A stretch of 52,626 nt of DNA from Deltaproteobacteria bacterium (lineage in GTDB: Bacteria; Desulfobacterota; GWC2-55-46; UBA9637): assembly GCA_016195725.1 (NCBI GenBank), contig JACPZB010000018.1:1-52626 (forward strand), given 5' to 3'. Shown here piece after piece: positions 1 through 52,626 of the stretch. How positions within the stretch are numbered: position 1 is the stretch's first letter; every line of letters starts with the position of its first letter. Made by a program: the position numbers and the translations under genes. The notes beneath the pieces are model-generated. The model was given only the letters and a program-made list of their open reading frames with translations. It ran no database searches and was not told the origin of the DNA.

Positions 1-1743
1 ACGCATTTATCGCCGCATAAACCTGCTCATCCGTATATCCGCGCAAATCAATGGACTTGCTCCTGCATGCGGCAACGCACACGCCGCAGCCCTGACACAC
101 CCCTTCATTCACCCTTGCCAGCATCTTCAAAACAACACCCTGCCTGTTTTTAACCTCTTCCTTTTCAATGGCAGTATACGGACATGCAACCAAGCAGTCC
201 CAGCAGGCATTACATGTATTTCTGTTTACAACAGATGTTATCGGCTCCCTTGCCATCTGGTCATTTGAAAATAATGCCAAGACCTTGCTTGCGGCAGCGC
301 TTCCCATTGAAACCGAATCGGGAATATCCATCGGCCCCGCGCATGTGCCTGCAAGGAAAATCCCTGCTGTTACAGTCTCAACTGGTTTCAATTTCGGGTG
401 ATATTCATTATAAAATTTATATTTGTCGTAACCGATGCCGAGTTTCTGCGCAACAGTATCTGCGCCATCCCTTGATACAATAGCTGTTGCAAGAACAACC
501 ATATCCGCCTCAATCTCCACCTGATTGCCTGAAAGCGTATCAGCACCCTGAACAACCACCTTGCCGTCTTTTTCGTAGACCCTTGAAACCCTGCCTCTCA
601 GATACATGGCGCCGTCGTGCTCAATCGCCCGTCTCACAAATTCCTCATACCTTTTTCCGCCTGCCCTGATGTCCATGTAAAACACATACGACTGGCCGTC
701 ATGCACCTTGTGCTTATAAAGCATGGTATGCTTTGCAGTATACATGCAGCAGATTTTTGAGCAATATGAAACGCCCTTTTTCTCATCCCTTGAACCTACG
801 CACTGGATAAATACAACATTCTTTGGGGTCTTGCCGTCTGACGGTCTTTTGATTTCACCGCCTGTTGGTCCTGATGCAGAGACTAATCTTTCAAACTGCA
901 ATCCGCTTATAACATCCTTGATTTTGCCATAGCCATATTCGCCGAACCTTTCATTCGGCATCAACTGATACCCTGTTGCAACAACGATTGCGCCGACATC
1001 TTCTGTGATAACCGTATCCTGCTGTTTAATCTTGCCTTCTTTCTTATCTGGACAGTAAAGTTGCCAATATAGCCGTCAACCTTTTCAACCTCACTCCATG
1101 TTAAAATCTTTATGTTTTCATTGAGCGACGCCTCAACCATCTTTGGCGTCATAATGCACTGGGAGCAATCCATTGTCGGGAATGTCTCGGAAAGTTTTGC
1201 CATATTGCCGCCGATGGAAGGCTCTCTTTCAATAAGAATCACCTGCCTCCCGCCCTCTGCAATATCAAGCGCCGCCTGTATGCCTGCAATGCCTCCACCG
1301 ATAACAAGCGCCTTTTTCTTGATCGGTATCTTTATTTTTGAGAGAGACTTATTTTTCTTAAGTCGCTCAATGCTCATCCGCGTAAGGTCAATGCTCTTGC
1401 GCGTTCCTGCCGCCTTGGTCGTGTCGTGATGAACCCACGAACACTGCTCGCGGATATTGGTGATCTCGCACTTATAAGGATTCAGCCCCGCCGCTTCGCA
1501 CGCCTTGCGGAAGGTCTTCTCGTGCATGTGCGGAGAACAGGCAGAAACAATAACTCCGTCAAGTTTGTGCTGCTTTACAATCTCTTTTAGATTGTCCTGC
1601 CCGGGCGCGGAGCACATGAACTTATAATCGCCGGTGTAGACAACACCCGGCAGTTTCGCCATCTCCTCTGCGACCTTTTTGGTGTCAACAGTGGATGCTA
1701 TGTTTGTCCCGCACTGGCAGACGAATACGCCTATTCGCGGCAT
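1..1743 (-). pseudogene. hdrA: HdrA-like heterodisulfide reductase subunit A, partial and frameshifted
   Basis: This is the flavin and iron-sulfur subunit of an HdrABC complex, which moves electrons between ferredoxin-level carriers and a disulfide or quinone partner in the cytoplasm. The first frame runs from the ATG at 1743 to a stop at 961. It shows the N-terminal cysteine domain, the FAD motif GGGIAG (about residues 149-154) and MDCSQC (about 192-196), and it matches the family up to IGNFTVQIRKKAR (about 226-238). From about position 1065 down to 1 the match continues in another frame with EDVGAIVVATGY, then two C-terminal ferredoxin motifs, CNACWDC and CQGCGVC. The cysteine-rich inserted ferredoxin domain expected between these two parts is absent, and the frames differ by a 3k+1 loss. 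The gene also runs off the window. It follows hdrB by one base. The break may be real decay, a population variant or an assembly error. Confidence 0.85.
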
Positions 1744-1744
1744 A

Positions 1745-2608
1745 CTAAATCCCCTTCCCCTTCAACACCGGCCTTACATCAAACAAATTCTTTTCAAGCC
1801 CCAGACTACCTTCATCCTGACCCAGTGCCAAACCTAATAACTGTGTAAAATACAGGCTTGGCATTTGCGTACCTCCAACACTGCCTTCCATTCTCTTTTG
1901 GCTCTTCTCAAGATTATACTGGCACAGGGGACAACTTGTTACGATAATCTCTGCGCCTTTGTTTTTCGCCGAACTCAATACATTGCCAGAGAGTTTCGTA
2001 ACAACATCCTCATTCCCCATTGCGAGGTGGGTGCCGCAGCACTCTATTTTATTAGGAAACTCCACAGGCTCGCAGCCGAGCGTTTTTAATAAATCCTCAA
2101 ATATGGTCGGTGCCTCTGCATTGTCTATGCCCATGTCTTCAAAGGGTCTGAGCAACATACAACCATAATATGCGCCTGCCTTAACTCCCTTGAGCGGCCT
2201 CTTTACCGCTGCCTTTACCTTATCAAAACCTATCTTATCCCGCAAAACCTCTAAAAAGTGAATCACATTCAAACTGCCGTCGTATTCTTCTTCAATAAAA
2301 TTATTTATCACGCCGCGCTTCTCTTTGTCATCCCGAACCACCTTGTTCGTGCGCTTCAAGACATTGTAACAAACAGAGCAGAGCGTAGTTACCGTGTCCC
2401 CTTCTTTTCTTGCATTGCTCAAAACCTTTGCCGGCGCGGTCAAGCCCATAACATTGTCAGGGGTGAGAGGAAATGCGGCGCCGCAGCAATTCCACTGAAC
2501 AAGCTCCTTCAACTCAAAACCGAGGAGAACAGCGGACTGTCTTGCCGAAGTATCAAAACCTTTGGCAACGGTATTTAAAGTACAACCTGGGTAATAGGAA
2601 ATCTTCAT
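1745..2608 (-). CDS. hdrB: HdrB-like heterodisulfide reductase subunit B
   Basis: This is the catalytic-type subunit of HdrABC. It carries two cysteine-rich CCG domains that in characterised HdrB bind non-cubane [4Fe-4S] clusters. The first is visible as PGC, NCCGAAF and CSVC, the second as YGC, ECCGTH and CPLC. Length is 287 aa, normal for the family. I start it at MKISYYPGC (2608). A longer reading to 2677 is open, but its extra 23 codons lie partly in a dispersed palindrome, and family members begin at this position. It sits between hdrC (upstream, separated by the palindrome) and hdrA (1 nt downstream), so it is part of the mdh-fum-hdr operon. No strong Shine-Dalgarno is visible. Confidence 0.9.
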   Translation of the reverse strand: MKISYYPGCTLNTVAKGFDTSARQSAVLLGFELKELVQWNCCGAAFPLTPDNVMGLTAPAKVLSNARKEGDTVTTLCSVCYNVLKRTNKVVRDDKEKRGVINNFIEEEYDGSLNVIHFLEVLRDKIGFDKVKAAVKRPLKGVKAGAYYGCMLLRPFEDMGIDNAEAPTIFEDLLKTLGCEPVEFPNKIECCGTHLAMGNEDVVTKLSGNVLSSAKNKGAEIIVTSCPLCQYNLEKSQKRMEGSVGGTQMPSLYFTQLLGLALGQDEGSLGLEKNLFDVRPVLKGKGI

Positions 2609-2644
2609 AGCTTTTTGTATTCGTAATGCATCTATCAAGTTCAC

Positions 2645-2757
2645 GCTCAAAAATCGCCCAGATGCAAGGCGGAGCAAGGCTTCAAGCGAGGCATACTTTT
2701 ATAGTATGTTGAGCGCAGAAGCCGCAACGACAACACAGCAGATGGGCATTTTTCAGC
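2645..2757. repeat. 113-bp imperfect palindrome between hdrC and hdrB
   Basis: The two halves are inverted copies of each other around the centre CATACT-tttat-AGTATG (2692-2708), with outer ends GCTCAAAAAT and ATTTTTCAGC. The arms share the blocks GCCCA-GATGC, GCTTC and CGC in inverted order. It has no coding capacity and looks like a dispersed non-autonomous palindromic element. Its core resembles the core of the element at 16472-16595. It inflates the apparent N-terminus of HdrB and separates two genes that are normally adjacent. Confidence 0.75.
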
Positions 2758-2762
2758 GTCAA

Positions 2763-3170
2763 CTAACTTACAAACTTCCTGAACCCGCAAACTATCGCCT
2801 GCTGCGGGGCGTTTTTCATAAACGGGAATGCTATTTCCTTAATCTGCGCGTGGTCATCGCCTTTTCTAAGGGTAATCTGCCTCAATGCCTCAAGTATTTT
2901 TGCAGCGCTTACACCTTTTGGACATCTACAGTAACATTGCAGACACCCGACACACAGCCACATGGAATTTGAATTTTTTACAGCATCTTCCTGACCAAGC
3001 TGCAAGAGCCGTATAATCTCTCTCGGCCCGAAATCCATTGCAAATGATACAGGGCACCCGCCTGTGCAGTTTCCGCACTGGTAACAGTTTGCAAGCTCCT
3101 CGCCGCTTATCCTCTCAACGAGCTTAACAAATTCACTCTGTAAGTTTTCTTTTCCAAGCTTGATTAACAT
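2763..3170 (-). CDS. hdrC: HdrC-like heterodisulfide reductase subunit C
   Basis: This is the electron-transfer subunit of HdrABC, a small ferredoxin-like protein passing electrons from HdrA to HdrB. Two [4Fe-4S] motifs are visible, CYQCGNCTGGCP (about residues 29-40) and CVGCLQCYCRCPKG (about 73-86). Both are complete. Length is 135 aa, at the short end of the family; it ends in the FRKF motif that commonly closes bacterial HdrC proteins, so I do not read it as truncated. It follows fumB, separated by a 7-nt-phased hairpin, and precedes hdrB. Confidence 0.9.
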   Translation of the reverse strand: MLIKLGKENLQSEFVKLVERISGEELANCYQCGNCTGGCPVSFAMDFGPREIIRLLQLGQEDAVKNSNSMWLCVGCLQCYCRCPKGVSAAKILEALRQITLRKGDDHAQIKEIAFPFMKNAPQQAIVCGFRKFVS

Positions 3171-3180
3171 AAAATTACAG

Positions 3181-3247
3181 GGTTAAGGGGCATGGGTCAT
3201 GGGTCAAGAAAAAACAACTTGTCCCTTGCTACTTGACCCTTGACCCT
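3181..3247. repeat. Heptad-phased hairpin element after fumB
   Basis: The left arm (3184-3208) is a run of degenerate 7-mers of the type ATGGGTC. The right arm (3217-3247) is the inverse run of the type ACCCTTG, with an A-rich loop between. The element abuts the fumB stop codon (TAG at 3248-3246) with no gap. It is the first of a family found through the window; its unit sequence is shared with the element at 4739-4805. Confidence 0.75.
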
Positions 3248-3800
3248 ATCTTTTATACTTCTCCACCCCTATCTTAAACAAATCATTTCCGAAAACATCA
3301 TTCACCACAATAGCCGGAAAATCTTTAACCTCAAGCCTTCTGATTGCCTCAGGTCCTAAATCTTCATACGCCACAATCTCTGCCTTTTTAATGGTCTTTG
3401 CAATGAGCGCCGCCGCTCCGCCCACTGCCGCAAGGTAAACAGCCTTGCGTTTTTTCATTGCCTCTACTACTTCCTGAGAACGTTGGCCTTTGCCGATTGT
3501 CCCTTTCAAACCAAGTTCTAAAAGTTTAGGTGTATATACATCCATTCTGCCGCTGGTCGTCGGCCCCGCAGAACCTATCACCTGCCCCGGCTCTGGAGGC
3601 GTCGGCCCCACATAATAAATCAACTGCCCCTTAATATCAAACGGCAGCTTTTCGCCTTTATCCAAAAGTTCAATAAGCCTCTTATGCGCCGCATCTCTTG
3701 CGGTGTAGAGGACACCTGTTATCAAAACCTTATCCCCTGCTTTGAGTTTCTCCACATCTGCATTCGTCAGCGGAGGGGTTATTTTGATTGGTTGAGCCAT
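3246..3800 (-). CDS. fumB: Fumarate hydratase class I, beta subunit
   Basis: This is the C-terminal half of the two-subunit iron-sulfur fumarase that interconverts fumarate and malate in the TCA cycle. Visible family motifs are TARDAAHKR (about residues 33-41), GPTTSGRMD (about 79-87) and KGQRS (about 104-108). At 184 aa it has the usual length of the split beta subunit. It lies 73 nt downstream of the alpha subunit gene, with a cruciform element between them, in the mdh-fumA-fumB-hdrCBA gene order. 'fumB' here means the beta subunit, not the E. coli isozyme. Confidence 0.93.
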   Translation of the reverse strand: MAQPIKITPPLTNADVEKLKAGDKVLITGVLYTARDAAHKRLIELLDKGEKLPFDIKGQLIYYVGPTPPEPGQVIGSAGPTTSGRMDVYTPKLLELGLKGTIGKGQRSQEVVEAMKKRKAVYLAAVGGAAALIAKTIKKAEIVAYEDLGPEAIRRLEVKDFPAIVVNDVFGNDLFKIGVEKYKR

Positions 3801-3812
3801 AATTTGCTTGTT

Positions 3813-3867
3813 TGTAGCCGCGGATATTTATGTCCGCCATTAGCCGACCTATAGGTCGGCATCTACA
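3813..3867. repeat. Cruciform, three-way-junction-like palindrome between fumA and fumB
   Basis: An outer pair TGTAG (3813-3817) and CTACA (3863-3867) encloses two separate hairpins, GCGGA-tatttatg-TCCGC (3820-3837) and the perfect GCCGACCTATAGGTCGGC (3843-3860). It lies 5 nt beyond the fumA stop. As RNA it would fold into a small cloverleaf-like structure within the operon message. It is probably a dispersed repeat rather than a dedicated regulator. Confidence 0.65.
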
Positions 3868-3872
3868 TTTAT

Positions 3873-4709
3873 TTATATAATCGTCTCCTTATGCCTTGCC
3901 GCATGACACTGAATATTTACTGCCACAGGAAGGCTTGCGATGTGGCATGGCGCTGTTTTTATGTGAACGGCAAGCGCGGTTGTCCTTCCGCCGAAGCCCA
4001 TTGGGCCGATACCGAGATTATTAACCTTCTCCAGCAATTCTTTTTCAAGTGCACCCAATTCGTTATCCGGATTTGGGGTTCCGATATTTCTCAAAAGCGC
4101 CTCTTTCGCCAGCAGCGCGCTCTTTTCAAAATTTCCGCCTATGCCGATGCCCAGAATAATAGGCGGGCAAGGGTTTCCGCCTGCCTGTTTCACGGTATTG
4201 ATTACAAAATCTTTTATTGCCGGCAAACCCTGCGACGGCTTGAGCATCGCAAGCCTGCTCATGTTCTCGCTCCCCGCGCCTTTGGGCGCAATGGTTATCT
4301 TCACCCTATCTCCGTCAACAATTTTTGTATGGATGATGGCTGGCGTATTGTCTCCGGTATTTTTTCGGGTCAGCGGATGACAGACGGATTTTCTCAGATA
4401 GCCTTCTTTATATCCCTGCCTTACCCCTTCATTTATTGCATCTTCCAACCCGCCGTCAATCACCGCATTGCGTCCAACCTCAACAAAGAAAACCGCAATG
4501 CCCGTATCCTGACACATGGGCGCATCTTCTTTCAAGGCGATCTGTGCGTTTTTAATAATCTGGTCAAGAACCTCTTTGCCGAGCGGGGATTCCTCTTTTC
4601 CTCTGAACCCTTCCAATGCCAGCACAACATCGCTGCCCAACTCGCACGCAGCTTTGATGCAGAGTTCCTTTACCTTTGATGTTATTTCCAATGGAGAAAT
4701 TTTGCGCAT
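3873..4709 (-). CDS. fumA: Fumarate hydratase class I, alpha subunit
   Basis: This is the N-terminal, iron-sulfur-binding subunit of two-subunit class I fumarase. Cysteine motifs expected to ligate the [4Fe-4S] cluster are visible: CQDTG, NPCPP and APCH, followed by a further cysteine in NIQCHAARH near the end. I start at MRKISPLE (4709; 278 aa). An upstream ATG at 4739 would add ten residues that are encoded by the neighbouring repeat. It is downstream of mdh, which makes malate and oxaloacetate its metabolic neighbours. Confidence 0.93.
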   Translation of the reverse strand: MRKISPLEITSKVKELCIKAACELGSDVVLALEGFRGKEESPLGKEVLDQIIKNAQIALKEDAPMCQDTGIAVFFVEVGRNAVIDGGLEDAINEGVRQGYKEGYLRKSVCHPLTRKNTGDNTPAIIHTKIVDGDRVKITIAPKGAGSENMSRLAMLKPSQGLPAIKDFVINTVKQAGGNPCPPIILGIGIGGNFEKSALLAKEALLRNIGTPNPDNELGALEKELLEKVNNLGIGPMGFGGRTTALAVHIKTAPCHIASLPVAVNIQCHAARHKETII

Positions 4710-4738
4710 ATTTACTACAGGGTCAAGCGGCAAAAACA

Positions 4739-4805
4739 CAGGGTCATGGGGCAGGGGTCAGGGGTTATGAGAAAACTTGCCCCTTGACCCATGACCCTCG
4801 CCCCT
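4739..4805. repeat. Heptad-phased hairpin element between mdh and fumA
   Basis: The left arm (4740-4767) repeats degenerate units such as AGGGGTC and ATGGGGC. The right arm (4777-4805) is the inverse, with units such as CCTTGAC and CCATGAC. The element starts directly at the mdh stop codon (TAG, 4806-4804) and reaches the region upstream of the fumA start. It shares its unit sequence with the element at 3181-3247. Confidence 0.75.
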
Positions 4806-5733
4806 ATATTTTTATCTCCTCAATCAACTTCCTGATCGCCGAAACCGAATTGTCAAACTGAGCCTTTTCCTCTTTATTGAGTTCGATCTCAATAATATCT
4901 TCAACGCCGCCGCTCCCGAGTTTTACCGGCACGCCGACAAAAATGCCGTTCACGCCGTACTTGCCGTTGCAATAGGCCGCACACGGTATAACGCGCTTCT
5001 TATCCCGGATGATGGATTCCGCCATCTCAACAACAGCGGCGGACGGCGCATAAAATGCGCTGCCGGTTTTCAACAGACCCACAATCTCGCCGCCCGCCTT
5101 TTTTGTCCGCTCCATGATCGCGTCAATTCTCTCTTTTTTAAGAAGCTGTGTTACCGGAATCCCTGCGACACTGCAATATCGCGGAAGCGGCACCATCTCA
5201 TCAGCATGGCCTCCGATGACCATTGCATGGACATCCTCAACCGACACCTTCATTTCCATTGCAAGAAATGCCTTGAGCCTTGCTGCATCAAGCGCGCCGG
5301 AAAGACCGATCACCCTGTTGGGAGGAAAACCGCTCACCTTCCACGCCACATAGACCATCACATCCAGCGGATTGGTGACAATAAGGATAATGGCATTGGG
5401 TGAGTGTTTCGCGATCTGCTCGACAACGGCTTTGACAATGCCGGTATTGGTATTGATAAGGTCGCTCCTGCTCATGCCCGGTTTTCTCGGTATGCCTGCG
5501 GTGATAATCACCACATCGGAATTTGCCGTATCCTTGTAATCGTTCGTTCCGGTAATTGCAGAGTCAAAACCCTCAATGGGCGACGCCTGCGTAAGGTCAA
5601 GCCCCTTGGCCTGCGGCACGCCCTCCACCACATCTATCAAAACAATATCGCCAAGCTCTTTTATGCTTGCCCACACCACAGCATGGGCTCCCACATTTCC
5701 TGCGCCAACGATAGTTATTTTTTTACGGGCCAT
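4804..5733 (-). CDS. mdh: NAD-dependent malate dehydrogenase, LDH-like type
   Basis: It oxidises malate to oxaloacetate with NAD+ in the cytoplasm. The 309-aa protein has the Rossmann motif GAGNVGA (about residues 10-16), the substrate-loop arginine segment [10 protein letters not shown] (about 80-89), NPLDVM and the catalytic histidine in GGHADEMVP (about 174-182). The start is supported by GGAGGC 6 nt before the ATG. It is the first gene after a strong promoter (5807-5835), so it should lead the mdh-fumAB-hdrCBA message. Confidence 0.96.
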
Positions 5734-5801
5734 ACCGCCTCCTGTTGATTTTTATGAGATTTCGCTTACATAGTGCGACATCCACCACTATGCTACCATA
5801 T

Positions 5802-5835
5802 TGTATACTGTATACATAAACAAGCAAACTGTCAA
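5802..5835 (-). promoter_or_regulatory. Promoter with overlapping palindromic operator upstream of mdh
   Basis: On the minus strand a perfect -35 box TTGACA (5835-5830) is followed after 17 nt by TACAGT (5812-5807). The -10 lies inside the perfect palindrome TGTATAC-T-GTATACA (5802-5816). A dyad over the -10 box fits repressor control, and GntR-family regulators often bind TGTATACA-like dyads, but the regulator is not identified here. The predicted leader is about 65 nt. Confidence 0.65.
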
Positions 5836-5961
5836 GGACAAAATAAAAGACCTTTTCTTGATGTGAAGGATAATCATCCAAGACCGGTTAAATCATGAAA
5901 TATTAATCAAGGAAGGGAAGTTCCTCTGGGGAAACTTTTTTTTGTGTCTCGTTGGATAAAA

Positions 5962-6684
5962 TCAGAGCGCCTCAGCCGCTTCTATGGCCTCTTTTAAATC
6001 TATAGCCCCTGTATAGAGGGCCTTACCAATTATTATGCCTTCAAGTTTTACACTCTTAAAGCCTTCTATGTCTTTCACAGAACTCATGCCGCCAGATGCA
6101 ATTACAGGGATATTTACTGCATGCGCCATTGCTTTAGCAGCCTTTACATTTGGACCCGTAAGCATTCCATCCCTTGATATATCTGTATAAATAATACAAG
6201 ATACGCCGAGACCCTCCAACCTCTTTGCCAAATCAACAGCCTTGTCCTGCGTAACCTTTATCCAGCCTCGTGTTGCGACCATTCCGTCTTTGGCATCTAT
6301 GCCAACCGCTATACTCCCTGAGAACATCGTGCACATCTTTTCTACAAAATCAGGATTTTCTTGCGCCACTGTTCCAATGATCACCCTTTGAACGCCCTGA
6401 ATGCCAAGATAAGTTTTAATAGTTTCCACATTTCTTATTCCACCGCCAATCTCTACATCTGTTTTTATAGATTTAACTACCTTTTTAATTATATCCTGAT
6501 TTTTTGGTATTCCTTCAATTGCACCATCAAGATCAACCAGATGTATGAGCCTTGCGCCTCTTTCTTCCCATCTCTTTGCAATTTCCACCGGGTTTTCAGA
6601 ATAGACTGTTTCCGCATTCATCCTCCCCTGCGTCAGGCGGACACATTTGCCATTTTTTATATCAATAGCTGGAATGATTAACAT
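5962..6684 (-). CDS. hisA: ProFAR isomerase HisA
   Basis: It isomerises phosphoribosylformimino-AICAR-phosphate in histidine biosynthesis. The 240-aa TIM barrel shows the first catalytic aspartate in PAIDIKNGKCVRL (about residues 5-17), VDLDGA, a phosphate-binding GGGIR loop and the second catalytic aspartate in TDISRDGML (about 167-175). It lies 5 nt after hisH and ends the hisB-hisH-hisA group. hisF, often next, is not here. The 228 nt between its stop and mdh hold the mdh promoter. Confidence 0.96.
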   Translation of the reverse strand: MLIIPAIDIKNGKCVRLTQGRMNAETVYSENPVEIAKRWEERGARLIHLVDLDGAIEGIPKNQDIIKKVVKSIKTDVEIGGGIRNVETIKTYLGIQGVQRVIIGTVAQENPDFVEKMCTMFSGSIAVGIDAKDGMVATRGWIKVTQDKAVDLAKRLEGLGVSCIIYTDISRDGMLTGPNVKAAKAMAHAVNIPVIASGGMSSVKDIEGFKSVKLEGIIIGKALYTGAIDLKEAIEAAEAL

Positions 6685-6689
6685 AAAAC

Positions 6690-7316
6690 CTATGCCTTAA
6701 TGTTTCCAAAATTCTTTAATATTTGCAACCCCACTTTCTGACTCTTTTCAGGATGAAACTGGCAGGCAAAGATATTATCCTTCCAGATACTGCTTGCGAA
6801 GTCTAAACCGTAATTGGTCTTTGTTGCTATAACACTCGCATCCTTTGGCACAACATAGTATGAATGAACAAAGTAAAAATAAGAACCGTCTGCAATATCA
6901 TTCAAAATAGGCGGTTTCCGTTCAATCTTTATATCATTCCAACCCATGTGGGGTATTTTGAGTTCTGGGTCCTGAGTTCTGAGTTCTGAGGAAAAACGAA
7001 CCGCCCTTCCCTTTATAATATCCAATCCCTCGTGTCTTCCGAACTCCTCACTCTCTGAAAATAAAAGCTGAAGCCCGAGACATATGCCTAAAAAAGGCCT
7101 GCCAGATTTAATAGCATTCAGTATAGGCTCTACAAGGTCATAGTTTTTCAGATTATCCATGCAATCCTTAAATGCACCGACACCTGGCAGAACCACATGA
7201 CTTGCATTTGAAATATCTTTTGGGTTCCGTGTAATAATACACTGGTGTCCAGCCCTCTCAAAGCCTTTCTGGACACTTCTCAGATTTCCCATGCCATAAT
7301 CAATGACGGCAATCAT
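6690..7316 (-). CDS. hisH: Imidazole glycerol phosphate synthase glutaminase subunit HisH
   Basis: It hydrolyses glutamine to feed ammonia to HisF. The nucleophile motif GICLGLQ and the His-Glu pair in QFHPEKSQ are present. I start at MIAVIDYGMGN (7316, 208 aa), where the family starts. The open extension to 7346 is encoded by the heptad element at 7324-7394. The protein contains a short insertion, SSELRTQDPELK, before the conserved PHMGWN. That insertion is encoded by a tandem 7-mer (6960-6991). Confidence 0.94.
   Translation of the reverse strand: MIAVIDYGMGNLRSVQKGFERAGHQCIITRNPKDISNASHVVLPGVGAFKDCMDNLKNYDLVEPILNAIKSGRPFLGICLGLQLLFSESEEFGRHEGLDIIKGRAVRFSSELRTQDPELKIPHMGWNDIKIERKPPILNDIADGSYFYFVHSYYVVPKDASVIATKTNYGLDFASSIWKDNIFACQFHPEKSQKVGLQILKNFGNIKA
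6960..6991. repeat. Tandem 7-mer array inside hisH
   Basis: Four and a half copies of a degenerate heptamer GAGTTCT (with GGGTCCT as a variant) lie in frame inside hisH. They add roughly a dozen residues just before PHMGWN, where the family normally has a short loop. It resembles one arm of the heptad-phased hairpins found between genes here. Confidence 0.8.
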
Positions 7317-7323
7317 AATAAAA

Positions 7324-7394
7324 GATAGGCGATAGGCACGAGGCAAGAGGTGATAGGAAAATCCTATAGCCTATTGCCCATGGCCCATTGCCTG
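7324..7394. repeat. Heptad-phased hairpin element between hisB and hisH
   Basis: The left arm (7324-7357) is GATAGGC repeated with drift every 7 nt. The loop is AAAA (7358-7361). The right arm (7362-7394) is the inverse TCCTATA, GCCTATT, GCCCATG, GCCCATT. It begins 5 nt past the hisB stop and ends just before the hisH start. The unit sequence (GCCTATC type) recurs at 21153, 23455, 35570 and 44113. Confidence 0.85.
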
Positions 7395-7399
7395 TTTTT

Positions 7400-7990
7400 T
7401 TACAGTTTTCCTTTCGTTGACATTACACCCTTTATTCTCGGGTCTATTGTTACGGCTTCTTTCAATGCCCTTCCGAATGCCTTAAAAATAGCCTCTATGA
7501 TGTGGTGCATATTCCTTCCATAGGGCACGCCAATATGCAGGGTAATCCCGCTTCTGTTAACAACGGCTTGAAGAAAATCTTCCATAAGGTCTGGATCAAA
7601 ATTTTTAATTTTTACTTTTTTAGGCAATATGACCTTATAAACCAGATATGGCCTATCGCTGATATCAAGCGTTGTTGATGCAATGGCCTCATCCATTGGC
7701 ACGACCGCGCTGCCATATCTTTTAATGCCGACCTTATTGCCAAGTGCCTTTTTCAATGCATCGCCGAGGCATATGCCAATATCCTCAACTGTGTGGTGAT
7801 AATCTATTTCAATATCGCCCTTTGCCTTTATCTTCAAATCAAACAGCCCATGCTTTGTAAAAAGGGACAACATGTGATCAAGAAAGGGAATAGATGTGTC
7901 TATGGTATACATCCCTTTGCCATCCAGATTCAGGTTAAGTGTTATATCCGTTTCCTTGGTCTTTCTAACAATCTGTGCTTTTCTTGGCAT
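7400..7990 (-). CDS. hisB: Imidazoleglycerol-phosphate dehydratase HisB (monofunctional)
   Basis: It dehydrates imidazole glycerol phosphate, the sixth step of histidine synthesis. The 196-aa protein has the usual monofunctional length with no phosphatase domain. The Mn-binding motifs HHTVEDIGI (about residues 65-73) and [15 protein letters not shown] (about 162-176) are intact. GGAGG 8 nt upstream supports the ATG at 7990. It leads hisB-hisH-hisA. The roughly 300 nt upstream (7991-8288) are shared divergently with the Rrf2 gene; I see no clear promoter for hisB there. Confidence 0.96.
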
Positions 7991-8215
7991 GCGGTCCTCC
8001 GTAATAATTGCATTGTGACAGAATGGTATAATCTTCCTTTATAAATTCTAATAGGGCCTACGATTCAAATCTCCAATTTAGCGCACATCCTCAATTAAAA
8101 TAGAATTAACACAGGAGGCTTCATTCTACAAGAAGAAATACCAGCGGTTCAAGTATAATCTTTTATTGATTTCAGAGAGGGATATTTGTGAAAATTAAAA
8201 AATTTTAAAAAGTTC

Positions 8216-8244
8216 TTGACAAAGTTCTTAAAATAGGATAAAAA
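8216..8244 (+). promoter_or_regulatory. Promoter of the Rrf2 gene with repeated operator-like boxes
   Basis: TTGACA (8216-8221) and TAAAAA (8239-8244) are 17 nt apart. The sequence AAAGTTCTT occurs at 8209-8217 and 8221-8229, followed by AAGGTCTTAAA near 8244-8254. These direct repeats overlap the promoter and would suit autoregulation by the Rrf2 protein. That is inference. Confidence 0.5.
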
Positions 8245-8288
8245 AGGTCTTAAATGTTTTTAATGGCGGACCCAAGGATGGTGTTAAA

Positions 8289-8735
8289 ATGTTTAGATTG
8301 AGCAAGGCAGCGGAATACGCAATAAGAGGGGTGTTGCATCTCTCTTTCAAGGCAGAGGGAGAGACGTGCGGCATAGATGAGATAGCCAAAGCTCAGGGTG
8401 TACCGCCTGCGTATCTTGCAAAACTATTTCAATCTTTGGCGAGAAAAGGATTTGTAAGATCCTTCAGGGGAGTTGAGGGCGGTTTTATCCTCACAAAAAG
8501 GCCGAAGGATATCACCCTCCTTGAGATTATAGAGGCCATGGAAGGCCGCATCTGTTTAAACGATTGCCTCATATACGCAGGCTATTGCCCGAAGGATGAT
8601 GTATGCCCTGTTCACCCTGTATGGAAAGAGGCGCATAAGAGGTTTGTTGACTATCTAAAGGGATGCACCTTTGAAGAGATGGCTAACGCATCAAAAGTAA
8701 AGGCAATGAGAACCAAAGAAAAGATTTCAGCATAG
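8289..8735 (+). CDS. Rrf2-family transcriptional regulator
   Basis: A 148-aa winged-helix regulator of the IscR/NsrR type. The N-terminal HTH (about residues 1-65) contains the family's KLFQSLARKGFVRSFRGVEGGF segment, shown here only to mark position. A cysteine set CLNDC...GYC...C (about 94-116) is suited to bind an iron-sulfur cluster. Family members sense Fe-S status, NO or redox. AAGGA precedes the ATG. The next genes, 94 nt downstream on the same strand, are cytochrome oxidase, so it probably controls respiration. NsrR-like NO sensing is possible because nirS is in the same window, but this is not shown. Confidence 0.9.
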   Translation: MFRLSKAAEYAIRGVLHLSFKAEGETCGIDEIAKAQGVPPAYLAKLFQSLARKGFVRSFRGVEGGFILTKRPKDITLLEIIEAMEGRICLNDCLIYAGYCPKDDVCPVHPVWKEAHKRFVDYLKGCTFEEMANASKVKAMRTKEKISA

Positions 8736-8829
8736 AAAGGAGGTGTTTTTTTAAAAACCATAAAGACTATTTTGGTCTTATTATTCTGTTAATCTGTATG
8801 GAATCATAAAACTCAAGGAGGTAACATCA

Positions 8830-9600
8830 ATGAGCGAAAAAATAGTGGAACATGAACTCACCTGGCATACAAGCTATTGGCCGCTTATAGGGAGTGTAGG
8901 GGTATTATTCCTTGCGCCGCTGGCATTCGCCTTCTATTTTGTCTACAAGATGCCGATGATGTCAATAATCTCGCTTGGTATAGGTGCCCCTTTGACCATA
9001 ATATCCATAGCAGGATGGGTTAAGGAGGGAATAGAGGATGAGCATGGATACAGCGAAGGCCACAGTGTCTGGGCCATGCCAATATTTATCGTGGCTGAGG
9101 CGACACTCTTTGTGGGATTTTTTGCTGCCTACTGGGCGCTGAGACTTACTGCCCCTGTCTGGCCGCCTGCCGGCACGCCTCATGAGATGCCATTTGCTAT
9201 ACCTTTAATAATGACAGCAATTCTTTTGTCATCAAGCGTTACCATCCACATGGCGGAAAAGCATCTTGAGGAAGAGACCGGCAATAAGGGTGGTTTTTTA
9301 AAATGGCTCATTATAACCATCATACTTGGAGCGGCGTTTCTGAGCCTATCAGCCTATGAATGGTCTGAGCTCATGCACGAAGGATTTAACATCAAAACAA
9401 ATATTTACTCCTCTGTATTTTTCCCTTTAACCGGCTTTCACGGCTCCCATGTGCTGGTGGGTATAGCCATGTTTGTCTGCATCCTCATACCTGCCCTTGC
9501 GGGAAAGATCAGCGAACCTTTTGTAAAATCCGCATCCATTTACTGGCATTTTGTAGATATTGTTTGGTTATTTGTAGTTTCGCAGGTCTACTTCTGGTGA
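8830..9600 (+). CDS. coxC: Cytochrome c oxidase subunit III
   Basis: An integral membrane subunit of an A-family heme-copper oxidase. The 256-aa protein has about seven hydrophobic segments and typical motifs: AEATLFVGFF, the conserved EWSELMHEG and GFHGSHVLVG, and a C-terminal YWHFVDIVWLFVVSQVYFW-type helix. AAGGAGG 8 nt before the ATG fixes the start. It is the first structural gene here; the order subunit III, cytochrome c, II, I is unusual compared with the common II-I-III order. Confidence 0.93.
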   Translation: MSEKIVEHELTWHTSYWPLIGSVGVLFLAPLAFAFYFVYKMPMMSIISLGIGAPLTIISIAGWVKEGIEDEHGYSEGHSVWAMPIFIVAEATLFVGFFAAYWALRLTAPVWPPAGTPHEMPFAIPLIMTAILLSSSVTIHMAEKHLEEETGNKGGFLKWLIITIILGAAFLSLSAYEWSELMHEGFNIKTNIYSSVFFPLTGFHGSHVLVGIAMFVCILIPALAGKISEPFVKSASIYWHFVDIVWLFVVSQVYFW

Positions 9601-9643
9601 TCGGGTTATTTTATTGAAAAAAATATGCCGTAAGGAGGAACAT

Positions 9644-9976
9644 ATGCGTAACATTATATGGCTAATAACTTTGTCAATAAATTTTGTGTTTGCCGGGACC
9701 GTTCTGGCGGCAGATGGAGCGACAATCTATAAGACAAAGTGCGCTCTATGTCATGGTGACAAGGGTGAAGGCAAGAAGGGGATGGCGCCGGCGCATAGAG
9801 GCAACGAGTTTATAAGCAAAGGAAAGACGGAGGATGTTAAGAAGGTTATCCTTGAAGGCCGAGAGGGCGCTGCAAAAAAATATAAAGAATTCCCGATTCC
9901 TATGCCCAAGTCCGGCCTATCAGACACCGATGCCGATGCGGTGGCAAAGTTTATGCAGGGCGACTTGCAGAAATAG
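9644..9976 (+). CDS. Small periplasmic monoheme cytochrome c
   Basis: A 110-aa protein with a signal peptide (about residues 1-22, ending LAA) and one heme motif CALCH. The distal methionine is probably in FPIPMPKSGLSD. It is likely an electron donor or an integral c-type subunit of the adjacent oxidase. I use the ATG at 9644, preceded by AAGGAGG with ideal spacing, rather than the longer reading from 9614. It is followed 43 nt later by the subunit II gene. Confidence 0.9.
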   Translation: MRNIIWLITLSINFVFAGTVLAADGATIYKTKCALCHGDKGEGKKGMAPAHRGNEFISKGKTEDVKKVILEGREGAAKKYKEFPIPMPKSGLSDTDADAVAKFMQGDLQK

Positions 9977-10019
9977 ATTTATTTATTTTAGACACCTAAC
10001 TAAAGAAAGGAGGGAAATC

Positions 10020-10757
10020 ATGGGCAGAAAAAACTTTTTAAAAAGGCTTTTTTATTTACTATTTGCCACGGTTATCCTGTCTGCATCTATGGTGTATGCC
10101 AATGGAATAAAAATTGAAATGACGGGAACTCCCGCTGAAGGATGGGAACATCTCTGGAGAGAGTTGATGATAGATATAACCGTCATCGGCGTGGTATTTG
10201 CAGCTGTAACCATCTATCTCCTTATTACAAATAGGAGAAAGAGACCGGGCGACGAAGGGCAGGGGCCGAAGCTCAGTCCCCTGGCGGCATTTGGATGGGT
10301 TGTTATTCCGATATTTGTATTCATGGCAGACGACATCTATCTTGCAGCAGAGAGTTTTGAGCTCTGGGGTAATTACAGAAACGTCCCTGCAAATGCCCTG
10401 GTGATAAATGTTGAAGGGTATATGTGGGGTTGGGATGTCAAGTATCCTGAAAAGATAATCATAACCAATGAACTCCGGGTTCCGGCAGGAAGGCCGATTC
10501 ATATAAAACTTACCAGCCGTGATGTGGTGCACAGCTTCTTCATACCTGATTTCCATGTGAAATGGGATGCGGTCAAAGGTAGAGAAAACTATCTCTGGTT
10601 TTATCCCAAGCAAGTTGAGGCTGGAGAGCATGTTATGACCTGCACAGAATTCTGCGGAATGCTTCATTCAAGCATGTTTGGTAAGGTCATTGTCATGCCT
10701 GAGAATGAATTTAACAAGTGGATTGAAGATAACAAGCCAAAAGGAGGGAATGTATGA
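10020..10757 (+). CDS. coxB: Cytochrome c oxidase subunit II
   Basis: It carries the CuA centre that takes electrons from cytochrome c. The 245-aa protein has a signal or first membrane segment (about 8-27), two TM helices (about 50-70 and 88-107) and a periplasmic cupredoxin domain. CuA ligands are intact: H171, C208, E210, C212, H216 and M219, in VVHSFF and CTEFCGMLHSSMF. AAAGGAGGG precedes the ATG at 10020. A longer open reading from 9834 overlaps the cytochrome c gene and is rejected. Its stop overlaps the subunit I start (ATGA), indicating translational coupling. Confidence 0.95.
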   Translation: MGRKNFLKRLFYLLFATVILSASMVYANGIKIEMTGTPAEGWEHLWRELMIDITVIGVVFAAVTIYLLITNRRKRPGDEGQGPKLSPLAAFGWVVIPIFVFMADDIYLAAESFELWGNYRNVPANALVINVEGYMWGWDVKYPEKIIITNELRVPAGRPIHIKLTSRDVVHSFFIPDFHVKWDAVKGRENYLWFYPKQVEAGEHVMTCTEFCGMLHSSMFGKVIVMPENEFNKWIEDNKPKGGNV

Positions 10758-12364
10758 GTGTAGCATCTCAAGCCTTAACGGCACAGTCTAAATTCAGCCT
10801 TAAAGAATGGATATTTACTACAGATCATAAGAGAGTAGCCATACTCTATCTTATAGGTTCCTTTGCTGCCTTCTTTGTGGCAGGAATAATGGCCATGCTC
10901 ATGAGGACAGAGCTGGCAACTGTAGGGCCTACCATAACATCAAATCCAACAAATTATAATGTGTGGCTCTATTTCCACGGCGCGGCAATGATACTCGGTT
11001 ATCAGATACCCTCGCTTACAGGATTTTTTGCCAACTACTATGTCCCGCTCATGATCGGCGCGAAGGATGTGGCATTCCCCAGGCTTAATGCATTGAGCGT
11101 ATGGCTTTACTGGATGGGGATTGTGCTGGCCCTTCTCACATTTGTAATACCTGATCCGCCAGACATTATGTGGACAGGCTATCCACCTTATTCAATTATT
11201 ACACCTGGCAATACAGCATTCTACACCTTTACAGTTCTTCTCATAGGATTTTCTTCCATTGCCGGCGGGGTTAATTTCCTGACCACCATAATCCGCATGC
11301 GGGCCCCGGGCATAACATGGAATAAGCTCAACATCTTTATCTGGTGCACCATGGCCGCATTCGTCATGCAGGTTATATTTGTCCCGATCTTGGGCACGGC
11401 GGTTACACTGCTTTCTTTTGACAAGTACCTCGGCACCCATTTCTTTGATGCCAATGCAGGCGGGACCCCCCTTATATATGAAAATCTATTCTGGTTCTAC
11501 TCTCACCCCGCAGTCTATGTAATCCTGCTTCCAGGGGTTGGCCTAATCTATGAGATAGTGGCGACATTTGCCAGAAATAGGGTCTTTAACTATAAAGGGG
11601 TTGTATACGGCGGCATCTGGGGTACTGTCCTTTTAAGCGGCGTTGTCTGGGGTCATCACATCTATGTCTCAGCTATCCCAAGTTGGCTTGCCCTGATCAT
11701 AACCTTTACAACGCTTTTAATAAGCATTCCAGTGGGTTTGTTGGTGATAGGCATAGTAGGTACTCTCTATAAAGGTTCTATTGAATTCAAAACCCCCATG
11801 CTCTATGCAGTAGGGTTCATGTTCCTCTTCCTTATAGGAGGACTCACAGGCATACCCAATGCCATGTCCGCTATATATATTCACATCCACGGCACCCAGT
11901 GGATTACAGGACACTTCCATTATGTCATGGCTGTTTCAGTAACTACTGCCATCATAGGAGGCACATATTATGTCTGGCCAAAGATGACAGGAAAGATGTA
12001 TAATGAGACCCTTGGAAAGCTCGGATTCTGGCTTTTCTTTATAGGTGTGAATATCACTTTCTCTCTTACCATGTGGTTGGGCTATAAGGGATGGCCAAGA
12101 CGTTACTATGATTATTCACAGTTTCCTCAGTTTCAGGGTACACAGCAGATAATAACAGCGGGTTCGTATATAATATTCCTTGGCGCATTGGTTACCCTGA
12201 TAACATGGATACATTCGCTCATCTGGGGAGAGAAGGCCCCGCAGAATCCCTGGGGCTCAAAATCCCTTGAATGGACCCATGCTCCGACGCCTCCTCCTCC
12301 TGGAAACTATCCGGAACCGCTGAAACTCTCTGAAGATTGGCACCCTTATGGTTATGGGAAATAA
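10754..12364 (+). CDS. coxA: Cytochrome c oxidase subunit I, A2-type heme-copper oxidase
   Basis: This is the proton-pumping catalytic subunit that reduces O2. In the 536-aa protein the heme a ligands are H75 and H389, the heme a3 ligand is H387, and the CuB ligands are H251, H301 and H302. The active-site tyrosine is Y255. The helix VI motif is FYSHPAVY instead of FGHPEVY: the D-channel glutamate is replaced and a Tyr-Ser pair is present, the signature of A2-type oxidases such as Thermus caa3. K346 in EFKTPM marks the K channel. The usual HDTYYVVAHFHYV reads HGTQWITGHFHYV, so the aspartate of the Mg site is a glycine (G380). Because Tyr is kept I call it an O2 reductase rather than an NO reductase. 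Confidence 0.94.
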   Translation: MSVASQALTAQSKFSLKEWIFTTDHKRVAILYLIGSFAAFFVAGIMAMLMRTELATVGPTITSNPTNYNVWLYFHGAAMILGYQIPSLTGFFANYYVPLMIGAKDVAFPRLNALSVWLYWMGIVLALLTFVIPDPPDIMWTGYPPYSIITPGNTAFYTFTVLLIGFSSIAGGVNFLTTIIRMRAPGITWNKLNIFIWCTMAAFVMQVIFVPILGTAVTLLSFDKYLGTHFFDANAGGTPLIYENLFWFYSHPAVYVILLPGVGLIYEIVATFARNRVFNYKGVVYGGIWGTVLLSGVVWGHHIYVSAIPSWLALIITFTTLLISIPVGLLVIGIVGTLYKGSIEFKTPMLYAVGFMFLFLIGGLTGIPNAMSAIYIHIHGTQWITGHFHYVMAVSVTTAIIGGTYYVWPKMTGKMYNETLGKLGFWLFFIGVNITFSLTMWLGYKGWPRRYYDYSQFPQFQGTQQIITAGSYIIFLGALVTLITWIHSLIWGEKAPQNPWGSKSLEWTHAPTPPPPGNYPEPLKLSEDWHPYGYGK

Positions 12365-12376
12365 AATTAGTCCTGT

Positions 12377-12409
12377 CTCACCCCTCTCCTATAACGGGAG
12401 AGGGGTGAG
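12377..12409. repeat. Perfect 13-bp-stem hairpin between coxA and ctaB
   Basis: CTCACCCCTCTCC (12377-12389) is followed by an exact inverse copy (12397-12409) with a 7-nt loop. It is not followed by a T-run, so it is not a classical terminator. The sequence belongs to the CCCTCTCC type also inserted in uvrD (31852-31971) and present downstream of livM. It may stabilise the oxidase message or attenuate the genes downstream. Confidence 0.7.
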
Positions 12410-12427
12410 GTTATTTGGGGAATACCT

Positions 12428-13294
12428 ATGCTGAGCACCATAAAAAATTACCTCCCTCTCTTTAAATTCAGAATATGCTCTTTCATTACATTCAGCGCAG
12501 TTGTCGGTCTTATATCTACCTCCCCTATTAATATCTCAGCATCACATATCCTTGCATTAATAGTCGTTACCATGATGGCATCTGCAGGCGCCAGTATGTT
12601 CAACCATTACTTTGATATGGATATAGATGGAGTAATGCAGAGGACAAAGAAAAGGCCTATGCCGTCCGACAGGATTGGCGATTCAAAGGTCATCTTATTG
12701 ACAGCCGTTGGGATTTTTATTATATCCATCCTTCTTTCATATAAGATACTTAACTACATGGCCGGGCTGCATCTGTTCCTCGGCGGATTTGTATATGCCG
12801 TAGTTTATACAATATGGCTTAAGAGGAGGAGTTGGCTCAATATCGTAATAGGCGGCCTTGCAGGGAGTTTTGCTGTACTTGCAGGAGGCGCATCTGCAAC
12901 CCCCGAACTCTGTCTTCCACCAGTACTTCTCGCCATAACCATGTTTTTCTGGACGCCGTCCCACTTCTGGAGCTTTGCCATACTCTACAAGGAAGAATAC
13001 GAAAAGGCGGGCATCCCTATGCTTCCCAATGTAATAGGGGATTCGAAGACAGCAAGATATATTCTCATCAATACAATTCTTTTGGTTGTATCATCTTTTT
13101 TACCTTTACTTTTTGGTTATTTTGGCTTTTTTTATATTGCAGCAGCCGTTAGTTTTGGAACATTTTTTATCATAAGAAATATACAACTTCTATCCAATAT
13201 ATCAAAAGAGATCGCATGGAAGAATTTTAAGGCATCTATGATATATCTTGGAGGCCTTTTTCTGGCCGTTATAATAGATGTTATCACCAGGTAG
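12428..13294 (+). CDS. ctaB: Protoheme IX farnesyltransferase (heme O synthase)
   Basis: It attaches a farnesyl group to heme b to make heme O, the precursor of heme A for the oxidase. The 288-aa membrane protein has about eight or nine TM segments. The prenyltransferase motifs NHYFDMDID (about residues 59-67) and KRPMP are present, as are YTIWLKRRSWLNI and FFWTPSHFW. It lies between coxA and the SCO gene, consistent with oxidase assembly. The start has only a weak upstream purine stretch. Confidence 0.95.
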   Translation: MLSTIKNYLPLFKFRICSFITFSAVVGLISTSPINISASHILALIVVTMMASAGASMFNHYFDMDIDGVMQRTKKRPMPSDRIGDSKVILLTAVGIFIISILLSYKILNYMAGLHLFLGGFVYAVVYTIWLKRRSWLNIVIGGLAGSFAVLAGGASATPELCLPPVLLAITMFFWTPSHFWSFAILYKEEYEKAGIPMLPNVIGDSKTARYILINTILLVVSSFLPLLFGYFGFFYIAAAVSFGTFFIIRNIQLLSNISKEIAWKNFKASMIYLGGLFLAVIIDVITR

Positions 13295-13300
13295 AAAGTT

Positions 13301-14122
13301 ATGAGGATCCTTAAGGCAATTTCTCTTTTTATAATGCTTGCAACTTTCTTAAACACAGTCCCCTCGTTTTCGCTTACTGCAAAAGATGAAGAGACTGCCA
13401 TCAAATTATCAAACAAAGTCATTGGAAATTATCTGGGTGAGTATACCCTTATTGACCAGGATGGCAAGAATTTCAGGTTAAAAGAGTTTTTGGGTAAACC
13501 TCTGCTTATAAGCTTCATATACACAAGTTGCGGACATATCTGCCCCACCATAACAATGAATCTCAAGAAAGCTATCAAAGAGGCAGGCAGGGATTTTGGC
13601 GTAAAATTTAATGCTATAATTATCGGCTTTGATGTGGAGAACGATACGCCGCAGAGGATGAAGGAATACGGAAGCAACTTCACGGATGATTTTAAAAACT
13701 GGAGATTTGCCGCAGCGAATAAGGAGACAATAGATAAGCTGGCAAAAGATATTGGTTTTTATTACAGAAAGGTTGAGGGGGGATTTGACCACCTGAATTT
13801 TGTAACAGTGGTTGACAAAGATGGAAAGATATATAAACAGGTTTATGGCATGGATTTCAAACCTCAGGATATATTGCAGCCCGTATATCAATCTCTATCA
13901 CCACAAAAAAGTGGCTTCATTGCACAACCTTCAGGCATAATAGGAAAGCTCCTGCTCTTCTGCTACAAATACGACGAGGCAACAGGCACATACAAGCTGG
14001 ATTATGGGATGTTGATACCAATGATAATAGGTCCAATCTTTTCTATAGGTGTTATGATATCACTAATCATCTACCTCTTCCGGGGCAGTGAAATAAAAGG
14101 CAAGGCTATCAAGCCGCACTAA
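13301..14122 (+). CDS. SCO1/SenC-family copper chaperone
   Basis: It is a membrane-bound thioredoxin-like protein that delivers copper to the CuA site. The 273-aa product has an N-terminal signal or anchor (about 1-25), the copper motif CGHICP (about residues 77-82) and the third ligand histidine in FDHLNF (about 161-166). A C-terminal TM helix follows (about 238-260). An additional C-terminal anchor is less common in SCO proteins. It starts 6 nt after ctaB and closes the oxidase operon. Confidence 0.92.
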   Translation: MRILKAISLFIMLATFLNTVPSFSLTAKDEETAIKLSNKVIGNYLGEYTLIDQDGKNFRLKEFLGKPLLISFIYTSCGHICPTITMNLKKAIKEAGRDFGVKFNAIIIGFDVENDTPQRMKEYGSNFTDDFKNWRFAAANKETIDKLAKDIGFYYRKVEGGFDHLNFVTVVDKDGKIYKQVYGMDFKPQDILQPVYQSLSPQKSGFIAQPSGIIGKLLLFCYKYDEATGTYKLDYGMLIPMIIGPIFSIGVMISLIIYLFRGSEIKGKAIKPH

Positions 14123-14230
14123 GTGCGTAGAATGTTATTATAAAGAACAAGTATAAACTTTCAAGCAATCTCACTCTTCCGGTCTGTCTGGCCGCATAAA
14201 CTCCAATACTCATTGCAACCATTGAAACTA

Positions 14231-14258
14231 TTGACAATAGTTTGCATATTGCTACAAT
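14231..14258 (+). promoter_or_regulatory. Promoter of proA
   Basis: TTGACA (14231-14236) and TACAAT (14253-14258) are separated by 16 nt. The -35 box lies in the small palindrome CTATTGACAATAG. A start near 14265 gives a leader of about 20 nt containing GAGGTG before the proA ATG. Confidence 0.65.
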
Positions 14259-14284
14259 AGCCAAAAATCATTAGAGGTGTTTTT

Positions 14285-15541
14285 ATGTCCATAAAATCTG
14301 ATATCCAGCGCATAACCCAATCAGCCCGGCAGGCGTCTTTGAAACTGGCCAACCTGAACACATCTGTAAAAAACAATGCCTTATTAAGAATGGCTGACGA
14401 ACTTTTAAAAAATGCGGATGCAATGAAAAAGACAAACAAAAAAGACCTTCAGGCCGCAGAAGGTAAAGGGCTGTCTAAGGCCATGATAGACAGGCTTACC
14501 ATAAGCGACAAGGTCTTAAAGACCATGGCAGATGGCATCAGAGAGGTAGCAGCCCTGTCTGACCCTGTTGGCGAAATCACAAAAATGTGGAAAAGGCCGA
14601 ACGGACTTCTTGTTGGAAGGATGAGGATACCTCTCGGTGTCATTGGCATAATCTATGAGGCAAGGCCGAATGTTACTGCAGATGCGGCAGCTCTCTGCTT
14701 AAAATCCGGCAATGCCGTGGTTCTCAGGGGCGGCTCAGAGGCAATCAATTCAAATCTCGCCATTGCAAAGGTTTTGCAGGATGCTTGCAAAAAAGAGGGG
14801 ATTCCGGATACTGCAATCCAGGTTGTTCCAACAACTGACAGGGAAGCAGTGCTGGAGATGCTCAAACTTGAAGAGTATATTGATTTAATTATTCCGAGGG
14901 GTGGTGAAGGACTTATACGGTTTGTTGTAGACAACTCAAAGATTCCTGTCATCAAACACTATAAGGGTGTATGCCACATATTTGTTGATGAATTTGCAGA
15001 CATGGATATGGCAGAGAAGGTCTGCTTCAATGCAAAGGTGCAAAGGCCGGGTGTGTGCAATGCAATGGAGACTCTTTTGGTTCATAAAAAGATTGCCAAT
15101 GAGTTTCTGCCGAAAATGGGGAAAAAATATCAGGATGCCCATGTTGAAATAAGGGGCTGCGAAGAAACAAGAAAGATTCTCCCGTATGCAAGGCCAGCAG
15201 AAGAAGAAGACTGGTCTACAGAGTATCTTGATTTAATCCTATCAGTTAAAATTGTGAAAGATTTAGATGAGGCAATAAACCACATCGCAAAATACGGCTC
15301 TCTTCATACTGAATCAATTATCACAAAGGATTATAGCAATAGCCAGAGATTTTTAAGAGAGGTCAATTCTTCAACGGTCCTTGTTAATGCCTCTACACGA
15401 TTCTCTGACGGTTTTCAGCTCGGCCTCGGCGCAGAGATTGGCATATCTACAACAAAGATCCACGCCTTCGGCCCGATGGGGCTTGAGGAACTTACCACGC
15501 AGAAGTTTATCATTTTTGGAGATGGGCAGGTGAGAGAGTAA
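14285..15541 (+). CDS. proA: Gamma-glutamyl phosphate reductase
   Basis: It reduces gamma-glutamyl phosphate to glutamate semialdehyde with NADPH, the second step of proline synthesis. The 418-aa aldehyde-dehydrogenase-fold protein has normal length. The catalytic cysteine is in [12 protein letters not shown] (about residue 257), and the conserved IYEARPNVT and [10 protein letters not shown] segments are present. proB is not adjacent. It converges with the selenoprotein gene 5 nt downstream. Confidence 0.96.
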
Positions 15542-15546
15542 GAAAC

Positions 15547-16341
15547 CTATTTCTCCAAGTCCTCATACCTCCTCCACCGGTAAGGAAGGTCTCTGATAGT
15601 GCCGGGCTCTTTTATATCCGTCAATGCCTCTAATGCCTTTTTTAAGACAATGGCCTGCTGTTTTATGTTGAACGGCTCACCCAACGGATGTCCCAGAGGC
15701 CATTTCAAAAAAACAGCCCGCGGTGGTTTTATTTCTTCTGTGAATTTGCGCACAATGGAGATGCTTATAGTTGGTATGCCATACTTTTCTATCTCCCTCT
15801 GTATCAGTCCAACGGACCGATTGCACAAGCCTCAGCCAGGGGTTAAAAGCACTGCATCAACGCCTTGCGCCCTTAATTTTTCCGCCACCTCTTGCGCAGT
15901 TCCATTTATAAGCGTATAGATATGGCCGCCGTCTATATGCCCCATAAAACCAAAGTTTATTTCCGCAATATCAGCTATTTCACCTCTCTCTTTCAACTCT
16001 TTAAGCCTGTCTATGGGAAAAACGATGTTTATATCTTTATCTGCATCTTTATGGTCATAGTAATCGTGGGTTATGATAAATTGCCCTTTTGGAGTGTCTC
16101 GCGGGATTTCTCGAAAGGTGGGGTCTCCATTTGGGTCTTTCATGTTAAACGGTTTTTGGCTTTTGAGATGCACTCCTGCGGTTGTGGCAAGGGCTATCTT
16201 GCAGTCTTTGACAGGCTTTGTCAGAGGCGCCCATGGAATATCTTGTGCCTTCCACGGCGCAGCCTTTTTAACCCATCTTTCTACAAGGAATGGGAATTTG
16301 GTGAAGAGTTTTGATATGAGTTGGTTTTTTAATCTGCCCAT
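15547..16341 (-). CDS. GrdB/PrdB-like selenoprotein with in-frame UGA (selenocysteine 170)
   Basis: The 264-aa protein belongs to the glycine/sarcosine/betaine/proline reductase selenoprotein B family. A simple reading breaks it into 169 aa and 93 aa at TGA (15834-15832), but homology continues across the stop in the same frame: LLTPG-Sec-GLCNRSVGLIQRE. UxxC is the redox motif of this family. A SECIS-like hairpin follows the UGA (15803-15821). GrdB and PrdB use this Sec to attack amino-acid derived substrates. Stand-alone relatives outside Stickland fermenters have unknown substrates, and no partner Grd genes are present here. No clear Shine-Dalgarno is seen before the ATG at 16341. Confidence 0.88.
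15803..15821 (-). promoter_or_regulatory. Bacterial SECIS-like hairpin
   Basis: On the mRNA, 10 nt after the UGA, AUCGGUCC pairs with GGACUGAU through all eight positions (one G-U pair) around a GUU loop. The loop starts with G and sits 18 nt from the UGA. These properties match the usual description of bacterial SECIS elements bound by SelB. selA, selB and selD are not in the window. Confidence 0.75.
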
Positions 16342-16471
16342 AAGAGACGGCTTCGCAACAGGTCGGGCGCTTTTTACTTTGCCGGTTAAGGTTTGACTTT
16401 TACACTATCAGGATTTGGCAAGCAGTCAGAAATTAAAACAAGAAAATATTTTGAGCTTAGCGTTTGCTATA

Positions 16472-16595
16472 CAAACGCAAGATTTGAGCCAAAGACAAGG
16501 AAAAGGTGGCTGGACAAAACGGAGCATACTCTTTTATGTATGTGAGTATTTGGACAGCCACCTTTGACACAGCATTTGGCCAAAGATTGCGTTTG
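16472..16595. repeat. 124-bp element with terminal inverted repeats (type 1 copy)
   Basis: The ends are CAAACGCAA (16472-16480) and TTGCGTTTG (16587-16595). Inside, GGTGGCTG (16505-16512) pairs with CAGCCACC (16555-16562) around a core GGAGCATACTC...GAGTAT. A related element of nearly the same length lies at 30300-30424. It has no coding capacity and looks like a non-autonomous (MITE-like) element. The 464-nt gap 16342-16805 that holds it has no other convincing gene. Confidence 0.75.
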
Positions 16596-16805
16596 ACTAA
16601 TTGGGCAGTTTAGCGTCATGCCCAGGACCATGTATGGCAACCGTCGCTGCAATGGGCGGTCCTTGGAATCATGAATCGTTTCATTTTCATCACCCCTTTC
16701 GGCCTGTAATCGTACCAATTATAGCACATATTTTCTATAAATCCGTACGAGAAACATTTTTCTTACCTATACAGCGGACTTAAAGTTTTGATTAAAATCT
16801 TTTCT

Positions 16806-17987
16806 TTAATTGGCGGCAGAGAAACAGCCTTTCACCCATCTAACGATTAACCTCCACGGCTTCGCCTTAACTCGCGACACTATTGCCGCATAGAATTCTT
16901 TGTAACTTTCCTCTCCCCTGACAACATTATAATATTTTTCCATGAGCGAAGGCTCTGACTCCAATATGCGATACCACAATCTTGGATAATTATAAACCCA
17001 ATTCCCTACTTTGGCTGCTGCCTCAAGTTCAGGATATAGCTCTGCTGCTACCGCCTCATTATAGCGGCTCAAGTCTATTTTATCATCATTTATTCTTTCT
17101 GATATAACCTTTGCGGCAAGCTGGCCGCTCCTTATAGCATAGTATATGCCTTCTCCGAGAAACGGGTCAACCAAATGTGCTGCATCACCTACCGCCAAAA
17201 TCCTCCCCTTAACTATCCTCTGCATCGTGTCATTAAAATAGGGTATTGTCCAACCGTGCATACTGCTTATGGTTGCCTGAGAAAGGCTCTTTTCCTTCTG
17301 AACAAAATCCGCAAAATATCTCTTTACGCGGCCTTTAACTTTTTTAGAAAGACCAGCTATGCCTACTGAGAGGCTGTTAGCTTTGGGAAAAACCCATGCA
17401 TATCCATGCGGTATGCAGCCAAAATCTATCAGAAGTTTTCCCTTTAAGGCTCCAAGTTTTCCTTTGTCAAAGGAAATCTCAGCCTCAATCGCAACAGCGC
17501 AAGCCTTTGCATCAAGCTCCAGCACCTCTCTTCCTACAAAACCATTTGCACCATCAGCGCCTATCAAAATCTTTGTCTTGTATAAACCTTGAGAAGTTTT
17601 GATATCTATAGAGTCGCCTGCCTCAGCAACAGCGGTTATCTTTTCCCCTTCCCTAATATCTGCGCCGGCTTCTTTTGCCTTTTCCTTTAAAAGGTTGTCA
17701 AATCTATCCCTGCTTACATTATAACCAATGACCTTTTGAGATAGTATAGGAAGAGACCTTCTTGACCTGTATGTGAAAATAGCGCCGTAAACTGTATCCT
17801 CTACAACTGCCTTGAAATCAAACGGCAATATCTTTTCAACCTTTAAGGATACGCAACCGCCGCACGGTTTATATCTGGGAAATTTTTCCTTATCAAAGGC
17901 AAGAACCTTTAACCCTCTGGAGGCGAGATCATAGGCAGCAGCTGCACCTGCGGGACCAAGACCGGACACAATCACATCATATATCAT
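16806..17987 (-). CDS. Geranylgeranyl reductase-family flavoprotein
   Basis: A 393-aa FAD-dependent oxidoreductase of the family that saturates isoprenoid double bonds. It shows the dinucleotide motif GLGPAGAAAAYDLASRG (about residues 9-25), PRYKPCGGCVS near residue 40 (typical of geranylgeranyl reductases) and the second FAD motif GDAAHLVDPFLGEGI (about 274-288). The substrate could be menaquinone side chains or another polyprenyl lipid; the neighbours do not settle it. It lies 12 nt after the ferritin-like gene on the same strand. Confidence 0.85.
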   Translation of the reverse strand: MIYDVIVSGLGPAGAAAAYDLASRGLKVLAFDKEKFPRYKPCGGCVSLKVEKILPFDFKAVVEDTVYGAIFTYRSRRSLPILSQKVIGYNVSRDRFDNLLKEKAKEAGADIREGEKITAVAEAGDSIDIKTSQGLYKTKILIGADGANGFVGREVLELDAKACAVAIEAEISFDKGKLGALKGKLLIDFGCIPHGYAWVFPKANSLSVGIAGLSKKVKGRVKRYFADFVQKEKSLSQATISSMHGWTIPYFNDTMQRIVKGRILAVGDAAHLVDPFLGEGIYYAIRSGQLAAKVISERINDDKIDLSRYNEAVAAELYPELEAAAKVGNWVYNYPRLWYRILESEPSLMEKYYNVVRGEESYKEFYAAIVSRVKAKPWRLIVRWVKGCFSAAN

Positions 17988-17999
17988 ACATCATGAATT

Positions 18000-18542
18000 T
18001 TATTCTAATTCCTTTTCTACACTGAATTCCATAAAATCGGCCCAAAAGCCTGTGCGCACAATAGACCCGTGCTCCCATCTCAAAAGCTTCAGGTGATTTC
18101 TTTCCATGTCAAGAATCTTTGTAATGACCGTCTTCTCATCCGGCTCACTTGCAGCCTTCAGCAGTCCTGAATAAAAATGAACAGCCTTTTCTTCTACTTC
18201 CACAGCAATAGTTACCGCACCTATTTCTGTCGGGTTCTGTTTCAACCTCTTTGTAAGCTCATTTTCTTCTAAAAATATAGGCGCCCCGCCTTTGTTCGGC
18301 ACTCCCTGGGCAACCGCATCATTGTAAGAAAGCCATCCTCCGCCGACATTGAATGACCTATTTATGGCACTCAATACTGTTATATGTTCAAGTTCTTCCT
18401 TAGCTAAATGACGAAACACATTTTGTCCATGCTCATCCTTTATTGCATTGGAGGCGGCGATGTAGAAACTATATCCTTCCATCTCAGTACGGACTGCTGT
18501 TTTAAGATTCTCTATAACTTTCTCTATAACCTTCTCCTTCAT
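18000..18542 (-). CDS. Rubrerythrin/ferritin-like diiron protein
   Basis: A 180-aa four-helix bundle protein with paired diiron ligands visible: TEMEGYSFY, EELEHITVL, EVEEKAVHFY and MERNHLKLL. Proteins of this type reduce peroxide or handle iron. There is no rubredoxin domain at the end, so the electron donor would be separate; desulforedoxin genes lie just upstream in the same direction. The ATG at 18542 follows GGAGGTGCTTG, a good ribosome site, and is preferred to the longer reading from 18560. Confidence 0.85.
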   Translation of the reverse strand: MKEKVIEKVIENLKTAVRTEMEGYSFYIAASNAIKDEHGQNVFRHLAKEELEHITVLSAINRSFNVGGGWLSYNDAVAQGVPNKGGAPIFLEENELTKRLKQNPTEIGAVTIAVEVEEKAVHFYSGLLKAASEPDEKTVITKILDMERNHLKLLRWEHGSIVRTGFWADFMEFSVEKELE

Positions 18543-18560
18543 CAAGCACCTCCAAAACAC

Positions 18561-18662
18561 CGTCTAAAAGTCTAATAACCTACAACTCAATAAGCCAGCT
18601 CAGAGGGCGAGTGATAGGGCAGTTAAAAACTTTGAGATTAACGACTTGTAGACTTTTAGGCT
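18561..18662. repeat. Degenerate heptad-phased inverted repeat
   Basis: CTAAAAGTCTA near 18564 is inverted as TAGACTTTTAG near 18648, and the flanking bases keep a loose 7-nt spacing of the CTA/CAA type. It begins 11 nt after the stop of the zinc-ribbon gene and ends before the ferritin-like gene. It is weaker than the other heptad elements. Confidence 0.5.
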
Positions 18663-18673
18663 GTTTTTCTTAT

Positions 18674-18838
18674 TTATCGTCTCCCTGTATCTGTCCGCCC
18701 TGCCTTTTCTACATCTTTCTTCTTTTCCAGCGCCTCGCCTCTTATCTTTTCCTCGCAGGCATGACATATGGTAGCCTCTGACGGCTTGCCGCAGATCGTG
18801 CAGACATGTTTTTTTTCTTTTCTTTCCTTTTCTTCCAT
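18674..18838 (-). CDS. Small zinc-ribbon protein
   Basis: A 54-aa charged protein with one probable zinc ribbon, CTICGKPSEATICHAC, followed by a lysine- and glutamate-rich helix. I do not recognise a specific family or function. The ATG at 18838 is preceded by AGGAGAG with good spacing; the longer reading from 18856 would start upstream of that site. It sits in a block of iron-handling genes. Confidence 0.65.
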   Translation of the reverse strand: MEEKERKEKKHVCTICGKPSEATICHACEEKIRGEALEKKKDVEKAGRTDTGRR

Positions 18839-18884
18839 AATCTCTCCTTTTTGCAATAAGCTGTTTAATTTAGTTTGCTCTTCG

Positions 18885-18982
18885 CCCCGTTAGAAATCTT
18901 CAGATGAACATCAAACTTTATGAGCGATTCTTAGAGCTTAGAGATAGCACAAGCTTCATTATTCTATAAATTTCTAACAGGG
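18885..18982. repeat. 98-bp element with inverted ends, overlapping a desulforedoxin 3' end
   Basis: CCCCGTTAGAAATCT (18885-18899) is mirrored by AAATTTCTAACAGGG (18968-18982). The right end supplies the last codons (NPVRNL) and the stop of the tandem desulforedoxin gene. This suggests the element inserted into, and now terminates, that gene. No transposase is present. Confidence 0.65.
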
Positions 18983-19248
18983 TTCATTTTTTTATTACAG
19001 CAAACAGGCTCTAATTTTTCCACATCCTTTATTACCATAAGCTCGCTGCGGCATACAGAGCAAACATACACGGTATTTACCGCCTCAAGCATAATCATTT
19101 TTGTATTGCAGCATATTGGTTTCAACTCCCCGCTGCCGCTTTTGATGACAGAAAGTTCTGCGCCGCAAACAGGGCACCGGTAAATACGACCCAGTATATT
19201 TCTACTCTTCACAGCGGTTTTACCAACTAATGTTTTACCTGATATCAT
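18964..19248 (-). CDS. Tandem desulforedoxin-like protein
   Basis: A 94-aa protein with two successive desulforedoxin-type iron centres, YRCPVCGAELSV...CCNTKM and YVCSVCRSELMV...CCNKKM. Each has a CxxC pair and a vicinal CC pair for Fe(SCys)4. Such centres are found alone or at the N-terminus of desulfoferrodoxin, where they serve electron transfer in superoxide reduction. The catalytic superoxide reductase domain is absent. The ATG at 19248 overlaps the end of the upstream desulforedoxin gene by 14 nt. The final residues come from the repeat at 18885-18982. Confidence 0.75.
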   Translation of the reverse strand: MISGKTLVGKTAVKSRNILGRIYRCPVCGAELSVIKSGSGELKPICCNTKMIMLEAVNTVYVCSVCRSELMVIKDVEKLEPVCCNKKMNPVRNL

Positions 19249-19441
19249 CCGGCTTCTCCACCAAAGCCATAGCCCTGCCGCAGCACTTAGGCTCCATAAC
19301 TCCAACGCCGCCCTTTGTAACCATTGCCATTGTCCCACATATGGAACAGCGGTATGCCTTGCCAACATGAATAGTCCACTCCTTTGTCCAATCATCCACC
19401 GACCATTCTTGGCTGCTTGAAAAATCCATCTCTTCTGCCAT
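19235..19441 (-). CDS. Desulforedoxin-like protein
   Basis: A 68-aa protein with an acidic N-terminus (residues about 1-24) and one desulforedoxin centre, YRCSICGTMAMV followed by PKCCGRAM. It probably transfers single electrons to the neighbouring diiron proteins. I start at MAEEMDF (19441); an ATG 12 nt upstream is also possible. It overlaps the tandem desulforedoxin gene. Confidence 0.75.
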   Translation of the reverse strand: MAEEMDFSSSQEWSVDDWTKEWTIHVGKAYRCSICGTMAMVTKGGVGVMEPKCCGRAMALVEKPDDIR

Positions 19442-19458
19442 AGAGCCTCCCATGAAAC

Positions 19459-19577
19459 CAACTCAAATCTCAAAACGCAAAAGTCAAAACTATAACTTTA
19501 CAACGCAAGGCCTTATTTGAGATCAGTTTTAAGGTTTTGTGTTTTAGTTTTGAGATTTGACATTTGAGTTTTGAAAT
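19459..19577. repeat. Heptad-phased hairpin element after the MidA-like gene
   Basis: The left arm (about 19460-19496) reads CTCAAAT, CTCAAAA, CGCAAAA, GTCAAAA at exact 7-nt steps. The right arm (about 19523-19577) reads AGTTTTA, AGGTTTT, GTGTTTT, AGTTTTG, AGATTTG, ACATTTG. It begins 7 nt after the stop of the methyltransferase gene. The unit is of the TTTTGAG type shared with 24610-24688. Confidence 0.85.
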
Positions 19578-19584
19578 TATCCTT

Positions 19585-20802
19585 TTACAGCGTATATTCC
19601 AAATTTTTAAAACTAAAACCCTTCAACAGAGGATTTTCAATGCCTTTATGCTGAATAAGAACTTTGAAATCATCGCCCATGCCACCAGACATCATAAGTT
19701 CCTTAATCCCTTGATTCCATTTAAAGGTTTCCAGATTATTTATAGTTAGCTCCGCTGTCTCTTTGAGTTCCTCAAGTATGCCAAGGCCCATGAGAAAATA
19801 AAACTGGGTTGTAAAACCAGCAACCTCAAGGCCAGCATCTCTGCCTGACATTGTAAGGGTAGTAAAGTCCACCTTTGATGTTATATCCTGATATCCAATC
19901 CTCTGGAACGGGTTGTCATTCATTGTGTGCCTGTAATGACATTGAAGGTTAGAGCCTCTGCCTGGCTGAAAGAGCTCTTTTGCAGGAAGACCGTAATCTA
20001 TAGTAATAACAAAACCCTTATCCAAGAACGCCCCTATAGACTTAATCCAGTCAATTGCATGTAAATTTACCTCTCCCCTTTGTCCATAGCCAATTTTAAC
20101 TCCAAGCCTGTCAAAATAATCATTAAGACTCTGTGTTGAGGGCTCTTCTATTGCTTCAATAAATCCTGCACTTTCATAATCTACATAGACTTCCTTTAGG
20201 CCGTCCATTTCAATAACCCGATGGATAGGAAATGCATCGACGAGTTCGTTGGAGATAATGCAACCGATAATGTTTGGCTCAATTTCTTCTATTGCAGAAT
20301 GGCAGGAAAATTTTTTATTTGCCTTTCCTGTTGGAACCGCCTTCACCCCGTTAGGAGGCTCTGATATATGGGTGCTATTCTTGTCTAACTGGGCAACATT
20401 CTTCTCTATGGACCTTCTACCGGGGTTCAGGTCAACCAATTTAAAATCAACTGCCTTATGGAACTCCGGGAATAAATCTTCTACGACATCCTCAACCTGA
20501 AATGATAAATCTCCTCTGCCTGCACCAATCTCTACAACGGTAAACTGAGAAGGACATCTCAGAATATCCCACATCTGGTATAGTTGTGATGCAAGCAGCT
20601 TGCTGAAAACAGGGCTTATATCGCTATTGGTCAGATAATCACCATGTTTCCCCCATCTTACTCTATCTGAGGTATAGTAGCCTTTGTCAGGCCAATAAAG
20701 GGCAATCTCCATAAATTCAGCAAATGTTATCCTGCCCCTTTGCTGAATCTGTCTCTCTATTTCGGAAACAAGGTCAGGATGGCCAAGGATGCTGTCAACC
20801 AC
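19585..20802 (-). CDS. SAM-dependent methyltransferase, MidA/NDUFAF7 family
   Basis: A 405-aa protein of the family whose mitochondrial member methylates an arginine of complex I; bacterial roles are less clear. Motifs include the N-terminal [16 protein letters not shown], the SAM-binding [11 protein letters not shown] (about residues 88-98) and [13 protein letters not shown] (about 190-202). The start is GTG at 20802, supported by GGAGG 5 nt upstream. A heptad hairpin follows the stop. Confidence 0.88.
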
Positions 20803-20888
20803 TGCTTACCTCCATAGAGGCATTATTATAGCAAACTATTCTCAAGAAAGGAAATAAAACAACACCTCTACGGAAGGCATATTCAACT

Positions 20889-21125
20889 TCAATCTTCCAA
20901 TACCCCAATCTTTTTCACACCCTCGAAGATCTCTGCCCCATGGGGCGCATCTCCCAGTTCAGCTGTTAAATCCACGCCTGCGAAATGCGATTCCAGATGA
21001 TTTCCATCTGTCCAATACAGATTATCCGTCACATCGTATACGCTGCCGTTGTATGCTATATATGCAGGCCTGCCGTCTTTACCGTCAAAATTCTGTAAAC
21101 CCTTCTTTGAGATTCTCTTTTCCAC
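20889..21125 (-). CDS. Cytochrome b5-like heme/steroid-binding domain protein
   Basis: A 78-aa soluble single-domain protein with the bacterial b5-like pattern GRPAYIAYNGSVYDVTDN (about residues 18-35), GNHLESHFAGVDLT and DAPHG. The histidines in these segments could ligate heme. The start is a GTG. It lies between a ferritin-like gene and a methyltransferase; its partner is unknown. Confidence 0.85.
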   Translation of the reverse strand: MEKRISKKGLQNFDGKDGRPAYIAYNGSVYDVTDNLYWTDGNHLESHFAGVDLTAELGDAPHGAEIFEGVKKIGVLED

Positions 21126-21152
21126 TTTAATCGAGCAGATCCTTCCCTAAAT

Positions 21153-21219
21153 TACAGGCGATGGGCTATAGGCTATTGGTTTGCCTACCGCCCATTTACC
21201 TATCGCCTGTTGCCTGTCT
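21153..21219. repeat. Heptad-phased hairpin element after the ferritin-like gene
   Basis: Units at 7-nt steps are ACAGGCG, ATGGGCT, ATAGGCT, ATTGGTT on the left and TGCCTAC, CGCCCAT, TTACCTA, TCGCCTG, TTGCCTG on the right. It starts directly at the stop codon of the gene at 21220-21639. Confidence 0.85.
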
Positions 21220-21639
21220 TCACTTTCTTATTCCCAGGGTTGTCTCCCATGTGTCAGCATGCCCCTCTTCATCAGAAAGAATCTGCTCCAGCATAAGCCT
21301 TGTGGTCGGATCACTCTCCTGCTCGCATAACTTTATATGGTCTTTATATCTCTTTATTGCATCATTCTCGGCAGCAAGGTCATCCTTTATCATTTTCTTA
21401 AGATCGCCTCCACGCGCTATATTAGTGGGTTTCTGCACAGGAATTCCGCCAAGATACACAATCCTTTCTGCCAGTATTTCAGCATGTCTCATCTCGTCAA
21501 TAGAGGTCTTTTTGAATATCTCTATCACTGCCGGACTCTCAAGCCCCTCTGCCTCGTAGTGGTGTCCCATATACTGGATTATTGCCGCAAGCTCATACGC
21601 CCTGTCCTCATTCAATGCATCTACAATCTCTTTGCTCAT
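21220..21639 (-). CDS. Bacterioferritin-like ferritin-domain protein
   Basis: A 139-aa four-helix ferritin-like protein with ligand motifs DRAYELAAIIQYMGHHY, DEMRHAEIL, DLAAENDAIKRY and SDEEGHADTWE. Its likely role is iron storage, DNA protection or stress resistance. It is shorter than true bacterioferritin (about 155 aa). I start at the ATG at 21639, 6 nt after GGAGGAG; a TTG two codons upstream is also open. Confidence 0.87.
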   Translation of the reverse strand: MSKEIVDALNEDRAYELAAIIQYMGHHYEAEGLESPAVIEIFKKTSIDEMRHAEILAERIVYLGGIPVQKPTNIARGGDLKKMIKDDLAAENDAIKRYKDHIKLCEQESDPTTRLMLEQILSDEEGHADTWETTLGIRK

Positions 21640-21712
21640 ATCCAACTCCTCCTTTTTATTTTAAAATCTTGCTTTATGATGACACTATAGCAGAGGAATC
21701 CCGACTTTGCAA

Positions 21713-21749
21713 ATGCAAAAGGGCTCTTTTTATGCACCCTTTTTGCAAA
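21713..21749. terminator. Hairpin between Na/Pi cotransporter and ferritin-like genes
   Basis: GCAAAAGGG (21715-21723) pairs with CCCTTTTTGC (21738-21747), flanked by further ATTTG/CAAAT pairing. On the minus strand it lies downstream of the cotransporter gene and upstream of the ferritin-like gene. The T-run is poor, so terminator function is uncertain. About 20 nt further on, GGATTGCGTTTG (21771-21782) looks like a remnant right end of the 125-bp TIR element. Confidence 0.4.
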
Positions 21750-21812
21750 TCACCCCCCCTTTTTGTCAGAGGATTGCGTTTGCTCAAAATGCATCTGCAT
21801 TGTGGGCCAATC

Positions 21813-23435
21813 CTAATCTTCTTTTGCAGCCTCTAACATCGGATATGCTATATTCGCAATATAGGAGTTTATCCTTTTGAGGTTTGTTAAAACATCCAGA
21901 TGTATGGCGCTCGTATCTATGGATTCCCTCAAACCGAGATGAAGGCGGTTTATATGGGCCTGCCTTAAATCCCTTTCTATTTCTCCAAGTCTTGTCTTAT
22001 GCCGCAGGAGTTTATGGGCAAGTTCAATATCCCCGCTTGCAAAGGCTGATATGCCCAACTCAAAATTTTCCATGACTTTTTGATGAAATTCCAGAATCTC
22101 ATTCAACCCTTCACCGGAAAAAGACAATTGATTTTTAATCTTTTTCTTTGCGAGTTCCATCAGGTTTTTATCTATCACATCGCCGATATTTTCAAGATTG
22201 TTTGTAAAGGTAATTATCTCCATCTCTCTCTTTGCCTGCTCAGAAGTCAAACCCTCTTGAGATAGCTTTGTGAGATACAATTTTATCTCTCTGTCAAGCG
22301 CATCTACCTCATCATCTTTTTCCTCTATTGCCTCCAGAAGTCGTGCATCGTTTGCCCTAAAAACCTCAATGGAGTTTTTCAGCATATCCTGCACTATGTC
22401 TGCCATTCTGAGCGCCTCTCGTGTTGCCTGGCCAATCGCCAGAGGAGGGGATGTGAGGACACGCTTATCCAGATATTTCGGCCCAAACTTTCCTTCGGAA
22501 GGCGCACCTTCTATCAGCAACATCTCAATAAACCTTGTAAAAGGCCCGATAAAAGGCAGAAATACTAGGGTAATTGCGATATTAAAAAAGGTATGGGCAT
22601 TTGCAATCTGCCTCGGAAGGTTTCCAGCGCTTAGACCAACAAGATGGGTAAACGGCGTTAAGAAAGGAAGGATAATGACAACACCTATTACCTTGAAAAA
22701 CACATGCGCAATGACAACACGCTTGGCGCCCACAGGTGCGCCAACGCTGGAGGCAATTGCGCTGACGCATGTCCCTATATTTGCGCCTAACACAATCGGC
22801 ATCGCGGCATCCAGGGTAATAAGGTTATTGTGCGCTGCTGTCAGTGCAAGGCCGATGGTGGCTACGCTGCTGTGGAGTACGGCGGTCAAGAGCGTGGCTA
22901 TAATTATCCCTGCAACAGTATCTCTGCCAAAATTTATCAGAATTTCTTTAAAGAGAGGATCGCTGGCGAGCGGTGAAAAAACATCTGTCAATACCTTTAA
23001 GGCGAGGAATATAAACGCAAAACCCAAGACAGCCCGGCCCAGATCGTGAAAAGGGCCTTTCCTGCCCAAAAATTCCAAAAATATGCCGATACCAATAAAG
23101 ACTATTGCATAATCGTATATCTTAAAGGCGATTATTTGAACTGTGATGGTTGTGCCGATATCCGCGCCGAGGATAACCCCCATAGTTGCGGAAAGGCTTA
23201 AGAGTCCTGAACCTGCGATACTCACCAACATAATGATTGTAGCGCTGGAACTTTGCAGGAGCGCAGTTATTAACGCGCCAAAAACCACACCCTTCACGCG
23301 GTTGCCTGTAATGGCCATGAGAAATCCTCTGAGCCTGGCCCCGGCCGCCTTCTGCATACCGTCGCCAGCCATCTTCATGCCGTAGAGAAGCAGTAAGATG
23401 CCGCCAAAGAGCGTAAGGAGGTTAATGGTTGTCAT
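21813..23435 (-). CDS. Na/Pi cotransporter family protein with C-terminal PhoU-like domain
   Basis: A 540-aa membrane protein. The first 310 residues contain two inverted Na/Pi repeats with the signatures QSSSATI (about 62-68) and LHSSVATIG (about 187-195) plus the ADIGTT and ANIGTC motifs. The last 200 residues form a helical PhoU-like region (from about 340). It imports phosphate with sodium or adjusts phosphate balance. No pst or phoR genes are nearby. Confidence 0.92.
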   Translation of the reverse strand: MTTINLLTLFGGILLLLYGMKMAGDGMQKAAGARLRGFLMAITGNRVKGVVFGALITALLQSSSATIIMLVSIAGSGLLSLSATMGVILGADIGTTITVQIIAFKIYDYAIVFIGIGIFLEFLGRKGPFHDLGRAVLGFAFIFLALKVLTDVFSPLASDPLFKEILINFGRDTVAGIIIATLLTAVLHSSVATIGLALTAAHNNLITLDAAMPIVLGANIGTCVSAIASSVGAPVGAKRVVIAHVFFKVIGVVIILPFLTPFTHLVGLSAGNLPRQIANAHTFFNIAITLVFLPFIGPFTRFIEMLLIEGAPSEGKFGPKYLDKRVLTSPPLAIGQATREALRMADIVQDMLKNSIEVFRANDARLLEAIEEKDDEVDALDREIKLYLTKLSQEGLTSEQAKREMEIITFTNNLENIGDVIDKNLMELAKKKIKNQLSFSGEGLNEILEFHQKVMENFELGISAFASGDIELAHKLLRHKTRLGEIERDLRQAHINRLHLGLRESIDTSAIHLDVLTNLKRINSYIANIAYPMLEAAKED

Positions 23436-23454
23436 AAATACAGGTTGTTAGGGT

Positions 23455-23548
23455 GTCAGATTTTAGGTAATAGGCCGCAGGTTAGAGGTTTTCCTATCAC
23501 CTATCGCCTATCGCCTATCATCCATCACCTATTTCCCATCACCTGCCT
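23455..23548. repeat. Heptad-phased hairpin element after galT
   Basis: The right arm shows eight consecutive 7-mers: TCCTATC, ACCTATC, GCCTATC, GCCTATC, ATCCATC, ACCTATT, TCCCATC, ACCTGCC. The left arm (about 23465-23489) has TAATAGG, CCGCAGG, TTAGAGG. It lies 3 nt from the galT stop. This is the clearest example of the 7-nt phasing. Confidence 0.9.
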
Positions 23549-23551
23549 TTG

Positions 23552-24571
23552 TCATACAATCGTCTTTATTTCCTGCAGATATCTTGCAGATTCCTCGGGT
23601 GGGACAGGGTTTATGTATATGCCTGTTCCAAGCTCAAAACCGGCGGCAATAGTAAGCCTTGGGGTTATTTCAAGATGCCAGTGAAACTGGCCGATAACTC
23701 CTGAATTAATAGGGCTGTTAATAATGGTGTAATTATAGGGAGGATCATTAAGGCAGAGTTCTAATTTTAAAAGAATCATTTTTAATGTGATAGACAGCTC
23801 ATCTATCTCCGTCTCGTTCATCTCTACAAATGATGCGCTATGTCTTTTGGGTATTATCCATGTCTCAAACGGATGTCGTGCAGCATAAGGCTCTATGGCT
23901 ATAAAAGAGTCGCTTTCAATTACCGTCCTCGTCTCCCCTCCTGATTCTGCCATAATGATATCGCAGTATGCGCAGTTATCTCTGTAGTCATAGTACTGCT
24001 CTATCCCTTTAATCTTTATCCACACCTGCTGAGGAATCATGGGGGTGGCAATCAGTTGGGAATGGGAATGTTCAATGGATGCGCCTGCAATTTTACCATG
24101 ATTTTTGAATATGAGAATATATTTTAAACGAGGGTCTTTACAGAGGTCTACATATCGTTCCCTATATGCCCACAAGACTTCCTTCGTCTGTGATTCAGGA
24201 AGCCTTGAGAGCGGCTTCCCGTGCTCCGGTGTTTCAATGATTACCTCATGAGCGCCAATACCATCCATCCTGTCATATATTATATGCTCGCTCCTATTCA
24301 GTTTCCCTTCTACCATAAGCGCAGGAAAACGGTTGGGTATAACCCGCACCCACCACCCTGATGAATTTGGCTTGGCGCTTTTATCTCTAAAAGCGAGTAT
24401 CTCGGCTGGGGTTTTTGATTCATTGCCGGAACAGAAAGGGCATATAGAATGATCCTTTGTAACTACTGCCTGAGCCTCATGTTGATGGTGAAAATCCGAT
24501 AGCCTTCTTGCCCTTTCAGGGGCCATGATAACCCATTCTCTGGTTATAAGGTCTTTTCTTAATTCAGACAT
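23552..24571 (-). CDS. galT: Galactose-1-phosphate uridylyltransferase family protein
   Basis: It exchanges UMP between UDP-glucose and hexose 1-phosphate in sugar nucleotide metabolism. The 339-aa protein has a zinc CPFC pair (about residue 48), the active site EHSHSQLIATP (HxHxQ; HSH rather than the classical HPH), RHPFETW and GQFHWHLEI. I start at MSELRKD (24571). GalE and GalK are not nearby, so it could act on other sugar 1-phosphates. Confidence 0.9.
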   Translation of the reverse strand: MSELRKDLITREWVIMAPERARRLSDFHHQHEAQAVVTKDHSICPFCSGNESKTPAEILAFRDKSAKPNSSGWWVRVIPNRFPALMVEGKLNRSEHIIYDRMDGIGAHEVIIETPEHGKPLSRLPESQTKEVLWAYRERYVDLCKDPRLKYILIFKNHGKIAGASIEHSHSQLIATPMIPQQVWIKIKGIEQYYDYRDNCAYCDIIMAESGGETRTVIESDSFIAIEPYAARHPFETWIIPKRHSASFVEMNETEIDELSITLKMILLKLELCLNDPPYNYTIINSPINSGVIGQFHWHLEITPRLTIAAGFELGTGIYINPVPPEESARYLQEIKTIV

Positions 24572-24609
24572 AGTTTTTTTGCCTAACACAACAGTGTTAT
24601 TTTATAAAT

Positions 24610-24688
24610 AACGCAAAACTTTCCTTCTTTAAAGTTAGAAGACTTTGCGTTTTAGTTTTGAGATTTGACATTTGAGTTTTGAGTTTTC
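24610..24688. repeat. Heptad-phased element between pilZ and galT
   Basis: The right part (24643-24687) runs TTGCGTT, TTAGTTT, TGAGATT, TGACATT, TGAGTTT, TGAGTTT at 7-nt steps. The left part ACGCAAAACTTT inverts its first units. It abuts the stop codon of the PilZ gene (24691-24689). Confidence 0.8.
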
Positions 24689-25060
24689 CTACCCCTTTTT
24701 CACCCATTCCTCTATTTTGTCCCTTATTTCTTCAGCGAGGTCCAAAAACTTTATCCCCATACCAGGCTCATGCGACGACCTGGGGATAAACTCCCTCCGC
24801 CATACAACACAACACTTGCATCTTGCCGGAGTTTTGTCCGGAAGAGAAAATTCTATGACAAACTCATCGCCGACATTTTTTGGATTAACGGATGCAATAA
24901 ACATCCCGCCTCGGCTTATGACCTTTGCGTAGCCAAAGAAGCTCTTATTCTCAGAATTCACCTTGACATTGAGAACAAGAAGCTGGTTTCTTAAATTTTT
25001 TCTCCTGTCAGGCCTAAGAAGCACATAGCCCTGTTTGTCTTTTTTGTCACCATTTGCCAT
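24689..25060 (-). CDS. PilZ-domain protein
   Basis: A 123-aa single PilZ domain, a c-di-GMP receptor. The RxxxR arginine motif is near the start (RPDRRKNLR, about residues 16-24). The second motif is VISRGGMF (about 48-55), slightly off the usual D/NxSxxG. Its start overlaps the nitroreductase gene by 14 nt, so the two are probably co-translated, although no functional link is evident. Confidence 0.88.
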   Translation of the reverse strand: MANGDKKDKQGYVLLRPDRRKNLRNQLLVLNVKVNSENKSFFGYAKVISRGGMFIASVNPKNVGDEFVIEFSLPDKTPARCKCCVVWRREFIPRSSHEPGMGIKFLDLAEEIRDKIEEWVKKG

Positions 25061-25577
25061 AGTGAATAATGCCCTCCAATGGCTTTCTGTTCTTCTCTTC
25101 TTTTACAAGAGGGGACTTTGGATAACCGACTGCTATTAGGGCAACAACCTCTATATTGACAGGTATGCCAAGAATCTCTCTAACCTTCGCCGGCTCGATT
25201 GCCGCAATCCAGCAGGTTCCAAGCCCTTCTGCTGTCGCAGCCCCGATCATCTCTGTTATGGCAATGGTAACATCAACCCACGCATAGTTTTTGCCGTCTG
25301 CCTTTCTCAGCCATGCGCTTTGCGGTTCTGCGCAGGCGGCAATAATAAGAGGCGCGGTCTTAAATCCCTCTTTGGTGAATACCTCGTATAATTTCTTAAC
25401 ATCTTGCTTTTCAATGATGATAAAATGCCACGGCTGGCGGTTGGCTGCGCTCTGCGCCCTTCGCAGCGCCTCTATCAGGCGCTCAAGTTTGTCTTTCTCT
25501 ATCTCTTTATCCAGGAACTCCCTTATGCTTTTTCTTCTTTCATAAAGCTCGTAAAAGGTCTCAAGCTTCTCATCCAT
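25047..25577 (-). CDS. Nitroreductase-family FMN oxidoreductase
   Basis: A 176-aa flavoprotein of the nitroreductase fold. Visible are the FMN-binding RRKSIREF (about residues 14-21), SAANRQPWHFI (about 43-53) and the C-terminal segment GLGTCWIAA and VGYPK. The physiological substrate cannot be told; family members reduce nitro compounds, quinones or flavins. GGAGG precedes the ATG at 25577; a GTG just upstream is also open. Confidence 0.9.
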   Translation of the reverse strand: MDEKLETFYELYERRKSIREFLDKEIEKDKLERLIEALRRAQSAANRQPWHFIIIEKQDVKKLYEVFTKEGFKTAPLIIAACAEPQSAWLRKADGKNYAWVDVTIAITEMIGAATAEGLGTCWIAAIEPAKVREILGIPVNIEVVALIAVGYPKSPLVKEEKNRKPLEGIIHYGKW

Positions 25578-25598
25578 CACGTAGCCTCCGCCAAAACA

Positions 25599-25677
25599 GT
25601 TTCAAGTTGCAAGATTCAAGTTTCAAGAGTTCGCTTTTTGACTTGCAACTTGTACCTTGCAACCTGCATCTTGCAAC
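25599..25677. repeat. Heptad-phased hairpin element after ftsY
   Basis: Left arm: GTTTCAA, GTTGCAA, GATTCAA, GTTTCAA. Right arm: ACTTGCA, ACTTGTA, CCTTGCA, ACCTGCA, TCTTGCA. All are at exact 7-nt steps, with a short loop near 25630. It abuts the ftsY stop (25680-25678). Confidence 0.88.
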
Positions 25678-26574
25678 TTAAATCATCGCCTCCACGAACT
25701 CCTTTGCGTCAAAATCCCGCAGGTCTTCAACACCTTCACCCACGCCTATAAAACGAATAGGTATCTTTAATTCATTTGCTATTGCCACTATTATGCCGCC
25801 TTTGGCCGTTCCGTCCAGTTTGGTAAGGGCTATGCCGGTAAGGCCGACTGCCTCGTTGAATATCTGCGCCTGAGCCAAGGCATTCTGGCCGGTGGATGCA
25901 TCCAACACCAGAAGCGCCTCATGCGGGCCGCCTGGAATTTCTCTGGACACAATCCTTTTAACCTTTTTTAACTCCTCCATCAAGTTTACCTTTGTGTGCA
26001 GCCTTCCTGCCGTGTCTAAAATCACAATATCAGCCTTTCTTGCCAGACCGGCCCGGACAGCATCAAAGGCAACCGCAGCCGGGTCGCCTCCCTGCTCTTG
26101 CTTGATAATATCACAGCCGGCCCTTTTTGCCCATATCTCCAACTGCTCTATTGCCGCTGCCCTGAATGTATCGCCTGCCGCAAGGAGAACCTTTTTACCC
26201 TCTGATGTAAATCTTGTCGCAAGTTTCCCGATGGTTGTTGTTTTTCCGACTCCGTTCACGCCCAGAGCCATTATTACAAAAGGTTTTGCCGTAATTTCCA
26301 GAGGTTTCTGACAGTCTTTTAGTATATTGAAAATCACCTCTCGCAAATAAATCTTAAGCCCTTCTGCGTCAGAACCCTTAAGCCCTTTCCTCATATCATC
26401 CACAATAAGACCGGATGTCCGGACGCCGACATCCGCGGTTATAAGGGTTTGCTCCAGCATCTCAGCCAATTCCTCCCGCGAAGGCCCGGAAGAAAAAAAT
26501 TCTTCTATCTTGTTAACAATGTTATTGTGAGTTTTGGCAAGACTTGATTTCAGGCGTTCTAAAAGGCTTTTCAT
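25678..26574 (-). CDS. ftsY: Signal recognition particle receptor FtsY
   Basis: This SRP GTPase docks ribosome-nascent chains at the membrane. The 298-aa protein has the N-domain helices, the P-loop GVNGVGKTTTIGKLA, DTFRAAA, DTAGR and TKLDGTAKGG. The acidic A domain is missing, as in many bacteria. I start at MKSLLERLK (26574); upstream in-frame starts at 26586 and 26649 are possible, and none has a clear Shine-Dalgarno. Confidence 0.95.
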   Translation of the reverse strand: MKSLLERLKSSLAKTHNNIVNKIEEFFSSGPSREELAEMLEQTLITADVGVRTSGLIVDDMRKGLKGSDAEGLKIYLREVIFNILKDCQKPLEITAKPFVIMALGVNGVGKTTTIGKLATRFTSEGKKVLLAAGDTFRAAAIEQLEIWAKRAGCDIIKQEQGGDPAAVAFDAVRAGLARKADIVILDTAGRLHTKVNLMEELKKVKRIVSREIPGGPHEALLVLDASTGQNALAQAQIFNEAVGLTGIALTKLDGTAKGGIIVAIANELKIPIRFIGVGEGVEDLRDFDAKEFVEAMI

Positions 26575-26637
26575 AACAGTTTTCATAACATAGAATAATG
26601 ATTTTGAAAAGGAGATTTTGTAATTTTTTAGATTCAC

Positions 26638-26666
26638 TTGACACAGCAATTTTAATAATATATATT
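26638..26666 (+). promoter_or_regulatory. Promoter of htpX
   Basis: A near-consensus pair TTGACA (26638-26643) and TATATT (26661-26666), 17 nt apart, lies 36 nt before the htpX ATG. AAGGAGGATG provides the ribosome site. Confidence 0.7.
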
Positions 26667-26702
26667 TTATGGTAAGAAAGATTATCTAAGGAGGATGTAT
26701 AG

Positions 26703-27557
26703 ATGAACTTTTTAAAGACCACAGTACTTCTTGCCGTGCTCACAGCAATACTTGTATTTGCCGGTGACGCATTGGGCGGCAGGAATGGGGCAATGATGGC
26801 CCTTGTATTTGCAGGTATTATGAACTTTGGCGCATATTGGTTCAGCGACAAGATAGTGCTCATGATGTACGGCGCAAAAGAGGTGTCAGAGGCAGATGCG
26901 CCTGAATTGTATGCCATAACCCGTGATCTGACCATGAAGGCGGGCCTTCCTATGCCAAAGGTATATATCATGGAAAATGATACCCCCAATGCCTTTGCAA
27001 CAGGCAGAAACCCCCTTCATGCGGCAGTGGCGGCAACCGCAGGTATTATGAGGCTCCTGACGAGAGAGGAGCTGAGCGGTGTTATTGGCCATGAACTGGC
27101 CCATATTCAAAACAGGGATATACTTATATCCACCATCGCTGCTACTATTGCAGGCGCCATAAGCTATCTTGCGCACATGGCGCAGTGGGCAGCCATGTTC
27201 GGCAGTTCACGTGATGATGAAAGAGGCGGAAATCCGATAGCGCTTATTGTCATGATGATTGTTGCGCCTCTGGCAGCAATGATTATTCAGATGGCCATAT
27301 CCCGCTCAAGGGAATACGGCGCAGATGAAGGCGGGGCAAGGATAACCGGCAATCCCCTTTCCCTTGCAAACGCCTTGAGAAAGCTCGAATATGCCAACAA
27401 GAGAATCCCAATGGATGTTCCAAATGAGGCAACAGCGCATATGTTTATTGTAAGCCCGCTGAGCGGCGGAACCCTTTTGAGGCTTTTCAGCACTCACCCT
27501 CCTATTGAAGAAAGGATAAAGAGGCTTGAGGCAATGGGGGGTGGTCCAAGATACTAA
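26703..27557 (+). CDS. htpX: Membrane zinc protease HtpX
   Basis: An M48 metalloprotease of inner-membrane quality control. The 284-aa protein has two N-terminal TM segments (about 5-25 and 30-50), the zinc motif HELAHIQN (about residues 129-136), two more hydrophobic segments (about 145-200) and the third ligand in [19 protein letters not shown] 7 nt before the ATG supports the start. Confidence 0.95.
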
Positions 27558-27562
27558 AGTAA

Positions 27563-27600
27563 CTGAACCTCCCTACCCTTTTTGGGGTAGGGAGGTTCAG
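27563..27600. terminator. Perfect 16-bp hairpin between htpX and a convergent regulator gene
   Basis: CTGAACCTCCCTACCC (27563-27578) pairs exactly with its inverse (27585-27600) around a TTTTTG loop. It sits between convergent genes, 5 nt after the htpX stop and 24 nt after the other. This suggests a bidirectional terminator, although a T-run is missing and it may be another dispersed palindrome. Confidence 0.6.
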
Positions 27601-27624
27601 TAATAATAGCAAGCGGCAGTCCGA

Positions 27625-28320
27625 TTAGACTGTGGCTTCTGGATGTCTCTTTACATAGCTATCAATCGTCCATTTATCTTCTTCCTTCATGTCCAAAAAC
27701 TTAATACCTAAACGATTGGCTCCATGTTGGCTATCATTTAACATTCTTACCACCTTTCCCGAAGCATTTATTGGCGTAGAGTTGCCTGGGATAACAAATG
27801 AACAAAACACGATTTCCTCTACATTAAGGCCATGACTGGTTTCTATCAAGATACCACCCCTGCTAATATTTACTGTATTTCCCAGAAACGATTCTGAAGC
27901 AACCCCCTTTGTCATTCTTTCAACCCCTATTTTTGCAAGAATACGTATGTCGCATCTGAGAGGTATATTTAGATATTTCCCAATCTTTTTTAATAGCTCT
28001 GTAGCATTTATGGGCTTAGTTATATAATCATTGGCCCCTGACGCAAGACACATATCAGCATCTTTGGCGCTGCTTGTAACTATTATTATAGATACCTTCT
28101 TAAGATTGTTATCAGTTCTTATAATCCTGCATACCTCATCCCCATTCATTCCTGGCATATACAAATCACATAAAATAAGGTCAACCTTTTCTCTCTTATG
28201 TATATCTATGGCCTCTGGACCAGAGCTGGCTGTAAATATCTGAAGGTTTTGCCTCGTTAAAAAAGTTTTCTCCATCGACAGAAACAGCTTCACATCATCA
28301 ACAAGCAATATCCTTTTCAC
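27625..28320 (-). CDS. Response regulator with receiver and PilZ domains (copy A)
   Basis: A 231-aa protein. The receiver domain (about 1-120) has LVDDVK, the phosphoacceptor aspartate in LILCDLYMPGM (about residue 52) and the lysine in TKPIN. The PilZ domain (about 122-225) has RxxxR in RCDIRI and NxSxxG in NISRGG, so c-di-GMP binding is likely. The start is GTG, 9 nt after GGAGG. It is about 60% identical by eye to the gene just upstream (28473-29165), so the pair arose by tandem duplication. A phosphorelay input may alter a c-di-GMP output. Confidence 0.92.
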   Translation of the reverse strand: MKRILLVDDVKLFLSMEKTFLTRQNLQIFTASSGPEAIDIHKREKVDLILCDLYMPGMNGDEVCRIIRTDNNLKKVSIIIVTSSAKDADMCLASGANDYITKPINATELLKKIGKYLNIPLRCDIRILAKIGVERMTKGVASESFLGNTVNISRGGILIETSHGLNVEEIVFCSFVIPGNSTPINASGKVVRMLNDSQHGANRLGIKFLDMKEEDKWTIDSYVKRHPEATV

Positions 28321-28472
28321 CCCGTTACACCTCCTCTAATCATTTTATTCTTAACTTAAACATAATAATTCTTTCCGTTTACACATACAGTCTAAAACAA
28401 TGAGCAGGCGGAACTGGGTTCATCCAGAACCTTCAATTTTGTGTTAATAATATTTTAAAAATTGGATGTGAG

Positions 28473-29165
28473 TTAGGCGGCAACTTCGGGATGCCCTTTT
28501 ATATAACTCTCAATAGCCCGTCTATCTTCTTCCATTATATCTATAAATTTAACACCGTAATAATTCATGCCAGGCTGATTACCATTGGCCTGCCTTACAA
28601 CCTCGCCTGTAGCAGTGATTGGGGTAGAGTTGCCTGGCAGAAAGAAGGAGCATGATACATTCTCTCCTATAGTAAAGGCATGTCTGGTTTCTATTAAAAC
28701 ACCGCTAACGCTGAGATTCACCGTATTCCCCAAAAACGATTCTGAACCAACCCCCTTTACACCCTCCACCCCTATTCTGGCAAGTATACGCACATCTCGC
28801 CTCATTGCAACATTGACATATTTGCCGACCTTTTTGAGAAGCTCTGTTGGATTTATAGGTTTGAGTAAATAATCATTCGCTCCAGCAGCCATACACATAT
28901 CAATATCTCTAGCGCTGGTTGTCACCATGATAATAGACACCTTCTTAAGCCCTTCCTCGCTTCGTATTCTTCTGCATACCTCATCCCCATCCATCCCTGG
29001 CATATACAAATCACATAAAATAAGGTCAACCTTTTCCTTTCTGTGTATATTTATTGCCTCTTGACCTGATATAGCTGTAAACAGATGGAGATTGCTTCTG
29101 GTAAGCAGAGTTTTTTCCAACTCAAGAAAAAGTTTCACATCATCCACTAAAAGCAGCTTTTTCAC
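28473..29165 (-). CDS. Response regulator with receiver and PilZ domains (copy B)
   Basis: A 230-aa paralogue of the downstream gene. The receiver has LVDDVK, LILCDLYMPGMDG and LKPIN. The PilZ domain has RRDVR and NLSVSG, so both c-di-GMP motifs are kept. The start is GTG with GGAGG upstream, in the same context as copy A and as the sigma-54 regulator at 42611. A 152-nt spacer without recognisable genes separates the copies. Confidence 0.92.
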   Translation of the reverse strand: MKKLLLVDDVKLFLELEKTLLTRSNLHLFTAISGQEAINIHRKEKVDLILCDLYMPGMDGDEVCRRIRSEEGLKKVSIIMVTTSARDIDMCMAAGANDYLLKPINPTELLKKVGKYVNVAMRRDVRILARIGVEGVKGVGSESFLGNTVNLSVSGVLIETRHAFTIGENVSCSFFLPGNSTPITATGEVVRQANGNQPGMNYYGVKFIDIMEEDRRAIESYIKGHPEVAA

Positions 29166-29404
29166 CCTGTTAGACCTCCTTCTACCCCTTTAAACCTGAA
29201 TCTGAATACCCTATCAACGGCGTGACAGGCCAAGGGAGTTCATAGTGAGAAATTTAGCATATTGTTGTTTACAGGTCAATTGTTATGTTTTCATTAAGAA
29301 ATATTCTAAAAAGCATTTGGCTGAAAATAAATAGAATTGAGATACGTCTGATACAAAAGCTATTTGCTGATATCAACTGTATAACTTTACTATAAATCCA
29401 TCTA
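29166..29404. other. Intergenic, no gene recognised
   Basis: This is the upstream region of copy B and of the plus-strand MBL gene. It is AT-rich. A 35-codon open reading from about 29286 exists on the plus strand but has no ribosome site or recognisable motif. I see no structured RNA. Confidence 0.5.
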
Positions 29405-29434
29405 TTGTCAAGCCTTGGAGATATGTGATATATT
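29405..29434 (+). promoter_or_regulatory. Possible promoter of the truncated MBL gene
   Basis: TTGTCA (29405-29410) and TATATT (29429-29434) are 18 nt apart, 42 nt before the ATG. The -10 match is good and the -35 match fair. Confidence 0.4.
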
Positions 29435-29476
29435 TTTTGCGCCGGCGAGGTTTTCTGGTCGTGGTGATAAACAAAG

Positions 29477-29947
29477 ATGAAACTCCAATTCATAGGCAGT
29501 GTCAGGTCTGTAACTGGAAGCTCTTATCTGGTTATAACAGATACTGCCAAAATCTTAGTTGACTGCGGCATGTTTCAGGGACATGACGGAGAAAAAAGAA
29601 ATTTTCTGCCTTTCCCCTTTAACCCCTCTGAATTAGATGCAGTTCTTTTAACCCACTCCCATATAGACCATTCCGGCTTAATACCAAAGCTTGTCAAAGA
29701 AGGATTCAAAGGAAAAATAATTACAACAAAGGCAACTGCTGATTTGTGCGGCATAATGCTCCTTGACTCTGCCCACGCGGACAGACAGGGGCTTTTAGAC
29801 TGTCTTACCCATTTCAAAACAAGGCCAAAGAGGGTGTTTGTTGTACACGGCGAAGAAGAAATATCTTTGGAATTTGCAAAGACAGCGCATGAAAAATTCT
29901 TGGTTGATAGTTATGTGCCGAGGGTGTTGGAAGAGGTGAAGCTGTGA
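29477..29947 (+). pseudogene. RNA-processing metallo-beta-lactamase protein with internal deletion
   Basis: The 156-aa reading joins both ends of a beta-CASP/RMMBL-type nuclease that is normally over 400 aa. Residues 1-98 carry the MBL start (SVRSVTGSSYLV, metal motif THSHIDHSG at about 59-67). Residues 99-156 match the C-terminal RMMBL part (SAHADRQGLLDCL, VHGE). Everything between, including the rest of the MBL core and the beta-CASP domain, is missing. The join lies at SAH, a tripeptide that occurs at both original sites (LDSAH and FSAHAD). The frame is preserved, but the product cannot be an active nuclease of this family. Confidence 0.8.
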
Positions 29948-30043
29948 GAGTATGCTCATTCTGTCATTCCGTGCTTGACACGGAATCCAGTCTTTTTGTT
30001 TCCTGAATTCCTGCTTCCGCAGAAATGACATTTTCATACCTCT
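29947..30043. repeat. Inverted repeat element downstream of the MBL gene
   Basis: GAGAGTATG...TGTCATT (from 29946) is mirrored by AATGACA...CATACCTC (to about 30042). The inner part contains CCGTG-CTTGA-CACGG, a short perfect hairpin. It begins at the gene's stop codon. The sequence resembles common dispersed palindromes containing GGAATCCAG. Confidence 0.6.
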
Positions 30044-30193
30044 TTGTGTGCCAAAAGCGTATTGAAGTCTCATAGACAAGTCTCATAGAAATAATTGACA
30101 ACAAAACTTACTGGATGTATTCTTCTTTTTAAAGAAAAGAGAGCATGAGTTTAAAAGTAAATATCCGCGTGAAAAAATAGGGAGTCAATAGCG

Positions 30194-30268
30194 ATGGATT
30201 GGGATAGTATTCTTTCTAGAATTGCAGACATTGCTTTAAGGCACAATGTCTCTATTTATAAATTGTAG
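30194..30268 (+). pseudogene. Possible remnant of a MNT-type nucleotidyltransferase
   Basis: A 24-codon reading, MDWDSILSRIADIALRHNV followed by SIYKL and a stop, resembles the beginning of minimal nucleotidyltransferases. In those proteins the next residues would form the GSR active-site motif, which is missing. The match is short and the call is weak. The rest of the 485-nt gap (29948-30432) is filled by two repeat elements. Confidence 0.25.
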
Positions 30269-30299
30269 TAACCTGAAGAAGAATTTTATCTTTTTAAAT

Positions 30300-30424
30300 A
30301 CAAACACAAGATTTGAACCAAAGTCAAGGAAAAGCTGGCTGGACAAAAAGACAAAAGTTCAACATTGTTTAAGCAGGTCAATTTGAACGATTTGAACGAT
30401 TTCCATTCAGGGGATTGCGTTTGT
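30300..30424. repeat. 125-bp element with terminal inverted repeats (type 2 copy)
   Basis: The left end ACAAACACAAGATTTGAACC and right end GGGGATTGCGTTTGT match the ends of the element at 16472-16595. The left 45 nt (including AAGGAAAAGCTGGCTGGAC) are nearly the same, while the middle differs. Its right end reaches 8 nt before the uvrD start codon, so it also supplies that gene's upstream region. Confidence 0.75.
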
Positions 30425-30432
30425 AAAAAGCT

Positions 30433-32787
30433 ATGGACATCCTAAGACACTTAAACCCTCAACAATCCAACGCCGTTAAAAAGACCGACGGCCCTATTCT
30501 CATCCTTGCAGGCGCTGGGAGCGGAAAGACCAGGGTCTTGACTCACAGGATTGCCTACCTCATAAGAGAAAAGGACATCTCCCCTTTCAATATCCTTGCT
30601 GTGACATTCACCAACAAGGCCGCAGGAGAGATGAAGGAGAGGCTGGAAAAGATTTTAGGGCCAAAAGCCAAAGACCTGCTGCTCGGCACATTTCACTCAA
30701 CAGGGCTACGTATCTTAAGAAAAGACGGGCACAACATCGGCATCGACCCAAATTTTGTGGTGTATGACGATGATGACCAGCTTGCGCTGGTAAAACTCTG
30801 CATGTCTGAGCTGAATATAAATGAAAAATCGTTCAGTCCGAGGGCGATCCTTTCCCATATCAATCAGGCAAAGAATGAGGTTCCCTCTGCAAAGGACTAT
30901 GCGCTCCGCGCTGACGACTTCTTCGGACAGAGGGTTGCTTCGGTGTATAAACTCTACCAGGAAAAGCTCCGTCAGAATAAGGCCCTAGATTTTGGCGATT
31001 TAATAGTAGAGCCTATAAAACTCTTCAGAGAGGCGCCGGCGGTTCTGGAGAAATATCAGAAACGGTTTAAATACATCCTTGTAGACGAATATCAAGATAC
31101 AAACCGCGCCCAGTATGAGCTTATAAATCTTTTATCTGCGATGCACAAAAACCTGTGCGTGGTCGGCGATGAAGACCAGTCTATCTACGGCTGGCGCGGG
31201 GCTGACATAAGAAATATCCTTGAATTCGAAAAGGATTATCCGAATGTTGAGATAATAAGGCTTGAACAAAACTACCGCTCAACAAAGAATATTCTCTCCG
31301 CTGCTAATTCTGTTGTTGAAAAAAACACCAAGAGAATTGGCAAGACCCTCTGGACAGAAAATCCTGACGGCGAGATGGTTGCATATCAGATGGCAAGGGA
31401 CGAGCATCATGAGGCAAGCCTTGTGTATAATAAGATAGAAAACTATATGTCGTATAAGACCTATACGGCTTATAAGGACTTTGCAATCTTTTACCGCACC
31501 AATGCCCAGTCCAGAATATTTGAAGAGCATTTCATAAGGAGCGGGCTGCCATACAATATTGTCGGCGGATTAAGATTCTACGAAAGAAGAGAGATAAAGG
31601 ACGCCATCGCCTATCTAAAGGTTATTGCGAATCCGAGCGATTCATTAAGCCTTATGCGCATAATAAACACGCCTCCGAGGGGCATTGGAAAGACAACCAT
31701 TGACAGGGTCGCGTCGTTTGGCGTAGGGCATGGTCTGCCGCTTTTTGAAGCCTTGAAACTGGCTATCGGAAAAGGCATACTGCCGCCGCAGAAAGGACAG
31801 AATTTTATAAATCTGGTTGAAAGATTCAGAGACTTGTTGGGCAGCCAAAAAAAATCCCCTCCCCTGGCGGGAGGGGCGGGACACCCATCCGAAGGATGGG
31901 TCGGGGAGGGGGAACAAATGGAAAACGGCTCACCCTCACCCCAGCCCTCTCCCATCAAGGGAGCGGGGGAGTTAAGCAACGTCAATGGCTATTCCCGGGC
32001 AAATAAATTCCCCATCCATGAACTTGCAAAAAGACTTCTTGAAGAGAGCAGCTACATAAAGATGTGGGAGGGAGAAAAAACAGAGGAGGCTGAGGCGCGT
32101 ATTGAGAACCTGCACGAACTTATATCAGCCATGAGGGATTTTGAAAAAGGCAGAGAGAACCCCAGCCTTGCAGAGTTTCTTGACCATGTGGCGCTCATAA
32201 GCGATATAGATACTTTTGAGGATAAACACAACAGGGTAACTCTTATGACGCTTCACTCGGCAAAGGGATTGGAGTTTCCTGTTGTATTCATGGTGGGTAT
32301 GGAAGAAGGCCTATTCCCTCATTCACGGTCTATCAATGGAGACAGCGCGGATGAGCTTGAAGAGGAGAGACGGCTCTGCTATGTGGGCATGACAAGGGCA
32401 ATGAAAAAGCTATTTCTCCTTGGCGCAAGAGAGCGGACTATCTATGGAGAGTCAAGATTCCAGGGCCAGTCAAGGTTTATAGATGAGATAGACCCCAATT
32501 ATTTGGAGATAATAACTCCAGAGAGGAGCCAGAAATCAGAAATCAGTAGCCAAGAGAAAGATAAAACTTACTATACGGAAGAACCAAGGGTTGTGTATGA
32601 TGACTATAGAGACTATAGAGACAATGACCCTTGGAAAATAGGCATGAGGATAAAACACCCGAGCTTTGGCATCGGCATTGTAAAGGCAAAGGAAGGCTTG
32701 GGTGAAGATACAAAACTTACTGTGATGTTCCCCGGTATGGGGCAGAAAAAGTTGATAGTAAAATATGCATCTATAACCGAGGCTTAA
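30433..32787 (+). CDS. ATP-dependent DNA helicase UvrD/PcrA
   Basis: A superfamily 1 3'-5' helicase for DNA repair. The 784-aa protein has the Walker A GAGSGKT (about residues 27-33), TFTNKAAGEM, Walker B VDEYQDTN, DEDQSIYGWRGA, QNYRS and the later motifs TLHSAKGLEFPVVF and VGMTRA. Roughly residues 474-513 are an extra proline- and glycine-rich stretch encoded by GC-rich palindromes, absent from normal relatives. The start lacks a Shine-Dalgarno; the TIR element ends just before it. Confidence 0.95.
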   Translation: MDILRHLNPQQSNAVKKTDGPILILAGAGSGKTRVLTHRIAYLIREKDISPFNILAVTFTNKAAGEMKERLEKILGPKAKDLLLGTFHSTGLRILRKDGHNIGIDPNFVVYDDDDQLALVKLCMSELNINEKSFSPRAILSHINQAKNEVPSAKDYALRADDFFGQRVASVYKLYQEKLRQNKALDFGDLIVEPIKLFREAPAVLEKYQKRFKYILVDEYQDTNRAQYELINLLSAMHKNLCVVGDEDQSIYGWRGADIRNILEFEKDYPNVEIIRLEQNYRSTKNILSAANSVVEKNTKRIGKTLWTENPDGEMVAYQMARDEHHEASLVYNKIENYMSYKTYTAYKDFAIFYRTNAQSRIFEEHFIRSGLPYNIVGGLRFYERREIKDAIAYLKVIANPSDSLSLMRIINTPPRGIGKTTIDRVASFGVGHGLPLFEALKLAIGKGILPPQKGQNFINLVERFRDLLGSQKKSPPLAGGAGHPSEGWVGEGEQMENGSPSPQPSPIKGAGELSNVNGYSRANKFPIHELAKRLLEESSYIKMWEGEKTEEAEARIENLHELISAMRDFEKGRENPSLAEFLDHVALISDIDTFEDKHNRVTLMTLHSAKGLEFPVVFMVGMEEGLFPHSRSINGDSADELEEERRLCYVGMTRAMKKLFLLGARERTIYGESRFQGQSRFIDEIDPNYLEIITPERSQKSEISSQEKDKTYYTEEPRVVYDDYRDYRDNDPWKIGMRIKHPSFGIGIVKAKEGLGEDTKLTVMFPGMGQKKLIVKYASITEA
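31852..31971. repeat. Palindromic insertion inside the uvrD reading frame
   Basis: The segment contains CCCCTCCCC-tggc-GGGAGGGG, ACCCATCC-GA-AGGATGGGT and CCCTCTCCCATCAAGGGAG. It is translated as a run containing SPPLAGGAG and SPSPQPSPIKG, peptide strings typical of palindromes inserted in coding regions. It keeps the frame. It sits in the region between helicase motifs IV and V, where a flexible loop could tolerate it. Confidence 0.85.
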
Positions 32788-32795
32788 AATAAATT

Positions 32796-32833
32796 AGGGG
32801 AGGCGCATACCTATCCTCTGCAGAACCTCCCCT
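32796..32833 (+). terminator. Hairpin downstream of uvrD
   Basis: AGGGGAGG (32796-32803) pairs with CCTCCCCT (32826-32833) across a 22-nt loop, 9 nt after the uvrD stop. It is followed by CTTCCCT rather than a T-run, so termination is uncertain. Confidence 0.4.
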
Positions 32834-32886
32834 CTTCCCTATGAGACAGCGGCCCCAGCTATCTCAGGAAAGACTTTAGAATTTCT

Positions 32887-32970
32887 GATTACACAGATTG
32901 GATAATACGATTACACAGATTATAAGATAGATGTTTATCTGTGTAATCTGCTTTTATAATCGGTGTAATC
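32887..32970. repeat. GATTACACAGATT repeat element
   Basis: GATTACACAGATT occurs twice in direct orientation (32887-32899 and 32909-32921), then inverted as ATCTGTGTAATC (32937-32948) and GGTGTAATC (32962-32970). It begins 5 nt after the stop of the NirF-like gene, like the other stop-associated repeats. Confidence 0.7.
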
Positions 32971-32975
32971 AACTT

Positions 32976-34277
32976 TCACATGCCAAATTTATGCGCCCTT
33001 TCTGTTGAAAATATGCCTGACGGTCTTTTTGCCGGAAATTCTGTTATTTTTTCAAATGTGGTTGGATTATAGACAACCACCTTGTCTTCATCCATTAGAG
33101 ATATATAAACCGCATCGCCCTTTGGCGTGAACTGAGGGTGGGTTGCCCCTTTGCCAGGTGTGAATGTTTTTACAACCTCAAGATTCTTAAGGTCTATCAC
33201 CTGTATTGTATCTCCATTTTTGCCAACCAGGTCTACCCAGACATACCGCCCGTCAGGGCTGGAAACGGCATAAAGGGCAGTGCCGATAAGAGACACCTCT
33301 TTTACAAGACCCCAATCCTTTGTATTGTAAACCAGCGCCACTTCCCTCTTTATAGCCGGAAGAACCGCCAAATCCCTTGCAATCGACCATCCCTTTAAAT
33401 GCGGTATCTTCCATAAAGGAACCGTCTCTCCCTGCGCTTCGCCGTTTTCCCTTATCTTTATGGTTGTAATCTTTTTGACCTCTGACATCTCCCATGTATC
33501 CAGAAGCCCGACCCAGTTGGAATTTAAAAAACCGTTCAGATAATATCTTCCGCCCGGTGTTATTAGGGCATCATACGGGGTTTCGCCTATATCCCAGAAT
33601 TTCTTTATTACGGGAAAATCCTTTTTACCGGCATCTGCAACCCAGATCCCGTTACTGTCCATAAGCGAGAATATAAGGAGATTTCCCGGCGCATCTACAA
33701 GGCCTACAACCCTTGCTGTTACCTTCCTTCCGTCAGGATATTCCCTCTCAGCTGGTATTATTTTTACTGTCTCCAATGTTTCCGCATCAAGGATTCTAAC
33801 CTCTCCGGGCACATAGTTGCTGAGCGCAATATATTTGCCATCCTGCGTCATGACGCCGCCTACAGAGTCGTCCCCTGCCTTAACCCTCTTTACAAGCTTC
33901 AATTGGAGCAGGTCTATCTTGCTTACAGAGGCATCCCTTCCAATTACATAGGCAAATCTTGCATCCTTTGAAAATTTGACCGTGCCGTGGATGAGATTGC
34001 CGAGGCCTGAAATCCTGCCAAGGAACTTGTGCCTTGAGGAGTCAATGACAATTACACTCCCTGCCTCCCTCTCAACAATCACCATTAAGGAGGCGGTGCC
34101 GTAGGTATCCGTCTCTTTAGCAAATGCCAGGATGTTGAAGAATATTAAAAACCACAGGAACGCAAACAGTATGGATAATTTCGGATTTCGGATTTTGGAT
34201 TTCAGATTTAAAATATTACCCTTCAAATCACGAATCTCAAACCTGTTATCAGCAAATCTCCGCATATCCTTTTTCAT
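32976..34277 (-). CDS. nirF: NirF-like cytochrome d1-domain protein
   Basis: A 433-aa protein with an eight-bladed d1-type propeller, similar to NirF, a heme d1 biosynthesis protein. An uncleaved or signal-type hydrophobic segment lies at about residues 34-54. The propeller then follows, with family segments VIVEREAGSVIVID, YVIGRDASVSKID and the end KRPSGIFSTERAHKFG. There is no c-heme motif. The first 30 residues are largely encoded by a heptad hairpin (34177-34243). No alternative start lies after it, so translation must cross the repeat. The start overlaps the nirJ stop by 4 nt. Confidence 0.85.
   Translation of the reverse strand: MKKDMRRFADNRFEIRDLKGNILNLKSKIRNPKLSILFAFLWFLIFFNILAFAKETDTYGTASLMVIVEREAGSVIVIDSSRHKFLGRISGLGNLIHGTVKFSKDARFAYVIGRDASVSKIDLLQLKLVKRVKAGDDSVGGVMTQDGKYIALSNYVPGEVRILDAETLETVKIIPAEREYPDGRKVTARVVGLVDAPGNLLIFSLMDSNGIWVADAGKKDFPVIKKFWDIGETPYDALITPGGRYYLNGFLNSNWVGLLDTWEMSEVKKITTIKIRENGEAQGETVPLWKIPHLKGWSIARDLAVLPAIKREVALVYNTKDWGLVKEVSLIGTALYAVSSPDGRYVWVDLVGKNGDTIQVIDLKNLEVVKTFTPGKGATHPQFTPKGDAVYISLMDEDKVVVYNPTTFEKITEFPAKRPSGIFSTERAHKFGM
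34177..34243. repeat. Heptad-phased hairpin inside the 5' end of the NirF-like gene
   Basis: Left units TCGGATT, TCGGATT, TTGGATT, TCAGATT and right units TTCAAAT, CACGAAT, CTCAAAC are at 7-nt steps around AAAATATTACCC. It is read as the N-terminal FEIRDLKGNILNLKSKIRNP region before the signal-type segment. Confidence 0.8.
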
Positions 34278-35482
34278 CTATTGCCTATCGCTTGCCTCTC
34301 TATTATTATCTCTTCATCAGTCAGATAGCATGCAGGGTCTTCTGCCCAGACATTTCCATACACTGCCTCTGCCCTGACCCGGTAGTTGCCCCCACATATC
34401 TCAAGGTATGCGCACCGGCTACACCTGCCCATAACAGATTCCTTTTTATTTTTGAGCCTCCGCATAATCGGGTCTCTTGTATCCAGCCATATTTCGCTGA
34501 ACGGCCTCTCTTTTACATTCCCGAATGAATAGTGGCTCCAAAACTGGTCTGCATGAACATTGCCGATATTGTCAATGCAGCCTATTGCAGTGCCGGAGCT
34601 GTTTCCACTGCGCATTTTTAAAAGCTTATAAATCCTTTCAGCCTTATCAGGATCTTCTTGCTTTACCTTCAGATAAAGGTACACGCCATCCGCATCATTA
34701 TTACCAGTAAGAATATCTTTCTCAATCCCCTTCTCGTAAAACTCTATAGCCTTCTTAAATATAAAGCCAACCGCCTCTCTTGTCTCTTTATGGGTCAAAT
34801 CATCCTTTGTTATCCTCCTTCCTCTCCCAGAATAGACAAGATGAGAAATATATATCCTCGGGATGTCCTCTTTTTCTGCAAGGTCGAATATGGCCGGAAG
34901 CTGGGGCAACGTCCTCTTGCTTAAGGTAAGACGAAGCCCTGTTCTTACGCCCGCATCCCTGCAATTTCTTATGCCTCCCAGCGCCTTGCTGTAGACGCCG
35001 ATCATGCCTCTGAATCTGTTATTAAATTCGCCTATGCCGTCTATGCTCACGCCGACATAAGCAAAACCCGCATCTTTAATCGCCTTCGCAATATCTTTAT
35101 CTATTAATACGCCATTTGTGGACAAGGCGCATCTGATGCCCTTTGCGCCTGCGTACTTGGCAAACTCAAATATATCATCCCTTAAAAGTGGGTCTCCGCC
35201 TGAAAATATGATGACAGGCACATGGAATGCTGCCAGATCATCTATAACGGTTTTTACCTCAGGGACTGTCAACTCACCCTCATATTCCTTATCAAGCGAA
35301 TCAGCATAGCAATGGATGCATTTTAAGTTGCATTTTTTTGTGATGTTCCATACAACGACCGGCCTTTTAACCTCTGAAAATTGCAGGAGCCTTGCAGACT
35401 CCCCATGTCTGTGTATTTTATGGACGCAGGCGCCTTCTTCCATCTTTTTTGTTTCGCATAAAAGTTTTGTAACACCCAGCAT
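34274..35482 (-). CDS. nirJ: Radical SAM heme d1 biosynthesis protein NirJ
   Basis: It catalyses removal of propionate side chains during heme d1 formation. The 402-aa protein has the radical SAM motif CNLKCIHC (about residues 51-58), FSGGDPLL, and a C-terminal SPASM-like cysteine cluster GRCSRCAYLEICGGNYR followed by DPACYL. GAGGAG precedes the ATG. The last residues (ERQAIGNR) and stop are encoded by a heptad-type sequence. It sits between the NirN-like and NirF-like genes. Confidence 0.92.
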   Translation of the reverse strand: MLGVTKLLCETKKMEEGACVHKIHRHGESARLLQFSEVKRPVVVWNITKKCNLKCIHCYADSLDKEYEGELTVPEVKTVIDDLAAFHVPVIIFSGGDPLLRDDIFEFAKYAGAKGIRCALSTNGVLIDKDIAKAIKDAGFAYVGVSIDGIGEFNNRFRGMIGVYSKALGGIRNCRDAGVRTGLRLTLSKRTLPQLPAIFDLAEKEDIPRIYISHLVYSGRGRRITKDDLTHKETREAVGFIFKKAIEFYEKGIEKDILTGNNDADGVYLYLKVKQEDPDKAERIYKLLKMRSGNSSGTAIGCIDNIGNVHADQFWSHYSFGNVKERPFSEIWLDTRDPIMRRLKNKKESVMGRCSRCAYLEICGGNYRVRAEAVYGNVWAEDPACYLTDEEIIIERQAIGNR

Positions 35483-35503
35483 AATTCTCCTCTAAAAGAA
35501 ATA

Positions 35504-35603
35504 CCAAAAGGCAAATATCAAAAATTAAGGTATTGCATTTTTACATTTTGATTTTTAATCTTTGATTTTGCCTATCTCCCATTGCCTATCGCCTATTGCC
35601 TGT
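35504..35603. repeat. Composite heptad-phased element overlapping the NirN-like 3' end
   Basis: Two unit types are joined. At 35507-35568 AAAGGCA, AATATCA face ATTTTTA, CATTTTG, ATTTTTA, ATCTTTG. At 35569-35601 CTATCTC, CCATTGC, CTATCGC, CTATTGC follow in the same phase. The stop of the NirN-like gene (35557-35555) lies inside it. Confidence 0.75.
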
Positions 35604-37009
35604 ATTTTAGGATATGTTTTATTCAAGGCGTTATATTTGCCGGCAGGCTTTTTAAAAGGCAGCCTCATTTTCTCCTCTAATTTTAAAGCATCGTATACAA
35701 CAACAGCGCCTTCGTCTTCATAGACACTGACCAGGGCATATCTTCCATCTTTTGTAAATTCAATGTGCATGGCTTTCTTTCCCTTAGAAGGGAAGAGGGT
35801 TTTTACAACCTGCAGCGAAGTCTTATCTATAATCTGAATTGCATCGGTGTTTGTATCAACCCATATAAACGGCGTATTCTGATGCGTCCTTACAAAAAAA
35901 CCGGCCCCGCTAAGATTAATCTCTTTAATTATCTTTCTATTGTTCAAATCCAGGATAGTTACAACAGGCCTTTTCAAATGGTTTATAGCGGCATAAAGCG
36001 CGCCCTTATCAACCCAGTATGTAGCGGAAGCAAGATGCGGCATGCCGTCTGTATCAAAGGCGCTTAAAATCTTTTTCTCCTTTAAATTATAAATATAAAT
36101 CATGGTCCCTTTCCTTGAAGAGCCGATAATTATGTCCTCAAAGGGGCTTATAGATATATCTTCAAATGGCTCAGGCAGAGAGAGCCTTTCTATTTCAAAG
36201 CCCTTTGCGTAATTTATGAGCCATAGGTTTGGCATATCTCTAAAAGAGCACAAAAATCTTTGGTCAGAGAATAGGGTATATATGCCGCCAATCTTCCCTG
36301 ATGTCTCCAAAACATAGCTTGCTTCTAATTTATCATTTAAAAATACAATATTGCTTGGCAGGTAGTTGGCTGCAGCAATCCATTTGTCATCGGCAGAAAC
36401 GGCTATGTTTCTTGTATTTATGCCCGTTTTTACACTGTCGACTTTTTTGAATGTATAAAGGTCGTATTTGGTAATCGTCCCGTCTCTTGCCGGAACATAG
36501 ACATAGCGAAACCCGTAAGAAAATTTAGGGCCGCCGTGAATCGCCCCCGCCTGAAACTTATCAAGCGTCTTGAAATTTTGGCCGTCCATAACAGTTACGC
36601 TTCTGGAGCTTTCAACAACCAATGTTATATTTTCGTAATCAATATTCGGTATCGGTTTTTTAGGCTCGGGGGCTGCAAAAACCTCCCTGCTTTTTGCAAT
36701 ATCGTCCATCCCCCATCGGACATTATTCAGAGGTAAAGTTATGTGCGAGATTATTTTGTCAACGTCCCCTTCTGTTAAGATATCTTTAAAAGGAGGCATC
36801 TGGGTTGCAGGCAGGCCGTCTTTTATAATCTTTGAAAGGTCTTCGTTTTTATATGTCTTCAGGGTTTCAGGTATTAAGGCAGGGGCCTTAAGTCCATATC
36901 TTTCGGCATGATGACAGGAAGCGCAGTGTTTCATATAAAGCGTCTTCCCATCATCAGCCGATACGGAACCGGCTATAAAGATTAGCAATGAAACAAGTAC
37001 CTTCTTCAT
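35555..37009 (-). CDS. NirN-like cytochrome c plus d1-domain protein
   Basis: A 484-aa periplasmic protein with a signal peptide (about 1-18), a cytochrome c domain (CASCH, about residues 29-33, with TQMPPF as the likely distal methionine) and a d1 propeller. NirN acts on the last step of heme d1 maturation. The usual d1-domain histidine appears in AIHGGPKF. It is shorter than NirS, and its catalytic histidines are not evident, so I do not call it a second nitrite reductase. The C-terminal tail IQAIGDRQWEIGKIKD is read from a heptad repeat. AGAGGC lies before the ATG at 37009. Confidence 0.8.
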   Translation of the reverse strand: MKKVLVSLLIFIAGSVSADDGKTLYMKHCASCHHAERYGLKAPALIPETLKTYKNEDLSKIIKDGLPATQMPPFKDILTEGDVDKIISHITLPLNNVRWGMDDIAKSREVFAAPEPKKPIPNIDYENITLVVESSRSVTVMDGQNFKTLDKFQAGAIHGGPKFSYGFRYVYVPARDGTITKYDLYTFKKVDSVKTGINTRNIAVSADDKWIAAANYLPSNIVFLNDKLEASYVLETSGKIGGIYTLFSDQRFLCSFRDMPNLWLINYAKGFEIERLSLPEPFEDISISPFEDIIIGSSRKGTMIYIYNLKEKKILSAFDTDGMPHLASATYWVDKGALYAAINHLKRPVVTILDLNNRKIIKEINLSGAGFFVRTHQNTPFIWVDTNTDAIQIIDKTSLQVVKTLFPSKGKKAMHIEFTKDGRYALVSVYEDEGAVVVYDALKLEEKMRLPFKKPAGKYNALNKTYPKIQAIGDRQWEIGKIKD

Positions 37010-37086
37010 GGGGCCTCTTTTTGCTTGCGTCAAGAAAATCCCTGAGGGGAGGTTATGCCCTCAGGAACGAGATTAGGAATGTTTGA

Positions 37087-37587
37087 CTACAGCCTGTTGC
37101 CGCAAAGGTAACCTAATTTTTTGCACACATCTTTAAAGCCCTTATGGCAGTTGGCGCATGTCTCAGGATTCAATGGATGCTTTGCCTCTTTTGATGCAAT
37201 TGATTTGCCGTCTTTAATGGAAACCACATCATAAACAGGCTCGCCGTTTTTGTGGTCTGTTGTAAATGCCGCACCTATCTTCTTGAAAACCAGAACAGCA
37301 GTTTTGCCATCCGGATATTTGCTCCCCTTCTTCTTATAGATATCCACCGCCTTTGGATTGACATAACCCACATACCCGCCTGGTTTCACTCCGCAATAGG
37401 TATCCACCGTGGCCTGAAGTATATCATCTCCGCCTGCGCCAAGGACATTCACGCCGCAATCAGGGAATATATCCAGAGAGATGGTCTTTGTCCACTTGTC
37501 CCAGTAGTTTCCTGCTGCAAAACTATTACTTGTCGTAACTGCTAAAATCATTGCTCCTGCTAATACTGCTAATAATAGCTTTTTCAT
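37087..37587 (-). CDS. Cytochrome P460-like monoheme cytochrome c (tentative)
   Basis: A 166-aa protein with a signal peptide (about 1-24, ending FAA), a beta-rich middle and one C-terminal heme motif, CANCH (about residues 143-147). The segment AVDIYKKKGSKYPDGKTAVLVF followed by YDVVSIKDGK resembles cytochrome P460/c'-beta proteins, which handle hydroxylamine or NO. Four further cysteines are unusual. Its place between nirS and the NirN-like gene suggests it is an electron donor to NirS or detoxifies its NO product. The family call is by pattern only. Confidence 0.55.
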   Translation of the reverse strand: MKKLLLAVLAGAMILAVTTSNSFAAGNYWDKWTKTISLDIFPDCGVNVLGAGGDDILQATVDTYCGVKPGGYVGYVNPKAVDIYKKKGSKYPDGKTAVLVFKKIGAAFTTDHKNGEPVYDVVSIKDGKSIASKEAKHPLNPETCANCHKGFKDVCKKLGYLCGNRL

Positions 37588-37608
37588 GTTTTCTCCTTTA
37601 TTGTATTG

Positions 37609-37661
37609 TAAGGTTGAGGTTGAGGTTGAGGTTAAGGTTTTCTTAACCTCAAGCTCAGCCT
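37609..37661. repeat. Hexad-phased hairpin after nirS
   Basis: GGTTGA is repeated every 6 nt four times (37611-37636), then inverted as TTAACCTC, AAGCTCAGCC (to 37661). It starts 11 nt after the nirS stop. It has the architecture of the heptad elements but a 6-nt step. Confidence 0.75.
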
Positions 37662-37672
37662 GTTTTTCTCTG

Positions 37673-39313
37673 TTAATAAGTATCAGTCATTGTATTGTAT
37701 ACATTAAAGTGACCAGTCGGGGTTACAAGCCAGTCTGCCTTGATCCTTGTCTTTTCCTTTAGTGTCTTGTCATCATAGATTACAAGCTCGCCTACCTTGT
37801 CCCATACAGCTATCCATACTTCATCGCCTGCCTTGTTATATTCAAAATGAACCACCCTGCCGTGGTCAGCCACCTGCCAACACTGGGGTTTCTCATTGGG
37901 GCTGTCCTTACCAAAGGCGCAGACACTGGTGCGAATCTTTTCATCCGGATTCAATGTATGGTCAACCCACACATGTTTTGCCTTTGGATGGGTCTTCACA
38001 AACAGACTGCCGCCGCCGAGGGTTTCTATCTTTCTCACAACCTTCCATGCGTTTTTAGGATGCCCCTTTGGGTCGCTGCCCCATACGGCGACTAATCCTT
38101 CTCCCAGATGGGGTGTTGCACTAACTGGCCCAAATTCAGGGTCCGTCCAATTTGCGCCTCTGCCAGGATGGGGTTTGTTGCCTACCTCAAACTGGGCAAC
38201 CTGTTTTTTCGTCTCGCTGTCAACAACCACCATCTTGTTTCTCATGTTGGCCGCCATCATGATATATCTCTTGCTGGCATCCCAGCCGCCGTCGTGCATG
38301 AATCGCTCTGTTTCTATCTGCGTTATCTTCAGGTTCTTTATATCAGTATAATCAATTGCCCATATATACCCTGACTCTTTAACATTTATTATCCATTCAG
38401 GGTCATGATGAGCGGAAATAATAGCCGCCACCCTCGGCTCCGGATGATATTCACCGGTATCATAAGTATATGACCTCGTGCTTACAACCTTCTTGGGCTC
38501 CAGCGTTTGCCCGTCAAGGATTACGAAATGCGGCGGCCAATAGCACCCTATGATAGCGAGCTTATCTTCAAAATTCCCCTTCTTCCCTTTATATTTGCTG
38601 CTATCTATGCTTCTTGCCTCAGTGCAGGTCTTTACCTCTGCCACCTTATCAGGCTTAGCCATCCATAAATCAATCATGGTTGCCTTGCCATCCCTGCCTA
38701 TAGAGTAAAAATACCTGCCTGAAGCAGATGACCGCAAGATATGGACTGCAAAGCCAGTATCTACAATAGATATAACTTCTTTGCTATCTCCGTCAAGTAT
38801 GGCCACCTTGCCAGCATCCCTCAAAACAACGCCAAAGAAGTTCTGCCAGTTTTTGTTGTGTTCCGGTTTCTTGGGCCTTTGAGCCTCAGGGACTATAAGC
38901 TTCCAGCTCTCCTTCATCTCTGCCAGCGAAAACTCAGGCGGGACAGGAGGAGCCTCCTGGAGGAATCTTGCAAGGATATCTATTTCCTCTTCAGATAGAA
39001 TATTATTCCAGCTCGGCATTCCGCCGCCGGTTCCATTGGTAATGAATGCCTTGATTATGTTTGTATCGTAATTCTTCTGTTTTAGATTTACATCTGTAAT
39101 GTTAGGTCCTGTAGCGCCCTTTCTAAGTGTTCCGTGGCAGCCGGCGCATCTATTGAAAAACAGGCCTTTTGCCTTCGCAAGCTCCTCAGGCGTCAAGTCA
39201 GGACTGGCATTGACCTTACAAGGAAACCCTATAGCCATAAGAATAGTTAGGGCTACTGGTAAAGCCATTCTTTCCATTGCAGAAACTGCATTTCTTTTAA
39301 ATTGGACTAACAT
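37673..39313 (-). CDS. nirS: Cytochrome cd1 nitrite reductase
   Basis: It reduces nitrite to NO in the periplasm. The 546-aa protein has a signal peptide (about 14-36), a c-type heme motif CAGCH (about residues 56-60) and the d1 propeller. The d1 axial histidine is in FAVHILRSS. The two catalytic histidines are in SAHHDPEWIINVKESG and FMHDGGWDAS. KPHPGRGANW and the end TPTGHFNVYNT match true NirS. AAGGAGG lies 8 nt before the ATG. It heads the order nirS, P460-like, NirN-like, nirJ, NirF-like. The nirE and nirDLGH genes are not in the window. Confidence 0.95.
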   Translation of the reverse strand: MLVQFKRNAVSAMERMALPVALTILMAIGFPCKVNASPDLTPEELAKAKGLFFNRCAGCHGTLRKGATGPNITDVNLKQKNYDTNIIKAFITNGTGGGMPSWNNILSEEEIDILARFLQEAPPVPPEFSLAEMKESWKLIVPEAQRPKKPEHNKNWQNFFGVVLRDAGKVAILDGDSKEVISIVDTGFAVHILRSSASGRYFYSIGRDGKATMIDLWMAKPDKVAEVKTCTEARSIDSSKYKGKKGNFEDKLAIIGCYWPPHFVILDGQTLEPKKVVSTRSYTYDTGEYHPEPRVAAIISAHHDPEWIINVKESGYIWAIDYTDIKNLKITQIETERFMHDGGWDASKRYIMMAANMRNKMVVVDSETKKQVAQFEVGNKPHPGRGANWTDPEFGPVSATPHLGEGLVAVWGSDPKGHPKNAWKVVRKIETLGGGSLFVKTHPKAKHVWVDHTLNPDEKIRTSVCAFGKDSPNEKPQCWQVADHGRVVHFEYNKAGDEVWIAVWDKVGELVIYDDKTLKEKTRIKADWLVTPTGHFNVYNTMTDTY

Positions 39314-39369
39314 CTGCTTAACCTCCTTTTTTGTGGTTTGTTTCTGATACCTGTTCTCTTAATATTAAA

Positions 39370-39480
39370 GTAAACTCCCACCTCCTGCCCTAAAGGGCAG
39401 GGCCTTTCTGAGGAATCGATTTTCAATTGACCATCCACCCTCGGTTTTCAAACCGAGGCTTTCTGGGTATGGGAGTAAAC
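39370..39480. repeat. 111-bp element with inverted ends and two internal hairpins, upstream of nirS
   Basis: Ends GTAAACTCCCA (39370-39380) and TGGGAGTAAAC (39470-39480) are near-perfect inverts. Inside are CTGCCCTAAAGGGCAG (39385-39400) and CCTCGG-TTTTCAAA-CCGAGG (39439-39458). The pattern suggests a transposon-derived non-autonomous element, possibly IS200/IS605-like. It lies in the nirS upstream region and may carry or disturb its promoter. Confidence 0.65.
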
Positions 39481-39514
39481 CCTATTATTATTATTATCAT
39501 TCACCTCCTTTTCT

Positions 39515-39895
39515 TTAACTCTCCCTTAAAAGTTTTTGGCTTATCTGATAGGCAAGAGGATTTTTTTCCAGAAGATATTTTATCCTCCACGCTGTTTTGT
39601 AAGTAACGTGCAGTTTATTTTTAATGTCCATAGCTGACGAACCCTTTGTCCAGAGTATAATGGCGTCAAACCATTTATGAAGAGACAATCTGCTGCCGTG
39701 AAATACAGTCATTGATGTATCAGAAAAGGTATACCTGCAATGAGAGCAGTAATATCGCTTGCGTTCAGGAAAGACCCTTATATGCCCTACCTTGATAACA
39801 GGCCCGCTCCTGCATTTAGGACATTTTACCCCTTCGGGCCAACGAATCATTCTTAAAAGTTCAACACACTGATTTTCAATAGAATCTCTTCCCAT
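39515..39895 (-). CDS. IS1595-type transposase N-terminal domain, isolated (zinc ribbon plus HTH)
   Basis: A 126-aa protein with a zinc ribbon (KCPKC, about residues 24-28, and YYCSHC, about 48-53) and an HTH-like region KWFDAIILWTKGSSAMDIKNK. This corresponds to the DNA-binding start of IS1595-family transposases. The DDE catalytic domain is absent: the frame stops right after the HTH. It is either a truncated insertion-sequence remnant or a domesticated DNA-binding protein. Its position just upstream of nirS, in the same direction, makes a regulatory role possible but unproven. Confidence 0.7.
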   Translation of the reverse strand: MGRDSIENQCVELLRMIRWPEGVKCPKCRSGPVIKVGHIRVFPERKRYYCSHCRYTFSDTSMTVFHGSRLSLHKWFDAIILWTKGSSAMDIKNKLHVTYKTAWRIKYLLEKNPLAYQISQKLLRES

Positions 39896-39897
39896 AT

Positions 39898-39992
39898 CTT
39901 CATGAAGGGGATAACTATTTTGCTATCTTTACTATAACAAAGCACTGTCTTTTCTATAATAAAGCAATAACTATGCCATCCCCCTTATGAAG
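39898..39992. repeat. Inverted repeat upstream of the transposase-like gene
   Basis: CTTCATGAAGGGGAT (39898-39912) is mirrored by ATCCCCCTTATGAAG (39978-39992). It could be an insertion-sequence end pair or an operator region for the gene that starts at 39895. Confidence 0.55.
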
Positions 39993-40063
39993 TAAAAATA
40001 GACTGAAGAGGCTGATTTTTCGTATAAAATAGTTTAAGTATCGTCGTGACACAACCATTAGAA

Positions 40064-40100
40064 GTGGCGTAAAATAGCCATTTCGGCGGTAATACGCCAC
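40064..40100. repeat. Short hairpin with 8-bp arms
   Basis: GTGGCGTA (40064-40071) and TACGCCAC (40093-40100) flank an inner GCCATTTCGGC segment. It lies before a decayed reading frame. No role is clear. Confidence 0.45.
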
Positions 40101-40103
40101 CAA

Positions 40104-40404
40104 TGAAAAAACCTAATTTTCTTCAGATTAGAAAATTGACCGTGCGATTGAGTATGAAAATGGGGCCGAAGTCCTCGATTTAAGCGGACCTGAAAAGAAG
40201 GATGTCAGCTTCAGTCTTACCAAGGATGCTAAGTGGACAATATGTCTCTCTGGACAGTGTGCTGAAAAAACAGGGAGTGAAGGGTTCAGCATGGTCAATG
40301 AATATGCAGCCTTTGAAGCGTATGTCATTACGCCCAAAGGCTGCAACATAATCCTATATCAATCAGGAAATTCAATAATAGACCTAAGGGTCAACCTCTG
40401 CTAA
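40104..40404 (+). pseudogene. Decayed or frameshifted small gene of unknown function
   Basis: An ATG near 40103 opens MKKPNFLQIRKL, which soon stops. From 40132 another frame is open for 90 codons, beginning KIDRAIEYENGAEVLDLSG and ending DLRVNLC. It has no start codon of its own and good protein-like composition with three cysteines. A single frameshift near 40129 would join them. I do not recognise the family. It converges on, and overlaps by 4 nt, the M48 protease gene. Confidence 0.4.
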
Positions 40405-40952
40405 TTGCCGTCAGCAAAAGCAAGGGCATTTATCCTTTTCTCTAAATATGACGACAATTGCCCTGCTGCGTTAACCCTTATCTTAGCAAGAACCCTCAAA
40501 GAAGCCGCTGGATCATAACCAGCGGCCTTCATAATCTTTAGACTATATTCATCAGCTTCCATCTCTTGACGCAAACTGTCAGGAAAATAAATATCTGTGG
40601 AAATACCTAATATCTCTGAACCGCTCTTATAATGTTTACTGACCATATGGGACAACTCATGGCCTATGATAAAGGCCATCTCCGCATCATCTTCAAAAAA
40701 ATTCATAAGACCAGTAGTTATGACTATGTGACCCGCGGGATGAAGATATGCATCTATCTTACTCGAATCTTCCACACAAATCTTGATGCCGTACCCTGTG
40801 ATGTTCGTCAAATTGTTTGCTATTGCCTGCAGTCTTGCAGTATCCATGCAATAAGCCGATTGGAATCCGAAAAAGATAGCTATGAATAAGCAGCACGATA
40901 TTACAACTCTGCTGATACCCTTCTCTAAATATCCTAATACATTCTTCCTCAT
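40401..40952 (-). CDS. M48-family metalloprotease, exported
   Basis: A 183-aa protein with an N-terminal hydrophobic signal (about 14-35), the zinc motif HELSHMVSKH (about residues 98-107) and the third ligand glutamate in EMEADEYSLKIM. It is a compact periplasmic M48 domain like the catalytic part of LoiP/BepA relatives, without a TPR domain. No clear Shine-Dalgarno is visible. Confidence 0.88.
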   Translation of the reverse strand: MRKNVLGYLEKGISRVVISCCLFIAIFFGFQSAYCMDTARLQAIANNLTNITGYGIKICVEDSSKIDAYLHPAGHIVITTGLMNFFEDDAEMAFIIGHELSHMVSKHYKSGSEILGISTDIYFPDSLRQEMEADEYSLKIMKAAGYDPAASLRVLAKIRVNAAGQLSSYLEKRINALAFADGN

Positions 40953-41030
40953 GCCTCTAATTATCCCGCAACAACTGTGACAAGCTATTCAGAATGCATG
41001 ATTAAGTTCCAATTTCAAAAGCCAACAGAC

Positions 41031-41067
41031 AAAAAGCCTAACCATTTCTGGCTCATAGGTTAAGCCT
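41031..41067 (-). terminator. Rho-independent terminator after the sigma-54 regulator operon
   Basis: On the minus strand AGGCTTAACC and GGTTAGGCT form a stem with a loop of about 14 nt, followed by TTTTTG. It lies about 150 nt past the regulator stop, with nothing recognised in between. Confidence 0.6.
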
Positions 41068-41213
41068 CATCTTTATATTTTCATGCTTTTCTGTATATTC
41101 AGGAGAGAGTTAAGAAGATTGGATTAGGTTGGCGTAGAAAGGCCAGATTTGGCGGCAGAACACCGCCAGTCTTTGGCAATACTTTGCTGACAGTATATTA
41201 AAAAGATAGGATT

Positions 41214-42611
41214 TTAAGCTTTGCTGCTACTGAGTGCTTGGGCAGGTTCTAATGCAATGCCATATTTTTCAACTTTATCCCTCAAGGTTTCTCTTTTCAT
41301 CTTGAGTATCCTGGCAGCCTCGCTCTTATTCCAGCCAGCCTTTTCAAGGGCCAGTATAAGAAGCCTCTTTTCCATATCCGTAATCATTTCCTCAAATGAA
41401 GCAGCCTCTCTCATAATGTCTATCAGATGCCTGTCGCACATCTTTTCAGGCGATGCTATAAGAAAATCAGGCAGATCCTGAATTCTAACATCGTTTGATC
41501 TTGCAAGTGTCACAACCCTTTCTACTACATTTTCCAGTTCCCTAACATTACCAGGCCAATCGTAATCTATCAGCACCTTCATGGCTTCAGGGCAAAAGGC
41601 TTTCTTATCTCCTTTTGAGCAATATTTATTAAGAAGATGTCCAACAATAAACGGGATATCCTCTTTTCTGTCTCTTAACGAAGGAAGATTTATAGGAACT
41701 ATGTTTAAACGATAGTATAAATCTTCCCTGAACTTGCCTTGATTTACCAGTTTCAGAAGGTCAATCTTCGTGGCGCATGTGATGCGAATATCTATTTTTA
41801 TGGTCTTGACTCCGCCTACTCTCTCTATCTCTCTTTCTTGCAGAACTCTCAACAGTTTTGTCTGTATTGACAGAGGGATATCATCAATATCATCAAGAAA
41901 GATGCTGCCGCCGTTTGCCAGCTCAAATCTGCCTTTTCTTTCCTTAACAGCACCGGTAAAAGCGCCCCTCTCATGACCAAAGAGCTCGCTTTCCAGTAAA
42001 GTCTCGGTAAGGGCTACGCAGCTAAATTTTATAAATGGCTTATCCTTCCTTGGGCTGTTGTAATGGATGGCATTTGCAATAAGTTCCTTTCCTGTGCCGC
42101 TTTCTCCGATAATAAGCACTGTTGCGTCACACGGGGCAACGATCCCAATCAGCTCATAAATATCTTTCATCTTCTTGCTTTTCCCGACTATATTGCTGAA
42201 GCTGTATCTTTCTGTTATCTCCTGTTTAAGTTTTATATTTTCTTCAACAAGGAGACTGAGGTCTTTGAGTCTCTCAAGGATAAGGATTAACTCCTCAGAC
42301 GAGAAAGGCTTTGTTATGTAGTCGTATGCGCCCAGCTTCATTGCCTTTATTGCCGTATCTACTGTTGCATATGCTGTCATTACAATAACAGCGATAGCTG
42401 GCTTTAAAGACTTTGCCTTCTCTAAAAAGTCCAGGCCGTTCATATGAGGAAGTCGTATGTCAGTAACGACAACATCAAATTCTTTCTCCTTAAAGATATT
42501 TAAGGCCTCAACAGGATTTTCAATGGCCAGGACGTCATAACCTTGCTTTATAAGTGCATCTGTCAGGGTTATTCTCTTTATCTTTTCATCCTCTACAATA
42601 AGCACCTTCAC
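41214..42611 (-). CDS. Sigma-54-dependent response regulator (NtrC family)
   Basis: A 465-aa activator. The receiver (about 1-120) has the phosphoacceptor aspartate in VVTDIRLP and the lysine in TKPFS. The AAA+ domain (about 140-370) has Walker A GESGTGKE, the sigma-54 contact loop GAFTGA and the Walker B region FLDDIDD (first D normal, NGGSIFLDD). The Fis-type HTH is at the end (NKSEAARILKMKRETLRDKV). The start is a GTG with GGAGG. It pairs with the histidine kinase directly upstream. Target promoters were not found. Confidence 0.94.
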   Translation of the reverse strand: MKVLIVEDEKIKRITLTDALIKQGYDVLAIENPVEALNIFKEKEFDVVVTDIRLPHMNGLDFLEKAKSLKPAIAVIVMTAYATVDTAIKAMKLGAYDYITKPFSSEELILILERLKDLSLLVEENIKLKQEITERYSFSNIVGKSKKMKDIYELIGIVAPCDATVLIIGESGTGKELIANAIHYNSPRKDKPFIKFSCVALTETLLESELFGHERGAFTGAVKERKGRFELANGGSIFLDDIDDIPLSIQTKLLRVLQEREIERVGGVKTIKIDIRITCATKIDLLKLVNQGKFREDLYYRLNIVPINLPSLRDRKEDIPFIVGHLLNKYCSKGDKKAFCPEAMKVLIDYDWPGNVRELENVVERVVTLARSNDVRIQDLPDFLIASPEKMCDRHLIDIMREAASFEEMITDMEKRLLILALEKAGWNKSEAARILKMKRETLRDKVEKYGIALEPAQALSSSKA

Positions 42612-42687
42612 GCCGTTATACCTCCTTTTACCCTCTTGACCCTTAAATTCATGATGAAAATAATTAGTTCGTTAGGTCTAAGGGTGT

Positions 42688-44052
42688 TTATATACGGTGC
42701 GTTGCCTCCATAATATTTGATCTCTCCTGATCCTTAATAGCTACTGGTATGGTTATGCTAAAGATAGAGCCTATGCCTACTTCACTATAAACATTTATGG
42801 TTCCATGATGTTTTCTCACAATATCCAGACTGACAGGCAGACCAAGGCCAGTCCCTTCTCCTAATGGTTTGGTTGTATAAAACGGCTGGAATATATTGGC
42901 CAACTCCTCCTGCGGTATGCCGACACCCGTATCAATTATCTTTATATCCACAAAATTACCTATACCTCTCACCTCTATGGTAAGTCTGCCGCCTTTTGGC
43001 ATAGCATCTATTGCATTAAGGATAATATTAAAGAAAACTTCCTGCAGTTGGTGCGGATCCCCCAGTATATGAGGAAGGTCGTCTTCAAACTCCGTATCAA
43101 CGTGTATACCAGTCTTCTGAAGTTTATACTCAGCCATAATAATCGTCCTTTGCAGAATACTGGTTACATCAACCTTTTCTAATGTAGGCTCGTGCCTTTT
43201 TGCATAATCCAGAAGATTTCTGACTGCATTCTCAATATCGCATATTGCCTCGCCCATCAACTCAATATATTTCTTCTTCAGTTGAGTGTCTTCTGAATCC
43301 CTCTCGATGACCGCAAGACAGTTCTTGATGCCATCGAGAGGATTATTTATCTCATGGGCAAGTTCTGCTGACAGCCTTCCAATGGATGCAAGCTTTTCCG
43401 ATTGTTCAACTTGGGTTTTCACATCTTGAAGATTTTTATATGCGCTCTCTAAATCCTTTTGCAGCGCATTTAATCTCAACTGGGTTTTTACAAGTTCATC
43501 CCTGTCGTACCTCTCCTTTTCGGCAATAAAACCGAGGAAACCTGCTATGATAAATATTACAGCTATTCTAAATAAAAGGTCTGTCCAATGCAGGATCCCC
43601 CACTGATCATACACTGCCACAAAATATACAAACGAAGCAACAGCAGCAAGGGCAACACCTCTGTAAAACCCATAATAGAATGAATGAAGTGCCACCAGCG
43701 GATAGATAACAAGAAAAACAATGCTGTTCAAGCCGCCTGACAGCTTTATGGATAGCCCTGTAAATATTAAATCCAAACTCAAGCATACAAGATATATGGT
43801 TTCTACTTTTTGGGGCCAGATTAGGATAAGTGCGTGGATAATGAGACTGTAAACAATAAAAATAAGGAATAGAGTCAGAAGCCATAGCTTAAGGGCAGCT
43901 GGATATGGATGGAATATAAGCCAGACCCCTCCCCCCGCCACAACAATGCCCCTCATGAGCATGAAGGCATAATCAACGATAGTCAATCCTTCCCTACTTC
44001 GCCCCGTAATCCTGCCCATCTGCAGAAGAGATGAAACTTTTGAGGTGTCCAT
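42688..44052 (-). CDS. Membrane sensor histidine kinase
   Basis: A 454-aa kinase. About six N-terminal TM helices (residues about 30-180) form the sensor. A coiled coil (about 183-225) follows, then the H-box LAHEINNPLDGIKN (about 230-243) and an ATPase domain with NIILNAIDAM, DTGVGIP and GTGLGLPVS. The membrane-buried sensor resembles PrrB/RegB-like or NtrY-type topologies without periplasmic domains. It is the partner of the sigma-54 regulator 76 nt downstream. Confidence 0.92.
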   Translation of the reverse strand: MDTSKVSSLLQMGRITGRSREGLTIVDYAFMLMRGIVVAGGGVWLIFHPYPAALKLWLLTLFLIFIVYSLIIHALILIWPQKVETIYLVCLSLDLIFTGLSIKLSGGLNSIVFLVIYPLVALHSFYYGFYRGVALAAVASFVYFVAVYDQWGILHWTDLLFRIAVIFIIAGFLGFIAEKERYDRDELVKTQLRLNALQKDLESAYKNLQDVKTQVEQSEKLASIGRLSAELAHEINNPLDGIKNCLAVIERDSEDTQLKKKYIELMGEAICDIENAVRNLLDYAKRHEPTLEKVDVTSILQRTIIMAEYKLQKTGIHVDTEFEDDLPHILGDPHQLQEVFFNIILNAIDAMPKGGRLTIEVRGIGNFVDIKIIDTGVGIPQEELANIFQPFYTTKPLGEGTGLGLPVSLDIVRKHHGTINVYSEVGIGSIFSITIPVAIKDQERSNIMEATHRI

Positions 44053-44112
44053 CAGATTATCCTTGTTAAAAAATACTACTACATTTTCAGGAGTTTCTCA
44101 ATAATTTATACT

Positions 44113-44145
44113 CAAGGCAAGAGGTGATAGGCTATGGGCCAGAGG
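44113..44145. repeat. Heptad-phased repeat fragment
   Basis: Units CAAGGCA, AGAGGTG, ATAGGCT, ATGGGCC, AGAGGTT run at 7-nt steps and then begin to invert (TTCCTCT). It is a half-element of the GCCTATC type fused to the kinase remnant next to it. Confidence 0.65.
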
Positions 44146-44297
44146 TTTTCCTCTCAAGATTATCCTGTCCCATACCCCTGTGAGTATCAAGCAATAGCTC
44201 TCTATCACAGAGGTTGGCATCCTGAGTTCATGGGATGCATCAGATAAAAACTGTCTCTGTCTTAAAAGAAGGCTTGCTCTAATCGTTCCAGAGCAGT
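44144..44297 (-). pseudogene. Remnant of a second histidine kinase (H-box region)
   Basis: On the minus strand TALERLEQAFF, then after a frameshift RQRQFLSDASHELRMP and TSVIESY, match the HisKA dimerisation region of CusS-type sensor kinases. Nothing of the sensor or ATPase domains remains. It fills most of the 383-nt gap between the intact kinase and the FKBP gene. Confidence 0.7.
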
Positions 44298-44345
44298 AGT
44301 TAAAATATATATTCTTATACGAATATGACTTGCTGTATTATTTTT

Positions 44346-44374
44346 TTGACAAATCAGGCTTGACCTGTTAAACT
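44346..44374 (+). promoter_or_regulatory. Promoter of the FKBP-type isomerase gene
   Basis: TTGACA (44346-44351) and TAAACT (44369-44374) are 17 nt apart, 62 nt before the ATG. AAAGGAG precedes the start. A short TTCTCC-tcat-GGAGAA hairpin lies in the leader. Confidence 0.55.
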
Positions 44375-44435
44375 TTTCTCCTCATGGAGAATAGCAAAAT
44401 GCCATTCTCAAAATAACAACACAAAGGAGAATCAG

Positions 44436-45125
44436 ATGAAGATATTCTGGGCAGCAATTTTGGGCATTGCGCTTTTGACAGAGCAGGCAAGCGCCGCTGA
44501 CAAAACAGCGCTCAAAAATGAAAAGGATAAGGTGAGCTACAGCATCGGTATGCAGATTGGAAGCAGTTTTAAAAATCAATCAATAGATGTTGATGCAGAT
44601 GTGCTTATAAAGGGTATTAAAGACGCCATCTCCGGCGCTAAGCCTTTACTGAGCGAAAGGGAGGTTCAGGAAACCATGACAGCCTTTCAAAACGAAATGA
44701 AGGCAAAACAGGCCGAACGGATGAAGGTCATTGCTGAAAAAAACAAGAAAGAGGGAGAGACATTCCTCGCTGAGAATAAGAAAAAGGGAGGCGTTAAAAA
44801 CACTGCCAGCGGCCTGCAGTATAAAATCGTGAAGGATGGCAACGGCAAAAAACCCACGGCAACAGATACTGTAACCGTGAATTATCGCGGCACATTGATT
44901 GACGGAACGGAATTTGACAGTTCCTATAAGCGCGGAGAGCCAGCAAGCTTTCCTGTAAATCAAGTTATTGCGGCTTGGACAGAGGCATTGCAGTTGATGA
45001 GCGTAGGTTCAAAATGGCAGTTGTTTATTTCTCCTAATCTCGCATACGGTGAACGGGGCATGGGGGCGCAAATCGGACCGAATGCAACCCTCGTATTCGA
45101 GGTTGAACTGCTTTCAATTAAGTAG
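44436..45125 (+). CDS. FKBP-type peptidyl-prolyl isomerase (FkpA/Mip-like)
   Basis: A 229-aa exported folding factor. A signal peptide (about 1-20) is followed by a helical dimerisation domain (about 30-115) and an FKBP domain (about 120-229) with VTVNYRGTLIDGTEFDSS, WTEALQLMSVGSKWQLFI and the end LVFEVELLSI. The order and length match Mip/FkpA proteins of the periplasm. Confidence 0.94.
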   Translation: MKIFWAAILGIALLTEQASAADKTALKNEKDKVSYSIGMQIGSSFKNQSIDVDADVLIKGIKDAISGAKPLLSEREVQETMTAFQNEMKAKQAERMKVIAEKNKKEGETFLAENKKKGGVKNTASGLQYKIVKDGNGKKPTATDTVTVNYRGTLIDGTEFDSSYKRGEPASFPVNQVIAAWTEALQLMSVGSKWQLFISPNLAYGERGMGAQIGPNATLVFEVELLSIK

Positions 45126-45131
45126 AATTGA

Positions 45132-45173
45132 AATAACCCCCGCCACTTCTTTAGAGCGGCAGGGGTTATTTTT
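45132..45173 (+). terminator. Rho-independent terminator after the FKBP gene
   Basis: AATAACCCCCGCC (45132-45144) and GGCAGGGGTTATT (45158-45170) form a strong stem with one bulge, followed by TTT. It lies 6 nt after the stop codon. Confidence 0.85.
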
Positions 45174-45274
45174 GGACAGCCTTATTCCCAATCTGCCTAA
45201 AGCCTTTTCAAAGAATAACACTTCCCATGGACAAGGGACGCGCATCTTAATGAATCCTTAATTATCTTGAAAGG

Positions 45275-45302
45275 TTGACATCAGATGAGGATTTAGTAGA
45301 AT
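45275..45302 (+). promoter_or_regulatory. Promoter of livM, probably giving a leaderless mRNA
   Basis: TTGACA (45275-45280) and TAGAAT (45297-45302) are 16 nt apart. The ATG at 45309 lies 6 nt after the -10 box, where transcription would start. There is no Shine-Dalgarno. Confidence 0.55.
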
Positions 45303-45308
45303 GCTTGC

Positions 45309-46538
45309 ATGCCCCAGCATAACAAGAACAATTTCAACCAGTCTGCTCTTGTGAAACACCTCTTCCTCCCTCTATGGTTCGCCCTTTTAGTTTTGCCCTT
45401 TATGGGGGTAAAAGACGCTGTTCTTCTATCCCTTGCCGTTGCTGCAGGCAGAATGATATTCATTGGCTTTACAAAACTCAGTTGGACAACACGCATCAGA
45501 AAAGCGCTATTATCTGTTTACCAATCCCTCACAAAAAAGATAACAGTAAAAGGCCACAATATCTTATTTATCAATAGCGCTATTCTTGCGCTTCTCATTG
45601 CCCTGCCCCTTTTTCTCAATAACTACTATAGAGATGTTCTAACCCTAACAGGGCTTTATGCAGTTCTGTCCCTTGGTTTGAATATATCTGTTGGCTTAGC
45701 AGGACTTCTGGATTTGGGTTATATTGCATTTTATGCAATCGGCGCATATACATATGCGCTCCTATCAACAAAACTCGGCATCTCTTTCTGGCTTGCCTTG
45801 CCCATAGGCGGTCTCTTTGCATCAGGCATTGGCTTTATACTCGCCATAATCACCCTGAGACTTCGCGGCGACTATCTGGCCATCGTAACACTCGCCTTTA
45901 TTCAGATAGTGCATCTTATCTTGAATAACTGGGACAGCCTCACGGGTGGACCAAATGGAATCCTCGGCATAGCACGGCCGTCCATCACATCCTTCAAATT
46001 CAGTCAGCCAATCCACTTTTATTATCTCGTTCTATGTATTGCGGTTTTAACCACAATTGTAATAAACCGCCTTAATCATTCCAGGGTAGGCAGGGCATGG
46101 ATTGCCATGCGGGAAGATGAGATTGCAGCAGAGGCCATGGGCATAGATACGACAAAGATGAAATGCCTCGCCTTTTCCCTCGGTGCATTTTGGGCGGGTA
46201 TTGCAGGCGTTTTCTTTGCAGGCAAATTCGCCTTTGTATCACCTGAAAGTTTTACATTCTTTGAGTCGATCTTTGTTTTGGCAATGGTTGTGCTTGGCGG
46301 CATGGGAAGCATCCCTGGCGCAATCACCGGCGCCGTAATCCTGATTATCCTCCCGGAAATATTGAGAGGCTTTGCAACATACAGGATGCTTATCTTTGGC
46401 GCTGCGCTGGTTGCTATGATGGTCTTCAGGCCGCAGGGGCTTATAGGAAGCCCAAGGCGAAAGATTGAGCTTCATCCAGAAGATGAAAAAAATTATCTTC
46501 AGGAGATGCAGTCGTTATATGAGGTGGAGAAACAATAA
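45309..46538 (+). CDS. livM: Branched-chain amino acid ABC transporter permease LivM
   Basis: A 409-aa inner-membrane permease with about ten TM segments. The family core is clear: GLNISVGLAGLLDLGYIAFYAIGAY, TLRLRGDYLAIVTLAF, and the cytoplasmic loop GRAWIAMREDEIAAEAMGI that contacts the ATPase. livH, livG, livF and a binding protein are not in the window. It is transcribed alone between terminator and repeat, so partners must be encoded elsewhere or the operon has been broken. Confidence 0.92.
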   Translation: MPQHNKNNFNQSALVKHLFLPLWFALLVLPFMGVKDAVLLSLAVAAGRMIFIGFTKLSWTTRIRKALLSVYQSLTKKITVKGHNILFINSAILALLIALPLFLNNYYRDVLTLTGLYAVLSLGLNISVGLAGLLDLGYIAFYAIGAYTYALLSTKLGISFWLALPIGGLFASGIGFILAIITLRLRGDYLAIVTLAFIQIVHLILNNWDSLTGGPNGILGIARPSITSFKFSQPIHFYYLVLCIAVLTTIVINRLNHSRVGRAWIAMREDEIAAEAMGIDTTKMKCLAFSLGAFWAGIAGVFFAGKFAFVSPESFTFFESIFVLAMVVLGGMGSIPGAITGAVILIILPEILRGFATYRMLIFGAALVAMMVFRPQGLIGSPRRKIELHPEDEKNYLQEMQSLYEVEKQ

Positions 46539-46569
46539 TATTGCATTTTTTCAGACCTCTCCAACGGTT

Positions 46570-46600
46570 CACCCCCCTCCCGTCCCCCATCAAGGGGGGA
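46570..46600. repeat. CCCTCCC-type palindrome after livM
   Basis: CCCTCCCGTCCCCCATCAAG followed by GGGGGGA resembles the CCCATCAAGGGAG palindrome inside uvrD and the 12377 hairpin. It lies 31 nt after the livM stop. Confidence 0.55.
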
Positions 46601-46695
46601 GAGAAAAATGCGTCAACCCTCCATAAACCACCACACCTTTACCCTGCACACCCATACATCGGTGTGAAGGTTTACAGGCATGGCTTTTCCTCATC

Positions 46696-46724
46696 TTGAC
46701 ATTATCCAATAACTTTGCTAATCA
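46696..46724 (+). promoter_or_regulatory. Promoter of ftsB, probably giving a leaderless mRNA
   Basis: TTGACA (46696-46701) and TAATCA (46719-46724) are 17 nt apart. The ATG at 46732 lies 7 nt after the -10 box. An automatic call could take the TTG of the -35 box as the start codon. Confidence 0.5.
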
Positions 46725-46731
46725 TGTGCGC

Positions 46732-47022
46732 ATGGCCCTCAAGTTTGGAAAGGACAAGAAATATTTTATCCCCCTGCTATTATTTGTTGTAATAATTATC
46801 GCACTGACTATATTCGGAGACCGAGGACTTGTCCGAGTTTACAAACTTTCTAAGGAGAGAGATTCCATAAAAAATTACAATGAGAAAATTCAGGCTGAGA
46901 ATAGTTCAATGAGAAATGAGATTGAGCGATTAAAAGCAGATGATAAATATATAGAGATGATAGCCAGAAAAGAGCTGGGAATGATAGGTAAAAATGAAGT
47001 AGTTTACCACTTTAAAAAGTAG
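46732..47022 (+). CDS. ftsB: FtsB/DivIC-like septum formation initiator
   Basis: A 96-aa bitopic protein. A short basic N-terminus is followed by one TM helix (about residues 11-28), a coiled coil with heptad hydrophobics (about 35-75) and the family end ARKELGMIGKNEVVYHF. It belongs to the divisome FtsQLB complex. I start at MALKFGKD; a TTG 12 codons upstream lies in the promoter. Confidence 0.85.
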   Translation: MALKFGKDKKYFIPLLLFVVIIIALTIFGDRGLVRVYKLSKERDSIKNYNEKIQAENSSMRNEIERLKADDKYIEMIARKELGMIGKNEVVYHFKK

Positions 47023-47089
47023 GCATCCCAATAAGAAAAATTGCAGAACCTTGCCACATTCGGCATTCATTTGATGCATAAGTTTTCTT

Positions 47090-47111
47090 TTTCAACTTTG
47101 AGCTTTGACAT
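47090..47111. repeat. Heptad-phased half-element after the cDPGS-like gene
   Basis: On the minus strand ATGTCAA, AGCTCAA, AGTTGAA follow directly after the TAA stop at 47114-47112. Only one arm is clear. Confidence 0.55.
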
Positions 47112-48437
47112 TTAAATTTCATCTTCCTGCAGAAACTTTTCTATCACATTTGCAATAGTCGGCTTCCCCATGTCTTCTATTTCGTAATTTATCCGCATAG
47201 CAGGTTTATTAATCTTTATTATCCTTGCCAGGTCCACAGGTGTTGCAATAAGCACTAAATCACAGGGTGTGTTATTTATAGCATCCTCCAAATCTTTTAT
47301 CTGGCGGCTTGCATAGCCCATAGCAGGAATGAGATTTTTGATGTTAGGATATAAAGCAAGCGTGTTCTTTATGCTGCCGACCGCATATGGCCGAGGATCA
47401 ACTATTTCTTTAGCATGATGCTTCTCTGCAGCCACAATGCCGGCACCATAAGTCATTCCGCCATGCGTGAGGGTTGGGCCGTCTTCCACGACCAACACCC
47501 TTCTGCCTTCAATCAAATTCCCATCCCCTACCCTTATGGCTGAGGCGGCGCATAGAACGACAGCCCCTGGATTTGTCTCTTTTATATTTTTCATAATCAC
47601 ATCCACATCTGAGCTTTTGGCTGTATCCATCTTGTTTATGATTAATACATCCGCCCTTCTCAAATTTGTCTCGCCGGGATAATATAAAAGTTCATGGCCC
47701 GGTCTGTGCGGATCAAGAACAACAATCTCCAAATCTGGCTTTATGAAAGGCAAATCATTATTGCCGCCATCCCACACTATAATATCAGCCTCTTTTTCAG
47801 CCTCTTTTAAAATATCAGCATAATCCACCCCTGCATAGACAGCAATGCCCGCATCCAGCAGCGGCTCAAATTCCTCTCTTTCTTCTATAGTACAGTCGAA
47901 TTTTATTAAATCTTCCTGCGCGGCAAACCGCTGGATTCTCTGCTTGATAAAATCTCCGTAAGGCATTGGGTGGCGGATGGCTACAGGCTTTTTACCTTTC
48001 TCTATAAGAATTTTACAGACAAGTTTTGTCACACCGCTTTTCCCGCAGCCTGTCCTTACAGCGCATACAGATATGACAGGCTTATTTGCCTTAAGCATGG
48101 TCTTTTCTGCGCCAAGAAGGACGAAGTTAGCCCCCATGCCTGTCACAAGAGACGCCCTGTGCATTACATATTCATGAGACACATCGCTGTAGGAAAAGAC
48201 CGCCCCATCAATCTTATATTCTTTTATGAGCGGTATAAGCTTTTCTTCCGGATAGATGGGGATGCCATTTGGATACAAAACCCCTGCAAGCTCGTTTGGG
48301 TACGTCCTGTTTTGAATAAATGGTATCTGGGTTGCTGTAAATGCAACAACCTCATATTGAGGATTATCCCTGAAGCAGAGATTGAAATTATGGAAATCCC
48401 TGCCGGCGGCACCCATGATGATTATCCGTTTTTTCAT
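47112..48437 (-). CDS. Cyclic 2,3-diphosphoglycerate synthase-like P-loop protein
   Basis: A 441-aa protein of the family typified by archaeal cyclic 2,3-diphosphoglycerate synthetase. It has an N-terminal Rossmann-like segment (IIMGAAGRDFHNFN, about residues 6-19), the P-loop SVCAVRTGCGKSGVTK (about 124-139), WDGGNND and INKMDTAK. The methanogen enzyme makes a thermoprotective metabolite; the bacterial homologues are uncharacterised. I start at MKKRIIIMG (48437); the longer readings have no better support. Confidence 0.8.
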   Translation of the reverse strand: MKKRIIIMGAAGRDFHNFNLCFRDNPQYEVVAFTATQIPFIQNRTYPNELAGVLYPNGIPIYPEEKLIPLIKEYKIDGAVFSYSDVSHEYVMHRASLVTGMGANFVLLGAEKTMLKANKPVISVCAVRTGCGKSGVTKLVCKILIEKGKKPVAIRHPMPYGDFIKQRIQRFAAQEDLIKFDCTIEEREEFEPLLDAGIAVYAGVDYADILKEAEKEADIIVWDGGNNDLPFIKPDLEIVVLDPHRPGHELLYYPGETNLRRADVLIINKMDTAKSSDVDVIMKNIKETNPGAVVLCAASAIRVGDGNLIEGRRVLVVEDGPTLTHGGMTYGAGIVAAEKHHAKEIVDPRPYAVGSIKNTLALYPNIKNLIPAMGYASRQIKDLEDAINNTPCDLVLIATPVDLARIIKINKPAMRINYEIEDMGKPTIANVIEKFLQEDEI

Positions 48438-48613
48438 AATTGACTTAAGCATATACACGATGGATGTAAAAAGCAAGCGGCTCATTATCCTTTACCATTG
48501 ACAAATTATGGATTTTGCTTCAGCAAAACACTAAGCTGCCTTATCACAGACAAATTAGATAATTTATCAAGGGTTTATTGCAAATTATTCCGTATTGCGT
48601 TAAATTATAATTT

Positions 48614-50791
48614 ATGGTCAGGCTTGAAGAAATTATAGACAAGGTATCTTCATACAATCCCGCAGCAGATACTGAGCTTATAAAAAAGGCATATATATTT
48701 TCTGCTAAGGTTCATCAGGGGCAGATGCGCCTATCAGGAGAACCGTATCTGAGCCACATTATAGAAGTGGCCCATATCCTTACCAATATGCAGATGGATG
48801 TGGTAACAGTTGCCGCAGGCATCCTTCACGATACGGTGGAGGATACTTTAACAACCATAGATAAGATTAAAGAATTATTTGGAGATGAGGTCGCAGCGCT
48901 GGTAGACGGAGTTACAAAGATAGGAAAGATAAGTTTTGAGAGTAAAGGCGCATCAGGAGAGGAACAGGAGGCAGAGAACTTCCGTAAAATGATAATTGCA
49001 ATGGCTCAGGATATCAGGGTTATTATGATAAAACTTGCTGACAGGCTGCACAATATGCGGACCCTTTCCGCCCTTAGTCCTGAAAAAAGAGTAAAGATAG
49101 CCCAGGAGACTATGGATATATATGCACCGATTGCAAACCGTCTTGGTATCGGATGGATAAAGACAGAGTTGGAGGATATTTCTTTCTATTATCTAAAATC
49201 TGAAGCCTATAAAGAATTAGAAGAACGGCTTGCCACAGAAAAAGAAGAAAGAGAGAAGTATGTCTACGAGGTTAAGAGAATCATAGAAAAAAGGCTTGCT
49301 GAATATAACTTAAAGGTTGAGGTTGCCGGCAGGCCAAAGCACCTTTACAGCATATACACGAAGATGCTGAAGGACGGGCTTTCCTTTGAGCACATCTACG
49401 ATGTCCTTGCATTCAGAGTTATAGTTGACACAGTTAAAGAATGCTATGAAGCCCTTGGTATTATCCACTCTACATGGAAACCAATCCCCGGGAGATTTAA
49501 AGACTACATTGCCATACCGAAACCCAACATGTATCAATCCCTGCATACGAGCGTCATAGGGCCCTATGGTGAGAGGATGGAAATACAGATAAGAACGCAG
49601 GAGATGCATAAGATTGCAGAAGAAGGTATCGCTGCCCATTGGAGATACAAGGAAGGCAAGGCAATGCCTGAAAAAGATGACAAGAGATTTGCATGGCTCA
49701 GGCAGATGATGGAGTGGCAGAAGGATATGCGCGATGCGCGGGAGTTCATGGATACCATGAAGATGGACCTCTTCTCAGAAGAGGTGTTTGTCTTTACGCC
49801 GAAGGGCGCTGTAAAGGATCTGCCAAAAGGCGCAACGGCTGTGGACTTTGCATATGCCGTTCATACCGATGTGGGGAACAGATGTTCTGCTGCGCGCGTT
49901 AATGGAAGGCTTGTGCCGCTGAAATATCAGCTCAAAAATGGCGATACCGTGGAGGTAATAACCTCGCCCAACCATACCCCGAGCAAAGACTGGCTCAAAT
50001 TCGTAGTTACATCCAGGGCCAGGGCAAAGATAAGGCAGTGGGTGAAGACAGAAGAGCGGGAAAAGAGCATAGCCCTCGGCAAGGAGATATGTGATAAGGA
50101 TTTTAAAAAGCACAATGTTGATTTTTATAAACTTCTAAAATCAGGCGAACTGGACAAGATTGCAAGGGAAGGGTTGGACCTTTCTTCTATTGACGATGCC
50201 CTTGCCGGTATAGGTTACGGCAAGTTGTCTGCCCATCAGCTTTTAGGCAAACTACTTCCGCCAGAGAAAATTCAGGAAGTATCTGCATTTAAAAAAGTTC
50301 TGCAGAAGTTTACCCCCGATAGATTCAATCGGGGGCTTAGAAAGGCCCCTCGCGAAGCTGTGCTTGTAAAAGGGGTAGATGATGTTATGATAAGATTTGC
50401 CAGGTGTTGCAACCCATTGCAGGGCGATGAGATCGTGGGATACATAAGCAGAGGCAGAGGCGTTGTGGTTCATTTAAAGGGATGCCCAAGTATACGAGAC
50501 AGCGATCCTGAGCGCTTGATAGATGTTGCATGGGAAAAGGGATTAAAGACAACCAGGCCCGCAAAGCTAAAAATAATATGCCATGATGAAAAAGGGCTTT
50601 TGGTTAATATGAGCAGTGTCATTACAGGACAGGAGGCCAATATTATAAACGCTACCATTACAACCACGCCTGATAAAAAGGCAATATGTATATTTGAGAT
50701 AGAGGTAAACAGCCTTGATCATCTTACGACTATCATCAACGGCCTTAAAAAGGTAAAAAGGGTTATAAAGGTGGAGAGGATTAAAGGATAA
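48614..50791 (+). CDS. RelA/SpoT-family (p)ppGpp synthetase/hydrolase
   Basis: A 725-aa bifunctional stringent-response enzyme. The HD hydrolase domain (about 25-180) has ILHDTVEDT, so hydrolysis is intact. The synthetase domain (about 240-350) has FRVIVDTVKECYEALG and GRFKDYIAIPKPNMYQSLHT. TGS (about 385-450), a conserved zinc-finger region with RFARCCNPLQGD, and a C-terminal ACT domain follow. No Shine-Dalgarno precedes the ATG; TATAAT lies 2 nt before it. A short palindrome (50313-50335) is read in the linker. Confidence 0.96.
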   Translation: MVRLEEIIDKVSSYNPAADTELIKKAYIFSAKVHQGQMRLSGEPYLSHIIEVAHILTNMQMDVVTVAAGILHDTVEDTLTTIDKIKELFGDEVAALVDGVTKIGKISFESKGASGEEQEAENFRKMIIAMAQDIRVIMIKLADRLHNMRTLSALSPEKRVKIAQETMDIYAPIANRLGIGWIKTELEDISFYYLKSEAYKELEERLATEKEEREKYVYEVKRIIEKRLAEYNLKVEVAGRPKHLYSIYTKMLKDGLSFEHIYDVLAFRVIVDTVKECYEALGIIHSTWKPIPGRFKDYIAIPKPNMYQSLHTSVIGPYGERMEIQIRTQEMHKIAEEGIAAHWRYKEGKAMPEKDDKRFAWLRQMMEWQKDMRDAREFMDTMKMDLFSEEVFVFTPKGAVKDLPKGATAVDFAYAVHTDVGNRCSAARVNGRLVPLKYQLKNGDTVEVITSPNHTPSKDWLKFVVTSRARAKIRQWVKTEEREKSIALGKEICDKDFKKHNVDFYKLLKSGELDKIAREGLDLSSIDDALAGIGYGKLSAHQLLGKLLPPEKIQEVSAFKKVLQKFTPDRFNRGLRKAPREAVLVKGVDDVMIRFARCCNPLQGDEIVGYISRGRGVVVHLKGCPSIRDSDPERLIDVAWEKGLKTTRPAKLKIICHDEKGLLVNMSSVITGQEANIINATITTTPDKKAICIFEIEVNSLDHLTTIINGLKKVKRVIKVERIKG
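50313..50335. repeat. Short palindrome inside relA/spoT
   Basis: CCCCCGAT and ATCGGGGG flank AGATTCA at about codons 567-574, in the poorly conserved stretch before the zinc-finger region. It encodes TPDRFNRGL. Confidence 0.6.
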
Positions 50792-50793
50792 AA

Positions 50794-50867
50794 TTGAATT
50801 TACGAATTACGATTTTCGATTTTTGAATTCAATTCTTAAATCGTAAATCGGCAATCGACAATCGAGG
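50794..50867. repeat. Heptad-phased hairpin element after relA/spoT
   Basis: Left units GAATTTA, CGAATTA, CGATTTT, CGATTTT and right units TTAAATC, GTAAATC, GGCAATC, GACAATC are at 7-nt steps around a GAATTC centre. It starts 2 nt after the stop and ends just before the ribosome site of the next gene. Unlike most copies, the gene upstream is on the plus strand. Confidence 0.88.
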
Positions 50868-50879
50868 AAGGAGGTTTCT

Positions 50880-51764
50880 ATGACGAGTATAATCGGTTTT
50901 GTATTTTTGGCCCTTATTGCAGGCATTATTTATGCCATAGTTGGGAAGAAGTTTGGCGGTGGAACCGCAGGGCCGAGGGTTTTGACAGGGTTTATTATCG
51001 CAGGGCTTTTAATAGGCATAGGAACGAGATTGTTTGTCATTATAGATGCAGGCACAGTTGGTGTAGTAGATTTCTGGGGGAAGGTTTCTCCTACGCCGCT
51101 TGAGGCAGGGGTGAATATGAGAAACCCCTTGGCGGATATTCACTCCTTCTCCATCAAGACTATGGAGCTTAAAGAAGATGTTGATACACCTTCAAAGGAA
51201 GGGCTTATCACGCACCTGGAGGTTTCTCTATGGTATAAAGTCATCCCTGACAAGACGCCTGAAATATACAGAACCATTGGCGTAGCATATGAGGATATCA
51301 TTCTGAAGCCGCTTATAAGAAGTGTGCTTCGGTCTGTTACCGCTGAATATGAGGCAAAGGCGCTTTATACTGCAGGTAGAGAGGCGATAGGCGCTGAGAT
51401 ACTTAAGGTGGCAGAGCCGGTGGCAAGGGAAAAGGGCATGGCTATTGATAAGGTGCTTTTACGGGCAGTAAAACTGCCTCAACTCGTAGCAGAGGCCATA
51501 GAAAGAAAGCTCCAGGCTGAACAGCAGTCAGAGCAGATGAAATTTGTTCTGGATAAGGAAAGACAGGAGGCAGACAGAAAAAGGATTGAGGCGCAAGGTA
51601 TTGCGGATTTTCAGAAGATTGTAACGCAAGGCATTACACCGAGCCTTTTAGACTGGAAGGGAATTGAGGCAACGGAAAAATTGGCTGCAAGCCCGAATAC
51701 AAAGGTTGTGATAATCGGAAATCCAAAGAACGGACTGCCTCTTATATTGGAAGGTCAAAAATAA
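50880..51764 (+). CDS. SPFH/prohibitin-family membrane protein
   Basis: A 294-aa protein with two N-terminal TM helices (about 3-22 and 33-54), an SPFH domain (about 55-205) with the prohibitin-like VGVVDFWGKVSPTPLEAGV, and a coiled-coil C-terminal region (about 210-255). It is probably a scaffold that organises membrane microdomains or restrains FtsH-type proteases. GGAAGGAGG precedes the ATG. Confidence 0.9.
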   Translation: MTSIIGFVFLALIAGIIYAIVGKKFGGGTAGPRVLTGFIIAGLLIGIGTRLFVIIDAGTVGVVDFWGKVSPTPLEAGVNMRNPLADIHSFSIKTMELKEDVDTPSKEGLITHLEVSLWYKVIPDKTPEIYRTIGVAYEDIILKPLIRSVLRSVTAEYEAKALYTAGREAIGAEILKVAEPVAREKGMAIDKVLLRAVKLPQLVAEAIERKLQAEQQSEQMKFVLDKERQEADRKRIEAQGIADFQKIVTQGITPSLLDWKGIEATEKLAASPNTKVVIIGNPKNGLPLILEGQK

Positions 51765-51769
51765 AAAAG

Positions 51770-52626
51770 ATGAAATTGCTCTTAATCCTTCCAAAAAATG
51801 AGCGCAGTTACTGGGGTGGCGTATCCAAAAGTGGCAAGGCGGGTTTTGTGCGCCTGAACCTTCCAACCATAGCGGCGCTCACGCCTGAAGACTGGGACGT
51901 GGAGGTACACGACGCAAGAGTCAAGCCTGTTGATTATAATGCAAAGGTTGATTTGGTCGGCGTAACAGGGTTCACGGCAGAGATGCCCGGCGCCTATGAG
52001 ATAGCGGATAATTTCAGGAAAAAGGGCGTAAAGGTTGTGATGGGCGGTGTTCATGTCTCCGCCATGCCGGATGAGGCATTGCGACATGCGGATGCGGTTG
52101 TAATCGGCGAGGCGGAGTTAGTCTGGCACAACCTATTGGACGATTTTAAAAAAGGCGCTCTGAAACCGAAATACAAGGCCGACAAGCTGCATGACATGAA
52201 AAATATGGTCATCCCAAAGAGAGACCTCCTTGACAGAAAGATGTATTCCGGTTTCAACACGCTTCAGGCAACCCGCGGCTGTCCGTTTAACTGCGATTAC
52301 TGCGCGGTTACCGCATTCTTTGGCCATGAATTCCGGGTAAGGCCCATTGACGAGGTGATTGAAGAAATAAACGGATTTGACACAAAAGATTTTTTCTTTA
52401 TGGATGACAACATAGTGGGCAGGCCGAAATATGCAAAGGAGCTTTTTAAACGGCTCATACCGCTCAAGGTTGCATGGGGAAGCCAGGCGTCCATCACCAT
52501 GGCAAAGGACTCTGAACTGTTGGAACTCTATGCAAAGAGCGGCGGCAAATATGCATTTATCGGCCTTGAGAGCCTTTCGCAGAAAAGCCTTGAAAATCTG
52601 CACAAGGGCTGGAACTCGGCAAAAGA
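51770..52626 (+). CDS. B12-binding radical SAM protein, partial
   Basis: The gene starts at the ATG at 51770 and runs off the window after 285 codons. The N-terminal half is a cobalamin-binding Rossmann domain (VDLVGVTGFTAEMP, VVMGGVHVSAMPDEAL, GEAE). The radical SAM motif CPFNCDYC begins near residue 173, followed by FFMDDNI and FIGLESL. Family members methylate or rearrange unactivated carbons in lipids, pigments or antibiotics; the substrate cannot be told. It follows the SPFH gene by 5 nt. Confidence 0.88.
   Translation, partial: MKLLLILPKNERSYWGGVSKSGKAGFVRLNLPTIAALTPEDWDVEVHDARVKPVDYNAKVDLVGVTGFTAEMPGAYEIADNFRKKGVKVVMGGVHVSAMPDEALRHADAVVIGEAELVWHNLLDDFKKGALKPKYKADKLHDMKNMVIPKRDLLDRKMYSGFNTLQATRGCPFNCDYCAVTAFFGHEFRVRPIDEVIEEINGFDTKDFFFMDDNIVGRPKYAKELFKRLIPLKVAWGSQASITMAKDSELLELYAKSGGKYAFIGLESLSQKSLENLHKGWNSAK

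Follow-up and report, generated by a model that had tools for sequence, protein, structure and literature searches.

D-proline reductase and glycine reductase use selenocysteine (Sec) as a nucleophile that attacks a carbon of the substrate. Sec-containing proteins recorded as 'PrdB' have been known from surveys since 2005, and the kind of protein we describe here is therefore known. In the relevant passages of the Sargasso Sea survey the Sec-containing 'proline reductase PrdB' is the third most abundant known selenoprotein family (PMC1088965), those of the GOS survey count PrdB 235 times together with 110 Cys homologues (PMC2398784), and a further survey lists a 'proline reductase', in the part concerned, for Anaeromyxobacter and Geobacter uraniireducens (PMC1794560). 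Another paper counts PrdB as one of the five bacterial selenoprotein families of widest distribution (PMC9312934). What is new, we argue, is that a large share of 'PrdB' constitutes a partnerless and mislabelled clade that is distinct from PrdB.

We have found that a 52,626-nucleotide stretch of DNA from a Deltaproteobacteria bacterium (contig JACPZB010000018.1; the whole stretch analysed, referred to here as the window) carries a stand-alone PrdB-like gene that is almost certainly a genuine UGA-recoded selenoprotein gene, a reading that follows from a TGA held at a fixed column in homologues, a SECIS element under selection and the presence of Sec machinery in the genome. When the TGA at 15832..15834 is translated as Sec, the minus strand holds a single open frame of 264 amino acids (15547..16341; ATG at 16341-16339, TAG stop at 15549-15547), whose start and length match those of relatives at 60-81% identity; standard ORF calling would end the product at residue 169. 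The first-pass annotation had proposed that homology continues in frame across this TGA (15834-15832) to give LLTPG-Sec-GLC, and translation bears this out as one 264-residue frame. The context of Sec170 (LTPG-U-GLC) reads LLTPG-U-GLCNRSVGLIQREIE, so that the protein contains the UxxC active site of PrdB as Sec170-Gly-Leu-Cys173. The codon of the putative resolving cysteine, Cys173 (15823..15825, minus strand), is invariant in the close family and is replaced by one for Asp (UPLD) in one distant branch.

The SECIS apical hairpin starts 10 nt after the TGA, on the minus strand at 15803..15821, and is supported by comparative pairing, covariation and synonymous constraint. As DNA (15821-15803) it reads ATCGGTCC-GTT-GGACTGAT and in its RNA form ATCGGTCC-GUU-GGACUGAU, with eight pairs, all stem positions paired and a GUU loop; the fully paired 8-bp hairpin that had been described at this distance is thus present, one of its pairs being a G·U wobble. 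Over 67 close homologous genes 96.6% of stem cells are paired. Sliding the partner strand by 1-3 nt lowers this figure to 8.8-53%, and shuffling same-amino-acid codons among the sequences never equalled the observed stem pairing (0 of 2000 shuffles). Compensatory exchanges between U-A and C-G and between G-C and A-U occur in the stem within the close family, and in 42 distant genes 89.6% of stem cells pair, again with C-G, U-A and other exchanges. Synonymous choice within the stem is likewise constrained: the Ser codon at +6 is TCC in 83% of cases against a background of 24%, the Gly codon at +8 is exclusively GGA or GGG (66/66), and the Leu codon at +9 is CTG in 85% against 31%. The fold energy of the window gene taken alone is mildly unusual, since 3% of synonymous recodings fold equally well, and the case for the predicted SECIS element is carried by this comparative evidence rather than by single-gene fold energy. 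A search with Rfam at the gathering threshold gave no match within the window.

A protein search finds a homologue in 42 of the 63 genomes of the host's class, usually as one full-length copy. Forty of these 42 best matches contain one in-frame TGA; of the others, one has none (Deltaproteobacteria bacterium GWB2_55_19, our G015) and one is a C-terminal fragment short of the Sec site (G023). In 29 of 30 class loci that we inspected the TGA occupies the same column; the remaining one, that of GWB2_55_19 (L047/L100), has GGA (Gly). We note that in this genome the SECIS hairpin is intact and selA is still there; its GGA means either that Sec was lost here naturally and recently or that the assembly is wrong. 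A profile search of the phylum detected relatives in 87 of 395 genomes, and almost every one of these relatives has a single TGA; Sec is read in every distant phylum homologue inspected. At L164, where motif matching had produced an artefactual AGA, the Sec site is TGA. A scan of named genomes places homologues in deltaproteobacterial MAGs, Nitrospirota, Geobacteraceae, Desulfuromonadales, Nitrospinota and others, including Geothermobacter hydrogeniphilus HR-1 (L150). It had been suggested that homologues be aligned to see whether Cys replaces Sec at position 170, and this exchange was found in distant homologues from the aerobic alphaproteobacteria Roseomonas and Haematobacter, which read VPN-C-PVCHQ at the Sec column, indicating that the residue at this site is functionally important. 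We also note a homologue with an extra in-frame TGA close to its C-terminus (L193, G116:C2) and, in another genome (G045:C28), a second copy of the selenoprotein gene that is split over three frames.

The host assembly encodes SelA (604 bits), SelB (372 bits) and SelD (371 bits), all three of the proteins that the first-pass annotation had proposed to look for. The host selD, which lies at a contig end (L060 1-240, C91 of its own genome), is itself Sec-containing, with a TGA in SCAGUAAK. The host draft (90.5% complete, 115 contigs) gave no tRNA-Sec, its top hits being ordinary tRNAs, and the RF01852 hits in the host genome were rejected as tRNA-Sec for the same reason; a tRNA-Sec above the cut-off is present in five of eight family genomes, one of them that of the congener, and ARAGORN reports tRNA-Sec with anticodon tca in four of those five. 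Across the 63 class genomes selA and the selenoprotein gene occur together in 37, are both missing from 15 and occur one without the other in 11 (Fisher p=3.6e-6), and in one genome (G045:C39, L204) the selenoprotein gene follows selA on the same strand at a distance of about 50 bp.

The pyruvoyl-type partner of these reductases appears to be missing. PF09338 (PrdA/GrdE) matched nothing in the host draft or in a sample of 17 genomes from the class, many of them 98-100% complete. Nor did it match in 81 of the 87 genomes of the phylum with a relative, and in a positive control the model detects real PrdA. The earlier statement that glycine or proline reductase partners are lacking thus holds genome-wide in the draft, and it was this missing partner that had led to the suggestion of a new substrate or a thiol redox role. 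The clade either lost the usual partner proteins or never had them. A PrdB-type gene on a plasmid of Peptoclostridium acidaminophilum (L227) also has no annotated prdA in the stretch shown.

Taken whole, with its inferred steps, the explanation that we find best, and in which our belief and our doubt are about equal, is that the window protein is a PrdB-related selenoprotein that acts without PrdA or GrdE and whose Sec would serve as the nucleophile in the cleavage of a small substrate. The chemistry itself, a nucleophilic reductive cleavage, is suggested by homology to D-proline and glycine reductases, and we put it forward somewhat more tentatively. An AlphaFold model of the protein (pLDDT 92, pTM 0.90) places Sec170 between a strand (163-167) and a helix (171-185), and this predicted strand-Sec-helix placement is one in which reactive selenolates are commonly seen. 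Neither a Foldseek search against the PDB, which gave no match at E<=0.001, nor a sequence profile against PDB chains, which gave one insignificant hit only, identified a solved relative, and so the fold comes without a functional hint. In the mechanism we propose, the protein would be a single-subunit enzyme, soluble or membrane-peripheral, in which Sec170 at the helix N-terminus would attack an electrophilic centre, carbon or heteroatom, in a small substrate held in a pocket that may include the HDYYDH segment (residues 92-97; 16051..16068, minus strand). The leaving group would then depart, Cys173 would resolve the Se-adduct as a selenenylsulfide, and the latter would be reduced by thioredoxin or another dithiol. 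The enzyme would thus work like D-proline reductase PrdB, except that its substrate would need no Schiff base with a pyruvoyl group; because there is no pyruvoyl partner, the substrate could not be bound through a Schiff base in that way, and a different electrophile is to be expected. A cytochrome oxidase cluster lies at 9.8-14.1 kb of the window, so the host probably respires and Stickland-type D-proline reduction is unlikely; we consider a role in housekeeping or detoxification, in bacteria that respire, more likely than one in Stickland fermentation.

A less probable explanation, though the best placed of the alternatives, is that the protein is mainly a thiol/disulfide redox protein, either thioredoxin-type or a metal- or thiol-handling reductase, and cleaves no bond of a small substrate. 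UxxC is a redox motif, several lineages have redox, copper or sulfur neighbours (CopA-type P-ATPase, cytochrome c, rhodanese, rubrerythrin), and the published survey of the Sargasso Sea, in its treatment of PrdB, places the protein with thiol-redox selenoproteins (PMC1088965). However, the predicted fold, for which Foldseek returned no solved relative, is not thioredoxin-like, and many invariant residues lie away from UxxC, as expected of a substrate pocket. In addition, the UPLD branch keeps Sec and has Asp for the resolving Cys, suggesting that the second Cys is dispensable somewhere and that a UxxC cycle is not universal; distant partnerless homologues of this form are L188, L191 and L196.

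The genes around the selenoprotein gene bear on a further possibility, that a non-homologous and unrecognised partner supplies the carbonyl or the electrons. Upstream and co-directional on the minus strand are genes for a geranylgeranyl-reductase-family FAD protein (16806..17987), which is a neighbour in 9 family and order loci, and for a rubrerythrin/ferritin-like protein (18000..18560), which is kept in 7 loci; both are, at most, putative accessory genes of the selenoprotein. An aldehyde-dehydrogenase-family gene, probably proA, is downstream and convergent (14285-15541). We note that the 465-nt gap between the FAD gene and the selenoprotein gene contains an inverted-repeat (MITE-like) element (window 16472-16595), of which there are about 10 longer copies elsewhere in the genome (84-125 nt, 75-94% identity) together with shorter fragments. 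When neighbours were clustered over 80 named loci and the window, they proved lineage-specific, with geranylgeranyl reductase and rubrerythrin, CopA-type ATPase, cytochrome c, rhodanese or methyltransferase nearby; in the other lineages a CopA-type P-ATPase is found at 14 loci, cytochrome c at 10 (most of them with an intergenic distance of 0-42 nt) and rhodanese at 11. Among L096-L115 and L163 a CopA-type P-ATPase and a small cytochrome c stand directly upstream of the selenoprotein gene, in 14 and 10 loci respectively, and the ATPase of L102 has two YHS and two HMA domains. Matches of neighbouring metal ATPases to NF041115 ('metal-binding (seleno)protein') had raised the idea that these too contain Sec, which we dropped as no conserved in-frame TGA was seen.

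Conserved neighbours of this lineage-specific kind could be read as candidates for such a partner, and the characterised PrdB/GrdB enzymes are reportedly always heteromeric (Kabisch et al. 1999). We nevertheless regard a partner of this sort as improbable, given that no neighbour is common to all lineages among the 80 named loci and the window and that no single pathway is indicated; the adjoining genes vary from IlvC, IspG, BioA and UvrB to CopA, and single loci with IlvC, IspG, BioA, UvrB or arylformamidase adjoining look incidental. The lack of a universal neighbour supports a stand-alone protein.

That the protein is a real subunit of a D-proline (or glycine or betaine) reductase whose partner is missing from the draft or encoded elsewhere is close to refuted, even though its best NCBIfam match is PrdB (TIGR04483, 4.5e-62), it shares 41-45% identity with clostridial PrdB and the draft is just 90.5% complete. 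Its PrdB score (209.6 bits) falls below the curated cut-off of 300, as its GrdB score does (TIGR01917, 58 against 602 bits), whereas it passes the gathering cut-off of Pfam GRDB (PF07355, 44.9 against 22 bits); with 264 amino acids it is not of full GrdB length, it has no GrdE partner in the draft, and the PF09338 model that detects PrdA finds no such protein in the host or in the 17 class genomes. Compared with genuine PrdB, for which the comparison sequences come from plasmid records, it has a 36-residue N-terminal extension of predicted amphipathic basic helices (16234..16341, minus strand), a two-residue insertion at MGHI, and HDYYDH where partner-dependent PrdB and GrdB sequences have HGGYD. 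All seven GrdB and PrdB sequences in the comparison have HGGYD, but a distant partnerless protein (L213) has it too, and the motif is therefore suggestive rather than diagnostic, an imperfect separator of the groups. In a tree of 73 proteins, GrdB and PrdB are split from the other 66 with support of 99/93, and the window protein falls outside the PrdB grouping, on the other side of the tree; the drawn root is arbitrary and branches are long, those of genuine GrdB and PrdB included. On these sequence comparisons the partnerless clade is very probably distinct from PrdB, and the window protein is very probably not a proline reductase, its usual label being probably wrong. Finally, one could suppose that the TGA simply terminates translation, or that it stems from a frameshifted pseudogene or from an error of sequencing, and cite the GGA of one class genome in favour. 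This is refuted by a TGA at one column across several phyla, by a SECIS that covaries and by the 60-81% identity at which the frame downstream is conserved.

If many 'PrdB' proteins occur without PrdA, then the label 'D-proline reductase' is wrong for these proteins, and the mislabelling concerns a frequent use of selenium. The close family, with the 67 genes of the SECIS analysis, and the single-subunit design make the clade directly testable. We entertain, with rather more reserve than assurance, the idea that the PrdB-related selenoproteins acting without PrdA or GrdE form a separate class of single-subunit, pyruvoyl-independent selenoenzymes that would reductively cleave a common metabolite or xenobiotic, that would have gone for twenty years under the name 'proline reductase PrdB' and whose fold has no solved example. 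We found no discussion of a partnerless PrdB-like family in open-licence papers.

Among known systems, PrdB (TIGR04483; Terrisporobacter, Acetoanaerobium noterae, Ligilactobacillus salivarius) is the nearest to the window protein, sharing the 41-45% identity over about 220 amino acids and a Sec-GxC at the same column, from a TGA with the downstream frame kept. PrdB nevertheless has HGGYD, MG-GGG and no N-terminal extension, where the window protein has HDYYDH, MGHI and the extension, and PrdA is adjacent in Terrisporobacter and L. salivarius whereas the window protein has no PrdA in the draft. The PrdB of the environmental and genomic surveys (PMC1088965, PMC2398784, PMC1794560) resembles the window protein, as far as the relevant passages describe it, in its Sec-UxxC and in coming from sources not known for Stickland fermentation; those passages count it as D-proline reductase and contain no discussion of an absent PrdA or of a separation from true PrdB. 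Matched by description rather than by sequence, the surveyed 'PrdB' and the window protein probably belong to the same broad group. GrdB/F/H (PF07355, TIGR01918) likewise have the GRDB domain and a UxxC site, but at about 435 amino acids, with UxxCxxC and the partner GrdE, they are only 23-26% identical to the window protein, so that the early description of the latter as 'GrdB/PrdB-like' was correct, with PrdB by far the closer of the two. The Roseomonas/Haematobacter protein, named 'glycine/sarcosine/betaine reductase selenoprotein B family protein' at NCBI, shares a broad clade with the window protein and has no partner on the plasmid region seen, but differs in its 25.9-27% identity, in its Cys in place of Sec and in its aerobic hosts. 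Lastly, the farB/farE fluoroacetate reductase of Cloacibacillus is a GrdB-type Sec enzyme proposed to cleave non-C-N bonds and, unlike the window protein, retains a GrdE-type partner (PMC10838667).
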